Origin: Anaeromonas gelatinilytica
GTDB taxonomy: Bacteria > Bacillota > Clostridia > Tissierellales > SIT17
Assembly (NCBI RefSeq): GCF_016820635.1
Contig: NZ_WSFU01000127.1
Location: 1-64,000, forward strand
Length of the DNA: 64,000 nt
Direction of reading: 5' to 3'
Shown: positions 1 through 64,000 of the stretch, piece by piece
Position numbering within the stretch: position 1 is the first letter of the stretch
How the letters are laid out: each line of letters opens with the position of its first letter
Program-made: the position numbers and the translations under genes
The notes under the pieces: model-generated
Told to the model about the DNA's origin: nothing
Databases searched by the model: none
What the model saw: the letters and a program-made list of their open reading frames with translations, nothing else

Positions 1-204
1 ATATTTGAAAAGACTTAACTATAAGAAAAATTGGAAATTGATTATTAAGATTTTTTGGGGTAGTGGAAAGTGTAACTATTTTTAGGACCTATCGGTCTAT
101 AGACTTACTATTTTTTCAAATGAATGTAATCAAGTACAGTTTAAGTAAAATTAAATTTTTTACTGGAAATTTGATGCGAAATCTCTGCAAAAAATATGCA
201 ATTC
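1..204. other. Non-coding stretch, no gene recognised
   Basis: AT-rich sequence with no convincing ORF or ribosome-binding site. A short GACC-TATC-GGTC hairpin lies near position 82 but has no T-tract. The 3' end of whatever precedes typA lies outside the window. Confidence 0.4.
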
Positions 205-234
205 TTGTATTAACACACTATTATATGATATCAT
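205..234 (+). promoter_or_regulatory. Candidate sigma-A promoter of typA
   Basis: TTGTAT (205-210), an 18-bp spacer and TATCAT (229-234), ending about 50 bp before the typA start. This is a motif match only. Confidence 0.4.
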
Positions 235-283
235 TATAAAGTTGAACTTTTGAAGAGAAAATTTATAGAGAGAAGGAAATACA

Positions 284-2107
284 TTGAGTAATAAAAAAGA
301 AGATATAAGAAATATAGCAATAATAGCCCATGTAGATCATGGTAAAACAACATTAGTTGATGAATTATTAAAACAAAGTGGTATTTTTAGGACTAATGAA
401 ACAATTAAAGAAAGAGTGATGGATTCTAATGATTTAGAAAGAGAAAGAGGAATTACTATACTCTCTAAAAATACTGCAATTAATTATAGAGGAACAAAAA
501 TTAACATAATAGATACGCCAGGTCATGCTGATTTTGGAGGAGAAGTTGAGAGAGTTTTAAAAATGGTTAGTGGAGTTGTTCTAGTTGTTGATGCTTTTGA
601 AGGACCTATGCCTCAAACAAAATTTGTATTAAAAAAGGCTTTAGAACTTGATTTACCAGTAATTGTGGCAATAAATAAGATTGATAGACCTGAGGCTAGA
701 CCTGAGAAGGTTATTGATGAAGTTTTAGATTTATTTATTGAATTAGATGCTAATGAAGAACAGATTGAATTTCCAGTAGTATTTACTTCTGCAAAAGAAG
801 GTACTTCTTCTTTAGATGTGAATAAACAGGAAGAAAATATGGAAGCATTATTTAAAAGTATAATTGAATGTATTCCAGCTCCAGAAGTTGATTTAGAAGG
901 AGCTCTTCAAGTTCTTATCTCTACAATTGATTATAATGAATATTTGGGACGTATAGGAATAGGAAAAGTTGAAAGAGGAGTTATTAGTACTAATCAAGAA
1001 TCTGTAATAGTTAATAAAGAAGAAAAAGAAAAGAGTAAAAAAATTAAAATTACAAAATTATATGAATTTGAAGGATTAAATAGAAAAGAAGTAAAGGAAG
1101 CACAAGCTGGAAATATTATAGGAATTGCAGGAGTTGAAGATATTAGTATAGGCGATACAATATGTGATATTGACAATCCTGAACCTTTATCTTTTGTTAA
1201 AATATCTGAGCCTACTATATCAATGATGTTTTCAGTAAATAATGGACCATTTGCAGGACGGGAAGGTAAATATGTAACATCAAGACAAATTAGGGAAAGA
1301 TTATTCAGGGAATTGCATACAGACGTTAGTTTAAGGGTAGAAGAGACAGATTCTCCAGATTCATTTATAGTGTCAGGTAGAGGAGAATTACATTTATCAA
1401 TTTTGATAGAAACCATGAGAAGACAAGAATATGAATTTATGGTATCTAAGCCAAAGGTTTTATATAGAATGATTGAAAATAAAAAATATGAACCAATGGA
1501 AAAGGTTACTATAGATGTACCTGAAGAATTTATGGGAGCTGTTATTGAAAAATTAGGTACAAGAAAAGGTGAAATGATAAATATGACACCAAGTGAAGGC
1601 GGATATACTAGATTAGAATTTTCTATTCCTTCTCGTGGTCTTATAGGATATAGATCAGAATTTATGACAGATACAAAAGGAAATGGTATTATGAATTCAA
1701 TTTTTGATGGATATGAGTCATTTAAAGGAGATATACCTACAAGAACTAGAGGATCATTAGTAGCTTCAGAAAATGGTACTTCTGTAACTTATGGAATGTA
1801 TCATGTACAAGATAGAGGTAATTTATTTATTCATCCGGGAACAGAAGTTTATGAAGGCATGATAGTAGGTATGAATGCAAAGACTCAGGATATTGATATA
1901 AATGTGTGTAAGAAAAAACATCTTACAAGTATGCGTGCTTCTGGATCAGAAGAAGCATTAAGATTAGTTCCTCCTATTATATTTAGTTTAGAAGAATCAT
2001 TAGAATTCATTGAAGATGACGAATTGGTTGAGATTACGCCTAAAAATATTAGATTGCGTAAAAGAATATTAGATAAACTTGAGAGAAAAAGAGCAAATAG
2101 AAAATAA
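284..2107 (+). CDS. typA: Ribosome-associated GTPase TypA/BipA
   Basis: Translational GTPase of the EF-G-like superfamily that binds the 70S ribosome and is linked to 50S assembly and stress adaptation. All G motifs are visible: HVDHGKTT near residues 16-23, RGIT at 55-58, DTPGH at 77-81, NKID at 131-134 and SAK near 169-171. The remaining 400 residues hold the beta-barrel, the two EF-G-like domains and the TypA-specific C-terminus with a basic tail. At 607 aa it is full length for the family. The start is TTG at 284 behind AGAAGGAA. It is followed by a small membrane protein gene. Confidence 0.96.
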   Translation: MSNKKEDIRNIAIIAHVDHGKTTLVDELLKQSGIFRTNETIKERVMDSNDLERERGITILSKNTAINYRGTKINIIDTPGHADFGGEVERVLKMVSGVVLVVDAFEGPMPQTKFVLKKALELDLPVIVAINKIDRPEARPEKVIDEVLDLFIELDANEEQIEFPVVFTSAKEGTSSLDVNKQEENMEALFKSIIECIPAPEVDLEGALQVLISTIDYNEYLGRIGIGKVERGVISTNQESVIVNKEEKEKSKKIKITKLYEFEGLNRKEVKEAQAGNIIGIAGVEDISIGDTICDIDNPEPLSFVKISEPTISMMFSVNNGPFAGREGKYVTSRQIRERLFRELHTDVSLRVEETDSPDSFIVSGRGELHLSILIETMRRQEYEFMVSKPKVLYRMIENKKYEPMEKVTIDVPEEFMGAVIEKLGTRKGEMINMTPSEGGYTRLEFSIPSRGLIGYRSEFMTDTKGNGIMNSIFDGYESFKGDIPTRTRGSLVASENGTSVTYGMYHVQDRGNLFIHPGTEVYEGMIVGMNAKTQDIDINVCKKKHLTSMRASGSEEALRLVPPIIFSLEESLEFIEDDELVEITPKNIRLRKRILDKLERKRANRK

Positions 2108-2198
2108 TTAAACCAAATAAATTCATCCATTATATTCATTTGATTTGCAGGAGATTAATTTTTTATATAGAAATATGACATTAGAGAGGATGATTCTT

Positions 2199-2567
2199 TT
2201 GAATAATTTTGGTGTAAAAAATGAGACACAAATTAAGATAATTGGTATTTTTATGATTATATTGAGTATATTTATTTTCTTTTATTTACTTACTCCAAAT
2301 CTTAATGATACTTTAAGTTGGATATTATTAATATATTCTTTTTTGTTGATACCTGGAGGAATTGGTTTATTTAGATTGAAAAAATGGGGAAGAATATTTG
2401 CTTTAATATTAGATACATGTGCTATAATATTTATTGTTTATATGGGTAATCTGTCGATAAGGTTTTCTGGGATAGGTGAGTTAATAAATTTGCTGCTATA
2501 TCTTATAATCCCACTATTGATTTATAGTTTGCTAGTAGATAATAAGATTAAAAAATTATTTAGATAA
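2199..2567 (+). CDS. Small four-helix membrane protein, unknown
   Basis: About 122 aa of almost entirely hydrophobic sequence with four likely membrane helices and short polar loops. No family recognised. The preferred start is TTG 2199, eight bases after GAGAGGA. An upstream in-frame TTG at 2145 would add 18 residues but has no ribosome-binding site before it. The hydrophobicity pattern resembles generic small membrane proteins of the DUF2127/DoxX kind, but I cannot assign one. The stop codon lies inside the following hairpin. Confidence 0.6.
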   Translation: MNNFGVKNETQIKIIGIFMIILSIFIFFYLLTPNLNDTLSWILLIYSFLLIPGGIGLFRLKKWGRIFALILDTCAIIFIVYMGNLSIRFSGIGELINLLLYLIIPLLIYSLLVDNKIKKLFR

Positions 2568-2594
2568 ATCCTCTACATTAGTAGAGGATTTATC
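2563..2594 (+). terminator. Perfect 14-bp hairpin over the stop codon
   Basis: Arms 2563-2576 and 2581-2594 are perfectly complementary around an ATTA loop. The 5' arm contains the stop codon of the small membrane protein gene. There is no T-run after it, so termination strength is uncertain. Confidence 0.55.
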
Positions 2595-2632
2595 TAGTAA
2601 GGATATATTTAAGAATTTAGTGAGAATTATTA

Positions 2633-2641
2633 TGATATAAT
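2633..2641 (+). promoter_or_regulatory. Extended -10 promoter of the MFS gene
   Basis: TGATATAAT (2633-2641) matches the extended -10 pattern TGnTATAAT. No good -35 lies 16-18 bp upstream. It sits 28 bp before the MFS start. Confidence 0.45.
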
Positions 2642-2669
2642 TAAATGATATGATAAGTGAGGTGAGAAA

Positions 2670-3833
2670 ATGAAAGATAAAACAAATAAGATAATTATTA
2701 TTTATTTGTTTATATTAATGATATTATTATCTATGGCAGATAATTTAAGAGGAGTATTTATTCCGGTTTTTAAAAATGAATTTAATGTAGAAGATACATA
2801 TATGGGACTTATGTTAACTGTTAGTTCACTGGGTTATATGATATTTACATTTATTGGTGGAATATTGTGTGATAAAGTTGGTCAAAAGAAGGTATTGATA
2901 TTAGGTATATTATCGTCAATAGTAGCATTAGTAATATTATTATTTTCATATAATTTTATGATTTTATTAATAGGAATGTTTATTATTAATATGGGGGTTT
3001 CACTAATATCAATAGGTATTAATACTTTAATTCCATTGTTAGGTATTACATTTCAAGCTATATTGATGAATATGATACATTCTTTTTATGGTTTTGGAGC
3101 TACAATTACTCAAAGAACTGCTGGTTTTTTATTGTTTAGAGGATTTAGTTGGAGAAATATATATTTATATTTAATAGTTTTATTTTCAATAATATTTATT
3201 GTTTCTTTATTTATTAAAATACCAAAAGGGGAAAAACACAAAAATGATAATAAAATACAATGGAGTTTTATATTAAAAAATAGACTTACATATTTTTATA
3301 TGATAGCATTAGGATTATATGTAGCTGCTGAGATGAGTACAGGTAATTGGTTTATTAATTTTATGCAAAGAAATTATGGTTTTGATGAAAATAATAGTGC
3401 TTTTTATTCTTCATTATTTTTAGGGATTTTTACTTTTGGTAGATTAGCAGGAGGATTTATAGTTGAAAAAATAGGTCATTTTAAAAGTGTTATGATATCT
3501 TTATTTTTTGCTACTTCTATGTATACTTTAGGATTATTATTAGGTGAGAAAGGATTAATTATTGTTTCTATATCTGGAATTTTCTTTTCTATAATATTTC
3601 CTACTTTAATAATTACAATAAGTAAAGTATTTCCTAAAAATAGTTCTTTTGTAACAGGCTTTGTTATTACATCTGCTTCAGGAATAAGTATGATAGTGAA
3701 TTTTTTAATTGGATATTTTAACGATTTGATAGGAGTGAATTATTCATTTTTTATAATACCTATAGCATTGTTAATAAGTACTATATTTAGTATTGTAATA
3801 CTTTTAAATACTAAAGAAGTAAGATTAGATTAG
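2670..3833 (+). CDS. Major facilitator superfamily transporter
   Basis: Secondary transporter of 387 aa with about twelve hydrophobic segments. The MFS loop 2-3 signature GGILCDKVGQKKVL (residues 63-76) is well preserved, and a charged central loop (about 185-195, KGEKHKNDNK) separates the two halves. The N-terminal half resembles sugar or nitrate-type MFS proteins, but the substrate cannot be read from sequence. ATG 2670 follows GAGGTGAG. It appears monocistronic, with its own extended -10 promoter and a hairpin upstream. Confidence 0.85.
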   Translation: MKDKTNKIIIIYLFILMILLSMADNLRGVFIPVFKNEFNVEDTYMGLMLTVSSLGYMIFTFIGGILCDKVGQKKVLILGILSSIVALVILLFSYNFMILLIGMFIINMGVSLISIGINTLIPLLGITFQAILMNMIHSFYGFGATITQRTAGFLLFRGFSWRNIYLYLIVLFSIIFIVSLFIKIPKGEKHKNDNKIQWSFILKNRLTYFYMIALGLYVAAEMSTGNWFINFMQRNYGFDENNSAFYSSLFLGIFTFGRLAGGFIVEKIGHFKSVMISLFFATSMYTLGLLLGEKGLIIVSISGIFFSIIFPTLIITISKVFPKNSSFVTGFVITSASGISMIVNFLIGYFNDLIGVNYSFFIIPIALLISTIFSIVILLNTKEVRLD

Positions 3834-3871
3834 TAAATTAATATTATTTTACTTTTTTGATATACTAATAT

Positions 3872-3898
3872 TTGATTTATAAATAAGAATAATATAAT
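3872..3898 (+). promoter_or_regulatory. Possible sigma-A promoter of yqeG-aroE
   Basis: TTGATT (3872-3877) and TATAAT (3893-3898) with a short 15-bp spacer, 20 bp before the yqeG start. The -10 is good and the -35 spacing is poor. Confidence 0.35.
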
Positions 3899-3918
3899 TA
3901 TTGAATTGAGGTGCAAGT

Positions 3919-4419
3919 ATGAAAAGTTTATTAATTCCAAATTTATATGTGGATTCTATATTTGATATAGATTTACAAAAATTAGTTGATAATGGTATAA
4001 AAGGATTAATAATAGATATAGATAATACATTAGTAGCATGGGATAAAAAAACAGCTCCTGATAGTGTTATAAAATGGTTTGATGAGATAAGAGAAAAAGG
4101 ATTAGATTTATGTTTAGTTTCTAATAACACTGAAGATAGAGTTGTTAAATTTACAGAAAAAATTAAAATCCGTGCATTTCATTCAGCTAAGAAACCTACT
4201 AAAGCTCCTTTTTATAAAGCTATGAAATATTTAAATACTGATAAAAATAATACCGCAATTATAGGAGATCAGATTTTTACTGATGTTTTAGGAGGAAATA
4301 GAATAGGGATATATACAATTCTTGTAGTACCAATTAAAAGCAAGGAGTTTTGGTGGACGACGATAGTAAGAAGATTTGAAAGATTTGTTTTAAGAAAAAT
4401 TAAAAAAGGGGAGAATTAA
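3919..4419 (+). CDS. yqeG: YqeG-family HAD IIIA phosphatase
   Basis: HAD-superfamily hydrolase of the YqeG type, which is conserved in Firmicutes and usually sits beside aroE or yqeH. The HAD motifs are complete: DIDNTL at 33-38 (nucleophile and acid Asp), SNN at 68-70, Lys at 92-95 and GDQIFTD at 116-122. At 166 aa it has the family length. Relatives act on phosphatidylglycerophosphate (PgpP-like/GEP4), so a lipid phosphatase role is possible but not shown here. ATG 3919 follows GAGGTG; aroE starts 1 bp after its stop, so the two are co-transcribed. Confidence 0.9.
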   Translation: MKSLLIPNLYVDSIFDIDLQKLVDNGIKGLIIDIDNTLVAWDKKTAPDSVIKWFDEIREKGLDLCLVSNNTEDRVVKFTEKIKIRAFHSAKKPTKAPFYKAMKYLNTDKNNTAIIGDQIFTDVLGGNRIGIYTILVVPIKSKEFWWTTIVRRFERFVLRKIKKGEN

Positions 4420-4420
4420 C

Positions 4421-5266
4421 TTGAATATTGATTCTGAAACGAGTGTTTTTTGTCTTATAGGCAATCCTGTGTATAAAAGTTTATCTCCAAGTATTCATAA
4501 CATAAGTTTTAAGTACAATAATATTAATTCTACATATTTAACATTTAAAGTTGATGATTTAGATAATGCAATTAAGGGAATGAAAGCATTAAATATTAAA
4601 GGATTTAATGTTACAATGCCTTATAAAGAAAAAATTTTAAAATATATAGATGAAATAGATGAGTTAGCTGAAAAGATAGGAGCTGTAAATACAGTTATAA
4701 ATGATCATGGGAGATTAAAAGGGTTTAATACTGATGGTTTAGGATTTATTAAGAGTTTAGAAGAAAGAAATATTTTTTTAAATAATAAGAAAATATTGAT
4801 AATAGGATCTGGCGGAGCTGGTAGAGGCATTGCTATGACTTTGGCAAGCAAAAATATATATAAACTTTTTTTAATTAATAGGACAAGGTCAAAAGGAGAA
4901 AAATTAGTTAAAGATATAAAAAATAATTATAAAAATATTGATGTTCAATTTATAGATGAGTCACAAATAGAAGATGATTATGACATTGTAATAAATACTA
5001 CATCTATAGGAATGTTTCCGAATGAAACAAATATTCCTATAGATCCTTTGATATTTAATAAAGATACAATAATTTATGATATTATATATAAACCAAGACC
5101 TACATTGTTTTTAAAAAAAGCTAAAAGACAAGGAAAATATATAATTGATGGATTAGATATGTTGATATATCAAGGTCTTTTAAGTGAAGTTATATGGAAA
5201 AATGAAAAAAATGATATTTTTTCTATGAAAAAACAAATAAAAAAAGGATTGTATAATATAAAGTAG
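4421..5266 (+). CDS. aroE: Shikimate dehydrogenase
   Basis: NADP-dependent reduction of 3-dehydroshikimate to shikimate in chorismate synthesis. Substrate-binding SLSPSIHN (20-27), catalytic Lys69 within NVTMPYK, NTDG (103-106), the nucleotide-binding GSGGAG loop (129-134), the NRT motif typical of NADP specificity and the C-terminal DGLDMLIYQG are all present. At 281 aa it is full length. TTG 4421 follows AAGGGGAG. Shikimate kinase (aroK) lies 11 kb downstream, after the pilus cluster, so the two aro genes appear separated by the pil genes. Confidence 0.96.
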   Translation: MNIDSETSVFCLIGNPVYKSLSPSIHNISFKYNNINSTYLTFKVDDLDNAIKGMKALNIKGFNVTMPYKEKILKYIDEIDELAEKIGAVNTVINDHGRLKGFNTDGLGFIKSLEERNIFLNNKKILIIGSGGAGRGIAMTLASKNIYKLFLINRTRSKGEKLVKDIKNNYKNIDVQFIDESQIEDDYDIVINTTSIGMFPNETNIPIDPLIFNKDTIIYDIIYKPRPTLFLKKAKRQGKYIIDGLDMLIYQGLLSEVIWKNEKNDIFSMKKQIKKGLYNIK

Positions 5267-5287
5267 AATTATATAATATAAAGTAGA
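5252..5287 (+). repeat. Two 16-bp direct repeats before pilB
   Basis: TATAATATAAAGTAGA occurs at 5252-5267 and 5272-5287 (period 20). The first copy covers the aroE stop codon. Both carry a TATAAT-like core, so a promoter or operator role for the pil operon is possible. Confidence 0.6.
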
Positions 5288-5311
5288 TATATGGAATAAG
5301 TAGGTGGTAGA

Positions 5312-6991
5312 ATGAATAAATCTGTAAGAAGACTTGAAGATTTACTTTTATCATCACAAAAAATCACTAAAAAACAATTGGATGAAGTTTTAGAAATTCG
5401 AAAAAACTCTGGTGAAAAATTAGAAAAAATATTAGTAGATAATGGGTATGTTACACAATTTGATATTATTAAAATTTTAGAATTTCAGATGGGTATACCA
5501 TATGTAGATTTACAAAAATATTTTATTGATTCAGATATTGTGAATTTAATATCAGAAAATATTGCCAGAAAAAATACTTTAATTCCTATCAAAAAATGTA
5601 ATGGAAAAATTATTGTAGCTATGGAAGATCCATTAAATATTTTGGCTATTGATGATGTAAAAATTTCATCAGGATTAGATGTAGAACCAGTTATTTCTAA
5701 AAAACAAGATATATTAGTAGCTATAGATAAATATTATGGAAAAAAAAGCGCTGAAAGAGCTATTGAAGATTTAATAAGAGAGTATGATATAAAAAATTTG
5801 TCTGAAATGGATAATGATATATTAAATGATATAAATAATGCACCTGCAGTTAGATTAGTTAATTCATTTATTAAACAAGCCATAAATTCTAATGCTAGTG
5901 ATATTCATATTGAACCCTTTGAAGACAGGGTTAGAATTAGATTTAGAATTGATGGAACCTTACAAGAGATAATGAAACCTTCTAAAAATACACACTCAGC
6001 AATAATAACTCGTATTAAAATCATATCTAAAATGAATATAGCAGAAAAAAGATTACCCCAAGATGGAAGAATAGAATTAAATATGGAAGGCCGAGAAGTC
6101 GATCTGAGAATTTCTAGTTTGCCTACGGTATATGGTGAGAAAATAGTAATAAGAATATTAGATAAATCTAATATATTATTATCTAAAAAAGCACTCGGAT
6201 TTAGTGAAGATAATTTATCTAAATTTGATAATTTATTAAAAAAGCCAAATGGAATAATATTGGTTACAGGTCCTACAGGAAGTGGAAAAACTACTACATT
6301 ATACACAGCTTTAAAACAGTTAAATTCTATAGGTAAGAATATTATAACCTTAGAAGATCCAGTAGAATATAGGTTAGATGGAATCAATCAAGTTCAAATC
6401 AATCCTAAATCTAAATTAACGTTTTCATCAGGTCTAAGATCAATATTAAGGCAAGATCCAGATATTATTATGATTGGAGAAATAAGAGATGAAGAGACTG
6501 CTCGTTTAGCTATTAGAGCTGCCATAACGGGTCATCTTGTAATAAGTACAATGCATACTAATGATGCACCTTCTACCATTTCAAGATTAACAGATATGGG
6601 AATAGAACCTTATTTAATAGCTTCAGCAACAATAGGTATAGTGGCTCAAAGATTAGTTAGAAGAATATGTGAAAATTGTAAAAGAGAATATAAAATATCA
6701 AATGAAGAAAAAGAAATGTTGAAAGTATCTAATGATATAAAATTGTATACGGGTAATGGATGTAATAGATGTTATTATACAGGATTTAAGGGTAGAATTG
6801 CAATTCATGAAATATTAGATATAGATAAAAATATTCGAATGTCAATAAATAATAATGAATCTATAGATAAAATAAGATATAAAGCAAAAAAAAATGGTAT
6901 GGGTTCTTTATGGGAGAGTAGTAAGGAATTAGTAATAAAAGGAATAACATCAATAGATGAGTTATTGAAAGTAGTATATACGACGGAGTAG
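5312..6991 (+). CDS. pilB: Type IV pilus assembly ATPase PilB
   Basis: Hexameric ATPase that powers pilus extension from the cytoplasmic face. It has an N-terminal MshEN/GspE_N region (about 1-150), which in some relatives binds cyclic-di-GMP, and a secretion ATPase core with Walker A GPTGSGKTT at 320-328, an Asp box, Walker B (IIMIGEIRD) and a His box (GHLVISTMHT). A four-cysteine zinc motif (CENC ... CNRC, about 452-487) marks it as PilB/GspE and not PilT. At 559 aa it is full length. ATG 5312 follows TAGGTGG. First gene of the pilus operon. Confidence 0.95.
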   Translation: MNKSVRRLEDLLLSSQKITKKQLDEVLEIRKNSGEKLEKILVDNGYVTQFDIIKILEFQMGIPYVDLQKYFIDSDIVNLISENIARKNTLIPIKKCNGKIIVAMEDPLNILAIDDVKISSGLDVEPVISKKQDILVAIDKYYGKKSAERAIEDLIREYDIKNLSEMDNDILNDINNAPAVRLVNSFIKQAINSNASDIHIEPFEDRVRIRFRIDGTLQEIMKPSKNTHSAIITRIKIISKMNIAEKRLPQDGRIELNMEGREVDLRISSLPTVYGEKIVIRILDKSNILLSKKALGFSEDNLSKFDNLLKKPNGIILVTGPTGSGKTTTLYTALKQLNSIGKNIITLEDPVEYRLDGINQVQINPKSKLTFSSGLRSILRQDPDIIMIGEIRDEETARLAIRAAITGHLVISTMHTNDAPSTISRLTDMGIEPYLIASATIGIVAQRLVRRICENCKREYKISNEEKEMLKVSNDIKLYTGNGCNRCYYTGFKGRIAIHEILDIDKNIRMSINNNESIDKIRYKAKKNGMGSLWESSKELVIKGITSIDELLKVVYTTE

Positions 6992-6999
6992 GTGATTTT

Positions 7000-8049
7000 A
7001 TGAATTTAGAAAACTTATTATATAACGCAATAGAAATGAAAGCTTCCGATTTACATATTACTGTAGGATACCCACCAGTATTAAGAATTAATGGTGATAT
7101 TAAAAAAATAGATAAGGAACCTTTAACAGAAGAAAATAATTATAATTTGGTTAAAAAAATATTAGATGAAAATGAATTTAAAATTTTAAATAAGAAAGGA
7201 CAAATAGATAAATCTTATTCTCATAAAGAAATAGGAAGATTTAGAGTTAATGTATATAAACAGAGAGGTACTTATGGTATTGCTATTAGAATAGTATCTC
7301 TAAAAATTCCTACAATTGAGGATTTACGACTACCATCTATAATCAAAGAATTAATAAAAAAGAAAAGTGGATTAGTATTAGTTACTGGGACAACAGGAAG
7401 TGGAAAAACAACTACATTAGCTTCTATGTTGAATGAAATTAATATGACACAAAAAAGTCATATATTAACTTTAGAAGATCCAATAGAGTATTTACATAAA
7501 CATAATAAAAGTATAATTAATCAAAGAGAAATTGGTACAGATACTTGTTCTTTTGTTGACGGATTAAGGTCAGCTTTAAGACAAGATCCAGATGTTATTT
7601 TAGTAGGAGAGATGAGGGATTTAGAAACAATATCAACTGCTCTTGTTGCAGCGGAAACAGGTCATTTAGTATTCTCTAGTTTACATACTGTAGGAGCAGC
7701 TAAGACAATAGATAGAATTATTGATATATTTCCTACTTATCAGCAACAACAAATAAAAGTACAATTGTCTAATGTATTAGAGGGGATTATATCTCAACAA
7801 TTAATTCCTAATAAAGATAATACAAGAAGAGTATTAGCTGTTGAAACTATGATATCAACATCTGCCATTAAAAATTTAATTAGGGAAGGAAAATCTCATC
7901 AAATTCAAACTGCTATAATAACAGGAAAAAAATATGGAATGGAAAGCATGGATAATAATTTACTTGATTTATATAGAAAAAATATTATAAAAAAGGATAC
8001 TTTAGAAAAATATTTAATTAATAATGATATCATTGGAGAATATATTTAA
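7000..8049 (+). CDS. pilT: Twitching-motility ATPase PilT
   Basis: ATPase that drives pilus retraction. N-terminal PAS-like domain (SDLHITVGYPPVLRING), Walker A GTTGSGKTT at 130-138, Asp box, Walker B VILVGEMRD, His box GHLVFSSLHT. It lacks the zinc cysteines of PilB, as expected. At 349 aa it has the usual PilT length. It begins 8 bp after pilB with TAGGTGA before ATG 7000. Its presence implies retractile pili and possibly twitching. Confidence 0.95.
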   Translation: MNLENLLYNAIEMKASDLHITVGYPPVLRINGDIKKIDKEPLTEENNYNLVKKILDENEFKILNKKGQIDKSYSHKEIGRFRVNVYKQRGTYGIAIRIVSLKIPTIEDLRLPSIIKELIKKKSGLVLVTGTTGSGKTTTLASMLNEINMTQKSHILTLEDPIEYLHKHNKSIINQREIGTDTCSFVDGLRSALRQDPDVILVGEMRDLETISTALVAAETGHLVFSSLHTVGAAKTIDRIIDIFPTYQQQQIKVQLSNVLEGIISQQLIPNKDNTRRVLAVETMISTSAIKNLIREGKSHQIQTAIITGKKYGMESMDNNLLDLYRKNIIKKDTLEKYLINNDIIGEYI

Positions 8050-8073
8050 ATATAAATTGAAGGAAGATAAAAC

Positions 8074-9282
8074 ATGCCAAAGTTTAAATATGCTGCTATT
8101 AAAGATGATGGTAAAAAAATAAATGGCACTTATGATGTAAATACTGAAGAAGAAGTTATAGCAATGTTAAGGAGTAATGGATATTATACAATTTCTGTTG
8201 AACTTATAAAAGGAAGTAAAGAAATAAAGAAGTTTTCTTTTAATAAAGTCAGTTCAAAGGATATATCAGTATTTGCAAGACAATTTTATACAATGTTAAA
8301 TGTTGGGATATCGATATTAACAATTTTAGATATATTAAGTAAGCAGACTATAAACAAAAAATTTAAAAAAGTTATAATAGATATTCATGAAAATTTACAA
8401 AAGGGGTTAACCTTTTCAGAATCTGTTTCTAAACATGAAAAAATATTTCCTAAGTTATTTATTAATATGATGGTTGTTGGAGAAAATAGTGGTAATCTAG
8501 ATATAATGATGGAAAAAATGGCTAATCATTATGAGAAAGAAAATAAAATAAATAATAAAATAAAAAATGCAATGATTTATCCAATAATATTATCCATAGT
8601 ATCAATAATTGTTGTGATGTTTTTATTAATTGTTGTAATGCCTACCTTTATAAGTATGTTTGAAAGTAATGGAGCTCCATTACCTATACCAACGAAGATT
8701 TTATTAAAAATAAGTTATATTATAAAAGATTTTGGATATATTTTTTTAGGAGTAATTTTAGTATCAGTTTATCTTTTAAAAAAATATAAAGATACAGATA
8801 AAGGAAGATATACTATTGATAAATTCAAGTTAAAAATTCCCGTTTTAAATAATATATTAAAGATTGTGATGACATCTAGGTTTACTAGGACTTTATCTAT
8901 GCTACAATCCAGCGGCATTTCATTAATTAGCTCTTTAGACTTAATAGAGAATATATTAGGTAATAAGGTAGGAAGTAATTTATTAAGAGAAACCAAAGAA
9001 CAAATAAGAAAGGGAAAGTCTTTAGGAAAAGTTATGGAAGGGACAAGCTTATTTCCGCCAATGTTAACTACAATGATTAAAATTGGAGAAGAATCAGGAG
9101 CTTTAGATGATGTATTAAATAAAACAGCAGATTTTTATGATGAAGAATTAGAATCAGTTATAAGAAAGTTTACATCATTACTTGAGCCAATAATGATAAT
9201 AATAATGGCAATAGTAATAGGAGGAATAGTAATAGCTATGGTACTTCCTATGTTTGATATGATAAATATAATATCTTTCTAG
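8074..9282 (+). CDS. pilC: Type IV pilus inner-membrane platform PilC
   Basis: Polytopic platform protein that couples PilB and PilT to pilin insertion. Two T2SSF repeats are visible (about 70-195 and 270-395), each a cytoplasmic helical bundle ending in membrane helices. FARQFYTMLNVGISIL and the second-repeat FTRTLSMLQSSGISLI are the typical signatures. 402 aa, full length. ATG 8074 follows GAAGGAAG, 24 bp after pilT. Confidence 0.95.
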   Translation: MPKFKYAAIKDDGKKINGTYDVNTEEEVIAMLRSNGYYTISVELIKGSKEIKKFSFNKVSSKDISVFARQFYTMLNVGISILTILDILSKQTINKKFKKVIIDIHENLQKGLTFSESVSKHEKIFPKLFINMMVVGENSGNLDIMMEKMANHYEKENKINNKIKNAMIYPIILSIVSIIVVMFLLIVVMPTFISMFESNGAPLPIPTKILLKISYIIKDFGYIFLGVILVSVYLLKKYKDTDKGRYTIDKFKLKIPVLNNILKIVMTSRFTRTLSMLQSSGISLISSLDLIENILGNKVGSNLLRETKEQIRKGKSLGKVMEGTSLFPPMLTTMIKIGEESGALDDVLNKTADFYDEELESVIRKFTSLLEPIMIIIMAIVIGGIVIAMVLPMFDMINIISF

Positions 9283-9310
9283 AATTAAGGTTTAAATGGG
9301 GTGAAGTTAA

Positions 9311-9694
9311 ATGATAAAGATAATTGGGAAAAGAATTAATAATAATAGGGGTTTTACATTATTTGAGGTTATATTGGTATTAACGATTTTGGGTATTATA
9401 GCAATAATAGCAGTACCAAAGTTTATGAATATACAAGCTGATGCAAAAAGTAAAGCAGATGAAGCTACGGCGGTAAATATTGCAAAAGCAGGAGAGTTAG
9501 CATGTATACAAAATCCAAACGAAATTATTGATATTGATTATCTTGTTGATAATGATTATTTAGATAAAGAACCAAAGGCACAGAAAAAAGATGAAACTGG
9601 ATTTATTATATCAGTTAATTCAGATGGGAAAATAACTGTAAATTATAGTGGAGAAAACGGCTCTCAATTATATCCAATAAATAACAGCAAATGA
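9311..9694 (+). CDS. Major type IV pilin (PilA/ComGC-like)
   Basis: Prepilin with a class III signal: a short basic leader, then NNNRG|FTLFEVILVLT with cleavage predicted between Gly14 and Phe15 and Glu at mature position 5. A 20-residue hydrophobic helix follows, then a short globular domain (about 75 aa) ending GSQLYPINNSK. There are no paired cysteines. At 127 aa, and first among the pilins just before the peptidase gene, it is the best candidate for the main subunit. ATG 9311 follows GGGGTGAAG. Its stop overlaps the pilD start. Confidence 0.88.
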   Translation: MIKIIGKRINNNRGFTLFEVILVLTILGIIAIIAVPKFMNIQADAKSKADEATAVNIAKAGELACIQNPNEIIDIDYLVDNDYLDKEPKAQKKDETGFIISVNSDGKITVNYSGENGSQLYPINNSK

Positions 9695-10419
9695 TTATGC
9701 TATTAATAACAATATTAGGAGCAATAATAGGCTTATTTTTAAATATATATATATATTGTATTTTTAATAATAAATTCATATTATGTTCTCAATTTAAACT
9801 AAGGAGTTTTATTCCCATATTCAGATATATATTTTTAGAGAGAAGATGTAAACATAATAAAAATAAAATATTTATTCAAGTTTTATTAGTAGAATCCTTA
9901 AATGGTTTATTATATTTATTCATATATTTGAAATTTGGATTAAATATAATTTCTATTATTTATATGATATTATTTAGTATTTTAATAATAATAAGTTTTG
10001 TTGATTATAATTGTCAGATTATACCTGATGAAATAATAATTTTTGGCATCATACTTGTTTCTATAATCCATATATTACATAAATTTCCCATATCTTTATT
10101 CAATGGTTTAATAGGAGTATTAATAGGTGGTGGACTGTTTTTAATAATTGCAATAATATCAAAAGGTGGAATGGGTGGAGGAGATATTAAACTTATAGCG
10201 TTATTAGGTTATCTTCTAGGAATTAGGATTTTAATGGTAATATTTTTATCTTTTATATTAGGAGCTATAATATCAATTGTACTTTTAGTAGGTAAAGTAA
10301 AGTCTCGAAAAGATTTTATATCTTTTGGTCCATTTATAGCTATTGCTGGAGTTTTAGTTATATTATTTTCGGAGAAATTATTAGAGATTTATTTTCATTA
10401 TATTTTAAAAGTTTATTAA
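9691..10419 (+). CDS. pilD: Prepilin peptidase with degenerate Zn site
   Basis: Membrane aspartic protease that removes prepilin leaders. The two catalytic aspartates are present: Asp105 in VDYNCQIIPDE and Asp165 in GGMGGGDIK (the GxGD motif). The N-terminal N-methyltransferase half normally has two CxxC zinc pairs; here only Cys32 (LCSQF) and Cys53 (RRCKH) remain, one per pair, so zinc binding and methylation may be lost. 242 aa, about eight membrane helices. Its ATG overlaps the pilin stop (ATGA), which suggests translational coupling. Confidence 0.9.
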   Translation: MIMLLITILGAIIGLFLNIYIYCIFNNKFILCSQFKLRSFIPIFRYIFLERRCKHNKNKIFIQVLLVESLNGLLYLFIYLKFGLNIISIIYMILFSILIIISFVDYNCQIIPDEIIIFGIILVSIIHILHKFPISLFNGLIGVLIGGGLFLIIAIISKGGMGGGDIKLIALLGYLLGIRILMVIFLSFILGAIISIVLLVGKVKSRKDFISFGPFIAIAGVLVILFSEKLLEIYFHYILKVY

Positions 10420-10455
10420 GTTTTCAATAAATCTTTAAATGAAATAGGAGGAGTT

Positions 10456-11505
10456 ATGGTTAATAAAAAAATTATTTCATTAGATATTGGTAATGAAAAA
10501 ATAAAGATAGTAAAAGGTAGAAATTGCAAGAATAATATATTTATAGAAAATGCTATTTCCATAGATACTCCTAAAAATTCTATAATTGATGGAAATATCA
10601 TTAATATTGATTTATTGTCTTCTTATATGAAAGAGAATTTATATAAGAATGATTTAAAAGGTAATAGAGGAATAATTACATTAGATTATTCTAGTATTAT
10701 AACTCGAGAAATAAATTTACCTTATGTAAAAGAAGAAGAACTTAAAAGAATGATTAAGTATGAAATAGAACAATTAATTCCTATAAATATAGATGATTAT
10801 GTAATTGATTATAAAAAAAGAGAAGAATTCATAGAAAATAATATAAAAAAACTAAGATTATTAGTAATAGTTATGTCTAAAAAAGCGATAAAAGATTATA
10901 TAAAATTGTTGAAGAATATAAAATTAAAATCTTATTCATTAGATTTAAATTCTAATGCTATATCTAAATTAATAAGTAGAAACCTAAGAATAAATGGAAA
11001 AGAAGTTAAAAGCAATGAAACAATAGTTTTTTTAGATATAGGATATAGAAATATAAATATCAATATTATTTCTAATTATATAAGTGATTTTAATAGAATT
11101 ATTGAATGTGGAAGTAGAGATATTGATACAAAGATTGCCAATTATTTTAATATAAAACTATCAGAAGCTAAATTAATTAAGGAAGAATTTGATTTTGAAA
11201 AAAATAATACTAATTCTTTTAATGGTGTAAGTAATATTATAATAGATATTTTGGATGATTGGATTTCACAAATTGATAGAATATTTAGTTATTATAAAAA
11301 GCTTAGTATAACTAATAGAATAGATGAAATATATGTTTATGGTGGAGGATCAAAATTAAAAGATTTAGATAAATATTTCAAAAATGAATTTAATATTAAA
11401 ACATATATATTAAAGGATATCTCACCATTGAAAAAGGGAAAGAAAGTTAAAAATATAGATTTAACAAAATATCTTAATAATATTGGAGCTATGATAAGGT
11501 TTTAG
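10456..11505 (+). CDS. pilM: Pilus assembly protein PilM
   Basis: Cytoplasmic actin-like (FtsA-fold) protein that binds the N-terminus of PilN and links the PilNO complex to the motor. SLDIGNEKIKIVKG at the N-terminus, FLDIGYRNININII mid-protein and the YVYGGGSKLKDL phosphate-binding segment fit the PilM family, and 349 aa is typical. ATG 10456 follows AGGAGGAG. It is followed directly by pilN and pilO, the usual order. Confidence 0.92.
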   Translation: MVNKKIISLDIGNEKIKIVKGRNCKNNIFIENAISIDTPKNSIIDGNIINIDLLSSYMKENLYKNDLKGNRGIITLDYSSIITREINLPYVKEEELKRMIKYEIEQLIPINIDDYVIDYKKREEFIENNIKKLRLLVIVMSKKAIKDYIKLLKNIKLKSYSLDLNSNAISKLISRNLRINGKEVKSNETIVFLDIGYRNININIISNYISDFNRIIECGSRDIDTKIANYFNIKLSEAKLIKEEFDFEKNNTNSFNGVSNIIIDILDDWISQIDRIFSYYKKLSITNRIDEIYVYGGGSKLKDLDKYFKNEFNIKTYILKDISPLKKGKKVKNIDLTKYLNNIGAMIRF

Positions 11506-11517
11506 GAAGGTGAAATC

Positions 11518-12084
11518 GTGTTAGATATAAATTTGTTTTCATCATATATTCAAAAACAGAAACAAGATAAAATTTTATTTAAATATATATTTATTAGTTT
11601 AGTTATTATTATTTTCATAGGCATTCTATATACTATTTGGTATCATAATAAAATAAATAAATTAGAAAATAATATTGAAAAAATAAATAGTTCTTTAAGT
11701 TCTAATGATACTAAATTAAGATTAATAGAAATAGATAGAAAGAGAAAAAAACTTAATAGTTTAGATAAATATTACAATTTAGTATCAGATGTAGATAATC
11801 AAATGGAAAATATAAATAAAATAAATACAAATATTATATATAGTATTAATTCAAGTATACCTAATTCTATTTATTTTAATTCTATGAATATATCTAATAA
11901 TATAGTAGAAATTCAAGGAATAAGTAATGACAAGATATCATTGGCTCAATTTCAAGAAAGATTAAATGAAAAAGCAGAATTCTCAAATATATATATTAAT
12001 TCTATAATTAAAAATACTCCAATAAATAATTATACATTTATTCTTACTTTGAAGATTGAAGGTGACAATAATGATATTAAGTAA
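11518..12084 (+). CDS. pilN: Pilus assembly protein PilN
   Basis: Single-pass membrane protein of the alignment subcomplex. The short cytoplasmic tail begins with DINLFSSY, equivalent to the conserved INLLP PilM-binding motif. One membrane helix (about 22-44), a coiled-coil (about 48-80) and a small ferredoxin-like domain follow. 188 aa. GTG 11518 follows AGGAAGGTGA. pilO starts inside its 3' end. Confidence 0.88.
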   Translation: MLDINLFSSYIQKQKQDKILFKYIFISLVIIIFIGILYTIWYHNKINKLENNIEKINSSLSSNDTKLRLIEIDRKRKKLNSLDKYYNLVSDVDNQMENINKINTNIIYSINSSIPNSIYFNSMNISNNIVEIQGISNDKISLAQFQERLNEKAEFSNIYINSIIKNTPINNYTFILTLKIEGDNNDIK

Positions 12085-12799
12085 AAGAGAAAAAATATTA
12101 TTATATATTAGTGGAATTTTATTGGTTTTTTTTATTATATATAATTTCATATTATTACCTCAATTAACAAAATTAAAGGAATTAAGTAGTCAATCTAAAG
12201 AATTGGAAAAAGATTTATTAGATGCTGAAACAAGTATAAATTTGATAGAAGATTTAGATGAAAAAATAAATTTAAAAGAACATAAAATTATAAATTTAAC
12301 AAGTGATTTATTTCCTTCTTTACAACAAGAGGAGATATTAACATTATTAGATAGTTTTATAAAAGATTCTAATATAAGAGTTCAATCTATTAATTTTTCA
12401 GAAATAAAATTTGATTCTATAGAAAATAATGAGATAGATAAGGATGATAAAAATAATAATTCTAATGAACATAGTGATTCAATTGAAAACAATAACAATT
12501 TTAATGAAGAAAAAGATAGTATAGAATTGGAAAAAGAAATATTTATAGAAAATATGTCTGCAACAATAATATATTCAGGAGCTTATCATGAAATCATAGA
12601 TTTTTTATCTTATATAGATAATTTTGATAAAAATATAATAATAAAAAATATAAATATAATAGAAAATGATGAAGAAGTTTCAGGTGATATTGTATTAGAT
12701 TTCTATGGAATACCTAAAGTTAATTCTTCTGATAAAGAATTTATACATATACCGAATAGTAGTATAAATGGTAAGAAGAATCCTTTTGAAATCCAATAA
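12071..12799 (+). CDS. pilO: Pilus assembly protein PilO
   Basis: Partner of PilN: one N-terminal membrane helix (about 9-28), a coiled-coil region and a C-terminal alpha/beta domain. Residues about 115-155 are an Asn/Asp/Glu-rich low-complexity insert that looks like a flexible linker. ATG 12071 has GAAGGTGA five bases upstream and overlaps the last 14 bp of pilN; a TTG 15 bp earlier is less likely. PilO relatives diverge strongly, so the call leans on position after pilN and on topology. Confidence 0.82.
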   Translation: MILSKREKILLYISGILLVFFIIYNFILLPQLTKLKELSSQSKELEKDLLDAETSINLIEDLDEKINLKEHKIINLTSDLFPSLQQEEILTLLDSFIKDSNIRVQSINFSEIKFDSIENNEIDKDDKNNNSNEHSDSIENNNNFNEEKDSIELEKEIFIENMSATIIYSGAYHEIIDFLSYIDNFDKNIIIKNINIIENDEEVSGDIVLDFYGIPKVNSSDKEFIHIPNSSINGKKNPFEIQ

Positions 12800-12851
12800 T
12801 ACATTAAAGATCAATAATATATTACTGATTTTTAATAAAGAGGAGATTATT

Positions 12852-13604
12852 ATGAAAAGAATAATATTTAATAATAAAGGTATTTCGCTTTTAGAATTAA
12901 TTATTTCATTAGCATTATTGGGAATAATAATTATACCTATTAGTTCTCTTTTTATAGGATCCGCTAAAGCTAATAAGGCTACTAATGATAAAATAATTGC
13001 ATCATGTATAGCTCAAAGAGAGATAGAAAGGATTAAATCCTTAGAAAAATTAAGTGAAGAAAATTCAATTGATAAAGTACAAGATAAGGAATATGAAAAT
13101 TTTTTTTATGAAATAAATATATTAGAAATAAATAATTATTTAAATTTAGATAATAAAGAAATTCTAATTAATAACAATATAAATTTGAATACATATAATT
13201 TAAATAATAATGAATATTATTTTTTAAAAATAAATGATAATGGTAGTTATACTCTCTCTATAGAGCCTAGTGATGAGTTTAAAAGAGGATTTAATGGAAT
13301 ATATGAATTTGAGAATGAAAAAAATAATACTAAAAAAGTTATTAATTTATTGTTAGATATAGAAGGTGAATCAAAATCTAAACTTAAAGTTTCAAACAAT
13401 ATTGATGGAATTTTAAATATTTATATCAGAAAAGGACAAGCTATTCAGATAGATAATTTGTTAGGAGATATTAAAGTATATAGAAATTATGTAGATGCTG
13501 ATGAAAAAAATAAACTAGAAGCTATAATTTATGAAATTAATATAAGAGTATATAGAGGAGATAAATTGTTAGAAGAATTTAATGCTTATAAAAATATAAT
13601 TTAA
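12852..13604 (+). CDS. Minor pilin, PilV/GspI-like
   Basis: Prepilin signal MKRIIFNNKG|ISLLELIISLALL with Gly at -1 and Glu at mature +5, then a hydrophobic helix and a globular domain of about 215 residues rich in Asn, Lys and Ile. ATG 12852 follows GAGGAGATT. The ERIKSLE-type segment shortly after the helix resembles GspI/PilV pseudopilins. Second pilin-type gene of the cluster; likely part of the tip-initiation complex with the next three genes. Confidence 0.82.
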   Translation: MKRIIFNNKGISLLELIISLALLGIIIIPISSLFIGSAKANKATNDKIIASCIAQREIERIKSLEKLSEENSIDKVQDKEYENFFYEINILEINNYLNLDNKEILINNNINLNTYNLNNNEYYFLKINDNGSYTLSIEPSDEFKRGFNGIYEFENEKNNTKKVINLLLDIEGESKSKLKVSNNIDGILNIYIRKGQAIQIDNLLGDIKVYRNYVDADEKNKLEAIIYEINIRVYRGDKLLEEFNAYKNII

Positions 13605-13621
13605 TAATGATAGGTGGTATT

Positions 13622-15541
13622 ATGAACTTGAAATTTATGAACAATAAAGGTTCCACATTATTGATTGTATTGATAGTTTTTTCTATATTAACCATGTTAG
13701 GTACAACTTTATATACTATAGCCGTTAATAATTATAAAGTTGAAAATGTTAATGAAGAATTAAAGAAAAATTTATATTTGGCTGAAGCTGGAGTAGAAGA
13801 AGCTTATTCATTGATAGTTAAGACCATTTATGAAGCTATAAATGAAGGAAATAAAGAAGCTTCAAAAGTTATCAAAAATATAGATTTAAGTGATATGAAA
13901 AATGATTATATAACAGAAGATAATTCTATAAATTTTAATAAATTGATGGAAAATCAAGAAATTGTTTTCAAATCAGTATATAAAAGTTATTTAAATGAAA
14001 ATTTAATTAAAAATTTAGAGAATGAAGCAAATTATAATTTAATAGAAAAAGACCATCATATGATTACTACTGATTATGATAACAGTGAAAATATTATTAA
14101 AGTTACATCTGTTTATACAAAAGAAAATATAAAAAAGAAAGTAACTGTTTCATATAAATTATTAGAACCAATGTATAATCAAATTTATTATTATGAAAGT
14201 AATGTAGTAAAAGTTCCTAAAGATACATTAATTTCTAAAGTATTATGTACAGAAAAGAATTTAATAAATAATTCTAAACAACTAGAAATTAATGGTGATA
14301 GTCATATTAGAAAAAATTTTCTTGTAGGTTCTTATGATCATAGTCCTGTTAAAGAAGTTATAATTAATGGTAATGTTATAGTACAGAGAGATATGAAAAT
14401 GAATTCTAAAAAAAATAAAAATATTACTTTAAATGGTACAATACATAGTGAAAATTTTATTATAAATGAAAACTCTAACATAGAAATACATGAGCTATAT
14501 ACTAAAGATGATTTAGAAATTTATGGTAATAAATCAATTGTAAATATTTTTAGATATTTTGGATATACGGATGGTAGAGAAGCTACAAAATCTTCTGAGT
14601 CTAGTAGCATAAATATTCAATCAGAAGATTTGGGAAAGGAAAATGGTACTAGTCTTAATATTATTGATGAGATGAGAATATTAGGTACAGCTTTTATAGA
14701 GAAAACAGGAGATACAAAATATAAAGATTGGCAATATCAAACTGGAGAGTCTATAACAATAAATGAAAATTATTTAATTTATACAGATATATATAGTGAA
14801 TTGCAAGATTTATATTATAAAGATTATCCACCCTTTGTTTTTGTAGAAGGTGATCTGAATAAAGGAAAGTTTAAACCTCATGATAAAGCCTACCATTTTA
14901 GTAACAACTATGATAAATTTAAAGGTTTAACCTTAGGAGGAAGGAATATAAATATACCAGAAGATAATATAACTACATTAGGGGTTACAATGGATGATGG
15001 CAATATTAAAGAGCCAGTAGGAGATATTGACTTAAGTAAAGAAAAATTATCAAAAGAAGTAGAAAAATTAAATGGAGAGCTTAAACAGGGAATAATTAAC
15101 AGACTAGATATTAATAGTAATAAAAATAATAATTTTTCTGTTAGTGAAGATGGAGAAATATTTTGTATCACAGATAAAGATATATATATTTCTGGATATG
15201 ATAATTATTTAGATAGAGAAAATTTTATAAATGGAAAAAATAACTTGAAAGGATTAATTGTTACTAGTGGGAAAGTTATATTTTCAGGAGATGTGAATTT
15301 TACTGGAATTATTATAGCTGGAGACGATATAGTTATGACTGATAATAGTATAATAAAATTAAAGTATGATAAAGATTATTTATTATCATTACTAGGTAAA
15401 AATTTAACGATCATAAAAGATTTATTTAAAGAAGAACCTGAAGAATATATACCTACCTTAATATATGAAAATTTAGGTATAAAAAATAATAATGTAAATA
15501 TAGACAAGTTTATAGAATTAGAATCATGGGAATCAAATTAA
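13622..15541 (+). CDS. Large tip minor pilin, PilX/GspK-like
   Basis: Prepilin-like N-terminus FMNNKG|STLLIVLIVFSILTM without Glu at mature +5, which is the hallmark of GspK/PilX tip subunits. NLYLAEAGVEEAYSL after the helix matches the PilX N-terminal family. The protein is about 639 aa, unusually large; the middle (about 195-310) and end (about 545-590, LKGLIVTSGKVIFSGDVNF) have repeating short beta-strand patterns like a solenoid. ATG 13622 follows TAGGTGG; ATG 13607 would add five residues. It may act as an adhesin at the pilus tip (inference). Confidence 0.8.
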   Translation: MNLKFMNNKGSTLLIVLIVFSILTMLGTTLYTIAVNNYKVENVNEELKKNLYLAEAGVEEAYSLIVKTIYEAINEGNKEASKVIKNIDLSDMKNDYITEDNSINFNKLMENQEIVFKSVYKSYLNENLIKNLENEANYNLIEKDHHMITTDYDNSENIIKVTSVYTKENIKKKVTVSYKLLEPMYNQIYYYESNVVKVPKDTLISKVLCTEKNLINNSKQLEINGDSHIRKNFLVGSYDHSPVKEVIINGNVIVQRDMKMNSKKNKNITLNGTIHSENFIINENSNIEIHELYTKDDLEIYGNKSIVNIFRYFGYTDGREATKSSESSSINIQSEDLGKENGTSLNIIDEMRILGTAFIEKTGDTKYKDWQYQTGESITINENYLIYTDIYSELQDLYYKDYPPFVFVEGDLNKGKFKPHDKAYHFSNNYDKFKGLTLGGRNINIPEDNITTLGVTMDDGNIKEPVGDIDLSKEKLSKEVEKLNGELKQGIINRLDINSNKNNNFSVSEDGEIFCITDKDIYISGYDNYLDRENFINGKNNLKGLIVTSGKVIFSGDVNFTGIIIAGDDIVMTDNSIIKLKYDKDYLLSLLGKNLTIIKDLFKEEPEEYIPTLIYENLGIKNNNVNIDKFIELESWESN

Positions 15542-15559
15542 TTAATAAGGTGATAGAAG

Positions 15560-16141
15560 ATGAAGTCTAATAATAAAGGCTTTACTTTAATAGAATTATT
15601 AGTTAGTATAAGTTTGTTGAGTTTAATAATTATATCTATATTTTCATTTTTTTTATCGAATTTAAACAATTTTGATAAAACTGAAAATGACATTATACTT
15701 CATCAAAATGCCAGAAGTTCCATTGAGTTTATTACAGATAAAGTTATGGAATCTAAAGGCATAAGTAAAGTATGGGATGATGATAGAAATGATGTTAGTT
15801 ATAATTATCAGAATGGGGAAGAAATATTTATATCAGCTTTTTTATTAGATACATGTGAATATAAATCAGATAATCATATATATAACAAATCAATTTTTAC
15901 AATTAATAAATTAAAAGATGAAGATATAAAAAAAATAAAATTTGGATGGGTAAATGATAAATATATCAATACTTATTATCATTATGTAGTCCAAGCTAAT
16001 ATGGAAGTATCGTTTTATATTGATAAAATAAAATTACAAAAATTAAATTCTAATAGCATAAATATTGTGTTATATTTTAAAAAAGATGATTATGTAATAG
16101 AACCAGTAGAGACAAATATATATTTTCGAAATTCTTATTAA
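15560..16141 (+). CDS. Minor pilin, PilW/GspJ-like
   Basis: Prepilin signal MKSNNKG|FTLIELLVSISLLSL with Gly at -1 and Glu at +5. The segment after the helix (NDIILHQNARSSIEFITDKV) matches GspJ/PilW proteins, which carry a conserved QxARxAxxxI stretch there. 193 aa. ATG 15560 follows AAGGTGATAGA. Expected to assemble with the neighbouring GspI-, GspK- and GspH-like pilins. Confidence 0.84.
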   Translation: MKSNNKGFTLIELLVSISLLSLIIISIFSFFLSNLNNFDKTENDIILHQNARSSIEFITDKVMESKGISKVWDDDRNDVSYNYQNGEEIFISAFLLDTCEYKSDNHIYNKSIFTINKLKDEDIKKIKFGWVNDKYINTYYHYVVQANMEVSFYIDKIKLQKLNSNSINIVLYFKKDDYVIEPVETNIYFRNSY

Positions 16142-16191
16142 TGTATAAAAAAATTTAAATAATAAAATTAGATTTTTAGTAGGTGAATAGT

Positions 16192-16656
16192 ATGAATAAT
16201 AAAGGAATCACAATTGTAGAGTTGATTCTTGTTTTATCTATTTTTCTTGTTATTATTGGGATTATTTTGCCTAGAATAGATATTAGTGATTATATACTTA
16301 AAAGTTATGGTAGAAAATTAGTTAGTGATTTAAATTATATAAAGATTAATAGTATGTCTAATGGTATAGGTGCTAGTAATAGAATTATTTTTAATGAAAA
16401 AAGATATAATATTAAAGTTGGAAATAAACCTTCTAAAAATATATACTTAAAATCTAATTATAAAATTTCACAAAATATAAGTAGTAATAGAATTTATTTT
16501 AATCCTAATGGTTCTCCTTCTCAAGCTTGTACTATTACAATTTTCAATAATGATAATGAAAGATATATAGAAATAACTATAACTCCAGCTACTGGTAGAA
16601 TTCATATGTATGATAAAATAAGACAAGGATATAATGAAAATTTGAAATACGAATAA
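16192..16656 (+). CDS. Minor pilin, FimT/GspH-like
   Basis: Prepilin signal MNNKG|ITIVELILVLSIFLV with Gly at -1 and Glu at +5; then about 120 residues ending in a beta-rich GspH-type domain (IYFNPNGSPSQACTITI ... ITPATGRIHMY). This phrase pattern is typical of GspH/FimT. ATG 16192 is preceded by AGGTGA; a GTG at 16183 overlaps that site and is rejected. Last gene of the pilus cluster. Confidence 0.85.
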   Translation: MNNKGITIVELILVLSIFLVIIGIILPRIDISDYILKSYGRKLVSDLNYIKINSMSNGIGASNRIIFNEKRYNIKVGNKPSKNIYLKSNYKISQNISSNRIYFNPNGSPSQACTITIFNNDNERYIEITITPATGRIHMYDKIRQGYNENLKYE

Positions 16657-16732
16657 AGAAGTATTATAAAAGCTATAGAGATAGTATCAAATAATGTTAG
16701 ACATTAATAATATTTAAATAGATGGTGGTAAA

Positions 16733-17305
16733 ATGAAAAGTAATTTAGTTCTAATAGGATTTATGGGAACAGGAAAAACTACAAATGGTAGAAGATTAGC
16801 AAGAAAACTTCATAAAGAATTTGTTGATACAGATACTCTAATAGAATCTAGAAGCAATATGTCAGTTGAAGAAATTTTTAGTAGTTATGGTGAAAAATAT
16901 TTTAGAAAATTAGAAAAGAAGATTGTTAGAGAAATAAGCAAAAAAAATAATAAAGTTATATCTACTGGTGGTGGAATTATTTTAAATCCAGAAAATATTC
17001 AATTATTAAAAGAAAAAGGATATATTTTTTTATTAGAAAGTTCTGTAGATAATATAGTGTATAATTTAAAAAATTCTTATAAAAGAAGACCGTTATTAGA
17101 GAAAAAAAATTGGAAAAGTGAGATAATTAAATTGCTAAATATTAGAAAAAAATTGTATTATAATAGTGCCGATTTTATAATTCGAGTAGATAATAAAAAG
17201 CATTATCATATTGTTAATGAAATAAGTAAGATATATTCTAGAAATGTTAATAAGGATATTAAATTTAATTATAAAAAATATAAAAATAATAAAATTAATT
17301 ATTGA
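16733..17305 (+). CDS. aroK: Shikimate kinase
   Basis: ATP-dependent phosphorylation of shikimate. Walker A GFMGTGKTT (about 9-17), DTDTLIE with the Mg/shikimate-binding Asp, the FR of GEKYFRKLE and the glycine-rich STGGGII loop are present, and the lid Arg sits in YKRRPLL. At 190 aa it has about 20 extra Lys/Asn-rich residues at the C-terminus compared with typical 165-175 aa enzymes. ATG 16733 follows GATGGTGG. The stop lies inside a long hairpin. Confidence 0.95.
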   Translation: MKSNLVLIGFMGTGKTTNGRRLARKLHKEFVDTDTLIESRSNMSVEEIFSSYGEKYFRKLEKKIVREISKKNNKVISTGGGIILNPENIQLLKEKGYIFLLESSVDNIVYNLKNSYKRRPLLEKKNWKSEIIKLLNIRKKLYYNSADFIIRVDNKKHYHIVNEISKIYSRNVNKDIKFNYKKYKNNKINY

Positions 17306-17336
17306 ATAGATAATTAGTATTATCTATTCAATAATT
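17297..17336 (+). terminator. Perfect 17-bp hairpin over the aroK stop
   Basis: Arms 17297-17313 and 17320-17336 pair perfectly around TTAGTA. The aroK stop codon lies in the 5' arm. No T-run follows, so it may be a weak or bidirectional terminator or a stabilising 3' hairpin. Confidence 0.55.
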
Positions 17337-17367
17337 TAAAATTATGTTAATATATAATAGTGGTATT

Positions 17368-17396
17368 TTGAAAAGCATATGATAATAATTTATAAT
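17368..17396 (+). promoter_or_regulatory. Strong sigma-A promoter for efp unit
   Basis: TTGAAA (17368-17373), 17-bp spacer, TATAAT (17391-17396). It lies upstream of the pepP remnant and efp, so efp keeps a promoter although the gene between is broken. Confidence 0.7.
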
Positions 17397-17469
17397 TAAA
17401 TATTGATTAGACTTTTTAAATTATAAATTTTATAGGGTTGAAATTGTGAAAATATTATGGAGGTATAAA

Positions 17470-17749
17470 ATGAATAGAATAAATAGACTATTGGATAATT
17501 TTAAAAAGTACAATACTGATGGTGTGCTTATTTTTAAACCAGAAAATCGAAAATATTTTAGTGGTTTTACTGGGACAACAGGATATATAATTATAACTAG
17601 ATAAGGATAGAATTTTTGTTACTGATGAATCGGGTGTATATATACCTGGCTTTGGTGGGGTAAGAATTGAAGATTTAATATTAGTTACAGAAGATGGGTG
17701 TGAAATTTTATCAAAATCAACAAAAGGTTTATTAGAATTAAATATTTAG
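17470..17749 (+). pseudogene. Internally deleted Xaa-Pro aminopeptidase
   Basis: The first frame, from ATG 17470 behind a perfect GGAGGT, reads 44 codons with the creatinase N-terminal signature (PENRKYFSGFTGTTGY) and stops at TAA 17602-17604. In the +1 frame from 17600 the text continues DKDRIFVTD and jumps straight to the family C-terminus, [20 protein letters not shown], ending KGLLELNI at TAG 17747-17749. Roughly 270 codons holding the whole metal site are missing and one frameshift is present. An intact pepP normally sits just before efp in Firmicutes, so this is a decayed ancestral gene and not an insertion. The final stop overlaps the efp ribosome-binding site. Confidence 0.9.
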
Positions 17750-17761
17750 GAGGATATTATT

Positions 17762-18319
17762 ATGATTATGGCAGGAGATTTTAAAAAAGGATTAACAATT
17801 GAAATTAATGGAAATATTTATCAAATAATTGATTTTCAACATGTAAAACCAGGAAAGGGAGCTGCATTTGTAAGAGCAAAAATAAAAAATCTAAAAACAG
17901 GTGCTATTAAAGAAGATACTTTTAATCCATCTGAGAAATATCCAAAAGCTCATATTGAAACTAAAGAGATGCAATATTTATATAGTGATGGAGAGTTATA
18001 TAACTTTATGGATACAACAACTTATGAACAGATGGCTCTTAATTATGATCAAGTTGAAGATGCAATAAAATATATTAAAGAAAATGATATTGCTATAATG
18101 AAATTTTATGAAGGCAAGCCTTTCCAAGTTGATGCTCCCAATTTTGTTGAATTAACAGTTGTTCATGCAGAACCTGGTGTTAAAGGAGATACTGCGACAG
18201 GCGCTACTAAACCAGCAGAGGTTGAAACAGGTGCAGTAATTAATGTACCATTATTTGTTAATGTTGATGATAAAATTAAAATAGATACTAGAACAGGTGA
18301 GTATTTGTCAAGAGTTTAG
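17762..18319 (+). CDS. efp: Elongation factor P
   Basis: Binds the ribosome between the P and E sites and relieves stalling at polyproline stretches. The N-terminal KOW-like domain has the loop [12 protein letters not shown], whose lysine tip is the position modified in some bacteria, and two OB domains follow ([40 protein letters not shown]). 185 aa, full length. ATG 17762 sits eight bases after AGGAGG; ATG 17768 is too far away. Confidence 0.97.
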
Positions 18320-18356
18320 GTTATAATATATATATATATAAATAAGGAGGTATTTT

Positions 18357-18644
18357 ATGGATAATTTATTTGAAAAAGTATCATATTTAAGAGGTTTGGC
18401 TGATGGTTTAGGTATTGATGAAAGTAGTAAAGAAAGTAAATTATTATTAAGTATTGTTGATGTATTAGATGATATTGTAGAAACTATAGACGATTTATCT
18501 ATAGAACAGGATGAAATTGGAGAATATGTTGATTATATTGATGAAGATCTAGCAGATATGGAAGAAGATATTTATGGAGAAATTGATGAATTTGATGAAG
18601 ATTATGACGATTACTATGAAGATGAGGAGTACATAGAAGAATAA
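18357..18644 (+). CDS. Small acidic protein, CD1247 N-terminal type
   Basis: 95 aa. The first half (EKVSYLRGLADGLGIDESSKESKLLLSIVDVLDDI) matches, as I recall it, a clostridial family named after CD1247 that follows efp. The second half is extremely acidic (Asp/Glu/Tyr repeats). Relatives often end in a CxxC zinc ribbon, which is absent here. Function unknown; a coiled-coil with an acidic tail is all that can be read. ATG 18357 follows AAGGAGGT. A strong terminator follows. Confidence 0.75.
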   Translation: MDNLFEKVSYLRGLADGLGIDESSKESKLLLSIVDVLDDIVETIDDLSIEQDEIGEYVDYIDEDLADMEEDIYGEIDEFDEDYDDYYEDEEYIEE

Positions 18645-18653
18645 TTAAATTAT

Positions 18654-18694
18654 AAAAAATTCCCTAAGTGATTAATCACTTAGGGGATTTTTTA
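18654..18694 (+). terminator. Rho-independent terminator
   Basis: Arms 18658-18670 and 18677-18689 (CCCTAAGTG core, one G-U pair) around ATTAAT, flanked by an A-run and followed by T6. It ends the efp unit and isolates spoIIIA. Confidence 0.88.
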
Positions 18695-18720
18695 TTTTAT
18701 AAAAAATTATTTAAATTAAG

Positions 18721-18750
18721 GTAATATTATTTGAAAGAAATTAATACTTA
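18721..18750 (+). promoter_or_regulatory. Possible sigma-E promoter of spoIIIA
   Basis: GTAATATT (18721-18728) resembles the sigma-E -35, and AATACTTA (18743-18750) partly matches CATACAMT after a 14-bp spacer. spoIIIA is sigma-E dependent in Bacillus subtilis, which fits, but the -10 is imperfect. Confidence 0.4.
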
Positions 18751-18772
18751 TATATATAAGGAGGGACAGGTT

Positions 18773-19789
18773 ATGGAAGAACTAAAGAATAATAAAAATT
18801 CAATATATGATTTAAAAAGATTCAATAATATTATATCGAGGCTAGATATAATATTGGAAAATGTTTTAAAAAATATACCTATTGGATATAAAAATTCGGT
18901 AGAGGAAATTAGGTTAAGAATTCAAAAGCCTCTTATGATAGATGTGAGAGGTAAAGATTATTTTATTACTGAAAATGGGCAATTAACAAAAGATAGTATG
19001 AGAGGATATATTATTAAAAAAGAGAATATAAAGAAAAGTTTTGAAAGATTATGTGAATATTCTATATATGCTGTGGAAGATGAAATTAGAAATGGATTTA
19101 TTACTATTAAAGGAGGACATAGAATCGGTATATCTGGAAAAGTAATTTATAAAAATAAATGTATTTCTACAATAAAAGATATATCATCAATTAATATTAG
19201 AATAGCAAGAGAGAAAATAGGAGTTTCTAAAAATATTATTGGCTATTTAGTGGACAAGGATAGTATATATAATACGCTTATAATTTCTCCACCTCAATGT
19301 GGGAAGACAACGTTATTAAGGGATATTATAAGAAGTATAAGTAATGGAATTAGTGAGTATGGTATAAGAGGTCTTAAAGTAGCTGTAATAGATGAAAGGT
19401 CTGAGATTGGTGGTATATATCAAGGAATTCCTCAAAATGATTTAGGAGTTAGGACTGATATTTTGGATAGAGTAAATAAATATGATGGTACATTAATGAT
19501 GTTAAGATCCTTATCACCACATGTTATTGCTACTGATGAATTAGGAGATAAACTTGATATTGATGCAATAAATAATTCTTTAAAAGCAGGAGTAAAAATA
19601 CTTACAACAATTCATGGAGCAAATATAGAAGATATTAAAAATAAACCAAATATATCATTGATAATGAAAGAAAAAATATTTCAAAGAATAATTATCTTAG
19701 ATAATTCTAAAGGAGTAGGAACAGTAAAAGATATTGTAGATGGAAAAACAAATAAGTCTCTTATTAATAATAGAGGAGGAATCATATGA
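18773..19789 (+). CDS. spoIIIAA: Stage III sporulation ATPase SpoIIIAA
   Basis: Secretion-type AAA+ ATPase of the SpoIIIA-SpoIIQ channel, made in the mother cell. Visible are the Walker A PPQCGKTTLLRDI, the following VIDERSEIGG, and the LRSLSPHVIATDELG Walker B region. About 338 aa from ATG 18773, which has AAGGAGGGA upstream; an in-frame TTG at 18731 would add 14 residues without a good ribosome-binding site. First of eight genes in the canonical order. Confidence 0.95.
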   Translation: MEELKNNKNSIYDLKRFNNIISRLDIILENVLKNIPIGYKNSVEEIRLRIQKPLMIDVRGKDYFITENGQLTKDSMRGYIIKKENIKKSFERLCEYSIYAVEDEIRNGFITIKGGHRIGISGKVIYKNKCISTIKDISSINIRIAREKIGVSKNIIGYLVDKDSIYNTLIISPPQCGKTTLLRDIIRSISNGISEYGIRGLKVAVIDERSEIGGIYQGIPQNDLGVRTDILDRVNKYDGTLMMLRSLSPHVIATDELGDKLDIDAINNSLKAGVKILTTIHGANIEDIKNKPNISLIMKEKIFQRIIILDNSKGVGTVKDIVDGKTNKSLINNRGGII

Positions 19790-20310
19790 TCTTAATAAAG
19801 TTATTAGCTTGTGGAATGATTATTATTCCTAGTACAATTATGGGAATAATGATGGGGAAAAAATATTCTAATAGAGTTAATAATATTACATCTATTATTA
19901 ATTGTTTACTTGTATTAGAAACTGAAATTATACATTTGTCTAATCCAATTAATGTAGCTTTTAAAAATGTAGATGAGAAAGGTAATAACAAAATTTCTTG
20001 TATTTTTCCTAATATAGTAGAAATATTGAATTCTAATCGAGAAATGAGTTTATTTAGAGCATTTAAAAAAGAATTAATTGTAAATAGAACAAAATATAAT
20101 TTTACGAAAGAAGATGAAGAAATAATTTTATCGTTAGCTAAGGTGATAGGGGTTACAGATAAAGAAGAACAGAAAAAACATTTTAATACTGTTATTCAAC
20201 AGTTAAAAATACAAAGAAATCAGGCAATTGAAGAGAGTAAAAAAAATGAGAAATTATATAAAAAACTAGGTGTAATATTTGGATTATTATTAATATTAAT
20301 TTTAGTTTAA
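19786..20310 (+). CDS. spoIIIAB: Stage III sporulation protein SpoIIIAB
   Basis: Membrane protein of the feeding-tube complex with GspF/PilC-like fold. N-terminal hydrophobic helix (about 2-24), cytoplasmic helical region and a C-terminal membrane anchor (about 158-174). 174 aa, standard length. The ATG overlaps the spoIIIAA stop (ATGA); GAGGAGG lies upstream. Confidence 0.92.
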   Translation: MILIKLLACGMIIIPSTIMGIMMGKKYSNRVNNITSIINCLLVLETEIIHLSNPINVAFKNVDEKGNNKISCIFPNIVEILNSNREMSLFRAFKKELIVNRTKYNFTKEDEEIILSLAKVIGVTDKEEQKKHFNTVIQQLKIQRNQAIEESKKNEKLYKKLGVIFGLLLILILV

Positions 20311-20323
20311 AGGAGAGTTTGAT

Positions 20324-20521
20324 ATGAGTATAGATATTATTTTTAAGATTGCAGGTATAGGTTTGCTTGTATCGGTGACGAATCAAATATTAACTAGAGC
20401 AGAAAGAGAAGAGATGGCTACTATGGTAACTTTAGTTGGAATTGTTATGGTATTAACTATAGTAATAGATTTAATAATTGATTTATTTAATAATGTCAAA
20501 TCAATTTTTCAATTATATTAA
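20324..20521 (+). CDS. spoIIIAC: Stage III sporulation protein SpoIIIAC
   Basis: 65-aa protein with two membrane helices and the connecting charged loop NQILTRAEREEMATM, which is highly typical of SpoIIIAC. ATG 20324 follows AGGAGAG. Located between AB and AD as expected. Confidence 0.94.
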   Translation: MSIDIIFKIAGIGLLVSVTNQILTRAEREEMATMVTLVGIVMVLTIVIDLIIDLFNNVKSIFQLY

Positions 20522-20533
20522 GAGGGATTTAAA

Positions 20534-20920
20534 ATGAATATTATACAAATAGTTGCTATTGGATTAGTTTCTACTGTAATTATGATTATTTTGAGAGAAG
20601 AAAGACCAGAAATAGCTGTAGTACTAAGTATTGCAACCGGAGCTTTAATATTTATTTTTATTATTGATAAGGTAGTCTATGTAATAGATGTACTGAAAGA
20701 TTTATCGAATAAAGCAGATTTGGATTTTATATATTTTACAACTATATTGAAAATAATTGGAATTGCATATGTTTGTGAATTTGGTTCTCAAATTGCAAAA
20801 GATGCAGGAGAAGAGTCAATTGCTACAAAGATTGAATTAGCTGGTAAAGTAATGATATTAGTAATTTCAATTCCTATTTTAATGGCTCTTTTAGATTTGA
20901 TTATAAAAATAATGCCTTAA
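20534..20920 (+). CDS. spoIIIAD: Stage III sporulation protein SpoIIIAD
   Basis: 128-aa protein with four membrane helices; LREERPEIAVVLSIATG and LKIIGIAYVCEFGSQIAKDAGE are the family signatures. It resembles SpoIIIAC in its first half. ATG 20534 follows AGAGGGA. Confidence 0.94.
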   Translation: MNIIQIVAIGLVSTVIMIILREERPEIAVVLSIATGALIFIFIIDKVVYVIDVLKDLSNKADLDFIYFTTILKIIGIAYVCEFGSQIAKDAGEESIATKIELAGKVMILVISIPILMALLDLIIKIMP

Positions 20921-20931
20921 AGGTGTGGGTT

Positions 20932-22116
20932 ATGAGAAAAACTATAAGTTTAATTTTATTAATTATATTAATGATTACATGTTCATATGCTTATGCAGAA
21001 TCAGAAGATAATGAAACAAATATACCTTATGAAGTTATAGATAAACAATTAGATAGTTTAAATATAAAAGAAGTAACAAATATAATAAAAGAAATAAATT
21101 ATGATACTGGAGAGTACTTTGGAGATTTAGAATTTAATTCTTTAATAGAAAAAATAATAAAGGGAGAAAAAATATTTGAAGAAGATAGAATATTAAATGG
21201 AATATTAAAATTAGTATTAAATGAACTAATGGAAAATATGAGTTTAATAATACAAATATTATTGTTATCAATAATATCTGCTATATTAATGAATCTTCAA
21301 AAAGCTTTTGATAATAAAGCGGTATCAAATACGGCACAATTTATTACTTATATTATACTTATATCAATCGTAATAAAGAGTTTTGTTTTATCAATGGAAA
21401 TAGGTAAATCTACGATAGATAATATGGTGGTATTTATGCAAGCCTTATTACCAGTATTATTTGTATTACTAATGGCTGTAGGTGGACTAGCTTCTTCGTC
21501 ATTATTACATCCATTAATATTAGGTTCATTAGGATTATTTAGTACATTAATAAAGGAAATAATAATACCCTTGATATTCTTTTCTACAATATTAGGATTA
21601 GTAAGTAATATTTCAGATAGAATACAGGTTGATCGTGTATCAGGTTTATTAAGAGAAATATCTGTTGTAGTTTTAGGAGCTTCATTTACTATATTTATGG
21701 GTATTATGTCCATTCAAGGAATAAGTACAGCTCAAATTGATGGTATTACTATTAGAACAGCTAAATTTGCTGTTGATAATTTAATTCCAGTAGTGGGAGG
21801 ATTTTTGTCAGATGCAATGGATACTGTTGTGGGGTGTTCTTTGTTATTAAAAAATTCTGTAGGTGTAATAGGAGTAATGACATTATTTCTTATTGTTATA
21901 ATTCCTGCAATTAAATTAATATCTATAATATTTGCATATAGGATAACGGCAGCCATTATTGAACCAATATCTGACGAAAGAATAGTAAAGGGTTTAAATA
22001 ATGTTAGTAAAGCACTAATAATATTGTTAGGATTATTATTGACGGTGACTCTTATGTTTATTATAGCTATAACAATAATAGTTGGAGCAGGAAATGTTAG
22101 CTTAATGATGAGGTAG
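20932..22116 (+). CDS. spoIIIAE: Stage III sporulation protein SpoIIIAE
   Basis: Polytopic permease-like core of the SpoIIIA complex. A signal peptide (MRKTISLILLIILMITCSYA, ending near residue 22) precedes an extracytoplasmic segment and about eight membrane helices. The stretch LPVLFVLLMAVGGLASSSLLHP is characteristic. 394 aa from ATG 20932, six bases after AAGGTG; GTG 20923 overlaps that site and is rejected. Confidence 0.95.
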   Translation: MRKTISLILLIILMITCSYAYAESEDNETNIPYEVIDKQLDSLNIKEVTNIIKEINYDTGEYFGDLEFNSLIEKIIKGEKIFEEDRILNGILKLVLNELMENMSLIIQILLLSIISAILMNLQKAFDNKAVSNTAQFITYIILISIVIKSFVLSMEIGKSTIDNMVVFMQALLPVLFVLLMAVGGLASSSLLHPLILGSLGLFSTLIKEIIIPLIFFSTILGLVSNISDRIQVDRVSGLLREISVVVLGASFTIFMGIMSIQGISTAQIDGITIRTAKFAVDNLIPVVGGFLSDAMDTVVGCSLLLKNSVGVIGVMTLFLIVIIPAIKLISIIFAYRITAAIIEPISDERIVKGLNNVSKALIILLGLLLTVTLMFIIAITIIVGAGNVSLMMR

Positions 22117-22125
22117 GTGTTAATT

Positions 22126-22710
22126 ATGATTGAATTTTTGAGACAATGGATTATGAACATTGTAGTAGTTTCCATATTTATTGCTTTATTAGAAGCTATT
22201 TTACCTGATAATAACTTTAAAGGATATGTAAAAATGATAAGTGGATTCTTAATGATAATTGTTTTGCTGAATCCATTCATAAAATTAATATCAAACAACA
22301 TAAGTATAGATAAGGAAGTCTTTGCAAATATTGATAGAAATAATGAAATAGAGAATTCAAAAGAAAATATTACTATTTCCAATGAAGATCAAATTAAAAA
22401 TTTATATATAGATAAAATTAAAAATAATATTATATATTCGGTAGAATCAAACTTTCAATATGATGTTATGGATGTAGACATTGAAATGTCAGAAGGAAAA
22501 GAAACATATGGTGAAATTTTAGAAGTGAGTCTTAATATTATTAAAAATGAAAATAAGGATATGAAAAATAATAAAATAGTTATAGAGGAAATTGAATCAT
22601 CAAATAGCAATGATAAAAATAATAAAGAAGAAATTAATTATGACGAATTAAAGGAGTATATTTCTAAAGAATATAACATACCATTTGAAAAAATTACAAT
22701 TAATGAATGA
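22126..22710 (+). CDS. spoIIIAF: Stage III sporulation protein SpoIIIAF
   Basis: Two N-terminal membrane helices (FLRQWIMNIVVVSIFIALLEAILPDN, with the conserved LPDNNFKGYVKMISGFLMI), then a ring-forming domain of the EscJ/PrgK type, ending YNIPFEKITINE. 194 aa from ATG 22126 behind AGGTAGGTG. Confidence 0.93.
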   Translation: MIEFLRQWIMNIVVVSIFIALLEAILPDNNFKGYVKMISGFLMIIVLLNPFIKLISNNISIDKEVFANIDRNNEIENSKENITISNEDQIKNLYIDKIKNNIIYSVESNFQYDVMDVDIEMSEGKETYGEILEVSLNIIKNENKDMKNNKIVIEEIESSNSNDKNNKEEINYDELKEYISKEYNIPFEKITINE

Positions 22711-22723
22711 TAGGAGGAATACT

Positions 22724-23308
22724 GTGAAAAAAGAAAAAATTTTAGATAATTTGATACAAAAAGTATCACAGAATAAAAAATATACTAATTTAGCTATTAT
22801 AATATCTATTGGAATTATGATTTTAATAGGATTAACTGTATTTTATGATAATGATAATGGAGTAAATAAAATTATAGATGATGATGATAGTGATGAAGAT
22901 TATAGTGAAAACAATATGAGTGACTATGCTAAAGAAATAGAGATAAAATTAAAGAAAATTTTAAGTGAAATGGAGGGAGTTGGTGAAGTAGAAGCAATGG
23001 TAACATTAGTAGAAAATTCCGAAAGTGTACCAGCAACAGATAAAACCACAAATAAAGAAAGTACCATAGAAAATGATGCTCAAGGAGGAAACAGAGAAGT
23101 TGTAAGGGAAGAGAATACAGAAAAAGTAGTAATTACTGGGAATCAAAATTCTATGATGACATTAAAAGAAGTTAAACCTGAAATCAAAGGTGTAATAATA
23201 GTAGCTCAGGGGGCTTCAGATATAAATGTAAAAGAATCTATTTATGAAGCTGTTAAAACTGTCTTAGGATTAAGTGGAAATAAGGTGGAAGTTTATGTTA
23301 AAAAATAA
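22724..23308 (+). CDS. spoIIIAG: Stage III sporulation protein SpoIIIAG
   Basis: One membrane helix (about 24-43) and a ring-building domain that forms a large multimeric ring in the intermembrane space. The acidic linker after the helix (DDDDSDEDYSENN) and the conserved KILSEMEGVGEVEAMVTL and KGVIIVAQGA segments identify it. GTG 22724 follows TAGGAGGA; 194 aa. Confidence 0.93.
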   Translation: MKKEKILDNLIQKVSQNKKYTNLAIIISIGIMILIGLTVFYDNDNGVNKIIDDDDSDEDYSENNMSDYAKEIEIKLKKILSEMEGVGEVEAMVTLVENSESVPATDKTTNKESTIENDAQGGNREVVREENTEKVVITGNQNSMMTLKEVKPEIKGVIIVAQGASDINVKESIYEAVKTVLGLSGNKVEVYVKK

Positions 23309-23324
23309 AAATGGGGGAATAATA

Positions 23325-24011
23325 ATGATAATAAGAAAGAAAACCGTTTATTTAGTTTCTTTAGTATTAATGTTAGTAATGGTAGGATTTATAAATCATA
23401 AATTATCAAAGGAAACAGCGATTGAATCATCTGAAGATTATCAAGGCTATGAAGAAGAATTAATGGAAGTAGAAAATGAGAATAGTGATTTGGTAGAAGT
23501 TGTAAATGAAGAAGACACAGAAGAAGCATCGGCTGAAGAGGAAGAAAATGAAGAAAATATAGAAGTGGTTGATAGTACTGATACAGAAGTAGAAAATGTT
23601 ACTTCAGAAGTAAATAAAGAGATAAATTCTACTATTAGTAATGAAAAAAACATAGAAAAAAGTAATTACTTTGTAGAGTATAGAGTAGAAAGAGATAAGA
23701 TGAGAGCAGAGTTAATAGATAGATTAAAAGAAATTGTTAATAATGAAGGAACTAGTCAAAGTGTTAGAGATAGCGCTCAGGAAGAAATCATTGAGGTGGG
23801 TAATATTACTGAAAAAGAATTACTTATAGAAGGTTTAGTTAAATCTAAAGGATTTGAAGATGCTTTAGTACTTATTAGTGATAATGGGGCAAGGATAGTA
23901 ATAAATAAGAAAGAATTATCAGAAAAAGAAGTTATGCAAATATTAGAGATTGTTACATCAGAAACTGATTTGAAAGCAGCTGATATAAAAGTGATGAGTA
24001 AGCAAAGTTAA
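23325..24011 (+). CDS. spoIIIAH: Stage III sporulation protein SpoIIIAH
   Basis: Single-pass membrane protein whose outer domain pairs with SpoIIQ to join mother-cell and forespore membranes. Helix at about 8-25, a very acidic Glu/Val linker of about 60 residues, then the SpoIIIAH ring domain (YRVERDKMRAELIDRLKEI ... EIVTSETDLKAADIKVMSK). 228 aa from ATG 23325 behind GGGGGAA. The linker is longer and more acidic than in B. subtilis. Confidence 0.93.
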   Translation: MIIRKKTVYLVSLVLMLVMVGFINHKLSKETAIESSEDYQGYEEELMEVENENSDLVEVVNEEDTEEASAEEEENEENIEVVDSTDTEVENVTSEVNKEINSTISNEKNIEKSNYFVEYRVERDKMRAELIDRLKEIVNNEGTSQSVRDSAQEEIIEVGNITEKELLIEGLVKSKGFEDALVLISDNGARIVINKKELSEKEVMQILEIVTSETDLKAADIKVMSKQS

Positions 24012-24014
24012 TAT

Positions 24015-24043
24015 TTGTAAAGATACTTTGAATTTGATATAAT
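24015..24043 (+). promoter_or_regulatory. Sigma-A promoter of the asp23-type gene
   Basis: TTGTAA (24015-24020), 17-bp spacer, TATAAT (24038-24043), 36 bp before the start. It separates vegetative transcription from the spoIIIA operon. Confidence 0.65.
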
Positions 24044-24078
24044 TATTTTGTAATTATAGTTATGCAGGAGGTGCAGTT

Positions 24079-24468
24079 ATGGCTGATATAAATAATGATA
24101 AGCAATTTGAAAACGGACAAATTAAAATTTCAGATGAAGTTGTAGAAACAATTGCAGGGTTAGCAGCTACGGAAATTGAAGGCGTTGCTGGTATGAGTGG
24201 AGGATTTACTGGTGGAATAGCAGATATTTTAGGTAAGAAAAACTTATCTAAAGGAGTTAAAGTTCAAGTAGAAGATAAGGATACATCTATTGATTTGTAC
24301 ATAATAGTAAAATATGGAGCTAAAATACCAGAAGTAGCATGGAAAATTCAAGAAAGTGTTAAAGATGCTGTGATAAATATGACTGGTTTAAAAGTATTGG
24401 AAGTTAATATTCATGTTCAAGGTGTTGAGCTTGAGAGAGAAGATTCATCAGATGATGAGGAACTTTAA
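24079..24468 (+). CDS. Asp23/Gls24 family envelope protein (YqhY-like)
   Basis: 129-aa member of the Asp23 family. In Firmicutes the YqhY type sits just before nusB and has been linked to fatty-acid and envelope homeostasis. The family phrases ISDEVVETIAGLAATEIEGVAGM and VKDAVINMTGLKVLEVNIHVQGV are intact. ATG 24079 follows AGGAGGTGC. Own promoter and terminator. Confidence 0.92.
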   Translation: MADINNDKQFENGQIKISDEVVETIAGLAATEIEGVAGMSGGFTGGIADILGKKNLSKGVKVQVEDKDTSIDLYIIVKYGAKIPEVAWKIQESVKDAVINMTGLKVLEVNIHVQGVELEREDSSDDEEL

Positions 24469-24488
24469 TAAGGTTATAAATACATATG

Positions 24489-24517
24489 ATTAACCCTCTG
24501 ATTATCAGGGGGTTAAT
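24489..24517 (+). terminator. Hairpin between asp23-type gene and nusB
   Basis: Arms 24489-24500 and 24506-24517 (ATTAACCC / GGGTTAAT ends, one G-U pair) with a five-base loop. Only three T residues follow, so read-through into nusB is likely. Confidence 0.65.
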
Positions 24518-24537
24518 TTAAAATAGGAGGAAGTTGT

Positions 24538-24957
24538 ATGGGAAGAAGAAATGCAAGAGAATCTTCAATGAAATTATTATATCAATTAGAGTTAAACAAG
24601 GATTTTAATGAAGAAACAATTGAGAGTTTTTTTAATAATGAAGATTTTTCAAATGAAGATTTTTCAAAAGATGAACAAAAATATATAGATCATTCAATTA
24701 GAACTATAAAGGAAAAATTAAATGTAATTGATGAAAATATTGAGAAGCATATTAATGGTTGGAAAAAAGATAGACTTTCAAAAGTGGACTTAGCTATATT
24801 GAGAATAGCTATTTATGAAATAATGTATAGAGATGATATACCTACGGAAGTATCAATAAATGAATCGATAGAAATAAGTAAAAAGTTTAGCTCTGATGAG
24901 TCTAGCAAATTTATAAATGGAGTATTAGGTACTTTTGTTAGAAAAAACTATGAATAA
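24538..24957 (+). CDS. nusB: Transcription antitermination protein NusB
   Basis: RNA-binding helical protein that binds boxA with NusE for rRNA antitermination. N-terminal RRNARESSMKLLYQLEL and C-terminal PTEVSINESIEISKKFSSDE...FINGVLG are the family signatures. 139 aa. ATG 24538 follows AGGAGGAAG. The next gene starts within its last codons. Confidence 0.96.
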   Translation: MGRRNARESSMKLLYQLELNKDFNEETIESFFNNEDFSNEDFSKDEQKYIDHSIRTIKEKLNVIDENIEKHINGWKKDRLSKVDLAILRIAIYEIMYRDDIPTEVSINESIEISKKFSSDESSKFINGVLGTFVRKNYE

Positions 24958-25918
24958 GTATTACGTAGGTATAGATACTAGTGCATATACTACATCTATA
25001 GGAGTAGTAGATGATAAAGAGAATATCATAGCTAATTATAGGCAAATACTTAAAGTAAATAAAGGAAGTAGAGGTTTGAGACAGCAAGATGCTGTTTTTC
25101 AACATATAAATAATATTCCTGATATAATTTCTACATTAAAGAAAAAAATAAATATGAAAGATATTAAAGCTATAGGATATACTGATCAACCAAGAAATAT
25201 TAAAGATTCATATATGCCAGTTTTTAATGTATCGAAAAGCTATGGTATATCATTATCTGAAGTACTTGGAATAAAAAGTTATAATTTTAGTCATCAAGAG
25301 GGACATATAGCTGCAGGATTGTATGATAAAAGTATCGATGAAAGTAAACCATTTATATGCATACATCTTTCAGGAGGAACTACAGAAGTATTATTAATAC
25401 AGAAAAAGAATTCTAGGTATTTTATAAATATAATAGGTGGGACGAAAGATATAAGTGCTGGACAATTAATTGATAGAATTGGAGTGAAATTGCAATTAGA
25501 TTTTCCTAGTGGAAAGTCTTTAGATAAGATTTCTAAAGAAGGATATGTTATTAAAGGTATACCTATAAGTATTAAAGAAAATTGGATTAATTTTTCTGGA
25601 CCAGAAACTTACTTTATTAGATTAATTGAAAATAAAAAATATAAAGATTGTGATATTGCCAAATCTGTTTTTTATTGTATTAATAACTCATTAGAAAATA
25701 TATTATTAAATATATTAAAAGAAAATAATGATATTGAGACTATTTTGATTGTAGGAGGGGTTGCTTCTAATACATTCTTAAGGGAAAATTTTTTAAAAAA
25801 TTTTAATAATATAGGTAAAAATATTATATTTTCAGATGTGAATTTATCAACAGACAATGGAGTTGGAGTGGCTATATTAGCTAAAAATTTCAAAAAAAGG
25901 GAGAATTATAATGAGTAA
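24950..25918 (+). CDS. TsaD/Kae1-family paralogue, function unknown
   Basis: ASKHA-fold protein of the M22/TsaD family, 322 aa from ATG 24950 (8-bp overlap with nusB). The metal ligands are kept: His115 and His119 in SHQEGH and Asp in LSTDNG near the end. The loop that in true TsaD reads DDAxGEAFDK is changed here to DISAGQLIDRIGVKL, and the N-terminus reads GIDTSAYTTSIG. In many Clostridia this second copy sits between nusB and folD/xseA, separate from the tsaBDE locus. It is probably not the t6A enzyme itself; its substrate is unknown. Confidence 0.8.
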   Translation: MNKYYVGIDTSAYTTSIGVVDDKENIIANYRQILKVNKGSRGLRQQDAVFQHINNIPDIISTLKKKINMKDIKAIGYTDQPRNIKDSYMPVFNVSKSYGISLSEVLGIKSYNFSHQEGHIAAGLYDKSIDESKPFICIHLSGGTTEVLLIQKKNSRYFINIIGGTKDISAGQLIDRIGVKLQLDFPSGKSLDKISKEGYVIKGIPISIKENWINFSGPETYFIRLIENKKYKDCDIAKSVFYCINNSLENILLNILKENNDIETILIVGGVASNTFLRENFLKNFNNIGKNIIFSDVNLSTDNGVGVAILAKNFKKRENYNE

Positions 25919-26768
25919 AATTATGGACGGTAGGGAAATATCAAATACTATTTTAAATAGAATTAAAAAAGATATTTTAGATAAAATAGATAAAGGATTA
26001 AGAAGACCTTCTTTAGCAGTAATTTATGTTGGGAATGATAAAGGATCTTTAGCTTATATTAAGATGATAAAAAGAAAATCTGAAAAAATCGGAATTGATT
26101 GTAATATACATAAGTTTCATAGTGATATAACGGAAGAGAAATTATTGAATGAAATGGATAAACTTAATAAGGATTCTTTAGTGGATGGAATATTGTTACA
26201 ATTACCTTTACCTAAAAAATTTAATCATAATTTAATAATCTCTAATATTAATCCAAATAAGGATGTAGATGGAGTACATTATTCAAATGCTGGGAAATTA
26301 TATCAAGGAGATGAAGTTATTATACCATGTACTCCAAAAGGTATAATGAGATTATTAGAAGAATATAAAGTGGAAATTGAAAGTAAGAATGTAGTTGTTA
26401 TTGGAAGAAGTAATATACTAGGAAAACCTATTAGTATGCTTATGTTAAATAGAAATGCAACTGTTACAATGTGTCATTCTAAAACTAAAAACTTGAGAAA
26501 TGTAACAATGAATGCTGATGTAATAATAAGTTGTGTTGGTAAAGTTCGATTAATAGAGAAAGATATGGTAAAAGAGGGTTCAATAATAATAGATGCAGGT
26601 ATAAATGATGTTGATGGAAAGATAGTTGGTGATGTAAACTATGATGAAGTAGAACAAAAAGCATCCTTAATAACTCCTGTCCCTGGAGGAGTAGGACCAA
26701 TGACAATAGCTATGTTATTAGAAAATGTTATGGAGGGTTACTCGAAAAATGGAACTAAAACCATTTAA
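25911..26768 (+). CDS. folD: Methylene-THF dehydrogenase/cyclohydrolase FolD
   Basis: Bifunctional enzyme interconverting 5,10-methylene-THF and 10-formyl-THF. Signatures YVGNDKGSLAYIKMIKRK (catalytic Tyr and Lys), VDGILLQLPLP, the NADP loop VVIGRSNILGKPI and TPVPGGVGPMT are complete. 285 aa. ATG 25911 overlaps the previous gene by 8 bp; AAGGGAG lies upstream. Its 3' end overlaps xseA. Confidence 0.97.
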   Translation: MSKIMDGREISNTILNRIKKDILDKIDKGLRRPSLAVIYVGNDKGSLAYIKMIKRKSEKIGIDCNIHKFHSDITEEKLLNEMDKLNKDSLVDGILLQLPLPKKFNHNLIISNINPNKDVDGVHYSNAGKLYQGDEVIIPCTPKGIMRLLEEYKVEIESKNVVVIGRSNILGKPISMLMLNRNATVTMCHSKTKNLRNVTMNADVIISCVGKVRLIEKDMVKEGSIIIDAGINDVDGKIVGDVNYDEVEQKASLITPVPGGVGPMTIAMLLENVMEGYSKNGTKTI

Positions 26769-27969
26769 AGTTTCGGAATTAAATTCTTATCTAAAAAAAA
26801 TATTAGAGGCAGATCCCATATTATGTAATATTAAAATTGAAGGAGAAATTTCTAATTTTAAATATCATTATAGTGGTCATATGTACTTTACATTGAAAGA
26901 TTATAAAAGTAGAATAAGATGTGTTATGTTTAATGGAGATAATAAATATTTGAATTTTTCTCTAGAAGATGGTATGAGGATAATAGCTGAAGGATATGTT
27001 TCTATATATGAAAGAGATGGATGTTATCAATTATATATAAAAAAAATAAAAAAAGATGGTATAGGAGATCTTTATGTAAAGTATGAAAAATTAAAAAAGG
27101 AATTAGAAGAAGAAGGCTTATTTAGTACGATAAATAAGAAAAAAATTAATAGGAATCCAAAAAAAATTGGTATAGTAACATCTTCAACAGGAGCAGCTAT
27201 AAGAGATATAATTACAGTAATTAAAAGAAGAAATCCAATGATAGATATGCTTGTATATCCAGTTCATGTTCAAGGGATATATTCTAAAGAAGAGATTTGT
27301 AAAGGGATAAGGTATTTCAATTTTAAAAAAGATGTAGACACTATTATTGTAGGTAGAGGGGGAGGATCTATAGAGGAACTTTGGTCCTTTAATGAAGAAG
27401 AAGTAGCTAGAGAAATATATAATTCTAAAATACCTGTTATATCAGCTGTAGGACATGAAACGGATTATACTATTGCAGATTTTGTAGCTGATTTAAGAGC
27501 TCCTACGCCTTCAGCAGCTGGGGAATTAGCTACGGAAGATATTGAAAATTTAAAAGATAGATTATTTAATATAAATATATTACTAATTGATTCTATTAAT
27601 AGAATTATTCAAAATGAAAAAAATATATTAAATACCTTTAAAAAGTCTAGATTTTTTTCTGAACCATTATATTATATAAATCAATATAAACAAAGATTGG
27701 ATTTTGAATTCAAAAAATTAATAAATACAGAACAGATATTAATTAATGATAGAAAAAATAAATTAAAAAATATAAAAGAGCAACTGAATAACTTAAATCC
27801 TACTTCTATATTAGAAAGAGGATATACCTATGTTGAAAATAATAAAAATATAATTAAGTCTGTTTCAAGAATAAATAAACATGATGAGATATTTATTCAT
27901 TTTAAAGATGGTATAGTTAAAGCTAATGTAGCAAAAATTTATAACGGGGAGGAAAAATATAGTGGCTAA
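26749..27969 (+). CDS. xseA: Exodeoxyribonuclease VII large subunit
   Basis: Single-strand DNA exonuclease subunit. N-terminal OB domain (LKPFKVSELNSYLKKIL ... YHYSGHMYFTLKD), the catalytic core with GIVTSSTGAAIRDI, VGRGGGSIEELWSFN and PVISAVGHETDYTIADFVAD, then a long coiled-coil and a C-terminal PTSILERGYTYV segment. 406 aa. ATG 26749 lies 11 bases after GGAGGG and overlaps folD by 20 bp. Confidence 0.97.
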   Translation: MELKPFKVSELNSYLKKILEADPILCNIKIEGEISNFKYHYSGHMYFTLKDYKSRIRCVMFNGDNKYLNFSLEDGMRIIAEGYVSIYERDGCYQLYIKKIKKDGIGDLYVKYEKLKKELEEEGLFSTINKKKINRNPKKIGIVTSSTGAAIRDIITVIKRRNPMIDMLVYPVHVQGIYSKEEICKGIRYFNFKKDVDTIIVGRGGGSIEELWSFNEEEVAREIYNSKIPVISAVGHETDYTIADFVADLRAPTPSAAGELATEDIENLKDRLFNINILLIDSINRIIQNEKNILNTFKKSRFFSEPLYYINQYKQRLDFEFKKLINTEQILINDRKNKLKNIKEQLNNLNPTSILERGYTYVENNKNIIKSVSRINKHDEIFIHFKDGIVKANVAKIYNGEEKYSG

Positions 27970-28198
27970 AAATGAAGAATTTAAATTAGAAGAAGCAATA
28001 TTACAATTAGAAAATATTGTTGAGGATTTGGAAAATGGAGATTTAACAATAGATAATGCTCTTGATGAATTTAAAAAAGGTATAAAATTATATAATAAAT
28101 GTTATAAGAAGATAGAAGAAACTGAAGGCGAGATTAAGTTGATTCTTGAAGATCAAAAGGGCAATTTTAATGAATCTAATTTTATGAATGTTGATTAG
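27962..28198 (+). CDS. xseB: Exodeoxyribonuclease VII small subunit
   Basis: 78-aa helical partner of XseA. The pattern LEEAILQLENIVEDLENGDLTIDNALDEFKKG is diagnostic. GTG 27962 follows GGGGAGGA and overlaps the xseA stop by 8 bp. Confidence 0.96.
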   Translation: MAKNEEFKLEEAILQLENIVEDLENGDLTIDNALDEFKKGIKLYNKCYKKIEETEGEIKLILEDQKGNFNESNFMNVD

Positions 28199-28207
28199 GA
28201 GGATAAT

Positions 28208-29098
28208 ATGAAGTTACAAGAAGAACTAATGAAATATAAAATACTCATAGAAGATGAGTTAAAAAAGGTAATTCCACAAAAAAATGTGCCACAAAAAATT
28301 CTTCTAGAATCTATGGAATATAGTCTTTTATCCGGAGGAAAGAGATTAAGACCGATACTTTTATTGAAGAGTTGTGAATTATTTGATGGGGATATAGAAG
28401 ATGCGATACCATTTGCTGTTGCAATGGAAATGATACATACTTATTCATTAATTCATGATGATCTTCCTGCAATGGATGATGATGATTATAGAAGAGGTAA
28501 TCTTACAAATCATAAAATATATGGTGAAGGTATGTCAATTTTAGCTGGAGATAGTCTATTAAATTATGCTTATGAAATTATGTTAAAGGTGTTAATAGAG
28601 AAAAAGGAACAATTAAAATATATAGATGCAATGAATGTGATTGCAAAAGCTGCTGGATTTAATGGCATGATAGGAGGACAAGTTGTTGATATTGATTCTG
28701 AAAATAAAGAAATTAATTCAGAGACATTAGACTTTATTCATTTAAATAAGACGGCCGCATTGATAGAAGCATCTTTAGTAGCTGGAGCTATTATTGGAGA
28801 AGGTGATTCTAAAGAGATTCAATTATTAAAGGATTATGGTAGATTAGTTGGTATATCTTTTCAAATAAGAGATGATATACTAGATATTATTGGTGATAAA
28901 GAAAAATTAGGTAAAGATATTGGTAGTGATGTTGATAATGATAAATCTACCTATGTATCCATACATGGAATGGATAAAGCCCTTAATGATTTAAAAAATT
29001 ATAAGAATCAGGCTATAAGAATAATGAAAAAATTTGATAAAGATAGAAGCGAATTTTTTATTGAGTTATCTGATTATTTAATGAGTAGAACTAATTAA
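28208..29098 (+). CDS. ispA: Farnesyl diphosphate synthase (IspA)
   Basis: Prenyltransferase making C15 (or C20) diphosphate from IPP and DMAPP. First aspartate motif DDLPAMDDDD and second DDILD are intact, with GGKRLRP before them and MIGGQVVDIDSE in the middle. 296 aa, family length. ATG 28208 follows TAGGAGGA. Next in the operon come OLE RNA, oapA and dxs, so two isoprenoid genes flank the RNA. Confidence 0.96.
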   Translation: MKLQEELMKYKILIEDELKKVIPQKNVPQKILLESMEYSLLSGGKRLRPILLLKSCELFDGDIEDAIPFAVAMEMIHTYSLIHDDLPAMDDDDYRRGNLTNHKIYGEGMSILAGDSLLNYAYEIMLKVLIEKKEQLKYIDAMNVIAKAAGFNGMIGGQVVDIDSENKEINSETLDFIHLNKTAALIEASLVAGAIIGEGDSKEIQLLKDYGRLVGISFQIRDDILDIIGDKEKLGKDIGSDVDNDKSTYVSIHGMDKALNDLKNYKNQAIRIMKKFDKDRSEFFIELSDYLMSRTN

Positions 29099-29116
29099 AT
29101 TGTTATAATTGTTAAT

Positions 29117-29145
29117 TTGAATATTGAAAATGCCTATGATATAAT
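29117..29145 (+). promoter_or_regulatory. Internal sigma-A promoter for OLE RNA
   Basis: TTGAAT (29117-29122), 17-bp spacer, TATAAT (29140-29145). A start near 29152 would coincide with the 5' edge of the structured, G-rich RNA, so OLE probably has its own promoter. Confidence 0.72.
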
Positions 29146-29151
29146 TAACCT

Positions 29152-29730
29152 GCTAAGAATGGTGCAGTATTCTAGTCAGAATGGCTAATTCTGAAGGCGG
29201 GGCTAAAAATCCGTCAAAGGGCATATCGATGAAGTTCCTGGTTATGGCTTGTGACGCCCAGTCAGGGGTCATTTCTGGGAGTAAGGAGGATGGGGCGATC
29301 CGCAAAGGCATGTGGGCGTTGACCCTACCTCCGTGGAGACCTATTTGTTTTGTAGGATAACCTGTTAGTAGTATAAGCTGCTGCAGTGTAGCCTGCCTTG
29401 AGTGAAATAGGTAGATAATAGTTGTGATTTGAAATTTTAGGGGCCCTATAAATGGACGATTTTGCTATTGAAACCTATTTTGCAAAAGAGGCTATGAATT
29501 AGCATGACTGTTGAGGAAAACTCCTAGACTGTTCATGAGAGAAATATATTGAGGATTGCAGTGTGGACTAAATGGCAATCTGGCTCTAGTATTAGGGACG
29601 AGATTAAAGGGAAACCGCTGTTATGGCGACAAGCAGTTCTTGTTCGGGAAATCCTGCCAGACCTCAAGCCGCAAAATTTACTCAATATATTGCCATTCTA
29701 AAGCTGGTAGCTTTTATGCTATCAGCTTTA
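29152..29730 (+). ncRNA. ole: OLE RNA (ornate large extremophilic RNA)
   Basis: A gene-free block of about 580 nt with much higher G+C than its surroundings and dense pairing: TCAGAAT/ATTCTGA at 29176-29194, GATTGC/GCAATC at 29554-29580, and a long closing helix of AATATATTGAG (29543-29553) with CTCAATATATT (29681-29691). Size, content and position between ispA and oapA-dxs match the known OLE locus of Bacillus halodurans and relatives. OLE forms a membrane-bound ribonucleoprotein with OapA (and OapB, OapC) and is tied to cold, ethanol and magnesium stress. Boundaries are set from the promoter and the 3' hairpin. No protein-coding ORF is plausible here. Confidence 0.93.
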
Positions 29731-29733
29731 TTT
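29700..29733 (+). terminator. Hairpin at the 3' end of OLE RNA
   Basis: Arms 29700-29711 and 29718-29729 (AAAGCTGGTAGC with one G-U pair) around TTTTAT, followed by ATTTAG. It may terminate or process OLE; the weak T-run would let some transcripts reach oapA and dxs. Confidence 0.65.
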
Positions 29734-29785
29734 AGATATGGTTATTTAGGTAAAGCTGAAAGTATAAAATGTTAGGAGGTATTTT

Positions 29786-30373
29786 TTGTCGAAACATAAT
29801 AAGAGTATAAATAAAAGAAAAAAAAGTAAAAAAAATTATAAGTGGACATTAATCATATCAATATGGACTTTTTTTCTAGCCATTGCAGTTAGTATTCTTT
29901 CAGAAAATCTGATGAGAAATTTTGATATTCTTTTTGCTTCTATTACTTTAATTTTTATTATTTTTTTAGGGGTATTTTTTGATACAATTGGTATTGCTGT
30001 TGCATCGGCTCAAGAACGACCATTTCATTCCATGGCTGCACAAAAAAATTTAGCAGCTAAATATGCGATTAAGTTAATTAAAAATGCTGGACCAGTATCA
30101 AATTTTTGTAATGATGTTATAGGAGATATATGTGGGATTATAAGTGGAGCAGCTGGGGCAATAATTGTAGCAAAATTTTCAAAAATATATGACATAAAAG
30201 AATTAACTATGTTAAGTGTTGTAATAAGTGGATTGATTGCTTCTTTAACAGTTGGAGGAAAGGCAATAGGGAAAGAAATAGCGATTAATCATTCTAAAAC
30301 AATAATATATTATACTGGTAAAGTAGTTATGTTTTTTGATAAAAAGTTAAAAATAAAAATATTAAGTAAATAG
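29786..30373 (+). CDS. oapA: OLE-associated membrane protein OapA
   Basis: 195-aa protein with four likely membrane helices (about 20-40, 48-70, 113-131, 141-157) and a very basic N-terminus (KRKKSKKNYK) suited to RNA binding. The segment SAQERPFHSMAAQKN between helices 2 and 3 resembles the DUF21/CorB membrane domain to which OapA is related. TTG 29786 follows AGGAGGT. It sits 56 bp after the OLE hairpin, the standard position of oapA. It anchors OLE RNA to the membrane in characterised species. Confidence 0.92.
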   Translation: MSKHNKSINKRKKSKKNYKWTLIISIWTFFLAIAVSILSENLMRNFDILFASITLIFIIFLGVFFDTIGIAVASAQERPFHSMAAQKNLAAKYAIKLIKNAGPVSNFCNDVIGDICGIISGAAGAIIVAKFSKIYDIKELTMLSVVISGLIASLTVGGKAIGKEIAINHSKTIIYYTGKVVMFFDKKLKIKILSK

Positions 30374-30412
30374 AATTTAAATAATAATTATTAGAAGGTG
30401 AGTGACCCTTTG

Positions 30413-32281
30413 ATGAAAATATTAGATAAAGTAAATTGCATATTAGATTTGAAAAAACTTAATAATAATGAGTTGAATATTTTAAGTGAAGAGATAAGAG
30501 AGTTTCTTTTAGATAATATATCTAAAACAGGGGGACATGTTGCATCAAATTTAGGTGTTGTGGAATTGACAATAGCGATCCATAAAGTTTTTAATAGTCC
30601 AAAAGATAAAATCATATGGGATGTAGGTCATCAATGTTATATTCATAAAATTTTAACTGGAAGAAAAAATAGAATAAGTACACTTCGACAATATGGAGGA
30701 TTAAGTGGTTTTCCAAAAAGATCTGAGAGTTCTCATGATGTTTTTGAAACAGGACATAGTTCTACATCAATTTCGGCTGGATTAGGTATGGCTATTGCTC
30801 GAGATATAAAAGGAGAAAATAATGAAGTAGTTTCAGTTATAGGTGATGGATCCATGACTGCTGGTATGGCTTTTGAAGCATTAAATCATGCTGGTGATAT
30901 AAAAAATAAGATGATTGTAATATTAAATGATAATGAAATGTCTATATCTCAAAATGTAGGTGGATTATCGAAATATTTTGACAGAATAAGAACAGCTCCA
31001 ACATATGGTAAAATGAAAGATGATGTAGAAAATTTATTAAATAGTATTCCTGCTATAGGAAAAACAATGTATAGAACGGCTGAAAGAGCTAAAGATAGTC
31101 TTAAATATTTTTTGTTACCAGGAATTTTATTTGAAGAATTGGGATTTAAATATTTAGGACCAGTAGATGGTCATAATATACCTGCATTATTAAATATTCT
31201 TAAGAGAGCAAAATTAGTAAATGGCCCTGTAATAGTTCATGTGTTGACAAAAAAAGGCAAAGGATATAAACCAGCAGAAGATAGACCAGATAAATTTCAT
31301 GGTTCTTCATCTTTTGATTTAAAAACGGGGAAAGCATTAAATAATTCTAATGGAATTAAGTATTCTCAAGTATTTGGTGATAAATTATATGAATTAGCAA
31401 AAAAGAATAAAGATATTATAGCTATAACTGCAGCTATGCCTTCAGGAACAGGATTAGAAAAATTTAAACATAAACTTCCTAAAAGATTTATTGATGTAGG
31501 TATAGCTGAACAACATGCTGTAACTCTTGCTGCAGGATTAGCTTCCGAGGGTTTAAAACCTTATTTCAGTGTATATTCCACTTTTTTACAAAGGGGATAT
31601 GATCAAGTTATACATGATGTATGTTTACAAAATTTACCTGTTGTATTTGCTATAGATAGAGCTGGCTTGGTAGGAAATGATGGGGAAACTCATCATGGTG
31701 TTTTTGATTTTTCATATCTTAATCATATTCCTAATTTAACAATAATGGCACCAAAGGATAAAAAAGAATTAGAAGATATGTTAGAATTTACTTATCATTA
31801 TAATGAAGGACCTATAGCTATAAGATATCCTAGAGGATTAAGCGTTGAAAGAGCAGAATTATCAACTAATAATGAAATAAGTTTTGGTAAAGGTGAATTA
31901 TTAAAAGAAGGTAAAAATATAGCTATAATGGCTGTAGGGAAAATGGTAAATATAAGTTATGATGTATGTTTAAGATTAGAAGAAGATGGATACAACCCTA
32001 CTTTAATTAATGCAAGATTTTTAAAACCTCTAGATAGGAATTTGATAAAAAAAGTAGCAAAAGAGTATAATTTAATTATAACATTAGAAGATAATATTGT
32101 TATTGGAGGTTTTGGGTCAGTTATTAATAATGAATTAATAAATCAAAGCTATAAAGGCAAAACCTTAAATATAGGTTTACCAGATGAGTTTATCGAGCAT
32201 GGAGATACAGATGATTTATTTAAAAAATATAAATTGGATGTTAATGGAGTTTATGATATTATTCGTAATAAGATAAAGTAG
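30413..32281 (+). CDS. dxs: 1-Deoxy-D-xylulose-5-phosphate synthase
   Basis: Thiamine-diphosphate enzyme for the first step of the MEP isoprenoid pathway, joining pyruvate and glyceraldehyde 3-phosphate. DVGHQCYIHKILTGR, the TPP motif GDGSMTAGMAFEALNHAG with the NDNEMSIS continuation, catalytic Glu in DVGIAEQHAVTLAAG and the transketolase-C domain are all present. About 622 aa. ATG 30413 or TTG 30410 both fit AAGGTGA upstream; GTG 30398 overlaps it and is rejected. The same operon carries ispA. Confidence 0.97.
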   Translation: MKILDKVNCILDLKKLNNNELNILSEEIREFLLDNISKTGGHVASNLGVVELTIAIHKVFNSPKDKIIWDVGHQCYIHKILTGRKNRISTLRQYGGLSGFPKRSESSHDVFETGHSSTSISAGLGMAIARDIKGENNEVVSVIGDGSMTAGMAFEALNHAGDIKNKMIVILNDNEMSISQNVGGLSKYFDRIRTAPTYGKMKDDVENLLNSIPAIGKTMYRTAERAKDSLKYFLLPGILFEELGFKYLGPVDGHNIPALLNILKRAKLVNGPVIVHVLTKKGKGYKPAEDRPDKFHGSSSFDLKTGKALNNSNGIKYSQVFGDKLYELAKKNKDIIAITAAMPSGTGLEKFKHKLPKRFIDVGIAEQHAVTLAAGLASEGLKPYFSVYSTFLQRGYDQVIHDVCLQNLPVVFAIDRAGLVGNDGETHHGVFDFSYLNHIPNLTIMAPKDKKELEDMLEFTYHYNEGPIAIRYPRGLSVERAELSTNNEISFGKGELLKEGKNIAIMAVGKMVNISYDVCLRLEEDGYNPTLINARFLKPLDRNLIKKVAKEYNLIITLEDNIVIGGFGSVINNELINQSYKGKTLNIGLPDEFIEHGDTDDLFKKYKLDVNGVYDIIRNKIK

Positions 32282-32296
32282 TAGGAGAGTAGCTTA

Positions 32297-33094
32297 ATGG
32301 ATTATATACGTGTAGATGTATTGATGAATAGTAAAGGCTTAGTAGAAAGTAGAGAATTGGCTAAAAAAGCCATAAAAAAAGGTCTAGTTAAATACAATGG
32401 TAAAATAATAACTAAACCTTCGTTTAAAGTAACAAAAGATGCTAAAATAGAATTGTTAAGACCTCCATTAGACTATGTAGGAAGGGGAGGGTATAAATTA
32501 GAAAAAGCTATTAAAGCCTTTAATTTAGATTTATCTGATAAGATTGCTATGGATATTGGAGCATCTACTGGAGGATTTACAGATTGTATGATACAACACG
32601 AAGTAAGAAAAGTATATGCAATAGATGTAGGTTATAATCAATTATGTGATAAATTAAAAAATGATGATAGGGTTATAAATATGGAAAAAACTAACATAAG
32701 ATATTTAGATATAAGAGATATAGAGGAATTACAAGATTTTATATCTATTGATGTATCTTTTATATCTCTAACTAAGGTTCTTCTAATAGCTAAAAATTTT
32801 CTTAAAAAAGATGGTGAGATAATTGCATTGATAAAGCCTCAATTTGAAGTAGGAAAAAAGAATATAGGTAAAAGAGGTATTGTAAAAAAAGCTTCTATAC
32901 ATTTTGATGTTATAAAGAAAATAAAGAATTTTATAAAGTCTTTGGATCTAGTTTTAACTGATATTGAATATTCACCAATAAAAGGGGGAGGAGGTAATAT
33001 TGAGTATTTAGCTTATATTACCAATAATATTTCTCATATTGATATAGACAAAAAAATACAAAAGATTTTATTAGATTCTCATGAAAAGTTATAA
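32297..33094 (+). CDS. tlyA: TlyA-family rRNA 2'-O-methyltransferase
   Basis: N-terminal S4 RNA-binding domain (YIRVDVLMNSKGLVESRELA) joined to an FtsJ-type methyltransferase with SAM motif AMDIGASTGGFTDCM and the Lys of LIKPQFEVGK. This is the TlyA/YqxC family, which in mycobacteria methylates 16S and 23S rRNA ribose. 265 aa. ATG 32297 follows AGGAGAG. dxs-tlyA-argR-recN is the usual Firmicute order. Confidence 0.93.
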   Translation: MDYIRVDVLMNSKGLVESRELAKKAIKKGLVKYNGKIITKPSFKVTKDAKIELLRPPLDYVGRGGYKLEKAIKAFNLDLSDKIAMDIGASTGGFTDCMIQHEVRKVYAIDVGYNQLCDKLKNDDRVINMEKTNIRYLDIRDIEELQDFISIDVSFISLTKVLLIAKNFLKKDGEIIALIKPQFEVGKKNIGKRGIVKKASIHFDVIKKIKNFIKSLDLVLTDIEYSPIKGGGGNIEYLAYITNNISHIDIDKKIQKILLDSHEKL

Positions 33095-33110
33095 AAATAA
33101 GGGGGAAACA

Positions 33111-33563
33111 ATGAAAAAATATGTAAGACAAAGCAAGATAATAGATTTAATTAACCATAATGAAATAGAAACTCAAGAGGAATTAGCTGAGCATTTGAAA
33201 AATGCAGGTATTGATGTTACTCAAGCTACTGTATCTAGGGATATAAAAGAATTGCGATTGGTTAAAGTTATGTCTAAGTTAGGTAAATATAAATATGCGG
33301 CTATAGGACATACTCAGGATGGAATTACAGAAAGACTAATAAATATATTTAAAAATTCTATTGTTTCTATTAAAGTTGCTGGACATATATTAGTACTGAA
33401 AACAATACCAGGTGCAGCACAAATATCGGCTTCTGCAATAGACAATTTAGATATGAAAGAAATAATTGGAACAATAGCAGGAGATGATACTGTATTTGTT
33501 GCTATTAGTGATGCTGGAAAGGTAGACGAAATTTTAGATATATTTTATAAATTATTGGAGTAA
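33111..33563 (+). CDS. argR: Arginine repressor ArgR/AhrC
   Basis: Arginine-dependent hexameric regulator. N-terminal winged helix (TQEELAEHLKNAGIDVTQ, ATVSRDIKELRLVKV) and C-terminal oligomerisation and arginine-binding domain (PGAAQISASAIDNLD, GTIAGDDTVFV). 150 aa, normal length. ATG 33111 follows GGGGGAA; an in-frame upstream ATG lies within tlyA and lacks a ribosome-binding site. Confidence 0.96.
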   Translation: MKKYVRQSKIIDLINHNEIETQEELAEHLKNAGIDVTQATVSRDIKELRLVKVMSKLGKYKYAAIGHTQDGITERLINIFKNSIVSIKVAGHILVLKTIPGAAQISASAIDNLDMKEIIGTIAGDDTVFVAISDAGKVDEILDIFYKLLE

Positions 33564-33577
33564 TGGGGGAAATTACT

Positions 33578-35269
33578 GTGATTCTTGAGTTAAATATTAA
33601 GAATTTTGCTATAATAAACGATTTAAAAATATCTTTTACTAAAGGTTTTAATGTATTAACTGGAGAAACAGGTGCAGGTAAATCTATAATTATAGATGCT
33701 GTTAGTATGATATTAGGAGAAAGAGCAAACAAAACTTTCATCAAAACAGGGAAAAATAAAGCTATAATTGAAGCTCTATTTTATATAGAATATCCTAAAG
33801 AAATAAAAATTTTACTTAATGATTTTGGAATTCATTACGAACCAGATAATACTTTACTTATTAGTAGAGAAATTCATTTAAATGGAAGAAGTTTTTCTAG
33901 AGTAAATGGTCATACAACAACTTTAACTATGTTAAAACGATTGACATATTATTTGGTTAATATTCATGGACAACATGAATATCAAACTCTTTTATCCTTA
34001 GAAAATCATATAGAATTAATAGATTCATTGGGAAATAAAGAGTTATATTTTTATAAAGATAAAATTCATGATGAATATTCAGAATTACAAAAAATTAAAA
34101 GTAAATTATCAACTATTTCAATAGATGAAATGGAAAAAGAAAGAAAAATTGATTTATTAAAATTTCAAATATCTGAAATTAATAATGCTAATTTAAAATT
34201 TGATGAAGAAGATGATTTAATTAACGAACATAGTAAACTATCTAATCAAGAAGAAATAGTAAAAACATTAAATGGAATTTATAATATACTTGATTATAAT
34301 TCATATGAAGATGCTTCGATTATAGACAAATTAAATGTAATTACCAGAGATTTAGATAAATTAACTAGATTTGACATTAATCTAAAAAATTATTATAAAA
34401 ATATCTTAGATATTACTTATCAGATACAAGATTTTACAAGAGATATTAGAAGTTATTATGAAGGAATAGAATATGACCCTGAGAGACTTGCACTATTGGA
34501 TGAAAGAATTGATTTGATTAATAAATTAAAAAGAAAATATGGTGCTACAATATCAGAGATATTAGAATATAGAGATAATATCTCTAGTGATTTAGATAAA
34601 ATAATTAATGATGAAAAAGAAATTAACAAACTTCAAAAAAAAATTAAAGAGAAAGAAAATTATATTTTGACTTTATCTAAAAAATTATCTAATATTAGGA
34701 ATAATATAATTAGTAAATTTGAAAAAAATATAGTTAATGAACTAAATGAATTAAATATGAAGAATGTTAAATTTAAAGTGAAGCATGAAATATTAGAATA
34801 TCCTAATATAAAAGGAATAGATAAAGTAGAATTTTTGATTTCAACTAATCCTGGAGAACCATTAAAAAAACTATCAAGAATAATTTCTGGTGGAGAAATG
34901 TCAAGAATAATGTTAGCAATAAAATCAATTACAGCTAATATAGATAATGTTTCAACAATGATATTTGATGAAATAGATACGGGAATAAGTGGTAGAGTAG
35001 CTCAAACAGTAGGTGAAAAGATTGTAAACATATCTAGAAGACATCAAGTTCTTTGTATAACCCATTTACCTCAAATAGCAGCTATGGCTGATTCTCATTT
35101 TTTGGTTTCAAAAAATAATAAAGTAGATGAAACAGAAATTAATATTAAAAATTTAGATTATAAAAATCGCATAGAGGAGCTTTCAAGATTATTAGGTGGA
35201 GTAGATGTTACAAGTACAACTAAAATGCATGCTAAAGAAATGCTAGAGTTATCAAAAAAATTAAAATAA
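33578..35269 (+). CDS. recN: DNA repair ATPase RecN
   Basis: SMC-like protein acting early at double-strand breaks. Walker A GETGAGKSIIID, long central coiled-coil, ABC signature SGGEMSRIMLAIK and Walker B MIFDEIDTGISGR are visible. About 563 aa. GTG 33578 follows GGGGGA and gives the typical MILELNIKNFAIIND start; ATG 33563 overlaps that site. The last two codons and stop lie in the terminator stem. Confidence 0.96.
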   Translation: MILELNIKNFAIINDLKISFTKGFNVLTGETGAGKSIIIDAVSMILGERANKTFIKTGKNKAIIEALFYIEYPKEIKILLNDFGIHYEPDNTLLISREIHLNGRSFSRVNGHTTTLTMLKRLTYYLVNIHGQHEYQTLLSLENHIELIDSLGNKELYFYKDKIHDEYSELQKIKSKLSTISIDEMEKERKIDLLKFQISEINNANLKFDEEDDLINEHSKLSNQEEIVKTLNGIYNILDYNSYEDASIIDKLNVITRDLDKLTRFDINLKNYYKNILDITYQIQDFTRDIRSYYEGIEYDPERLALLDERIDLINKLKRKYGATISEILEYRDNISSDLDKIINDEKEINKLQKKIKEKENYILTLSKKLSNIRNNIISKFEKNIVNELNELNMKNVKFKVKHEILEYPNIKGIDKVEFLISTNPGEPLKKLSRIISGGEMSRIMLAIKSITANIDNVSTMIFDEIDTGISGRVAQTVGEKIVNISRRHQVLCITHLPQIAAMADSHFLVSKNNKVDETEINIKNLDYKNRIEELSRLLGGVDVTSTTKMHAKEMLELSKKLK

Positions 35270-35310
35270 AAAATAGGAATATTATATAATATTCCTATTT
35301 TTTATTTTAA
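35261..35310 (+). terminator. Perfect 23-bp terminator over the recN stop
   Basis: Arms 35261-35283 and 35288-35310 pair without a mismatch around ATAT, with A- and T-runs at the base. The recN stop (35267-35269) lies inside. It can work in both directions. Confidence 0.85.
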
Positions 35311-35477
35311 AAATTTTAATAAATACTATTTATTTTGGAAATTTAGAATCTACTTTACATTATACTTAATTATTATACAGAATATTTAAGCTATAATTAG
35401 CTCAAATTAAATATATAGAGATAAGATTTTAAGAAGTGAAGGAAGATAGTAAGGGGAATTTGGAGAGTGATAATTCT

Positions 35478-36818
35478 TTGAATTCAAACAAAGGTAAAAG
35501 ACAAAAGATTATCTCATATATTTTAATTTTAATTGTTTTTGTATTTATAGTTCAAATATCTAATGTTTTTAATTTACCATCAAATATAAATTTATATAAA
35601 GGTGACAAAAAGAATATAGATATATTATTTCCATTTACATTAAATATATTAGAACCAAAAGATAAAGTTGTACAATTAAATAATTCAAAAAACAAATTAA
35701 ATTTATTAAGTAGAAATTCATATGAATTGAATACCAAAAAAGAAGGAAAAGTTAATTTAAACATTAAATTGTTAGGATTATTACCTGTTAAAACAATGGA
35801 AGTAAATGTTGTAGATACAGTAAAATTATATCCTGGTGGTCAATCTATTGGTGTTAAGCTTAATACAGATGGAGTATTGATTGTAGCAATCTCTGAAATA
35901 AAATCTAAAAATGGAAAAACATATGTGCCTTCAAAGGAAGCGGGAATAAAGATAGGAGATTCTATTTTAGAAATAAATAATACAAAAATAAAAGATTCAT
36001 ATCATGTTATGGATATGTTAAATAATGTTGGTGAGAAAGAAGTAAAACTTAAAATTAGAAGAGATGGTAAAATATTTACAACACATATCACTCCTGTACA
36101 ATGTAAAGAAGATGATAGTTATAAAATAGGATTGTGGGTGAGAGATAAAACTGCAGGAATTGGAACTTTAACTTTTTATCATCCAAGTACTAAAAAATTT
36201 GCAGCATTAGGGCATGGGATATCTGATATAGATACTGGAAAACTGATGACTATAAAAGATGGAGAAATATTGGAAGCAAGTATATCTTCTATAGAGCAAG
36301 GAGAAAAAGGTCATCCTGGAGAGTTAAAAGGAATGTTTTTTGAGTCTCAAAATAAATTAGGAAAAATTCAACAAAATACTGATTTAGGAATTTATGGAAA
36401 GATGACAGAGGATTTTAATAACCCTTATTTTGATAAACCAATACCAATAGCATTACAACATGAAATTAAAGAAGGAAAAGCTTATATATTAAGTACTATT
36501 GATGGAAATGAAATGAAGAAATTTGAAGTTGAAATAGTTAAACTTGAAAGTCAATTAAAAGTTTCTTCTAAAAGTATGGTTGTAAAAGTAACAGATAAAG
36601 AATTATTAGCAAAGACTGGTGGAATTGTTCAGGGAATGAGTGGTAGTCCTATTGTACAAAATGGTAAAATAATAGGAGCCATAACTCATGTATTTGTAAA
36701 TGATCCTACTAAAGGTTATGGAATATATATAGAATGGATGTTAGAAGAAGCAGAATTAGGTGAAAATGAAATTGGTAAAGAAAAAATCAGAAATATTTCT
36801 GATTTTTTCTTTTTTTAA
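35478..36818 (+). CDS. spoIVB: SpoIVB signalling peptidase
   Basis: Forespore serine peptidase (family S55) secreted into the intermembrane space, where it triggers pro-sigma-K processing. One N-terminal membrane segment, a PDZ domain (about 130-200, with AGIKIGDSILEINNTKI) and the peptidase domain with His in ALGHGISD and Ser in GMSGSPI. TTG 35478 with GGAGAGTGA upstream is preferred; GTG 35436 would add 14 residues. The last 14 residues (GKEKIRNISDFFFF) are encoded by the terminator itself. Confidence 0.93.
   Translation: MNSNKGKRQKIISYILILIVFVFIVQISNVFNLPSNINLYKGDKKNIDILFPFTLNILEPKDKVVQLNNSKNKLNLLSRNSYELNTKKEGKVNLNIKLLGLLPVKTMEVNVVDTVKLYPGGQSIGVKLNTDGVLIVAISEIKSKNGKTYVPSKEAGIKIGDSILEINNTKIKDSYHVMDMLNNVGEKEVKLKIRRDGKIFTTHITPVQCKEDDSYKIGLWVRDKTAGIGTLTFYHPSTKKFAALGHGISDIDTGKLMTIKDGEILEASISSIEQGEKGHPGELKGMFFESQNKLGKIQQNTDLGIYGKMTEDFNNPYFDKPIPIALQHEIKEGKAYILSTIDGNEMKKFEVEIVKLESQLKVSSKSMVVKVTDKELLAKTGGIVQGMSGSPIVQNGKIIGAITHVFVNDPTKGYGIYIEWMLEEAELGENEIGKEKIRNISDFFFF
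36777..36817 (+). terminator. Terminator inside the spoIVB 3' end
   Basis: Arms 36777-36792 and 36797-36812 (16 bp, perfect) with a T-run of nine. The spoIVB reading frame passes through the whole hairpin and stops just after it. Confidence 0.85.
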
Positions 36819-36906
36819 AAAAATTTAAGATAAAATTATATTTATTAAATAATTTTTATAAAAAAATTACTTAAATATGGAATATAGGAAGGAAATATAT
36901 CATTTT

Positions 36907-36913
36907 TGTCGAA
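36907..36913 (+). promoter_or_regulatory. 0A box upstream of spo0A
   Basis: TGTCGAA (36907-36913) matches the Spo0A binding consensus exactly, preceded by T-residues as usual. It lies 47 bp before the spo0A start and suggests autoregulation. Confidence 0.75.
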
Positions 36914-36959
36914 TTAGTATTATGGGAATATATAGAACTAATAAATAGGGGGTAATTAA

Positions 36960-37769
36960 ATGAAGGATAAACCAATAAGTATTTTAATTGTTGATGACAA
37001 CAAAGATTTTTCTAACATACTTAATGAATATTTATCTACTCAAGAAGATGTAGAAGTTGTGGGTATGGCAAAAGACGGAATGGAAGCTATTGATATGATT
37101 TTGAATGAAGTACCAGATGTATTAGTATTAGATATTATTATGCCACATCTAGATGGATTAGGAGTTTTAGAAAAAATAAATTCAATGAATTTAAATAAAT
37201 TTCCTAAGACTATTATTTTATCAGCAGTAGGACAAGATAAAATAACTCAGAGAGCTATTAATTTAGGTGCAGATTATTATGTTGTAAAACCTTTTGATTT
37301 TGAGATATTCATGAAAAGAATTAGACAGTTAACAGGTGACGGAATAGAAATTAATAATAGAAAAAGTTCATTACATAGAACTGAAGATGGTATTATAAAT
37401 AAACCTAATAATAATGCAAAATCATTAGAAGCAAAAATAACTAATATTATTCATGAAATTGGAGTACCTGCTCATATAAAAGGATATCTGTATTTAAGAG
37501 AAGCTATAGGTATGGTTGTAGAAAATATAGAGTTATTGAGTGCAGTAACTAAGGAATTATATCCTACAATTGCTAAAAAATTTAATACTACTTCCAGTAG
37601 AGTAGAACGAGCGATTAGACATGCGATTGAAGTAGCATGGAGTAGAGGAAAAGTGGATACTATAAATAATTTATTTGGATATACAGTTCATAATGATAAA
37701 GGTAAGCCTACCAATAGTGAATTTATTGCAATGGTTGCTGATAAATTAAGATTAGAAAGAGTTAATTGA
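36960..37769 (+). CDS. spo0A: Sporulation master regulator Spo0A
   Basis: Response regulator controlling sporulation entry. Receiver domain: Asp12 and Asp13 acidic pocket, phospho-acceptor Asp58 in LVLDIIMP, the SAVGQ switch and Lys in YVVKPF. The Spo0A-specific C-terminal DNA-binding domain follows, with [21 protein letters not shown] as recognition helix region. 269 aa, full length. ATG 36960 follows AGGGGG. A 0A box lies upstream; spoIVB precedes it, the conserved arrangement. Confidence 0.98.
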
Positions 37770-37863
37770 TAAACCGTAATTTTCAACGTTTATAAGGAAT
37801 TAGACTTATATGAAAATACCTATGAATATGAAATTTTAGTTATAGATATGTTTGAGATACTTT

Positions 37864-37919
37864 AAATACATCTCTTATTTGTTAGATATTAAATCTAATA
37901 GATGAGAGATGTATTTTTT
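37864..37919 (+). terminator. Long terminator hairpin after spo0A
   Basis: Two 24-nt arms (37864-37887 and 37893-37916) with three G-U pairs, loop ATTAA, followed by further T residues. About 95 bp after the spo0A stop. Confidence 0.82.
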
Positions 37920-38154
37920 GTGAAAAATCATGTATTTAATAAAGAAATGGATACAATCCAAGGTTTTATTAAATTAATATAAAGTAAAATTTAAAAGGTA
38001 AAAAGAAAGTGTTCTTATAATTATATTAATATATATAATTTCTAACAAAACTTTTCATTATTATTACTTTATTTACGAATATTAATCATAAAAGATGTTA
38101 TCATAAATGATAAAATTGTATTAATTTTATAAATAAAGTAATAATAAATAAGGG
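37920..38154 (+). other. Leader of steA with nested inverted repeat
   Basis: No ORF. It holds a perfect 18-bp inverted repeat, TTATTATTACTTTATTTA at 38058-38075 and its complement at 38130-38147, ending just before the Shine-Dalgarno AGGGGTGA. Inside lies a second perfect hairpin TTATCA-TAAA-TGATAA (38098-38113) and a pairable ATTAAT on each side. It may be a structured leader or a double operator; no known riboswitch recognised. Confidence 0.65.
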
Positions 38155-39120
38155 GTGACTAAAATCAAAGGATTAATAGTAAAAAATGATAAAACTAAAT
38201 TTATTAAAAATAAAATTGGACAAAAAAGTATTGCTTTAATTAAACATACTAACTTAGATGAAATAGCAGCTTATTCATTAATAGAATGTGGTATATTAGC
38301 GGTTATAAATACTAGTAAATCTTGTACTGGTTCATATCCTAATAGAGGCCCTAGAATATTACATGAATATAATATTCCATTATATGATATAGATGATAAA
38401 TTTTTTTCAATTATTAATACTAATGATAAATGTAAAATTGTACACAATCAATTATATATTAATGATGTTTATTTATGTGAAATGACACAAGTTAATGATA
38501 ATATAAATCTTGATTTGTTCATTGAAACTATAAGAAATTTTATGAAAAACACTTGGAATTATATGGACAAAGAAATAGATATATTATTATCAAATATATC
38601 TATACCTTATTTAAACACAGAAATTATTAATAAGGATGTTTTATTAGTATCAAGAGGACATGATTATAAAAAAGATTTATATAGTCTATCAAATTATATA
38701 AAAGAAAATAATCCTATAATAATAGGAATAGATGGGGGTGGTGATGCTCTTATAAAAGAAAATATAATTCCTAATATAATAGTAGGTGATATGGATAGTG
38801 TTTCAGATGATTGTTTATTTAAAGCAAAAGAAATAGTTGTTCATGGATATTTAAATGGAGAGGTACCAGGAAAATATAGGATTGAAAAATTAGGTTTAAA
38901 ATATAAAATTTTTAATTTTATTGGAACTAGTGAAGATGCAGCAATTATTTTAGCTTATTTAAATAATTGTAGAAAAATAATATTAATAGGTTCACATAAT
39001 AATATTATTGATTTCTTAGAAAAAGGAAGAAAGGGTATGGCAAGTACAATATTTATAAGGTCCATTATAGGAGATAGAATAATAGATGTTAAAGGTATAA
39101 ATAACATAATAGGTGATTGA
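38155..39120 (+). CDS. steA: SteA-like cytokinetic ring protein
   Basis: Protein of the SteA family, known from actinobacterial division, here with N-terminal IKGLIVKNDKTKFIKNKIG and a Rossmann/thiamin-pyrophosphokinase-like C-terminal half (IIGIDGGGDALIKENIIPN, VGDMDSVSD, EDAAIILAY). About 320 aa; the ending (GMASTIFIRSIIGDRIIDVKG) stops short of the C-terminal membrane region found in longer homologues. The start is uncertain: GTG 38155 lies inside the Shine-Dalgarno, and the best-spaced codon is ATC 38164. The next gene begins at the following base. Confidence 0.8.
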   Translation: MTKIKGLIVKNDKTKFIKNKIGQKSIALIKHTNLDEIAAYSLIECGILAVINTSKSCTGSYPNRGPRILHEYNIPLYDIDDKFFSIINTNDKCKIVHNQLYINDVYLCEMTQVNDNINLDLFIETIRNFMKNTWNYMDKEIDILLSNISIPYLNTEIINKDVLLVSRGHDYKKDLYSLSNYIKENNPIIIGIDGGGDALIKENIIPNIIVGDMDSVSDDCLFKAKEIVVHGYLNGEVPGKYRIEKLGLKYKIFNFIGTSEDAAIILAYLNNCRKIILIGSHNNIIDFLEKGRKGMASTIFIRSIIGDRIIDVKGINNIIGD

Positions 39121-39807
39121 ATGGATTTTAAAAAAGAGTATAATTTAACTGTAATAATACCAGTATATAATGAAGAAGATAGAATTATATCTACAATTAA
39201 AGGATTAAAGAAAATAGATTTGATAGATAAAATTATTGTAGTGGATGATGGCTCGACAGATAATACATTTAAGTTAGTAAATAATTGTAATGTAGAGTGT
39301 ATTAGGATAAGTGATAATAAAGGAAAAGGATATGCAATAAAAGAAGGTCTGAAAAAAATAGATTCTAAATATTATATTTTTCTTGATGGTGATTTAGGTT
39401 TTACATCTCAAGAAGTAAAATATCTTATTAAACCAGTTATAAATGATAAATATGATATATCCATAGGCAAATTTAATTCTATAAATAAAAAAAATGGTTT
39501 TGGATTTGTAAAGAAGTTAGCAAAAATAGGAATGAAATTTTATACAGGTAGTTCTATTAATTCTGTATTATCAGGACAAAGAGTATATACAAGAGAAGCA
39601 TTAAATTTAATAAGATATATACCTGATAGGTATGGAATTGAAGTAGCTATGACTATACAGGCAGTGGAAAAAAAACTTAAAATTAAAGAAGTAAATGTGA
39701 ATATGAATCATAGGATTACAAAGATGAATATAAAAGATTTATTTCATAGAGGAAAACAGTTTAAAGATATTTTTTTTACTCTTTTTCTTATGTATAAACG
39801 AAGGTGA
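39121..39807 (+). CDS. Family 2 glycosyltransferase
   Basis: GT-A fold transferase of the dolichyl/polyprenyl-phosphate sugar synthase type. VIIPVYNEEDRI, VVDDGSTDNTF, NKGKGYAIKEGL and the metal-binding FLDGDLGFT are present. 228 aa; no large C-terminal membrane domain. The ATG directly follows the steA stop. Located between steA and a MraY-like phosphosugar transferase, so it likely builds a lipid-linked glycan (inference); donor and acceptor unknown. Confidence 0.88.
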   Translation: MDFKKEYNLTVIIPVYNEEDRIISTIKGLKKIDLIDKIIVVDDGSTDNTFKLVNNCNVECIRISDNKGKGYAIKEGLKKIDSKYYIFLDGDLGFTSQEVKYLIKPVINDKYDISIGKFNSINKKNGFGFVKKLAKIGMKFYTGSSINSVLSGQRVYTREALNLIRYIPDRYGIEVAMTIQAVEKKLKIKEVNVNMNHRITKMNIKDLFHRGKQFKDIFFTLFLMYKRR

Positions 39808-39811
39808 AGAA

Positions 39812-40618
39812 TTGATTATCATAGATTTATTTTTAATGTCATATATATTGAATAAATTTTTTTGTAGTAAATTTCTATATTTAATGAATTGCTCTAAACA
39901 TTTACAGTTTAATTATAAAGAATTAAAAATACCAAATAGTATGGGCTTGAGTATATCGATTACTCAAATAGTTTTATTAATTTTTATATTTGTCTATTAT
40001 AATGATTATAATATGATAATAATTATATTATGTGGATCATTAGTTTCTTTTATGGGAATCTTAGATGATTTCTTAGGTAATGATAGCAAAGGACTTAAAG
40101 AACATTTACTAGAATTTTTAAATGGAAAAATAACAACTGGATTTTTAAAAATAATATTAGGATTTATATCTTCAATATTTACATCATATTTATTTTACAA
40201 TAATTTTTGTATGTTTTTTTTAGATGTTTTTATAATATGTCTTAGTATAAATACGTTAAATCTTTTGGATGTGACTCCCGGAAGAGCATTAAAGTTTTTT
40301 TATATTATTTCATTATTTATATTAATATTAACTTCTTATAATAATTATGATGTATTAATAATAATGATAATTGGTTCATCATTAGCATATTTCCCTTTAG
40401 ATATAAAAGGAAAAAGTATGTTAGGAGATATTGGTGCAAATTTATTAGGTTTTTATTTAGGAGTATCTTTAATAATAAATAATATTAATAAGTTTGTTAT
40501 CGTATTTATATTATTAATACTAAATTTATTATCTGAAAAAATATCATTAAGTTATATAATTAAAAATAATAAAATATTAAATTATATTGATTATTTAGGT
40601 AGAGGGGATGGAGGGTGA
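39812..40618 (+). CDS. MraY/WecA-like phosphosugar transferase
   Basis: Polytopic glycosyltransferase family 4 protein that would move a sugar phosphate from a UDP-sugar to a polyprenyl phosphate. GILDDFLGN (the DD metal/substrate motif) and MLGDIGANLLGF match the family; the third motif, usually NxxDGxDGL, reads NLLDVTPGRALKFF. 268 aa, about nine helices. TTG 39812 follows AAGGTGA. Firmicutes have a conserved version beside steA and spo0A; product unknown. Confidence 0.8.
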   Translation: MIIIDLFLMSYILNKFFCSKFLYLMNCSKHLQFNYKELKIPNSMGLSISITQIVLLIFIFVYYNDYNMIIIILCGSLVSFMGILDDFLGNDSKGLKEHLLEFLNGKITTGFLKIILGFISSIFTSYLFYNNFCMFFLDVFIICLSINTLNLLDVTPGRALKFFYIISLFILILTSYNNYDVLIIMIIGSSLAYFPLDIKGKSMLGDIGANLLGFYLGVSLIINNINKFVIVFILLILNLLSEKISLSYIIKNNKILNYIDYLGRGDGG

Positions 40619-40622
40619 AATT

Positions 40623-41696
40623 TTGATATCCATAAAAAAAGGTAAAGTAATTAAAATAATGAAAAAATATAAAGATATTACAATGGTAGAAGTTATAATA
40701 GATAATAAAATTAATAAAGCTATAAATTATAATGATATAACAGGACATGTAGAGGTTGAAAATGATGTTATAATTAATACTACAGCAGTAGAATTAAATT
40801 TAGGAACTGGAGGATATCATTTTATCATTGCGATATTAGATAAATTCAAAAAGAATTTATCTAATAATAATGGACATATTATGAAAATGAGATACACACC
40901 TCATCAAGTAAGATGTTTAACATTAGAAGAAAATGAAAAATTTAAAGATATATTTAATGGAAGCATATCCTTAAATGAAGGAATTTATGCTGTAGGGGAA
41001 CTTCACAGTATGTTAGAACCATTAGTTACAAGTATAAAATATATAAAACCTAATACAAAAATTTGCTATATTATGACTGATGGAGGATCTCTTCCAATAA
41101 GTTTTAGCAATACAGTAAGAAGATTAAAAGAAAATTATTTATTAGATAAAACTATTACCATAGGTAACTCATTTGGTGGAGATTATGAATGTGTAAATAT
41201 ATATAGTGCTATAATAGCATCTAAGAAAATTATTAATGCCGATGTTACTATAATAGCAATGGGACCAGGAATAGTAGGAACTAATACTAAATATGGATTT
41301 AGTGGTATAGAGCAAGGATACATATTAGATGGAATAAAAAAATTAAAAGGTAATGCTATTTTTATACCTAGAATTAGTTTTAATGAGAACAGAAGTAGAC
41401 ATATAGGGTTAAGTCATCATAATCTTACTGTTTTATCGGATATAGTTAATAATAAAGTCAATGTTATAATACCAAAATTGAAAAAAGAAAAGAATGATAT
41501 AATAGAAAGACAATTGATTAGTAATTATATTTATGATAAGCATGATGTATATCATTCATTTGGAGAGAATATAAAGAAAGCATTTGAATTTTATGACATT
41601 AATCCTACATCTATGGGAAAAAATTTTTATGAAAATAAAGAATATTTTATTGGAATAGGGGCTGTTGGAAATTTTATTTGTTCAAATTATCTATAA
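40623..41696 (+). CDS. DUF3866 family protein
   Basis: About 357 aa. ISIKKGKVIKI at the start, ELNLGTGGYHFIIAI and the central RYTPHQVRCLTLEE, IMTDGGSLPISFSNTVRRLKE and IAMGPGIVGTNTKYGFSGIEQG match DUF3866, a conserved Firmicute and actinobacterial family of unknown function found with SteA. TTG 40623 follows GGAGGGTGA; ATG 40608 overlaps that site. No membrane helix. Its last 23 bp overlap the opposite-strand mciZ-like gene. Confidence 0.85.
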   Translation: MISIKKGKVIKIMKKYKDITMVEVIIDNKINKAINYNDITGHVEVENDVIINTTAVELNLGTGGYHFIIAILDKFKKNLSNNNGHIMKMRYTPHQVRCLTLEENEKFKDIFNGSISLNEGIYAVGELHSMLEPLVTSIKYIKPNTKICYIMTDGGSLPISFSNTVRRLKENYLLDKTITIGNSFGGDYECVNIYSAIIASKKIINADVTIIAMGPGIVGTNTKYGFSGIEQGYILDGIKKLKGNAIFIPRISFNENRSRHIGLSHHNLTVLSDIVNNKVNVIIPKLKKEKNDIIERQLISNYIYDKHDVYHSFGENIKKAFEFYDINPTSMGKNFYENKEYFIGIGAVGNFICSNYL

Positions 41697-41802
41697 GTTC
41701 TTTTAACGTTTCATATTTACAAGAATAATCAAATAATAAATCACATATATCGTTTATATTTCCTATAAGTATCATATGATTTTTAAATAATATTCTATAC
41801 AT
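41674..41802 (-). CDS. MciZ-like small protein (FtsZ inhibitor candidate)
   Basis: A 42-codon ORF on the minus strand: ATG at 41802-41800 with GGAGGC five bases upstream, TAA at 41676-41674. The central part, MILIGNINDICDLLFDYS, lines up without gaps to the B. subtilis MciZ segment VVLVGKAWEIRAKLKEYG as I remember it, and the total length (42 against 40) agrees. MciZ is a mother-cell peptide that caps FtsZ filaments, made under sigma-E, with its gene beside nudF; here the neighbour is also nudF and a sigma-E-like promoter lies upstream. Identity is low, so the assignment rests on length, pattern, place and promoter together. Confidence 0.72.
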   Translation of the reverse strand: MYRILFKNHMILIGNINDICDLLFDYSCKYETLKELIDNLNK

Positions 41803-41836
41803 TTTCAGCCTCCATTTACTTTACAAATTAAAAAAA

Positions 41837-41853
41837 AACTATATAATATAGTT
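41837..41853. repeat. 17-bp palindrome in divergent control region
   Basis: AACTATATAATATAGTT reads the same on both strands around a central base. It lies between the sigma-E-like promoter and the mciZ-like start, so it falls in that gene's 5' leader; a repressor site or hairpin is possible. Confidence 0.5.
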
Positions 41854-41855
41854 AA

Positions 41856-41883
41856 AGTGTATGTTTTATCCTATAGAATATTC
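41856..41883 (-). promoter_or_regulatory. Sigma-E-like promoter of the mciZ-like gene
   Basis: On the minus strand: GAATATT (41883-41877), 13-bp spacer, CATACACT (41863-41856). The -10 matches the CATACAMT sigma-E consensus at all eight positions, and the start would lie about 45 bp before the ATG. Confidence 0.7.
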
Positions 41884-41905
41884 ATATTATTTTAGGAGGT
41901 TTTTT

Positions 41906-42451
41906 ATGAGTTATATAGAAAAGACTATGAAATCTGAGAAAGTTTATGATGGAAAGACGTTAAATCTTAGAATCGATACAGTTGAACTTCCAGATAAAAA
42001 ATATTCAAAAAGAGAAATTGTTGAACATCCTGGTGCTGTATGCATAGTACCAATGAATACAAATAATGAAATATATTTAGTTAAGCAATACAGAAAAGCT
42101 ATAGATAAAGAAATCTTAGAGATACCTGCAGGGAAAATAGAAATTGGTGAAGAACCTAAAGATTGTGCAATTAGGGAACTTAAAGAAGAAACAGGATTAA
42201 AAGCTGGTAATTATGAATATATTCTAGAATTTTATACTTCTCCAGGATTTTGTAATGAAAAAATGCATCTTTTTATTGCAAAAGATTTAGAAGAAGGAGA
42301 GGCAACTCCTGATATTGATGAATATATAGATATTGAAAAATTTAAGTTAGAAAAGTTATTACATATGATTGAAATAGGAGAAATAAATGATAGTAAAACA
42401 ATTATAGGAATTCAATTTGTTGAAAAGCTAATTAAAAGTAAACATGAATAA
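41906..42451 (+). CDS. nudF: ADP-ribose pyrophosphatase (Nudix)
   Basis: Hydrolyses ADP-ribose to AMP and ribose 5-phosphate. The complete Nudix box is GEEPKDCAIRELKEETGLKAG preceded by EILEIPAGKIE; the ADP-ribose-specific FYTSPGFCNEKMHLF follows. The N-terminal MSYIEKTMKSEKVYDGKTL strand-exchange region is typical. 181 aa from ATG 41906 behind AGGAGGT. spoIIM follows, the same gene pair as in Bacillus. Confidence 0.95.
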   Translation: MSYIEKTMKSEKVYDGKTLNLRIDTVELPDKKYSKREIVEHPGAVCIVPMNTNNEIYLVKQYRKAIDKEILEIPAGKIEIGEEPKDCAIRELKEETGLKAGNYEYILEFYTSPGFCNEKMHLFIAKDLEEGEATPDIDEYIDIEKFKLEKLLHMIEIGEINDSKTIIGIQFVEKLIKSKHE

Positions 42452-42454
42452 TGG

Positions 42455-42515
42455 AATAATATCCTCCTTTTAAGCATAATATTTTGTATAGCTTGTATGA
42501 AAGGAGGATATTATT
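42455..42515 (+). promoter_or_regulatory. Hairpin covering the spoIIM SD and start
   Basis: AATAATATCCTCCTTT (42455-42470) and its exact complement (42500-42515) form a 16-bp stem with a 29-nt loop. The 3' arm contains AGGAGG (42502-42507) and the first two bases of the TTG start codon. In a nudF read-through transcript the spoIIM site would be hidden. Confidence 0.75.
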
Positions 42516-43143
42516 GTTTAATTTAAAAATAAATTTAATAAATAATTTCAAAAATAATTTTTTGAAATATTTTTTAGTTATTATTATATTGATGATTGGT
42601 ATATCTGCAGGAGTTATTACTATAAAAATCATGGATGAAACTCAAAGAAATGAGTTACATAAATTTATTAATGAATTTTTTTCAACTGTAAATTCACAAA
42701 AAATTAATAATATTACACTGTTAAAAAATTCTATATCAAACAATTTTAAAACTGCCTTAATTATATGGGGAATGGGCATTTTAGTTTTAGGAATTCCAGT
42801 TATTTTAGGAATTATTTTTTTCAGAGGATTTACAATAGGATTTTCTATAGGATTTATGATAAATGACTTTGGATTTAAGGGTTTAATGTTAGCATTATTA
42901 ACTTTGATACCTCAAAATATATTTATTATACCTGGGATAATTATTATATCTTCGTTAGCTATTTCTTATAGCATAGAATTCATTAAGGATAGAAAGAAAA
43001 AGAAAATAAATAATAATAAGGACAATTTTGTTAAAAAAGCTATATCATTTTCTTTTTATGTATTAATTACATGTATATGTTTCGTAATAGGTGGAATTGT
43101 AGAGGCATATATTACCCCATATTTAATGAAAATTATATTATAA
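42514..43143 (+). CDS. spoIIM: Stage II sporulation protein M
   Basis: Membrane component of the SpoIIDMP septal peptidoglycan-thinning machinery in the mother cell, needed for engulfment. 209 aa with five or six hydrophobic segments; the central FRGFTIGFSIGFMINDFGFKG and LIPQNIFIIPG segments are characteristic. TTG 42514 follows AGGAGG by six bases. That ribosome-binding site is buried in a perfect stem formed with the end of the nudF transcript. Confidence 0.93.
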   Translation: MFNLKINLINNFKNNFLKYFLVIIILMIGISAGVITIKIMDETQRNELHKFINEFFSTVNSQKINNITLLKNSISNNFKTALIIWGMGILVLGIPVILGIIFFRGFTIGFSIGFMINDFGFKGLMLALLTLIPQNIFIIPGIIIISSLAISYSIEFIKDRKKKKINNNKDNFVKKAISFSFYVLITCICFVIGGIVEAYITPYLMKIIL

Positions 43144-43165
43144 TGTCATATGGAGGTTATGATTT

Positions 43166-43378
43166 ATGAGGGTTTCTTTACTTACTATATGCAAAATTAT
43201 ATTTATAATAATGTTATTACTTATAATAACTCAATTATCTATTGAAGAATTTAGATATAGAAATCAAATTTCAGAACCTCCAAAATCAAATTCTATTTTG
43301 GTTATGTCTTATAGTGAAATTAGAAATACTTTTATATATTATTTTAAAAAAATAATGTACTATTATTTTAATTTTTGA
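43166..43378 (+). CDS. Small single-pass membrane protein (YqzK position)
   Basis: 70 aa: one membrane helix (about 6-25), then a polar stretch and an aromatic C-terminus (YYFKKIMYYYFNF). In Bacillus the DUF4227 protein YqzK occupies this place just before xerD and has the same helix-plus-short-tail design, but I see no firm sequence match. ATG 43166 follows GGAGGT by eight bases. Function unknown. Confidence 0.6.
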   Translation: MRVSLLTICKIIFIIMLLLIITQLSIEEFRYRNQISEPPKSNSILVMSYSEIRNTFIYYFKKIMYYYFNF

Positions 43379-43451
43379 TATTTAAAAGGATTTTTTTTAT
43401 GATTTATGGAATATATAACTTAAGACAAAAAAGTATTAAAAGGGGATTAGA

Positions 43452-44342
43452 ATGGAAATTTTAACAAGAAAGTTTATTGACTATATTAAATGTACTAGGG
43501 AATTATCAGAAAATACAATAGAATCTTATAAACGTGATTTATATCAATTTAATGAATACTTAATACAAAATAATATTGAGGAAAGCTTAGTTAATATATC
43601 AAAAACTACAGTTATTACATATATGATTTATTTACAAAAAAAAGGAAGAGCAGGTTCTACTATAGCAAGAACCTTAGCATCCTTAAGGACTTTTTATCAG
43701 TACTTATTAAATGAAGGTTTAACTAGAAATGACCCGACAAATAATTTAAAGTCACCAAAACAAGAAAAAAAATTTCCTAGTGTACTTACTTTAGATGAAG
43801 TTAATATTTTGTTGAATAAACCTGATATATCAACAGTTAAAGGTGTAAGAGATAAAGCTATGCTAGAATTATTATATGCTACAGGTATTAGAGTTAGTGA
43901 GTTAATCTCTTTAACTTTAGAAGATGTTGATTTAAATCTAGGAATAATTATTTCATCTAGAGAGTCTTCAAATGAAAGAATAATACCTATTGGAAAATTA
44001 TGCATCAAATCTTTAGACGACTATTTAAGTATTTATAGAACTAAATTAGTAAAAGATAAGAAAGCAGATAATTTATTTGTAAATTATCATGGCAATAAAC
44101 TAACTAGACAAGGATTTTGGAAAATAATAAAAACTTATACTAAAAATGCAAATATAGAAAAAAGGATAACGCCCCATACACTTAGACACTCCTTTGCTGT
44201 CCATTTATTAGAAAATGGTGCAGATTTAAAGTCAGTACAAGAAATGTTGGGACATGCTGATATATCAACAACTCAAATATATACTAAAATGAATAAAAAA
44301 AGAATAAATGATGTATATAAAAAAGCCCATCCGAGAGCTTAA
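43452..44342 (+). CDS. xerD: Tyrosine recombinase XerD
   Basis: Site-specific recombinase expected to resolve chromosome dimers at dif. N-terminal SAM-like core-binding domain (about 1-90) and catalytic domain with Arg147 (ATGIRVSEL), His242 and Arg245 (PHTLRHSFAVHLL), His268 (LGHADIS) and nucleophile Tyr277 (TTQIYTKM). The beta-hairpin that normally reads GKGxKER and carries the catalytic Lys is SSRESSNER (168-176) here. 296 aa, normal length. Its position between spoIIM and deoB fits Firmicute XerD. ATG 43452 follows AAAAGGGGA. Confidence 0.92.
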   Translation: MEILTRKFIDYIKCTRELSENTIESYKRDLYQFNEYLIQNNIEESLVNISKTTVITYMIYLQKKGRAGSTIARTLASLRTFYQYLLNEGLTRNDPTNNLKSPKQEKKFPSVLTLDEVNILLNKPDISTVKGVRDKAMLELLYATGIRVSELISLTLEDVDLNLGIIISSRESSNERIIPIGKLCIKSLDDYLSIYRTKLVKDKKADNLFVNYHGNKLTRQGFWKIIKTYTKNANIEKRITPHTLRHSFAVHLLENGADLKSVQEMLGHADISTTQIYTKMNKKRINDVYKKAHPRA

Positions 44343-44343
44343 T

Positions 44344-44374
44344 CCATTATATTATAATGTATAATGGTTTTTTG
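44344..44374 (+). terminator. Terminator after xerD
   Basis: CCATTATA (44344-44351) and TATAATGG (44360-44367) with an eight-base loop, followed by T6. It starts two bases after the xerD stop. Confidence 0.8.
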
Positions 44375-44427
44375 ATTTAAATTATTAATTATTTAAATGG
44401 ATATAAATAAATGAGAGGAGAAAATTT

Positions 44428-45597
44428 ATGGATAGAGTAACGTTGATAGTATTAGATAGTGTAGGTATAGGAGCTTTACCAGATGCAAAAGAATATGGAG
44501 ATGAAGACAGTAATACTTTAGGTAATATTATAAAGGAATTAGGAGGTTTAAATATTCCTAATCTAAAAAAATTAGGAATAGGAAATATTAAAGATGTTAA
44601 TTATTTAGAAAGTATTGATAATCCTATTGCTGCTTATGGGAAAAGTCTTGAAGTATCGAAGGGAAAAGATACTACAACTGGTCATTGGGAAATTGCTGGA
44701 ATAATATTAGATAATCCTTTTCCTACTTATCCCAAAGGTTTTCCTAAAGATATAATTGATGAATTTGAAAAATTGATAGGTAAAAAAGTTTTAGGAAATA
44801 AACCTGCTTCTGGAACTGAAATAATAAAAGAATTAGGTGATGAGCATATTAAAACAGGATGTCCAATTGTATATACATCTGCAGATAGTGTTTTTCAAAT
44901 TGCTGCCCATGAGGAAGTAGTTTCTCTGAAAGAACTTTATAGTATGTGTGAAAAGGCTAGAAATTTACTACAAGGGAAACATGGTGTAGGAAGAGTAATA
45001 GCAAGACCATTTATAGGACAAAATGGAAATTTTAAAAGAACATCAAATCGTCATGATTATTCTTTGAAGCCTATCAACAAAACAATTTTAGACATTATTG
45101 AAGAAGCAGATATGGAAGTAAAAGCAGTAGGAAAAATAGTAGATATTTTTAGTGGAGAGGGTATTACAGAGTATATTCATACTACAAATAATATGGATGG
45201 GGTTGATAATACAATTAAATATATGAAAGAAGATTTTAAAGGATTAATATTTACAAATCTTGTTGATTTTGATATGAACTATGGACATAGAAATAATGTA
45301 GAAGGTTATGGTAAAGCTTTAGAAGAATTTGATAATAGATTGCCTGACATTTTAAATAATATGAAAGATGATGAAGTGTTAATAATTACAGCAGATCATG
45401 GATGTGATCCTACCACTGAGAGTACAGATCATTCTAGAGAATATATACCTATATTAGTTTTTGGAAAAAACATAAAGCCTATTGATATAGGCATAAGAGA
45501 TAGTTTTTCTGATATTGGAGCTACTATATTAGAAATGCTTGATTTAAAAACTATGAAAAATGGTAAAAGTTTTTATGATATTATTAAAAGAAAATAG
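44428..45597 (+). CDS. deoB: Phosphopentomutase
   Basis: Interconverts ribose (or deoxyribose) 1- and 5-phosphate in nucleoside breakdown. Alkaline phosphatase-fold metal motifs [15 protein letters not shown] and [19 protein letters not shown] and the phosphorylated Thr in KDTTTGHWE are intact. 389 aa. ATG 44428 follows GAGAGGAG. It heads a salvage operon with two purine and one pyrimidine nucleoside phosphorylase. Confidence 0.97.
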
Positions 45598-45607
45598 GAG
45601 GAATAAT

Positions 45608-46426
45608 ATGAGCTATTTAGAAAATATAAAGGAAGCAGCAAATTATATAAGAGAAAAAACAAGAATCAGACCTAAAACAGGATTGATTTTAGGATCTGGT
45701 CTTGGGATTTTAGCTGATGAAATTGAAAATTCTATAAAAATACAATATAAAGATATACCGCATTTCCCTCAATCTACAGTTGTTGGACATAAAGGACAAT
45801 TAGTAATAGGGAATATTCAAGGCAAAGAAGTAATAGCCCTTCAAGGGAGATTTCATTATTATGAAGGATATTCAATGAAAGAAGTTACCTTTCCTGTTAG
45901 AGTTATGAATGAATTAGGTATTGATAATATTATTATTACTAATGCTGCTGGTGGAGCTAATAAAAATTTTGAACCAGGGGATTTAATGATTATAGAAGAC
46001 CATATTAATTTTGCTTTTGATAATCCTTTAATAGGTAAAAATTCGAATGAATTAGGACCAAGATTTCCAGATATGTCTCATGCATATGATGAAGAATTAA
46101 TAAATATTGCCGAACAAATAGCAACTAAAAATAATATAGAGATACAAAAAGGTGTATATATGTTTTTAACAGGACCTACATATGAAACACCAGCAGAAGT
46201 TAAAATGGCTCAAATATTAGGTGCTGATTCAGTAGGTATGTCTACAGTTCCAGAAGTAGTAGTAGCCATTCATGGTGGATTAAAAGTCTTAGGTATATCA
46301 TGTATAACTAATATGGCATCAGGAATTTTGGATAAACCTCTTGATCATAATGAAGTTATAGAAACTACGCAAAAAGTAAAAAATAAATTTATGTTACTTA
46401 TAAAAGAAATAATAAAAGAGGTATAG
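45608..46426 (+). CDS. punA: Purine nucleoside phosphorylase (PunA type)
   Basis: Trimeric PNP that splits inosine or guanosine with phosphate. LILGSGLG phosphate loop (27-34), GRFHYYEGYS, TNAAGG, TGPTYETPAE with catalytic Glu193, GMSTVPEV and SCITNMASG with base-contacting Asn235 are all canonical. 272 aa. ATG 45608 lies behind TAGGAGGA. Its tandem paralogue follows 11 bp later. Confidence 0.95.
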   Translation: MSYLENIKEAANYIREKTRIRPKTGLILGSGLGILADEIENSIKIQYKDIPHFPQSTVVGHKGQLVIGNIQGKEVIALQGRFHYYEGYSMKEVTFPVRVMNELGIDNIIITNAAGGANKNFEPGDLMIIEDHINFAFDNPLIGKNSNELGPRFPDMSHAYDEELINIAEQIATKNNIEIQKGVYMFLTGPTYETPAEVKMAQILGADSVGMSTVPEVVVAIHGGLKVLGISCITNMASGILDKPLDHNEVIETTQKVKNKFMLLIKEIIKEV

Positions 46427-46437
46427 GAGGTAATTGA

Positions 46438-47265
46438 ATGAATAATTTGTTAAACAAGATCGATGAAACAACAAAGTATATAAAAGAAAAAATTAATATT
46501 GACCTCGATATAGGGTTAATATTAGGCTCAGGTTTAGGTACTTTAGCAAATGAAATTAAGAATCCTATTTTTTTAAAATATGAAGATATACCAAATTTTC
46601 CTATTTCAACTGTAGAGGGACATGAAGGACAATTAGTTATTGGAAATTTGGAGGGAAAAAAAGTCGTTGCTATGCAAGGTAGATTTCATTACTATGAAGG
46701 ATATTCAATGGGGGAAGTTACTTTTCCCGTCAGAATAATGAAATCTTTAGGTATAAAGATGATTTTAGTTACTAATGCATGTGGAGGAATGAATAAAGAA
46801 TTATATCCAGGTGCATTAATGATTATAGAAGATCATATTAATTTTATAGGGGATAATCCATTAATTGGTAAAAATTTTGAAAAATTGGGACCACGATTTC
46901 CGGATATGTCTCATGCATATGATAGTGATTTAATAAAATTGGCAGAAAAAGTTGCTAGAGATTTAAGAATTGAATTAAAAAAGGGTGTCTATGCTGCAAT
47001 AAGTGGTCCTAATTATTGTGCTAGAGCAGAATTAAAAATGCTTAGAACAATAGGTGGAGATACAATTGGTATGTCTACTGTTCCAGAAGTCATAGTTGCT
47101 AAACATGCAGGACTTAAGGTATTAGGTATTTCTTGTGTAACTGATATGGCTATTGCTGAAGAAATTGAATCTATAGACCATGAACAAGTAGTAGAAATTG
47201 CAAATCAAACTAGACCTAAATTTATTAATTTGGTAAAAAGTATATTGAAAGAGGTAATAATATAA
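46438..47265 (+). CDS. Divergent purine nucleoside phosphorylase paralogue
   Basis: 275 aa, clearly homologous to the preceding gene (LILGSGLG, GRFHYYEGYS, GMSTVPEV), so phosphate and ribose sites remain. The base pocket differs: Glu of GPTYETPAE is Cys194 in GPNYCARAE, and Asn of CITNMA is Asp236 in CVTDMA. Asp at the latter place and RAE after the former recall methylthioadenosine phosphorylase, so a 6-aminopurine preference is possible. ATG 46438 follows ATAGGAGG. It overlaps the pdp start by one base. Confidence 0.87.
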   Translation: MNNLLNKIDETTKYIKEKINIDLDIGLILGSGLGTLANEIKNPIFLKYEDIPNFPISTVEGHEGQLVIGNLEGKKVVAMQGRFHYYEGYSMGEVTFPVRIMKSLGIKMILVTNACGGMNKELYPGALMIIEDHINFIGDNPLIGKNFEKLGPRFPDMSHAYDSDLIKLAEKVARDLRIELKKGVYAAISGPNYCARAELKMLRTIGGDTIGMSTVPEVIVAKHAGLKVLGISCVTDMAIAEEIESIDHEQVVEIANQTRPKFINLVKSILKEVII

Positions 47266-48590
47266 TGAATATGTATGAGATAATTAAGAAAAAGAGAGAA
47301 GGAAATCAATTAAGTAAAGAAGAAATTAATTATTTCATAGAAAATTATACTAATGGTAATATACCTGATTATCAAGCAGCAGCTTTATTAATGGCGATTT
47401 ATTTTAAAAAAATGAATAAAAAAGAGACGGTGAATTTAACTAGTGCAATGTTAAATTCAGGTGAAAAAATAAATTTAACTTCTATTGAAGGAATAAAAGT
47501 AGATAAACATAGTACTGGAGGTGTAGGCGATAAAACCACTTTAGTATTAGGGCCTTTAGTAGCAGCTTGTGGATTACCAGTTGCTAAAATGTCAGGTAGA
47601 GGTTTAGGTCATACTGGAGGAACTTTAGATAAATTAGAAGCTATTGAAGGATTAGATATAAATCTATCTAAAGATAAATTTATATCTAATGTTAATAAAA
47701 TAAAATTAGCGGTTGCAGGTCAAACTGCTAATATTACCCCTGCTGATAAGAAATTGTATGCTTTAAGAGATGTGACTGCTACGGTGGATAATGTTTCTTT
47801 AATTGCAAGCAGTATAATGAGTAAAAAATTAGCATCAGGGTCTGATGCTATTGTATTAGATGTTAAAGTTGGTAGTGGAGCCTTTATGAAGGATTTAGAT
47901 AGTGCTTTTGAATTGGCAAAAGAAATGGTAGATATAGGTAAGGGCATGGATAAAGATATTATTGCTATTATATCTGATATGGATGAGCCTTTGGGATATG
48001 CAATAGGAAATGCTTTAGAAGTTAGAGAAGCAATTGAGACATTAAAAGGTAATGGTCCTAAAGATTTATTAGAATTGACTTTTGTTTTAGGTTCAAGATT
48101 ATTATTATTAGGAAAAAAAGTTAAAACAGTTGAAGAAGGATATAAATTATTAAAAACAGCTATAGAAGATGGTAGTGCTTTTATTAAATTTAAAGAATTT
48201 GTAAAAGCTCAAGGAGGAAATGTATCTCAAATAAATAATCCTGAATTATTACCTAAAGCTAGTAAAGTTATAGAATTAAGAGCTGAAAAATCAGGTTATA
48301 TAAATGAAATGAATGCAGAGGAAATTGGAAGGTGTGCTCTTGTTTTAGGTGCAGGAAGAGAAACGAAAGAAAGTCAAATTGATATATCAGCTGGTATTAT
48401 ATTAAATAAAAAGAAATATGATAAAGTAACAAAAGGGGAAATTATTGCTTATTTACATGGTAATAATGATAAGAAATTAATTGAAGCTTTAAATAGAATG
48501 AAGTGTATTATAAAAATAACTAAAGATAATAAGAAGAAGAAAAAGCTTATTTATGGGATAGTAGATAAAAATGGAACTGTCAACATATAA
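47265..48590 (+). CDS. pdp: Pyrimidine-nucleoside phosphorylase
   Basis: Phosphorolysis of uridine, thymidine and related nucleosides. The signature KMSGRGLGHTGGTLDKLE and phosphate-binding KHSTGGVGDKTTLV are complete, with the C-terminal PYNP domain after about 340. 441 aa. ATG 47265 overlaps the previous stop (TAATG); AGAGGT lies nine bases upstream. The last four codons form part of a 28-bp hairpin. Confidence 0.97.
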   Translation: MNMYEIIKKKREGNQLSKEEINYFIENYTNGNIPDYQAAALLMAIYFKKMNKKETVNLTSAMLNSGEKINLTSIEGIKVDKHSTGGVGDKTTLVLGPLVAACGLPVAKMSGRGLGHTGGTLDKLEAIEGLDINLSKDKFISNVNKIKLAVAGQTANITPADKKLYALRDVTATVDNVSLIASSIMSKKLASGSDAIVLDVKVGSGAFMKDLDSAFELAKEMVDIGKGMDKDIIAIISDMDEPLGYAIGNALEVREAIETLKGNGPKDLLELTFVLGSRLLLLGKKVKTVEEGYKLLKTAIEDGSAFIKFKEFVKAQGGNVSQINNPELLPKASKVIELRAEKSGYINEMNAEEIGRCALVLGAGRETKESQIDISAGIILNKKKYDKVTKGEIIAYLHGNNDKKLIEALNRMKCIIKITKDNKKKKKLIYGIVDKNGTVNI

Positions 48591-48639
48591 ACATGAAAAA
48601 ACTGCTAATTATTAGCAGTTTTTTCATGTTTATATGTTG
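48581..48639 (+). terminator. Perfect 28-bp hairpin at the pdp end
   Basis: Arms 48581-48608 and 48612-48639 pair with no mismatch around a TTA loop; the inner ACTGCTAA/TTAGCAGT part followed by T6 is the terminator proper. The pdp stop (48588-48590) lies in the 5' arm. Confidence 0.88.
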
Positions 48640-48701
48640 TATCGACTTAGTATAATTATATAAAGTCTGGAAAATATAAATATATAAGAAAGGAGGATTA
48701 T

Positions 48702-49859
48702 ATGTTTAAAAAAATTATATCATTAATATTAATATTAGTGATATCAATATTAATACTACCACAAAGCATATTTGCTAACGAACCTTTTAATGTAGATGGT
48801 AAAGCTGCATTGCTTATGGATTTTAATTCAGGGGAAGTAATTTATGAAAAAAATTCTAATGAAAAATTACCACCAGCTAGTATAACTAAAATTATGGTGT
48901 TAATCTTAATTATGGAAGCCTTAGAAGATGGAAAAATAAATCTTGATGATAATGTATCTATAAGTGAAAATGCTGCTAGTATGGGAGGAAGTCAAGTTTT
49001 TTTAGAGCCTAAAGGCATTAATAGTGTAGAAGAATTACTTAAGGCTATATGTTTAAGATCTGCAAATGATGCATCTGTAGCCATGGGAGAACATTTAGCA
49101 GGTAGTGAAGAATTATTTTTAGATCAAATGAATGCTAGAGCTAAAGAATTAAATATGGAAAATACACATTTTACAAATTTAACAGGATTACCGGATGAAG
49201 AACATTATACAACAGCTTATGATATTGCATTAATGGGTAGAGAATTATTGACCCATAAGTCTATTCATAAATGGCTTTCAATGTGGATGACTACAATAAA
49301 GGTAGGCAAAGATAAAGATGTAGAACAAGAATTAGTGAATACAAATAAACTTATAAGATTTTATCCTGGTGCAAATGGGATAAAAACTGGTTTTACTCAG
49401 GAAGCTGGCTATTGTTTAGCTGCATCTGCTACTAGAGAAAATTCAACTTTTATAAGTGTTATCTTAGGATCTGAATCATCTAAACAGAGAAATGAAGATT
49501 CTAAAAAATTATTAGATTATGCATTTGCTAATTATAAATCTGTAAAGTTATACAATAAAGACGATATAGTAGGGAATATAATGATAGAGAAGGGTAAAAC
49601 AAATAAAGTTCCAGTAAAAATAAAAAATGATATTAATTTATTACTTGAGAAAAGTAATAATGAAAAAATAGATAAAGAAATTAATATAAATAAATCTATA
49701 AAGGCTCCAATTATCAAAGGTCAAAAAGTAGGAGAAATAGATATAAAATTAAACAATGAATCTATAATCACGGAAGATTTGATTATAGATGATAATATTG
49801 AAAAAGCTAATGTTATAAATATTTTTAAAGAGTTATTGATAAGTTATTCAACTAAATAA
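48702..49859 (+). CDS. D-Ala-D-Ala carboxypeptidase (DacF-like)
   Basis: Low-molecular-weight penicillin-binding protein that trims stem pentapeptides. Signal peptide (about 1-25), SxxK motif S60-ITK63, SAN 120-122, KTG 228-230, then the C-terminal beta domain (PBP5-C type) and a short amphipathic end. 385 aa. ATG 48702 follows AAAGGAGGA. Position after pdp matches dacF of B. subtilis, a forespore gene, but vegetative DacA function cannot be excluded. Confidence 0.92.
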   Translation: MFKKIISLILILVISILILPQSIFANEPFNVDGKAALLMDFNSGEVIYEKNSNEKLPPASITKIMVLILIMEALEDGKINLDDNVSISENAASMGGSQVFLEPKGINSVEELLKAICLRSANDASVAMGEHLAGSEELFLDQMNARAKELNMENTHFTNLTGLPDEEHYTTAYDIALMGRELLTHKSIHKWLSMWMTTIKVGKDKDVEQELVNTNKLIRFYPGANGIKTGFTQEAGYCLAASATRENSTFISVILGSESSKQRNEDSKKLLDYAFANYKSVKLYNKDDIVGNIMIEKGKTNKVPVKIKNDINLLLEKSNNEKIDKEININKSIKAPIIKGQKVGEIDIKLNNESIITEDLIIDDNIEKANVINIFKELLISYSTK

Positions 49860-49864
49860 TTAAC

Positions 49865-49923
49865 AAAATGCTAAATAAATTTGTAATTTGCACCTAAAAA
49901 TTATAAAATATATTTAGCATTTT
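49865..49923 (+). terminator. Hairpin after the DacF-like gene
   Basis: AAAATGCTAAATA (49865-49877) pairs exactly with 49911-49923 across a 33-nt loop; a T-rich stretch follows. The large loop makes it less typical. Confidence 0.6.
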
Positions 49924-49962
49924 AATTTATTTTTTTATAAAAAAAGATAGGAGAATATAATT

Positions 49963-50571
49963 TTGAATATAACTGATTATTTTTTATCAAAGATCATTAT
50001 TTTACCAGCTTTATTTATAGCAATAAGTTTTCATGAATTAGCTCATGGATTTGTAGCTTATTCTATGGGAGATGATACTGCTAAACAAAATGGTAGATTA
50101 ACTTTGAATCCCATAGCACATATTGATTTGTTTGGTTTTTTAATGTTGCTAATTATAGGATTTGGTTGGGCTAAACCCGTACCTATTAATCCTCTTAATT
50201 TTAAAAATAGAAAATTAGGTACAATTTTAGTATCTATAGCTGGACCAATTATTAATATTGTATTAGCAATTATATCAACAATTATTGTAACTAGAGTTTA
50301 TATTTCAAGCACTATTATACATTCTATATTGATATCTTCTATATGGTATAATGTTGTATTAGCAGTATTTAATTTATTACCATTGCCTCCTTTAGATGGA
50401 TCTAAGATATTAGCAAGTTTATTACCTAAAAGATTGGAATATAAATTTTATAAACATGAAAAAAAATTATATGCTTTATTATTTATTTTTATTTTAACTA
50501 ATGGAGTGGACAAGGTTTTAACTCCTGTTATATCTAAAGTTATGGATATTATTCTATTATTATTTAATTAA
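49963..50571 (+). CDS. Site-2-type (M50) membrane metalloprotease
   Basis: Polytopic zinc protease of the YwhC group. HELAH (24-28) is the zinc motif, GWAKPVPINP follows and NLLPLPPLDGSKIL supplies the third ligand Asp. 202 aa, no PDZ domain. TTG 49963 follows TAGGAGAA. In many Firmicutes it stands just before scpA. It is not SpoIVFB (no CBS domain); substrate unknown. Confidence 0.92.
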   Translation: MNITDYFLSKIIILPALFIAISFHELAHGFVAYSMGDDTAKQNGRLTLNPIAHIDLFGFLMLLIIGFGWAKPVPINPLNFKNRKLGTILVSIAGPIINIVLAIISTIIVTRVYISSTIIHSILISSIWYNVVLAVFNLLPLPPLDGSKILASLLPKRLEYKFYKHEKKLYALLFIFILTNGVDKVLTPVISKVMDIILLLFN

Positions 50572-50588
50572 TATTGGGAGAAATTAAG

Positions 50589-51320
50589 ATGAAATATAAT
50601 ATTACATTAGAAAGTTTTGAAGGTCCATTCGATCTTTTATATCATTTAATAGAAAAAGAAGAAGTAGATATATACGATATTTCAATTGCAAAAATTACTG
50701 AACAATATATTGACTATCTTTCTTTAATGGAAGAGTTAGATTTAGAGATTACAAGCGAGTTTTTAATAATGGCTGCTACATTATTGGAAATTAAATCAAA
50801 AATGCTTTTACCCAATACAAAGATTGAAGGTGAGCAGATTGAAATGGAAGAAGCAGATCCTAGAGAAGAGCTTATTCAAAGATTAATAGAATATAAAAAA
50901 TATAAAATTGCGGCAGAAAAATTTAAAAAAAGAGAAGAAGTTCATAGTAAAGTATTTTATAAACCTAGAGAAGAGATTGAAATTTATAATGAAAGTGATA
51001 CTATTAATTTAGAAGGTTTAGAATTAAAAGATTTGATAAAAGCTTTTGATAATATAATTAAAAAAAATATTAATAAAAAAAGTAGTAAAGAATTTCATAA
51101 AATTAAAAGAGAAGAAATTACAATTGATGAAGCTATGAACTTAATAAGAAATAAATTAAATTTAAATAAACATGTATTTTTTGATGAATTATTTGAAAAT
51201 AGAGTAACAAGATCAAATATAATTTCTATATTTATTGGAATTTTAGAATTAATAAAATTAAAGGAAATTATTATATATCAAGATAATAATTTCTCAAATA
51301 TCAAATTAAGACAAATATAG
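50589..51320 (+). CDS. scpA: Segregation and condensation protein ScpA
   Basis: Kleisin subunit of the SMC-ScpAB condensin. YNITLESFEGPFDLLYHLIEKEEVDIYDI and ASEFLIMAATLLEIKSKMLLP-like segments form the SMC-neck-binding N-domain; a C-terminal winged helix is seen. 243 aa. ATG 50589 lies eight bases after GGGAG; TTG 50574 overlaps that site. Confidence 0.96.
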   Translation: MKYNITLESFEGPFDLLYHLIEKEEVDIYDISIAKITEQYIDYLSLMEELDLEITSEFLIMAATLLEIKSKMLLPNTKIEGEQIEMEEADPREELIQRLIEYKKYKIAAEKFKKREEVHSKVFYKPREEIEIYNESDTINLEGLELKDLIKAFDNIIKKNINKKSSKEFHKIKREEITIDEAMNLIRNKLNLNKHVFFDELFENRVTRSNIISIFIGILELIKLKEIIIYQDNNFSNIKLRQI

Positions 51321-51328
51321 GTGATTAA

Positions 51329-51877
51329 ATGGATAGAAAAGAAATAAAAGGGATTATAGAAGGTATATTATATATTTGGGGAGAATCGTTGTCAATTGAT
51401 TCCATGGCAGAAATATTGGAGTTAAGTAAAGATGAAGTAAAAAATATAATTGAAGATATGAAGAATGAATTTAATTATAACAGAAGAGGGCTTCAAATTA
51501 TTCAAATAAAGGATGCTTATCAATTATCTACTAGAGTAGAGCACTATGATTATATTAAAAAATTAATAACTCCTAAAAACAATAAAGGTTTGTCTAATGC
51601 TGCTTTAGAAACTTTATCTATAATTTCTTATAAGCAACCTATTACAAGAGTAGAGATTGAGAGTATTAGAGGAGTTAAATGTGATAAATCTATTAATACA
51701 CTTATAGAAAAAGGATTAGTTGAAGAGAAAGGAAGATTAGATAGAACGGGGAAACCTATTATTTATGGGACTACCAATAATTTTTTAAAACATTTTGGAT
51801 TAAGAGATATTAATGATTTACCAAAATTAAAAGAATTAAAAGACATTGATTTATTAGATGAAAATAACACAAAATAA
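51329..51877 (+). CDS. scpB: Segregation and condensation protein ScpB
   Basis: Tandem winged-helix partner of ScpA. GIIEGILYIWGESLSIDSMAE at the N-terminus and AALETLSIISYKQPITRVEIE, RGVKCDKSINTLIEKGL are diagnostic. 182 aa. ATG 51329 follows ATAGGTGA. The stop lies in the following hairpin loop. Confidence 0.96.
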   Translation: MDRKEIKGIIEGILYIWGESLSIDSMAEILELSKDEVKNIIEDMKNEFNYNRRGLQIIQIKDAYQLSTRVEHYDYIKKLITPKNNKGLSNAALETLSIISYKQPITRVEIESIRGVKCDKSINTLIEKGLVEEKGRLDRTGKPIIYGTTNNFLKHFGLRDINDLPKLKELKDIDLLDENNTK

Positions 51878-51891
51878 TGTGTTATTTTTTT
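51861..51891 (+). terminator. Terminator overlapping the scpB stop
   Basis: AAAATAACAC (51861-51870) pairs with GTGTTATTTT (51879-51888) and T residues continue to 51891. Confidence 0.8.
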
Positions 51892-51931
51892 GTTTATTAT
51901 GGAAATAATAAACAAAAATGAGGTGAATTTA

Positions 51932-52567
51932 TTGTATATATTTATATGTTTTTTAATCATATTAATAATTTTAATTAACATTCCTTTTTTAATAGAATTT
52001 AACATGATAAGAAAAAATGATAATGACAATATACATATATATATTAAATTAAATAAAAATATAAAAATTATACAAATTGAAATACCTTATATGGATATAC
52101 TAATGTCTAGCAATGATATTAAATTTAAATTAATAAGGGATATAGAAACTAAAAAAAAATCTTTAAATAAGAAAAAAAAAGATGTTTCTATAAGTTTTTT
52201 AATGAATTCATGGAAAAAATTATATAAACATAAAAATCTCTATAACTTTATGACATACTTTAAAAATTATATATTAAACAAAATTAGAATAGAAGATTTT
52301 TATTTTGTTACTAAAATTGGACATAATGATGCAGCTGTAAGTGCTTTTATATCTGGGATTTTATGGAGTATTAAATCAATAATATTATGTTACATATATA
52401 AAAAATATAAATTAATAAATTTTAAGTATGACGTAAACACTATTTATAATAAAAATATTTTTGAAATTGACTTTAATTGTATAGTTAAGTTTAAAATAGT
52501 TTATATAATTAAAGGGTTTATATTTTCTATATTGTCGATAATGAAAGGTGGTGAAGTACATGGCTAA
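51932..52567 (+). CDS. ytfI: DUF2953 protein (YtfI-like)
   Basis: About 211 aa. One N-terminal membrane helix, a basic middle and the DUF2953 segment IEDFYFVTKIGHNDAAVSAFISGILWSI, which is conserved in spore-formers directly before ytfJ. TTG 51932 lies five bases after GAGGTGA; the longer ATG-started frame at 51890 lacks a site. The 3' end overlaps ytfJ. Sporulation association is by position; biochemical role unknown. Confidence 0.85.
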   Translation: MYIFICFLIILIILINIPFLIEFNMIRKNDNDNIHIYIKLNKNIKIIQIEIPYMDILMSSNDIKFKLIRDIETKKKSLNKKKKDVSISFLMNSWKKLYKHKNLYNFMTYFKNYILNKIRIEDFYFVTKIGHNDAAVSAFISGILWSIKSIILCYIYKKYKLINFKYDVNTIYNKNIFEIDFNCIVKFKIVYIIKGFIFSILSIMKGGEVHG

Positions 52568-52997
52568 TCATCCTATAGAAGGATTAATGAATTCTACTAT
52601 GGAATCCTTAAAAGAAATGGTTGATGTTAATACAATTGTAGGTGATCCTGTTGAAACTCATGATGGTTTAGTTATTATACCAATATCAAAAATATCCTTA
52701 GGATTTGCATCTGGAGGTTCAGAATTTAAAGGCAATGAAAATGTTAAAGGAAATGCCGAGAATAGTTCATCTGAATTACCTTTTGGTGGAGGATCTGGAG
52801 CAGGTATTTCTGTTCAACCCGTAGCATTTATAGTTGTTGGAAATGGACAAATGAAATTATTACCTGTAGATCAAGGAACAAACATGTTAAATAATATAAT
52901 GGAAATGATACCCAATATAAGCAATGTCTTACAAAATAAGTTTAAAAGTAAGAAGGACACGAAATTAGATGATAAAAATCTTTCTGATGATATGTAA
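52560..52997 (+). CDS. ytfJ: GerW family sporulation protein YtfJ
   Basis: 145 aa. HPIEGLMNSTMESLKEMVDVNTIVGDP, IIPISKISLGFASGG and the glycine-rich GGGSGAGISVQPVAFIVV are the YtfJ/GerW signature. In B. subtilis the protein is made in the forespore and required for normal germination. ATG 52560 follows AAGGTGGTGA within the ytfI end. Confidence 0.95.
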   Translation: MANHPIEGLMNSTMESLKEMVDVNTIVGDPVETHDGLVIIPISKISLGFASGGSEFKGNENVKGNAENSSSELPFGGGSGAGISVQPVAFIVVGNGQMKLLPVDQGTNMLNNIMEMIPNISNVLQNKFKSKKDTKLDDKNLSDDM

Positions 52998-53002
52998 GAT
53001 TA

Positions 53003-53028
53003 AAAAAGTCTTCTTAAGAAGACTTTTT
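53003..53028 (+). terminator. Terminator after ytfJ
   Basis: AAAAAGTCTTC (53003-53013) and GAAGACTTTTT (53018-53028) around TTAA. Confidence 0.9.
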
Positions 53029-53092
53029 ATTATTAATTTATTGTACTGGATATTTAAATAATAATATTAAAATGTAAAATTGAGGTGATTAT

Positions 53093-54214
53093 TTGTTAAA
53101 ACGATATATTGTTATATTTATAATTATGACTTTTTTAATATTAATATTTCCAGGTTTCAATTCATTGACATTTGCAGAAAAACCTTATGAAAGTGCTAAA
53201 AGTGCAATTTTAATTGAAAAGGATAGTGGAAGAATATTATATTCTAAAAACATAGATGAAAAATTACCTATGGCTAGCACTACTAAAATAATGACCGCAT
53301 TGATTGCTATTGAAAAAGGTGATTTAGATGAAATAGTAACAATAAAAAGCGATTGGATAAATGTTGAAGGATCTAGTATATATTTAAAGTCTAATGAAAA
53401 AATTAAATTAAAAGATTTAGTTTATGGGTTAATTTTAAGATCTGGTAATGATGCTGCAACGGCTATTGCTTGTCATATTGCAGGAAGTGTTGATAATTTT
53501 TCTGCTTTAATGAATAAGAGAGCGAAGGAGATAGGTGCTTTAAATACTAATTTTACTAATCCACATGGCTTACATTCGGATAATCATTATACAACAGCAT
53601 ATGATTTAGCTTTAATTTCACAAGAAGCATTAAAAAATGAAGTATTTAGAGAAATATCTAAAAGTGCAGATTATATGGCTGAAAGAGATTTAAATTCACA
53701 TTTTTATAATAAAAACAAAACTTTATGGGAATATGATGGAGGTGATGGAGTTAAAATTGGTTATACTCAAACTTCAGGAAGATGTTTAGTTTCTAGTGCA
53801 ACTAGAAATGATATGCAATTGATTGCAGTAGTATTAAATGATAATAATTGGTTTGAGGATTGTTATAATTTGTTTGATCATGGATTTGATAATTACAAAA
53901 GAATTCAAATATTACGAAAAGATAATTATATAAAAGATATAACTATAAATAATGGAAAAATTGATAGATTACCTGTAGTTATTAATAAAGATTTATATTA
54001 TCCATTAAAAAAAGATGAGTTAAAGGATGTGAAAATTTCTATAACAACACCTACAAAATTAACAGCACCTCTTAAAAAGGGAGATTTGATTGGGAAAATA
54101 AATATTACTTTAAAGGATGAAATAATATATGAAGGAACAATGAAATTAACGAAAAATATTGATGAAAAAACAGTAAAAGATAAATTTGTTAATTTAATAA
54201 ATGATATATTCTAA
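53093..54214 (+). CDS. D-Ala-D-Ala carboxypeptidase, DacB/DacF type
   Basis: Second low-molecular-weight PBP: signal peptide (about 1-28), S62-TTK65, SGN 117-119 and a third motif reading KIG (221-223) where KTG is standard. The C-terminal beta-rich domain and a short tail follow. 373 aa. TTG 53093 follows GAGGTGA. The neighbourhood (ytfI, ytfJ) suggests a spore cortex role, inferred. Confidence 0.9.
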   Translation: MLKRYIVIFIIMTFLILIFPGFNSLTFAEKPYESAKSAILIEKDSGRILYSKNIDEKLPMASTTKIMTALIAIEKGDLDEIVTIKSDWINVEGSSIYLKSNEKIKLKDLVYGLILRSGNDAATAIACHIAGSVDNFSALMNKRAKEIGALNTNFTNPHGLHSDNHYTTAYDLALISQEALKNEVFREISKSADYMAERDLNSHFYNKNKTLWEYDGGDGVKIGYTQTSGRCLVSSATRNDMQLIAVVLNDNNWFEDCYNLFDHGFDNYKRIQILRKDNYIKDITINNGKIDRLPVVINKDLYYPLKKDELKDVKISITTPTKLTAPLKKGDLIGKINITLKDEIIYEGTMKLTKNIDEKTVKDKFVNLINDIF

Positions 54215-54243
54215 AAGACTTCTAAAAAAATAGAAGTCTTTTT
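54213..54243 (+). terminator. Terminator after second carboxypeptidase
   Basis: AAAAGACTTCTA (54213-54224) and TAGAAGTCTTTT (54231-54242) around A6, then further T. It includes the stop codon's last bases. Confidence 0.9.
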
Positions 54244-54318
54244 AAATTTTATGTAACGAATATAAATAAAAATAATATCTTAATAATATAAATAAAATAC
54301 ATATTAGGGGTGTAAAGT

Positions 54319-55281
54319 TTGAATAAGAGATTAGAATGTATAGATGCAGGTAGTGAGTATTGTCCATGCTATCTAGCAGAAACAGGAGATTGTATCACTT
54401 GTTCTATTTTGAGAGGTAAGGATTTTTGTGATTGTAATTGGCGAGGCAGTTGTATTTATAGTGAATTTGTATGGAATAATCATACAAAAAAAGATGGGCG
54501 AAAAATTTATTCAAGTAAAATAGTAGAAAAAAAATTATTAAGTAATGAAGTTTATTTACTTAAAATAGAAACTACTAAAACTTTAGCTAGGCAATTAAAA
54601 CAAATAGGTTCTTATATATTTATTAGAGGTAAAGATATGCCTCATTTTTTTGATGTTCCAATGTCAGTAATGGAATCAAATGAAAAAGAAGGATATATAT
54701 ATATATTATATAAAACATTAGGTTCAAAAACTAAAAATTTAAATTTATCTGATAAAATCTTGATAAGAGGTCCTTATTGGAATGGGATTTATGGATTAAA
54801 AAATATTAAAAAGCTACAAAATAATAATTGTTTGTTAATAGCTAGAGGTGTTGCACAATCACCAACACTTTTATTAATTAATAAAATTATTAAAAATAAT
54901 AGTGTTACTCTTATTTTAGATAAGGGAAAATTAGAAGATAATTTGATATTAGAATATTTAAAGGAAAAAGATATTGAAATTTTTTTCTTGGATACTATGA
55001 AATATGAAGGGAAAGAAAAAATAAAAGAAATATTAATTAATAAAAATATAGATTTTGTTTTTTCAGCAGGTTCAGATGTTCTTCATAAAAATATAATTGA
55101 AATAATAGATAAAATTAATTCAAATATAAAAATAGCAGCTACTAATAATAGTGAGATGTGTTGTGGAGAAGGTGTGTGTGGATCATGTTCAACTCATTTA
55201 GATGAATATGGATCTGTTAAGGGGTGTAAAACTCAAATAGATATAAGAAAGTTAATAAAAAGGAGGGTTAATATTGACTAA
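54319..55281 (+). CDS. PyrK-like iron-sulfur flavoprotein reductase
   Basis: 320 aa. A ferredoxin-reductase-like FAD/NAD module in the middle and a PyrK-type [2Fe-2S] cluster at the C-terminus (Cys281/282, 287, 290, 303 in MCCGEGVCGSCS). The first 45 residues contain eight cysteines (7, 15, 17, 25, 28, 37, 39, 45), an extension ordinary PyrK lacks. TTG 54319 follows AGGGGTG. It overlaps the next gene by 8 bp, so the two products probably form one complex. No pyrD nearby, so it is not the pyrimidine enzyme. Confidence 0.82.
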   Translation: MNKRLECIDAGSEYCPCYLAETGDCITCSILRGKDFCDCNWRGSCIYSEFVWNNHTKKDGRKIYSSKIVEKKLLSNEVYLLKIETTKTLARQLKQIGSYIFIRGKDMPHFFDVPMSVMESNEKEGYIYILYKTLGSKTKNLNLSDKILIRGPYWNGIYGLKNIKKLQNNNCLLIARGVAQSPTLLLINKIIKNNSVTLILDKGKLEDNLILEYLKEKDIEIFFLDTMKYEGKEKIKEILINKNIDFVFSAGSDVLHKNIIEIIDKINSNIKIAATNNSEMCCGEGVCGSCSTHLDEYGSVKGCKTQIDIRKLIKRRVNID

Positions 55282-56554
55282 AGTAATTGTTATTGGTGGA
55301 GGATGGGCAGGATGTTCTGCAGCAATAACTGCTAAAAAAGCCGGTGGTGATGTAACTATTATTGAAAAAACAGATATGCTTTTAGGTTTGGGAAATGTAG
55401 GAGGTATCATGAGAAATAATGGTAGATATACCGCTGCAGAAGAATCTATTGGATTAGGAGCTAAAGAACTTTTTAATATTTGTGATAAAAATTCTAGACA
55501 TAAAAATGTAGATTTTCCTGGTCACAAACATGCTTCGTTATATGATGTTAATAAAATTGAACCATTAGTAAAAAAACTCTTAAAAGATATGGATATAAAA
55601 ATTCTTATATGTAAAAGAGTAATAGATATTATAAAAACAAAAAATAAAATAGCTAAAGTTATATTATCAGATGAATCTGAATTAGAAGGAGACGTATTTA
55701 TAGAAACTACAGGTTCTACTGGTCCTATGGGAAATTGTTTGAAATATGGAAATGGATGTGCTATGTGTATATTAAGATGTCCTTCATTTGGTCCAAGAGT
55801 AAGCATTACAGAAAGATGTGGAATAGAGGATATATTAGGTCAAAGGAATAATGGTTCATATGGAGCATTTAGTGGATCATGTAAATTAAATAAAGAAACT
55901 CTTAGTTGTAACTTGAAAAAAAGATTAAATGAAGAAGGAGTTGTAATATTAAATGTTCCTAAAGAAGATGTTAATTTAGAGAAATTAGATTTAAAAGTAT
56001 GTCAACAATACTCATTAAGGGAATTTGCTGAAAAAATTATACTGTTAGATACTGGACATGCAAAATTAATGACGCCTTTTTACCCATTAGATAAATTGAG
56101 AAAAATAAAAGGATTAGAAAAAGTGAAATTTGAAGATCCTTATTCTGGAGGTATAGGGAATTCTATAAGATATTTATCTATTGCTCCTAGATATAATAAT
56201 ATGAAAGTTAAAGATATAGATAATCTTCTCTGTGGTGGGGAAAAATCAGGTTTCTTTGTAGGTCATACAGAGGCAATAGTGACGGGATCATTAGCTGGAC
56301 ATAATAGTATAAGATTAAGTTTGGGAATGCCTTTATTAGAATTACCTAGGAATCTAGCAAGTGGTGATATAATTGCTTATGCAAATGAAGAAATTAAAAC
56401 TAAAGAAGGTTTGAAGAAAAGATTTACTTTTGCAGGATCTATATATTTTGATAGAATGAAAAAAATAGGATTATATAGCACAAATAAAGAAGAGATAAAA
56501 AATAATCTTTTAAGACTTGGTTTATTGAATATTTATGAAGATAAGATAGTATGA
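55274..56554 (+). CDS. FAD-dependent oxidoreductase, GidA/TrmFO-like
   Basis: 426 aa. N-terminal FAD fold IVIGGGWAGCSAAITA (8-13 glycine loop) and a C-terminal CGGEKSGFFVGHTEAIVTGSL-like region resembling TrmFO. A cysteine cluster C155, C162, C165, C169, C182 (NGCAMCILRCPSFG) is inserted in the middle and could bind an iron-sulfur cluster or a substrate thiol. TTG 55274 follows AGGAGGG. Together with the preceding PyrK-like subunit it looks like an NAD(P)H-driven two-protein oxidoreductase. Substrate unknown. Confidence 0.78.
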   Translation: MTKVIVIGGGWAGCSAAITAKKAGGDVTIIEKTDMLLGLGNVGGIMRNNGRYTAAEESIGLGAKELFNICDKNSRHKNVDFPGHKHASLYDVNKIEPLVKKLLKDMDIKILICKRVIDIIKTKNKIAKVILSDESELEGDVFIETTGSTGPMGNCLKYGNGCAMCILRCPSFGPRVSITERCGIEDILGQRNNGSYGAFSGSCKLNKETLSCNLKKRLNEEGVVILNVPKEDVNLEKLDLKVCQQYSLREFAEKIILLDTGHAKLMTPFYPLDKLRKIKGLEKVKFEDPYSGGIGNSIRYLSIAPRYNNMKVKDIDNLLCGGEKSGFFVGHTEAIVTGSLAGHNSIRLSLGMPLLELPRNLASGDIIAYANEEIKTKEGLKKRFTFAGSIYFDRMKKIGLYSTNKEEIKNNLLRLGLLNIYEDKIV

Positions 56555-56593
56555 TATGATTAAATTAATAATTAAATAAAGAGGTAGTGTGTT

Positions 56594-57310
56594 ATGAGAT
56601 TACAAAAGTTTATGGCGAAATCAGGAGTAGCATCTAGAAGAAAATCTGAAAAAATTATTTTAGAGGGTAAAGTAGAAGTAAATGGAAAAATAATAAAAGA
56701 ATTAGGATATAAGATAAATGTAAATAAAGATATAATTAAGGTTAATGGTAAAAAAATAGAAATGGAAAAGGAAAAAAAATATATAATTATTAATAAACCT
56801 GTTGGGTACGTAACTACAGTATCTGATCAATTTAACAGAAAAACTGTTATGGATTTAATTCCTAATATAAATTTAAGATTATATCCTGTAGGAAGATTAG
56901 ATTACGATACATCTGGATTATTATTATTAACTAATGATGGAGATCTGGCTTATAAACTAACCCATCCTAGTCATGAAATAAACAAAACATATATTGCAAA
57001 AGTAAAAGGTATACCCTCAAAAGATGAATTAAATAAATTTAGAAATGGATTAAATATTGAAAACTATTTAACTTCTAAAGCTGAAATAGAAATATTAAAT
57101 AAAAATAATAATTCATCAATATTGAAAATAGTAATTCATGAAGGTAAGAATAGACAGGTTAGAAAAATGTGTGATAAAATTAATCATCCAATTATAAAAT
57201 TAAAGAGGATATGTATTGGAGATATTAAATTAGGTGATTTAAAAGAAGGAGAATATAGAGATTTGAATTCTAAAGAAATAAATTATTTTAAAAAATATAG
57301 TAAGGATTAA
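56594..57310 (+). CDS. rluB: 23S rRNA pseudouridine synthase RluB
   Basis: S4 domain (RLQKFMAKSGVASRRKSEKII) plus RsuA-family synthase domain with catalytic Asp103 in VGRLDYDTSG. The tail HEGKNRQVRKMCDKI matches RluB/RsuA. 238 aa. RluB modifies U2605 of 23S rRNA in E. coli. ATG 56594 follows AGAGGTAG. The last codons lie in the terminator. Confidence 0.94.
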   Translation: MRLQKFMAKSGVASRRKSEKIILEGKVEVNGKIIKELGYKINVNKDIIKVNGKKIEMEKEKKYIIINKPVGYVTTVSDQFNRKTVMDLIPNINLRLYPVGRLDYDTSGLLLLTNDGDLAYKLTHPSHEINKTYIAKVKGIPSKDELNKFRNGLNIENYLTSKAEIEILNKNNNSSILKIVIHEGKNRQVRKMCDKINHPIIKLKRICIGDIKLGDLKEGEYRDLNSKEINYFKKYSKD

Positions 57311-57327
57311 TCCTTACTATATTTTTT
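57291..57327 (+). terminator. Terminator overlapping the rluB end
   Basis: Perfect 16-bp stem (57291-57306 with 57311-57326) around TTAA, then T. The rluB stop is within the loop and stem edge. Confidence 0.88.
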
Positions 57328-57385
57328 GCTTTAATTATTTATTAATTTCTAATATAATGTAGTTGACTAATCAAAGGAGGTAAAA

Positions 57386-57763
57386 ATGCTATTAATAAGT
57401 GAATATGAATATAATGAATGTAAAATTTTTTTAGACAAATATTATTTAGGAAATATTAATAAGAAAAAGGATATTATTTTGATAGCAGAAGAAGAAAATG
57501 AAAAAATAGGATATATAATATTAGAAGTAAAATGTCAATTAGCTGAAATAAAAGAATTATTTGTTTTAGAAAAGTTTAGAAATATGAAATTAGGAGAAGG
57601 TTTATTAAGATCTTCACTAAATCTTTTGAGATTAAGAAATATTAACAAAGTAGTTTATAAATATGATTGTAATTACTTGATTAATAAGGGTTTTATAGTA
57701 AAAAAGAATTTTTTAGAATGCAATATTGAAGATTTCTTTTTAAAGAATAACTGTAAAAGGTGA
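57386..57763 (+). CDS. GNAT-family N-acetyltransferase
   Basis: 125 aa. Central beta strand IGYIILEVK, then LAEIKELFVLEKFRNMKLGEGLL with the acetyl-CoA loop (RxxxxGxG/L pattern), and a final strand NYLINKGFIV. Short but complete for a GNAT. ATG 57386 follows AAGGAGGT. Its stop overlaps the mnmM ribosome-binding site. Acceptor unknown; tRNA or protein modification is possible by neighbourhood. Confidence 0.82.
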   Translation: MLLISEYEYNECKIFLDKYYLGNINKKKDIILIAEEENEKIGYIILEVKCQLAEIKELFVLEKFRNMKLGEGLLRSSLNLLRLRNINKVVYKYDCNYLINKGFIVKKNFLECNIEDFFLKNNCKR

Positions 57764-57768
57764 TATTT

Positions 57769-58344
57769 ATGAGTAAAAAATATTTGACTAAAGCAACAGA
57801 TTTAGCAAAATATATAATTGATAAAAAGTTAAAAGAAGGTATGATTGCAGTAGATGCAACTGTTGGTAATGGTAATGACACACTAGAATTAGCTAAAAGA
57901 ATTGGAACTAGTGGTAAGGTTTTTGGATTTGATATTCAAAAATTAGCTATAGAAAATACTAAAGATTTATTAGTTAAAAATAATATGGAAGATAGAGTAC
58001 AATTAATATGTGATTCTCATGAAAACTTATTACAGTATATTGACCAAAAAATTGATATTGCTATTTTTAATTTAGGATATTTACCTAAGGGAGATCATTC
58101 TATAATAACAAAGCCTGAATCTACTATTAAAGGCATGGAATGTATACTGGATAATTTAAATGAAAAAGGTATATTAATTGTAGTGGTTTATTATGGACAT
58201 GTTGGAGGACAAGAAGAAAAAGAAGAAGTAGAAAAGTATTTAGAAACTTTAAATCAAAAGAGATTTACAGTACTTAAGATGGACTTTATTAATCAAAAAA
58301 ACAATCCACCTTTTGTACTTTGTATAGAAAAAGATAACTTCTAA
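57769..58344 (+). CDS. mnmM: tRNA methyltransferase MnmM (YtqB)
   Basis: Class I SAM methyltransferase of the YtqB group, recently identified as MnmM, which methylates the aminomethyl group of nm5s2U at the tRNA wobble position in Gram-positives. SAM loop VDATVGNGNDTLELA and catalytic-region NLGYLPKGDHSI are diagnostic. 191 aa from ATG 57769 behind AAAGGTGA; ATG 57760 overlaps it. Confidence 0.9.
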   Translation: MSKKYLTKATDLAKYIIDKKLKEGMIAVDATVGNGNDTLELAKRIGTSGKVFGFDIQKLAIENTKDLLVKNNMEDRVQLICDSHENLLQYIDQKIDIAIFNLGYLPKGDHSIITKPESTIKGMECILDNLNEKGILIVVVYYGHVGGQEEKEEVEKYLETLNQKRFTVLKMDFINQKNNPPFVLCIEKDNF

Positions 58345-58356
58345 AGGAGGTTTATT

Positions 58357-59754
58357 ATGTCAAAAGTTAGATTTACAGAAACTATTTTTAGAGATGCTCA
58401 TCAATCTTTAATGGCAACTAGAATGAAAACCGATGAAATGTTACCTATTGCTGAAAAATTAGACAATGTAGGATATCATTCATTAGAAGTATGGGGAGGA
58501 GCTACATTTGATGCATCTTTGAGATTTTTAAATGAAGATCCATGGGAAAGATTAAGAAAGTTAAGAAGAACTATAAAAAATACTAAATTACAAATGCTAT
58601 TAAGAGGACAAAACTTATTGGGGTATAAAAATTATCCAGATGATGTTGTAGAAGAATTTGTTAAAAAAGCAATATATAATGGAATTGATATAATACGTAT
58701 ATTTGATGCGTTAAATGACACAAGGAATCTTAAAACAGCTTTAAAAACCACAAAGGAAGCAGGAGGTCATGCTCAAACTGCAATATCTTTTACTACTAGT
58801 CCTGTACATAATACAGATTACTATTTAAAATTAGCTAAAGAAATGGAAGAAATGGGTTCGGATTCAATATGCATTAAAGATATGTCCGGTATATTATTAC
58901 CTTATAATGCTTATACTTTAATAAAAAAATTAAAAGAAACTATTAATATACCTATACAACTTCATTCTCACTTTACAAGCGGAATTGCAAACCAAACATA
59001 TATGAAAGCAATAGAAGCAGGCGTTGATATAATTGACACAGCTTTATCTCCTTTAGGTAATGGAACAAGTCAACCTGCTACAGAACCTATGGTAGCTGCG
59101 TTAGAAGGATCTGGAAGAGAACCAGAATTTGATTTGAATAAATTAAATGAGATTGCTGAATATTTTGCAAAAATTCGAGACAAATATCAAAATGAAGGTA
59201 TATTAAAAGATAAAGTATTAAGAGTTGAACCAAAAACTTTGATATATCAAGTTCCTGGTGGTATGTTATCAAATCTTGTTTCACAATTAGAACAACAAGG
59301 ATCAATAGATAAGTTTCAAGAAGTTTTAGAGGAAGTACCTAGGGTAAGAGAAGATCTTGGTTATCCTCCTTTAGTTACACCAATGAGTCAAATGGTAGGA
59401 ACGCAATCAGTATTTAATGTTATATTAGGAGAAAGATATAAAATGGTACCTTCTGAAATAAAAAATTATGTAAAAGGTTTATATGGTAAATCTACTGTAG
59501 AAATAAAGGATAATATTAAGGAAAAAATAATAGAAGACGAAAAAGTATATACTGGAAGACCTGCAGATTTATTAGAACCTCAATTAGCTAATTATAGAGA
59601 TGAAATTAGAGAATATATAGAACAAGAAGAAGATATTTTATCCTATGCTTTATTTCCACAGGTTGCATTGAGGTATTTTCAATATAGGCAGGCACAAAGA
59701 TATAATATAGATAATGATTTATTAAATAAAGAAGATAAGACATATCCAGTATAA
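58357..59754 (+). CDS. oadA: Carboxyltransferase (OadA / PycB N-part)
   Basis: 465 aa TIM-barrel carboxyltransferase. FRDAHQSLMATRMKTDEM, the carbamyl-Lys segment SICIKDMSG, metal ligands LHSHFTSG and the PATEPMVAAL stretch are typical of oxaloacetate decarboxylase alpha or pyruvate carboxylase B. It ends after the post-barrel helical domain with no biotinyl domain or AMKM motif, like the transcarboxylase 5S subunit, so a separate biotin carrier is needed elsewhere. ATG 58357 follows AAGGAGGT. Confidence 0.92.
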   Translation: MSKVRFTETIFRDAHQSLMATRMKTDEMLPIAEKLDNVGYHSLEVWGGATFDASLRFLNEDPWERLRKLRRTIKNTKLQMLLRGQNLLGYKNYPDDVVEEFVKKAIYNGIDIIRIFDALNDTRNLKTALKTTKEAGGHAQTAISFTTSPVHNTDYYLKLAKEMEEMGSDSICIKDMSGILLPYNAYTLIKKLKETINIPIQLHSHFTSGIANQTYMKAIEAGVDIIDTALSPLGNGTSQPATEPMVAALEGSGREPEFDLNKLNEIAEYFAKIRDKYQNEGILKDKVLRVEPKTLIYQVPGGMLSNLVSQLEQQGSIDKFQEVLEEVPRVREDLGYPPLVTPMSQMVGTQSVFNVILGERYKMVPSEIKNYVKGLYGKSTVEIKDNIKEKIIEDEKVYTGRPADLLEPQLANYRDEIREYIEQEEDILSYALFPQVALRYFQYRQAQRYNIDNDLLNKEDKTYPV

Positions 59755-59770
59755 TTTTTTAATAAAGTTT

Positions 59771-59812
59771 ATCATAAAGCTTTAAAACAATATTGTTTTA
59801 AAGCTTTATGAT
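59771..59812. terminator. Bidirectional terminator between oadA and unknown
   Basis: Perfect 19-bp stem (59771-59789 with 59794-59812) around ATAT, between two convergent genes. It contains the HindIII-like AAGCTT core on each arm. Confidence 0.85.
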
Positions 59813-60451
59813 TTAGCATTTTAAATGAAGAATGATTTTGTTTGGACGATTACTTGTATAATTTATTATTTTAACTTTACTGTTTTTATTAATTATGCTA
59901 TTACATTTTAGACATAAGTAATTATTTTTTTTCATTCTATCATAAGTAATTTCTAATTTTATATCTTTGTATTTTTGCCAGCTTTTCCAGCCAACTTTAC
60001 ATAATTTTTTTCTGTTTTCATAATCTGCATAGACCCATTTTAAAATTCTATGAAAATGGAATGGATATTTAGTATAATTAATAAATTCTTGTGGAAATCC
60101 TAAGGAAAGAGTATAATCTTCAAAAGATTTTTCTATTTTAGTTTGTAATGGATCGCTTATTTTAGTATTTGTAAAATTATAATGATTTTTTTTAAACCAT
60201 TTACGAAGTTTATCAAACATATAACCTCTACATATAAGTATTTCTTCATCTTTTGATACATTTAACAAATTTAGTAGTTCAATGGTTATATTAATGACAT
60301 AATCTAAATATTTTTTTTGTTTGAAATTTTCATAATTATATAATTCTAAAGGTATAATTTTATAGTGGTATTCTTTGGTGTTTGAACGCATAGCTCCAAT
60401 AATTGTGCCACCTATTAAACTGCCACTACCAGCATCGTCAATTTGTATCAT
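59813..60451 (-). CDS. Conserved-looking protein, possible RNase H-like fold
   Basis: 212 aa on the minus strand. It starts MIQIDDAGSGSLIGGTIIGAM, reminiscent of the first strand of RNase H-fold enzymes (an acidic residue followed by a glycine-rich turn, as in RNase HII DEAGRG), but no further catalytic residues can be placed. Central region is basic and aromatic (FHRILKWVYADYENRKK). The end has a CxxC pair (YLCLKCNSI) and a final Cys, a possible small zinc ribbon. ATG 60451 follows GAGGTGA. Not recognised with confidence. Confidence 0.7.
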   Translation of the reverse strand: MIQIDDAGSGSLIGGTIIGAMRSNTKEYHYKIIPLELYNYENFKQKKYLDYVINITIELLNLLNVSKDEEILICRGYMFDKLRKWFKKNHYNFTNTKISDPLQTKIEKSFEDYTLSLGFPQEFINYTKYPFHFHRILKWVYADYENRKKLCKVGWKSWQKYKDIKLEITYDRMKKNNYLCLKCNSIINKNSKVKIINYTSNRPNKIILHLKC

Positions 60452-60520
60452 AATATCACCTCAAGTTTATTTGCGTTTATTATTTACAAATAATAATTAT
60501 TATATTAAGGAGAGATGAAA

Positions 60521-61270
60521 ATGAATATATTAATAACTAATGATGATGGAATAAATGCTATTGGAATACGAATTTTAGCAAAAGAGTTATCTAATATAGG
60601 AAAAGTTACCATAGTAGCTCCCGATAGAGAAAGAAGTGCATCAGGACATTCTATTACTCTTCATTCGCCTTTAAGAATAGTGAAAACAGATATAGATGAT
60701 AGAGTGGAAGCGTATATGGTTTCTGGAACACCTAATGATTGTATAAAAATTGCTTTAGAATCAATTTTAGATAAAAAACCCGATTTAATTGTATCAGGAA
60801 TCAATAATGGAGCTAATTTAGGTACAGATATTTTATATTCTGGAACTGTTTCTGCTGCAATAGAAGGAGGTATGCATAATATAAGATCAATTGCAATATC
60901 AGCTTCGTATGATGAAAATAAAATCAACTATGAAGGAGCTAAGTATTATTCTTGCAAATTAATAAATTTTATTATGAATTTAAAAGATGGATTAATATTT
61001 AATGTTAATATTCCATCAATAAATAAGGAGGATATAAAAGGCATTTTAATGACTGAATTAGGAATAAGAAAATATAAAAATAAATATTTAAAAAGAGAAG
61101 ATCCTATGGGTAAAAATTATTATTGGTTAGATGGTGAATTAATGGACATTAAAAATAAAATAAATAGTGATATAAAAGCTATTGAAAATAAATATATTTC
61201 AATAACTCCCTTATATTTTGATTTAACAGATTATAAAAGTTTAGAAAAACTAAAAAAAGAAAATATATAA
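60521..61270 (+). CDS. surE: 5'/3'-nucleotidase SurE
   Basis: Metal-dependent nucleoside monophosphatase. NILITNDDGINAIGI (metal Asp-Asp), APDRERSASGHSIT, SGTPNDC and SGINNGANLGTDILYSGTVSAA are complete. 249 aa. ATG 60521 lies seven bases after AGGAGA; ATG 60515 is too close. It is divergent from the preceding gene. Confidence 0.96.
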   Translation: MNILITNDDGINAIGIRILAKELSNIGKVTIVAPDRERSASGHSITLHSPLRIVKTDIDDRVEAYMVSGTPNDCIKIALESILDKKPDLIVSGINNGANLGTDILYSGTVSAAIEGGMHNIRSIAISASYDENKINYEGAKYYSCKLINFIMNLKDGLIFNVNIPSINKEDIKGILMTELGIRKYKNKYLKREDPMGKNYYWLDGELMDIKNKINSDIKAIENKYISITPLYFDLTDYKSLEKLKKENI

Positions 61271-61296
61271 TTATAAATTCTTTAATATTGCATAAT

Positions 61297-61353
61297 ATGA
61301 AATATAACTTGCAAATCGCCAAAATTTTTTAATAAAATGAAATATAAATTGCA
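61297..61353 (+). repeat. Two 17-bp direct repeats, possible operator
   Basis: ATGAAATATAACTTGCA (61297-61313) and ATGAAATATAAATTGCA (61337-61353), one mismatch, 40 bp apart (about four helix turns). The second copy overlaps the -35 of the kor promoter. Confidence 0.65.
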
Positions 61354-61377
61354 GACTTTTAATTACTTTGGTATTAT
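61349..61377 (+). promoter_or_regulatory. Sigma-A promoter of the kor operon
   Basis: TTGCAG (61349-61354), 17-bp spacer, TATTAT (61372-61377), 28 bp before korD. The -35 lies within the second direct repeat. Confidence 0.6.
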
Positions 61378-61405
61378 TTAGTTAGAAAAATTTAAAGGGG
61401 GCTTT

Positions 61406-61621
61406 ATGGTGGCCACAAAAATAGGCAAAAAATTAAATGTTGACAATGAGTGGTGCAAAGGTTGTGGAATTTGTGTTGAATTTTGTCCAAAAGATGTTTT
61501 GGAGATGAAAAATGGAATCGTAAATATAAGAGATATAGAGTTATGTATTCAATGTGGGCAATGTGAATTAAGGTGTCCTGATTATGCAATATACTTAGAA
61601 GGAGATGATAGGAATGAATAA
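61406..61621 (+). CDS. korD: 2-Oxoacid:ferredoxin oxidoreductase delta subunit
   Basis: 71-aa ferredoxin-like subunit with two [4Fe-4S] motifs, CKGCGICVEFCP and CIQCGQCELRCP. It passes electrons from the TPP-bearing subunits to ferredoxin. ATG 61406 follows AAAGGGG. It overlaps korA by 8 bp. First gene of korDABC. Confidence 0.94.
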   Translation: MVATKIGKKLNVDNEWCKGCGICVEFCPKDVLEMKNGIVNIRDIELCIQCGQCELRCPDYAIYLEGDDRNE

Positions 61622-62768
61622 TAAGGCAAAGCTTATGCAAGGAAATGAAGCTTGTGTAGAAGGAGCTTTAGCTGCTGGTATGCAATTTTATGCAGGATAT
61701 CCTATAACTCCATCTACAGAAATTGCAGAAATTTCAGCATTAAAATTACCTAAGATTGGTGGTAAATTTATTCAGATGGAAGATGAAATATCAAGCATGG
61801 CAGCTATAATAGGAGCATCATTAGCTGGCAAGAAATCTATGACTGCTACTAGTGGTCCAGGTTTTTCTTTAAAACAAGAAAACATTGGATATGCGGCAAT
61901 AACGGAAGTTCCTTGTGTTATAGTTAATGTGCAGAGGGGAGGTCCTAGTACTGGATTACCAACATCTCCATCACAAGGTGATGTTATGCAAGCAAGATGG
62001 GGCACGCATGGAGATCATCCAGTTATCGCTTTAACACCAGCATCAGTAAAAGAAACTTTTGATTTAACGGTAAAAGCTTTTAATTATGCTGAAAAATACA
62101 GAACACCTGTTATGTTAATTTTAGATGAAGTTATTGGACATTTAAGAGAAAAAGTTGAAACACCAAATAAAGATGAAGCAGAAATTATAGATAGAGTCAA
62201 ACCTACTTGTGACCCTAAAGATTATAATCCTTATGAAGTAGAAGATGGAGATATTGTTCCTAGAATGGCTTCTTTTGGGGACGGATATAGATATCATGTT
62301 ACAGGATTAGTTCATGACAAAACTGGCTTTCCAAGTAATGATTCTACTATTGCTGAAAATTTAGTAAATAGATTAATGAATAAAATAGGGGATAATATAG
62401 ATGATATATCTAATTTTGAAGAATATGTGTTAGATGATGCAGATATAGCTATAATTGCATATGGAAGTACTGCTAGGTCTGCAAAAAGTGCTATTCAGTC
62501 AGCTAGAGAACAAGGGATTAAAGTTGGGTTATTTAGACCTGTGACTATATGGCCTTTTTTAGATAAACAAATAAGACACTTAACAAATAAAATAAAAAAG
62601 GTTATAGTGGTAGAAATGAATTTAGGACAATATGTTTTAGAAGTTGAACGTGTAGCTAATAAAGATTGTGAAGTATTTAGATATGGTAGAGTTAATGGAC
62701 GATTGATTACTCCAGATGAAATATTGGAGAAGATTAAGGGGGATGTATTATGCCTAGCAAATTGTTAG
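61614..62768 (+). CDS. korA: 2-Oxoacid:ferredoxin oxidoreductase alpha subunit
   Basis: 384 aa. AGYPITPSTEIAE (pyrimidine-binding half of TPP), GGPSTGLPTSPSQGDVMQARWG and the C-terminal VVEMNLGQYVLEVER domain match the KorA/VorB type. Anaerobes use it to oxidise or make 2-oxoglutarate or branched-chain 2-oxoacids; substrate cannot be fixed from sequence. ATG 61614 lies nine bases after AAGGAG. Confidence 0.95.
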   Translation: MNNKAKLMQGNEACVEGALAAGMQFYAGYPITPSTEIAEISALKLPKIGGKFIQMEDEISSMAAIIGASLAGKKSMTATSGPGFSLKQENIGYAAITEVPCVIVNVQRGGPSTGLPTSPSQGDVMQARWGTHGDHPVIALTPASVKETFDLTVKAFNYAEKYRTPVMLILDEVIGHLREKVETPNKDEAEIIDRVKPTCDPKDYNPYEVEDGDIVPRMASFGDGYRYHVTGLVHDKTGFPSNDSTIAENLVNRLMNKIGDNIDDISNFEEYVLDDADIAIIAYGSTARSAKSAIQSAREQGIKVGLFRPVTIWPFLDKQIRHLTNKIKKVIVVEMNLGQYVLEVERVANKDCEVFRYGRVNGRLITPDEILEKIKGDVLCLANC

Positions 62769-63571
62769 ATAAATATTTTAGAATGGATAAATTACCCCAT
62801 ATATGGTGTCCTGGTTGTGGTCATGGTATTATAATGAAAGCTATAGTAGATGCTATAGATAAAATGGGATTAGAGAAAGATAAGGTATGTATAGTATCAG
62901 GAATAGGTTGTTCCTCTAGAGCTCCAGGATATATGGATTTCAATACACTTCATACTACTCATGGTAGAGCACTAGCTTTTGCAACAGGTATTAAAATGGC
63001 TAATCCTGAATTGCACGTAATAGTAGTAACTGGGGATGGAGATAGTGCTGCAATAGGTGGAAATCATCTTATTCATGCTTCTAGAAGAAATATTGATATT
63101 ACGACTATAATATTTAATAATAATATTTATGGAATGACAGGAGGACAATATTCTCCAACTACTCCTACAGGTGAAAAAGGAACTACTGCACCTTATGGAA
63201 ATATTGATAAAGATTTTGATTTATGTAAGTTGTCAAAGGCTGCTGGTGCTACGTATGTAGGTAGGGCTACTGCATATCATGCTAAAATGATTAAAGATTT
63301 AACAATAAAAGGGATACAAAATAAAGGATTTTCAATAATAGAATCATTAAGTGTATGTCCAACCTATTATGGAAGAAAGAATAAAAAAGGTGATTCTCCT
63401 GATATGATGAAAACCTTAAAAAATAATACGGTAAATATTAAGGCAGTAGATAAACTTGATAAGAATAAATTAGAAAATAAAATAATTATAGGTGAATTAT
63501 ATAGTAGTAAGGAAGATGAATACACAGAGAGTTACCAAAAAATTATTGATAGTATGCAAGAGGGGAGATAA
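62750..63571 (+). CDS. korB: 2-Oxoacid:ferredoxin oxidoreductase beta subunit
   Basis: 273 aa. CPGCGHGI (a cluster or TPP-site Cys pair), GIGCSSRAPGYMDFNT and the TPP motif GDGDSAAIGGNHLIHASRRNI with NNNIYGMTGGQ. ATG 62750 follows AAGGGGG and overlaps korA by 19 bp, which implies tight coupling. Confidence 0.95.
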   Translation: MPSKLLDKYFRMDKLPHIWCPGCGHGIIMKAIVDAIDKMGLEKDKVCIVSGIGCSSRAPGYMDFNTLHTTHGRALAFATGIKMANPELHVIVVTGDGDSAAIGGNHLIHASRRNIDITTIIFNNNIYGMTGGQYSPTTPTGEKGTTAPYGNIDKDFDLCKLSKAAGATYVGRATAYHAKMIKDLTIKGIQNKGFSIIESLSVCPTYYGRKNKKGDSPDMMKTLKNNTVNIKAVDKLDKNKLENKIIIGELYSSKEDEYTESYQKIIDSMQEGR

Positions 63572-63572
63572 T

Positions 63573-64000
63573 ATGAAGTCACAAACAGAACTTAGATTAA
63601 GTGGATCAGGTGGCCAAGGTTTGATTCTAGCAGGAATAATATTAGCCGAAGCAGCTATATTAGATGGGAAAAATTCAATACAAACTCAATCTTATGGACC
63701 AGAGGCTAGAGGGGGAGCTAGTAAAGCAGAAGTTATAATAAGTGATTCTGAAATAAATTATCCTAAAGTTAAAGATTGTGATGTGTTGTTATGTTTAACT
63801 CAAAAATCTTGTGATGAATATTTGGATTCTTTAAAAAAAGATGGTATTCTTATTATAGATAAGAATATAAATAAACCTAATAGAGATGATATAAATATAT
63901 ATCACGTGCCGATTGTTGAAAGAGCTAAAAATGATATTGGAATTTCTATGGTGGCTAATATTGTAGCATTAGGGGCTATTAGTAAAATAACAAAAATAGT
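63573..64000 (+). CDS. korC: 2-Oxoacid oxidoreductase gamma subunit, partial
   Basis: Starts at ATG 63573 one base after korB, behind AGGGGAGA. The visible 142 codons begin LRLSGSGGQGLILAGIILAEAA and contain QSYGPEARGGASKAEVIIS, the diagnostic KorC segments. The gene runs off the window end. Confidence 0.95.
   Translation, partial: MKSQTELRLSGSGGQGLILAGIILAEAAILDGKNSIQTQSYGPEARGGASKAEVIISDSEINYPKVKDCDVLLCLTQKSCDEYLDSLKKDGILIIDKNINKPNRDDINIYHVPIVERAKNDIGISMVANIVALGAISKITKI

Follow-up and report, generated by a model that had tools for sequence, protein, structure and literature searches.

Few of the structured bacterial RNAs that lack a known biochemical function are as large as the OLE RNA, and the ribonucleoprotein (RNP) that it forms in Bacillota contributes to tolerance of cold, alcohols, Mg2+ and poor carbon sources. 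A 64,000-nucleotide stretch of the genome of Anaeromonas gelatinilytica, a member of the order Tissierellales (the window; all coordinates refer to it), contains a structured noncoding block between ispA and an oapA-dxs pair that a sequence-only reading had taken for this RNA, and the locus raises the question of whether the block is a complete OLE gene, with which partners it is encoded, and where its transcript would begin and end. Our answer, given with high confidence, is that this is an ordinary full-length OLE RNP gene, most likely transcribed on its own and ending at a conserved probable terminator, and that the reading frame at 29786–30373 encodes the partner protein OapA. The locus is laid out as follows:

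28208–29098, + strand: ispA, polyprenyl (farnesyl) diphosphate synthase gene, the upstream neighbour (PF00348, NF045485)
29117–29145, + strand: predicted OLE promoter, TTGAAT-17-TATAAT with an extended −10 (TATGATATAAT at 29135–29145), from a consensus scan
29143–29712, + strand: OLE RNA of the full-length type with a short P7, by the extent of the RF01071 match
29700–29729, + strand: conserved 3′ hairpin, AAAGCTGGTAGC-TTTTAT-GCTATCAGCTTT, then ATTTA (fold −19.5 kcal/mol, z −4.3)
29713–29768, + strand: longer competing hairpin that shares the 3′ arm of the conserved hairpin (from folding; this genus only)
29786–30373, + strand: oapA, 195 amino acids, TTG start, with ribosome-binding site TTAGGAGG at 29772–29779
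30398–32281, + strand: dxs, the downstream neighbour (TIGR00204)

The block is the gene of an OLE RNA, and OLE together with OapA is a kind of locus that is already known. The Rfam OLE covariance model RF01071 aligns to it end to end (model positions 1–616) with a score of 471.4 bits (E 3.2e-135; gathering score 50), which is the sole gathering-level Rfam match within the window; the covariance search found OLE as a single copy in the 2.9-Mb genome and returned no match in 14 control genomes, and a plasmid search gave one weak partial match. Coding is not suggested, since the block contains no open reading frame of at least 60 amino acids (on which ground a protein-coding reading was rejected) and the lengths of OLE within the genus (570, 571 and 574 bases) do not all differ by multiples of three. 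Both the covariance scan and the lack of a coding signal thus bear out the sequence-only reading that the block is OLE. Its start of 29152 coincides with the start predicted from the promoter, although its 3′ boundary was placed too early, the gene reaching slightly further and including the hairpin at 29700–29729. OLE sits directly upstream of oapA, and the genes downstream of dxs resemble tlyA, argR and recN in their translations. The locus shares its full-length match, landmark loops, kink-turn strands, own (here predicted) promoter and position beside oapA and isoprenoid genes with the RF01071 representatives from H. halodurans, C. acetobutylicum and C. botulinum; unlike these it has a short P7, and directly past the Rfam end it carries a sequence-conserved hairpin that is not covered by the Rfam model and that the sampled Bacillaceae loci lack.

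A complete covariance match can be read helix by helix, and the landmarks expected of a full-length OLE RNA were found in order:

29203–29213, + strand: A-rich loop of P4, CUAAAAAUCCG (motif position)
29216–29234, + strand: kink-turn region at the base of P5, 5′ strand (motif position and high-posterior alignment to the model)
29283–29332, + strand: P6, with AAGGAGG (29283–29289) opposite ACCUCC (29327–29332), read from the sequence
29331–29341, + strand: other strand of the kink-turn, in J6/7 (motif position and high-posterior alignment to the model)
29440–29447, + strand: palindromic loop L9.3, GGGCCC (motif position)
29625–29631, + strand: conserved GGCGAC loop of the 3′ domain (motif position and alignment to the model)

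In H. halodurans, OapB binds in the region of the GGCGAC loop. Motif position and model alignment show loops L5.1 and L6.1 and the conserved 3′ core to be intact as well, and the motifs of all dimer contacts (the P4 A-loop, L5.1/L6.1 and the palindromic L9.3) are therefore present at the level of sequence; central palindromes in L9.3 also occur across the relatives. Of these elements, the P4 A-loop is a dimer contact in cryo-EM structures (PMC12286853, PMC12265935), L9.3 is a self-kissing dimer contact (PMC12286853), the kink-turn at the base of P5 is the OapC site (PMC9723947, PMC12286853), and a Shine–Dalgarno/anti-Shine–Dalgarno-type duplex in P6 is bound by bS21 in H. halodurans (PMC12054373). 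P7 is short, and P8, a long P9 and the 3′ domain with its GGCGAC loop align to the model; because P8 and the long P9 are present, the RNA is nearest to full-length OLE, not to variant 1 or variant 2, in the published scheme of OLE types (PMC11332333). Seven bases at 29156–29162 can pair, as judged by eye, with 29693–29699 just before the hairpin, and this pairing would be the closing helix P1.

Departures from this anatomy were seen among the relatives. In a Peptostreptococcaceae metagenome-assembled genome (MAG) (L065, 3485–4002) P9 is much shortened and the palindromic L9.3 contact is missing, and in an Anaerosolibacter MAG (L043, 3306–3926) about the first 90 model positions have no convincing counterpart in the OLE match, and the sequence upstream resembles the end of a coding gene, which reflects either real loss or misassembly. 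An apparently interrupted OLE (L071) proved to be an assembly gap of N.

The assignment of the downstream gene to OapA draws on its genomic company and its predicted fold. A search of species genomes with OapA as the query, from which 80 relatives were kept, placed the closest relative in Anaeromonas frigoriresistens (80% identity). OLE lies upstream of oapA in all 80 loci, an adjacency that is a statement about OapA since the loci were chosen by OapA; in the same OapA-picked loci, ispA directly precedes OLE in 72 and dxs directly follows oapA in 49. In a further set of 60 relatives, chosen by neither OLE nor OapA, the two occur in the same 44 genomes and both are missing from 15, the one discordant relative (OapA without OLE) being an assembly that is 71% complete. 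The 15 genomes of the 60 that have neither imply several joint losses (or joint failures to gain the pair) within this one order. An alignment of the 44 OapA sequences contains an invariant segment, NFCNDVIGDI, with a D-x3-D spacing like that of residues D100 and D104, which are changed in the OapA PM1 protein (D100A/D104A; PMC9723947).

Searches with OapA against Pfam, NCBIfam and PDB sequences gave no match, and its fold is therefore a predicted one. An AlphaFold model (mean pLDDT 88.8) describes a four-helix membrane protein whose best structural matches are CNNM/CorC transmembrane domains (7m1t, Z 12.7; 7m1u, Z 12.3; 7cff, Z 11.2), scores to be read with the tool's warning that Z up to ~13 can be common for helical models; the next, non-CNNM row stands at Z 8.2, and Foldseek compared the model with 7m1t at probability 1.00 (E 0.011). 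The drop in Z after the CNNM entries, the fact that three of these agree and the Foldseek probability jointly argue for a CNNM-like fold, and the predicted match to the domains of CNNM/CorC Mg2+ transporters fits a published suggestion that OapA is similar to MpfA, an Mg2+ transporter (PMC11332333). OapA nevertheless differs from CNNM/CorC proteins such as MpfA in lacking CBS and CorC domains, in having no detectable sequence match to the Pfam CNNM family, and in occurring only with OLE. Adjacency, shared presence and absence, the invariant motif and the predicted fold together support the earlier call of this gene as oapA. The genome also encodes a CNNM-family transporter (G000:C5:13425–13955), a candidate MpfA orthologue; as CNNM-type MpfA has been reported to be anticorrelated with OLE (PMC11332333), this protein would count against the OLE RNP model.

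Two further partners of OLE, correctly noted as absent from the window, are encoded elsewhere in the genome. The oapB gene (L037:8246–8527, − strand) lies between map and infA and its product matches the solved OLE-associated protein B (7k9b, E 3.5e-12); oapC (L002:1498–1740, − strand) lies between rpoC and rpsL and its product matches the solved YbxF (4lck, E 1.1e-13), and each is thus found in its expected ribosomal gene neighbourhood. OapB is present in 57 of the 60 relatives, OLE-negative genomes among them, a count that agrees with the already published occurrence of OapB outside OLE species. The sequence-only reading had called OapB L7Ae-like, by which the two labels were swapped: OapB (YbzG) is a KOW protein and OapC (YbxF) is the L7Ae-like kink-turn binder (PMC9723947).

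OLE is preceded by a predicted strong extended −10 promoter that is conserved in relatives. Its −10 box (29140–29145) predicts a transcription start near 29152. Taken singly, matches of the consensus scan are no commoner in this region than in shuffled sequence, and the case for the promoter therefore rests on conservation: within the 62 bases examined upstream of OLE, a high-scoring promoter-like site was found at 108 of 133 loci against 11 of 133 after shuffling, mostly 20–24 nt before a conserved AGTAT. An own promoter is already known for the OLE gene of H. halodurans (PMC9723947).

At the other end, the hairpin at 29700–29729 starts directly behind the putative P1. Terminator-like hairpins stand at the 3′ end of OLE in 77 of 111 loci, compared with 0.7 expected from shuffles, and their stem is mostly of one sequence (GCUGAUAGC/GCUAUCAGC; as RNA, GCUGRUAGC-loop-GCUAUCAGC) while the loop varies (34 loops in 41 distinct hairpins). 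When the 5′ arm alone was sought in 125 distinct flanks, 67 cases were found, and in every one of the 67 a 3′ arm follows that pairs at all positions (7 of 7), whereas shuffling the downstream sequence leaves such an arm in ~2%; such variation as the stem shows preserves pairing, through G-U pairs and a few two-sided changes. Of the 44 relatives with OLE, 33 have the pattern GCTGRTAGN{3,14}CTATCAGC at its 3′ end and a further six show either a variant differing by one base or a longer loop, so that at least 39 of 44 carry the hairpin. Among the OLE-bearing relatives that lack it, one has an unrelated GC-rich hairpin further downstream (G014, L156) and another a T run right behind OLE (G022, L157).

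Away from OLE, the 60 genomes hold the pattern at four places only and a reversed control pattern nowhere, a rarity that ruled out a general terminator sequence of these genomes. In other orders of the class the exact pattern stands at the OLE end in 7 of 108 OLE-bearing genomes; three members of the order in this class-level sample also have it there, and eight genomes have it somewhere other than the OLE end. The hairpin is absent from the sampled Bacillaceae OLE loci, and with it missing from these and from most class-level OLE loci, a universal part of OLE was likewise ruled out. An inverted repeat serving as a DNA operator is disfavoured by the spacing of the arms, which ranges from 3 to 11 nt or more. 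A hairpin of this kind was not found described in the papers examined that treat OLE RNA and terminators, although the consensus figures of the founding papers may include it.

The hairpin is likely an intrinsic terminator and the 3′ end of OLE, as judged from its sequence, and it probably marks a real RNA end in the Tissierellales lineage. Like intrinsic terminators, it closes a noncoding RNA gene with a stem, a short loop and a U-rich tail; it differs from them in a stem that is nearly fixed across many genera and in a U-tract that is only moderate. The moderate tract (TTTATTTA) and the failure of a standard consensus terminator scan to report the hairpin, despite a stem of −19.5 kcal/mol, weaken this reading. 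One relative bears on it from the other side. Genome G025 encodes neither OLE nor OapA, yet it keeps the hairpin, on its own between ispA and tlyA (L149, G025:C14:243500–249500, near 2950), in the place that OLE-oapA occupies in relatives; this copy is one of the four non-OLE occurrences. Most simply, either the upstream operon has retained it as a useful terminator or it is what a recent loss has left behind; an isolated hairpin fits the terminator reading and, as a single case, argues against a role bound purely to OLE.

The near-fixed stem invites the further idea that the hairpin does more than end transcription: in Tissierellales and some neighbouring Clostridia it may belong to the OLE RNP, the sequence of its stem being recognised by a protein or used in an RNA contact. 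The free loop beside the constant stem and the near confinement of the pattern to the OLE 3′ end in the 60 genomes speak for this idea, as does a comparison with the terminators behind tmRNA in 25 genomes of the order, whose 5′ arms have a mean pairwise identity of 0.55 where those of the OLE hairpin reach 0.945, a contrast inflated to some degree because the OLE set was prefiltered for this hairpin type. We nevertheless regard a part in the RNP as unlikely, given that a relative without OLE or OapA retains the hairpin, that many OLE lineages do without it, and that no binding protein is known. Slightly less likely still is the specific proposal that GCUGRUAGC/GCUAUCAGC constitutes an undescribed, sequence-read element that aids formation of the OLE RNP, or sets the ratio of OLE to oapA, beyond termination.

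Within the genus the hairpin also has a competitor. In the window and in three congeners, the 5′ arm recurs further downstream, and this copy can pair with the hairpin's 3′ arm, giving a regional minimum fold of −35.4 kcal/mol (z −5.7) in the window and −41 to −44 in other congeners. Between congeners, an A-U pair of the longer hairpin becomes G-C, a two-sided change that leaves the terminator stem with a G-U pair and by which the longer pairing seems to be kept, although in the window's own copy one pair is mismatched. Because the two pairings are mutually exclusive and the longer is the more stable and kept in four congeners, they could act as a switch on the transcription that continues past OLE to oapA-dxs, or position a site at which RNase cuts the oapA message away from OLE. 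This is doubtful, however: RNA polymerase reaches the second arm (29745–29768) only beyond the U-tract, which does not fit the order of a classical attenuator, only four sequences are involved, and neither a ligand nor a regulator is known. The longer hairpin is as likely to shield the oapA leader or to bring about its cleavage. Far less probable again is that this OLE is a relic, degraded or no longer functional. Its 471 bits do fall in the lower portion of the 420–536 spanned by the order, but the match is full-length with its landmark motifs intact, the promoter is conserved, and oapA, oapB and oapC are all intact.

We hypothesize that the ordinary OLE RNP gene favoured here works much as in other Bacillota, by analogy with the genetics of H. 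halodurans and the cryo-EM structures from Clostridium. Transcription from its own strong promoter at 29117–29145 would end at the hairpin and yield an RNA of ~580 nt, and read-through past the hairpin would supply oapA-dxs. Two copies of the RNA would join by way of their P4 A-loops, the contacts of L5.1/L6.1 and the palindromic L9.3; a dimer of the CNNM-like OapA would hold the RNA at the membrane, with OapC bound to the kink-turn and OapB to the 3′ domain. The assembled RNP may then help the organism to withstand cold, alcohols, Mg2+ and poor carbon sources.

For the study of this RNA it is useful to have a clean OLE locus, together with its three known protein partners, from an order remote from the model Bacillaceae. 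The 3′ hairpin is worth keeping in OLE expression constructs, and the genome that retains the hairpin without OLE or oapA makes the choice between a terminator and a part of the RNP directly testable.
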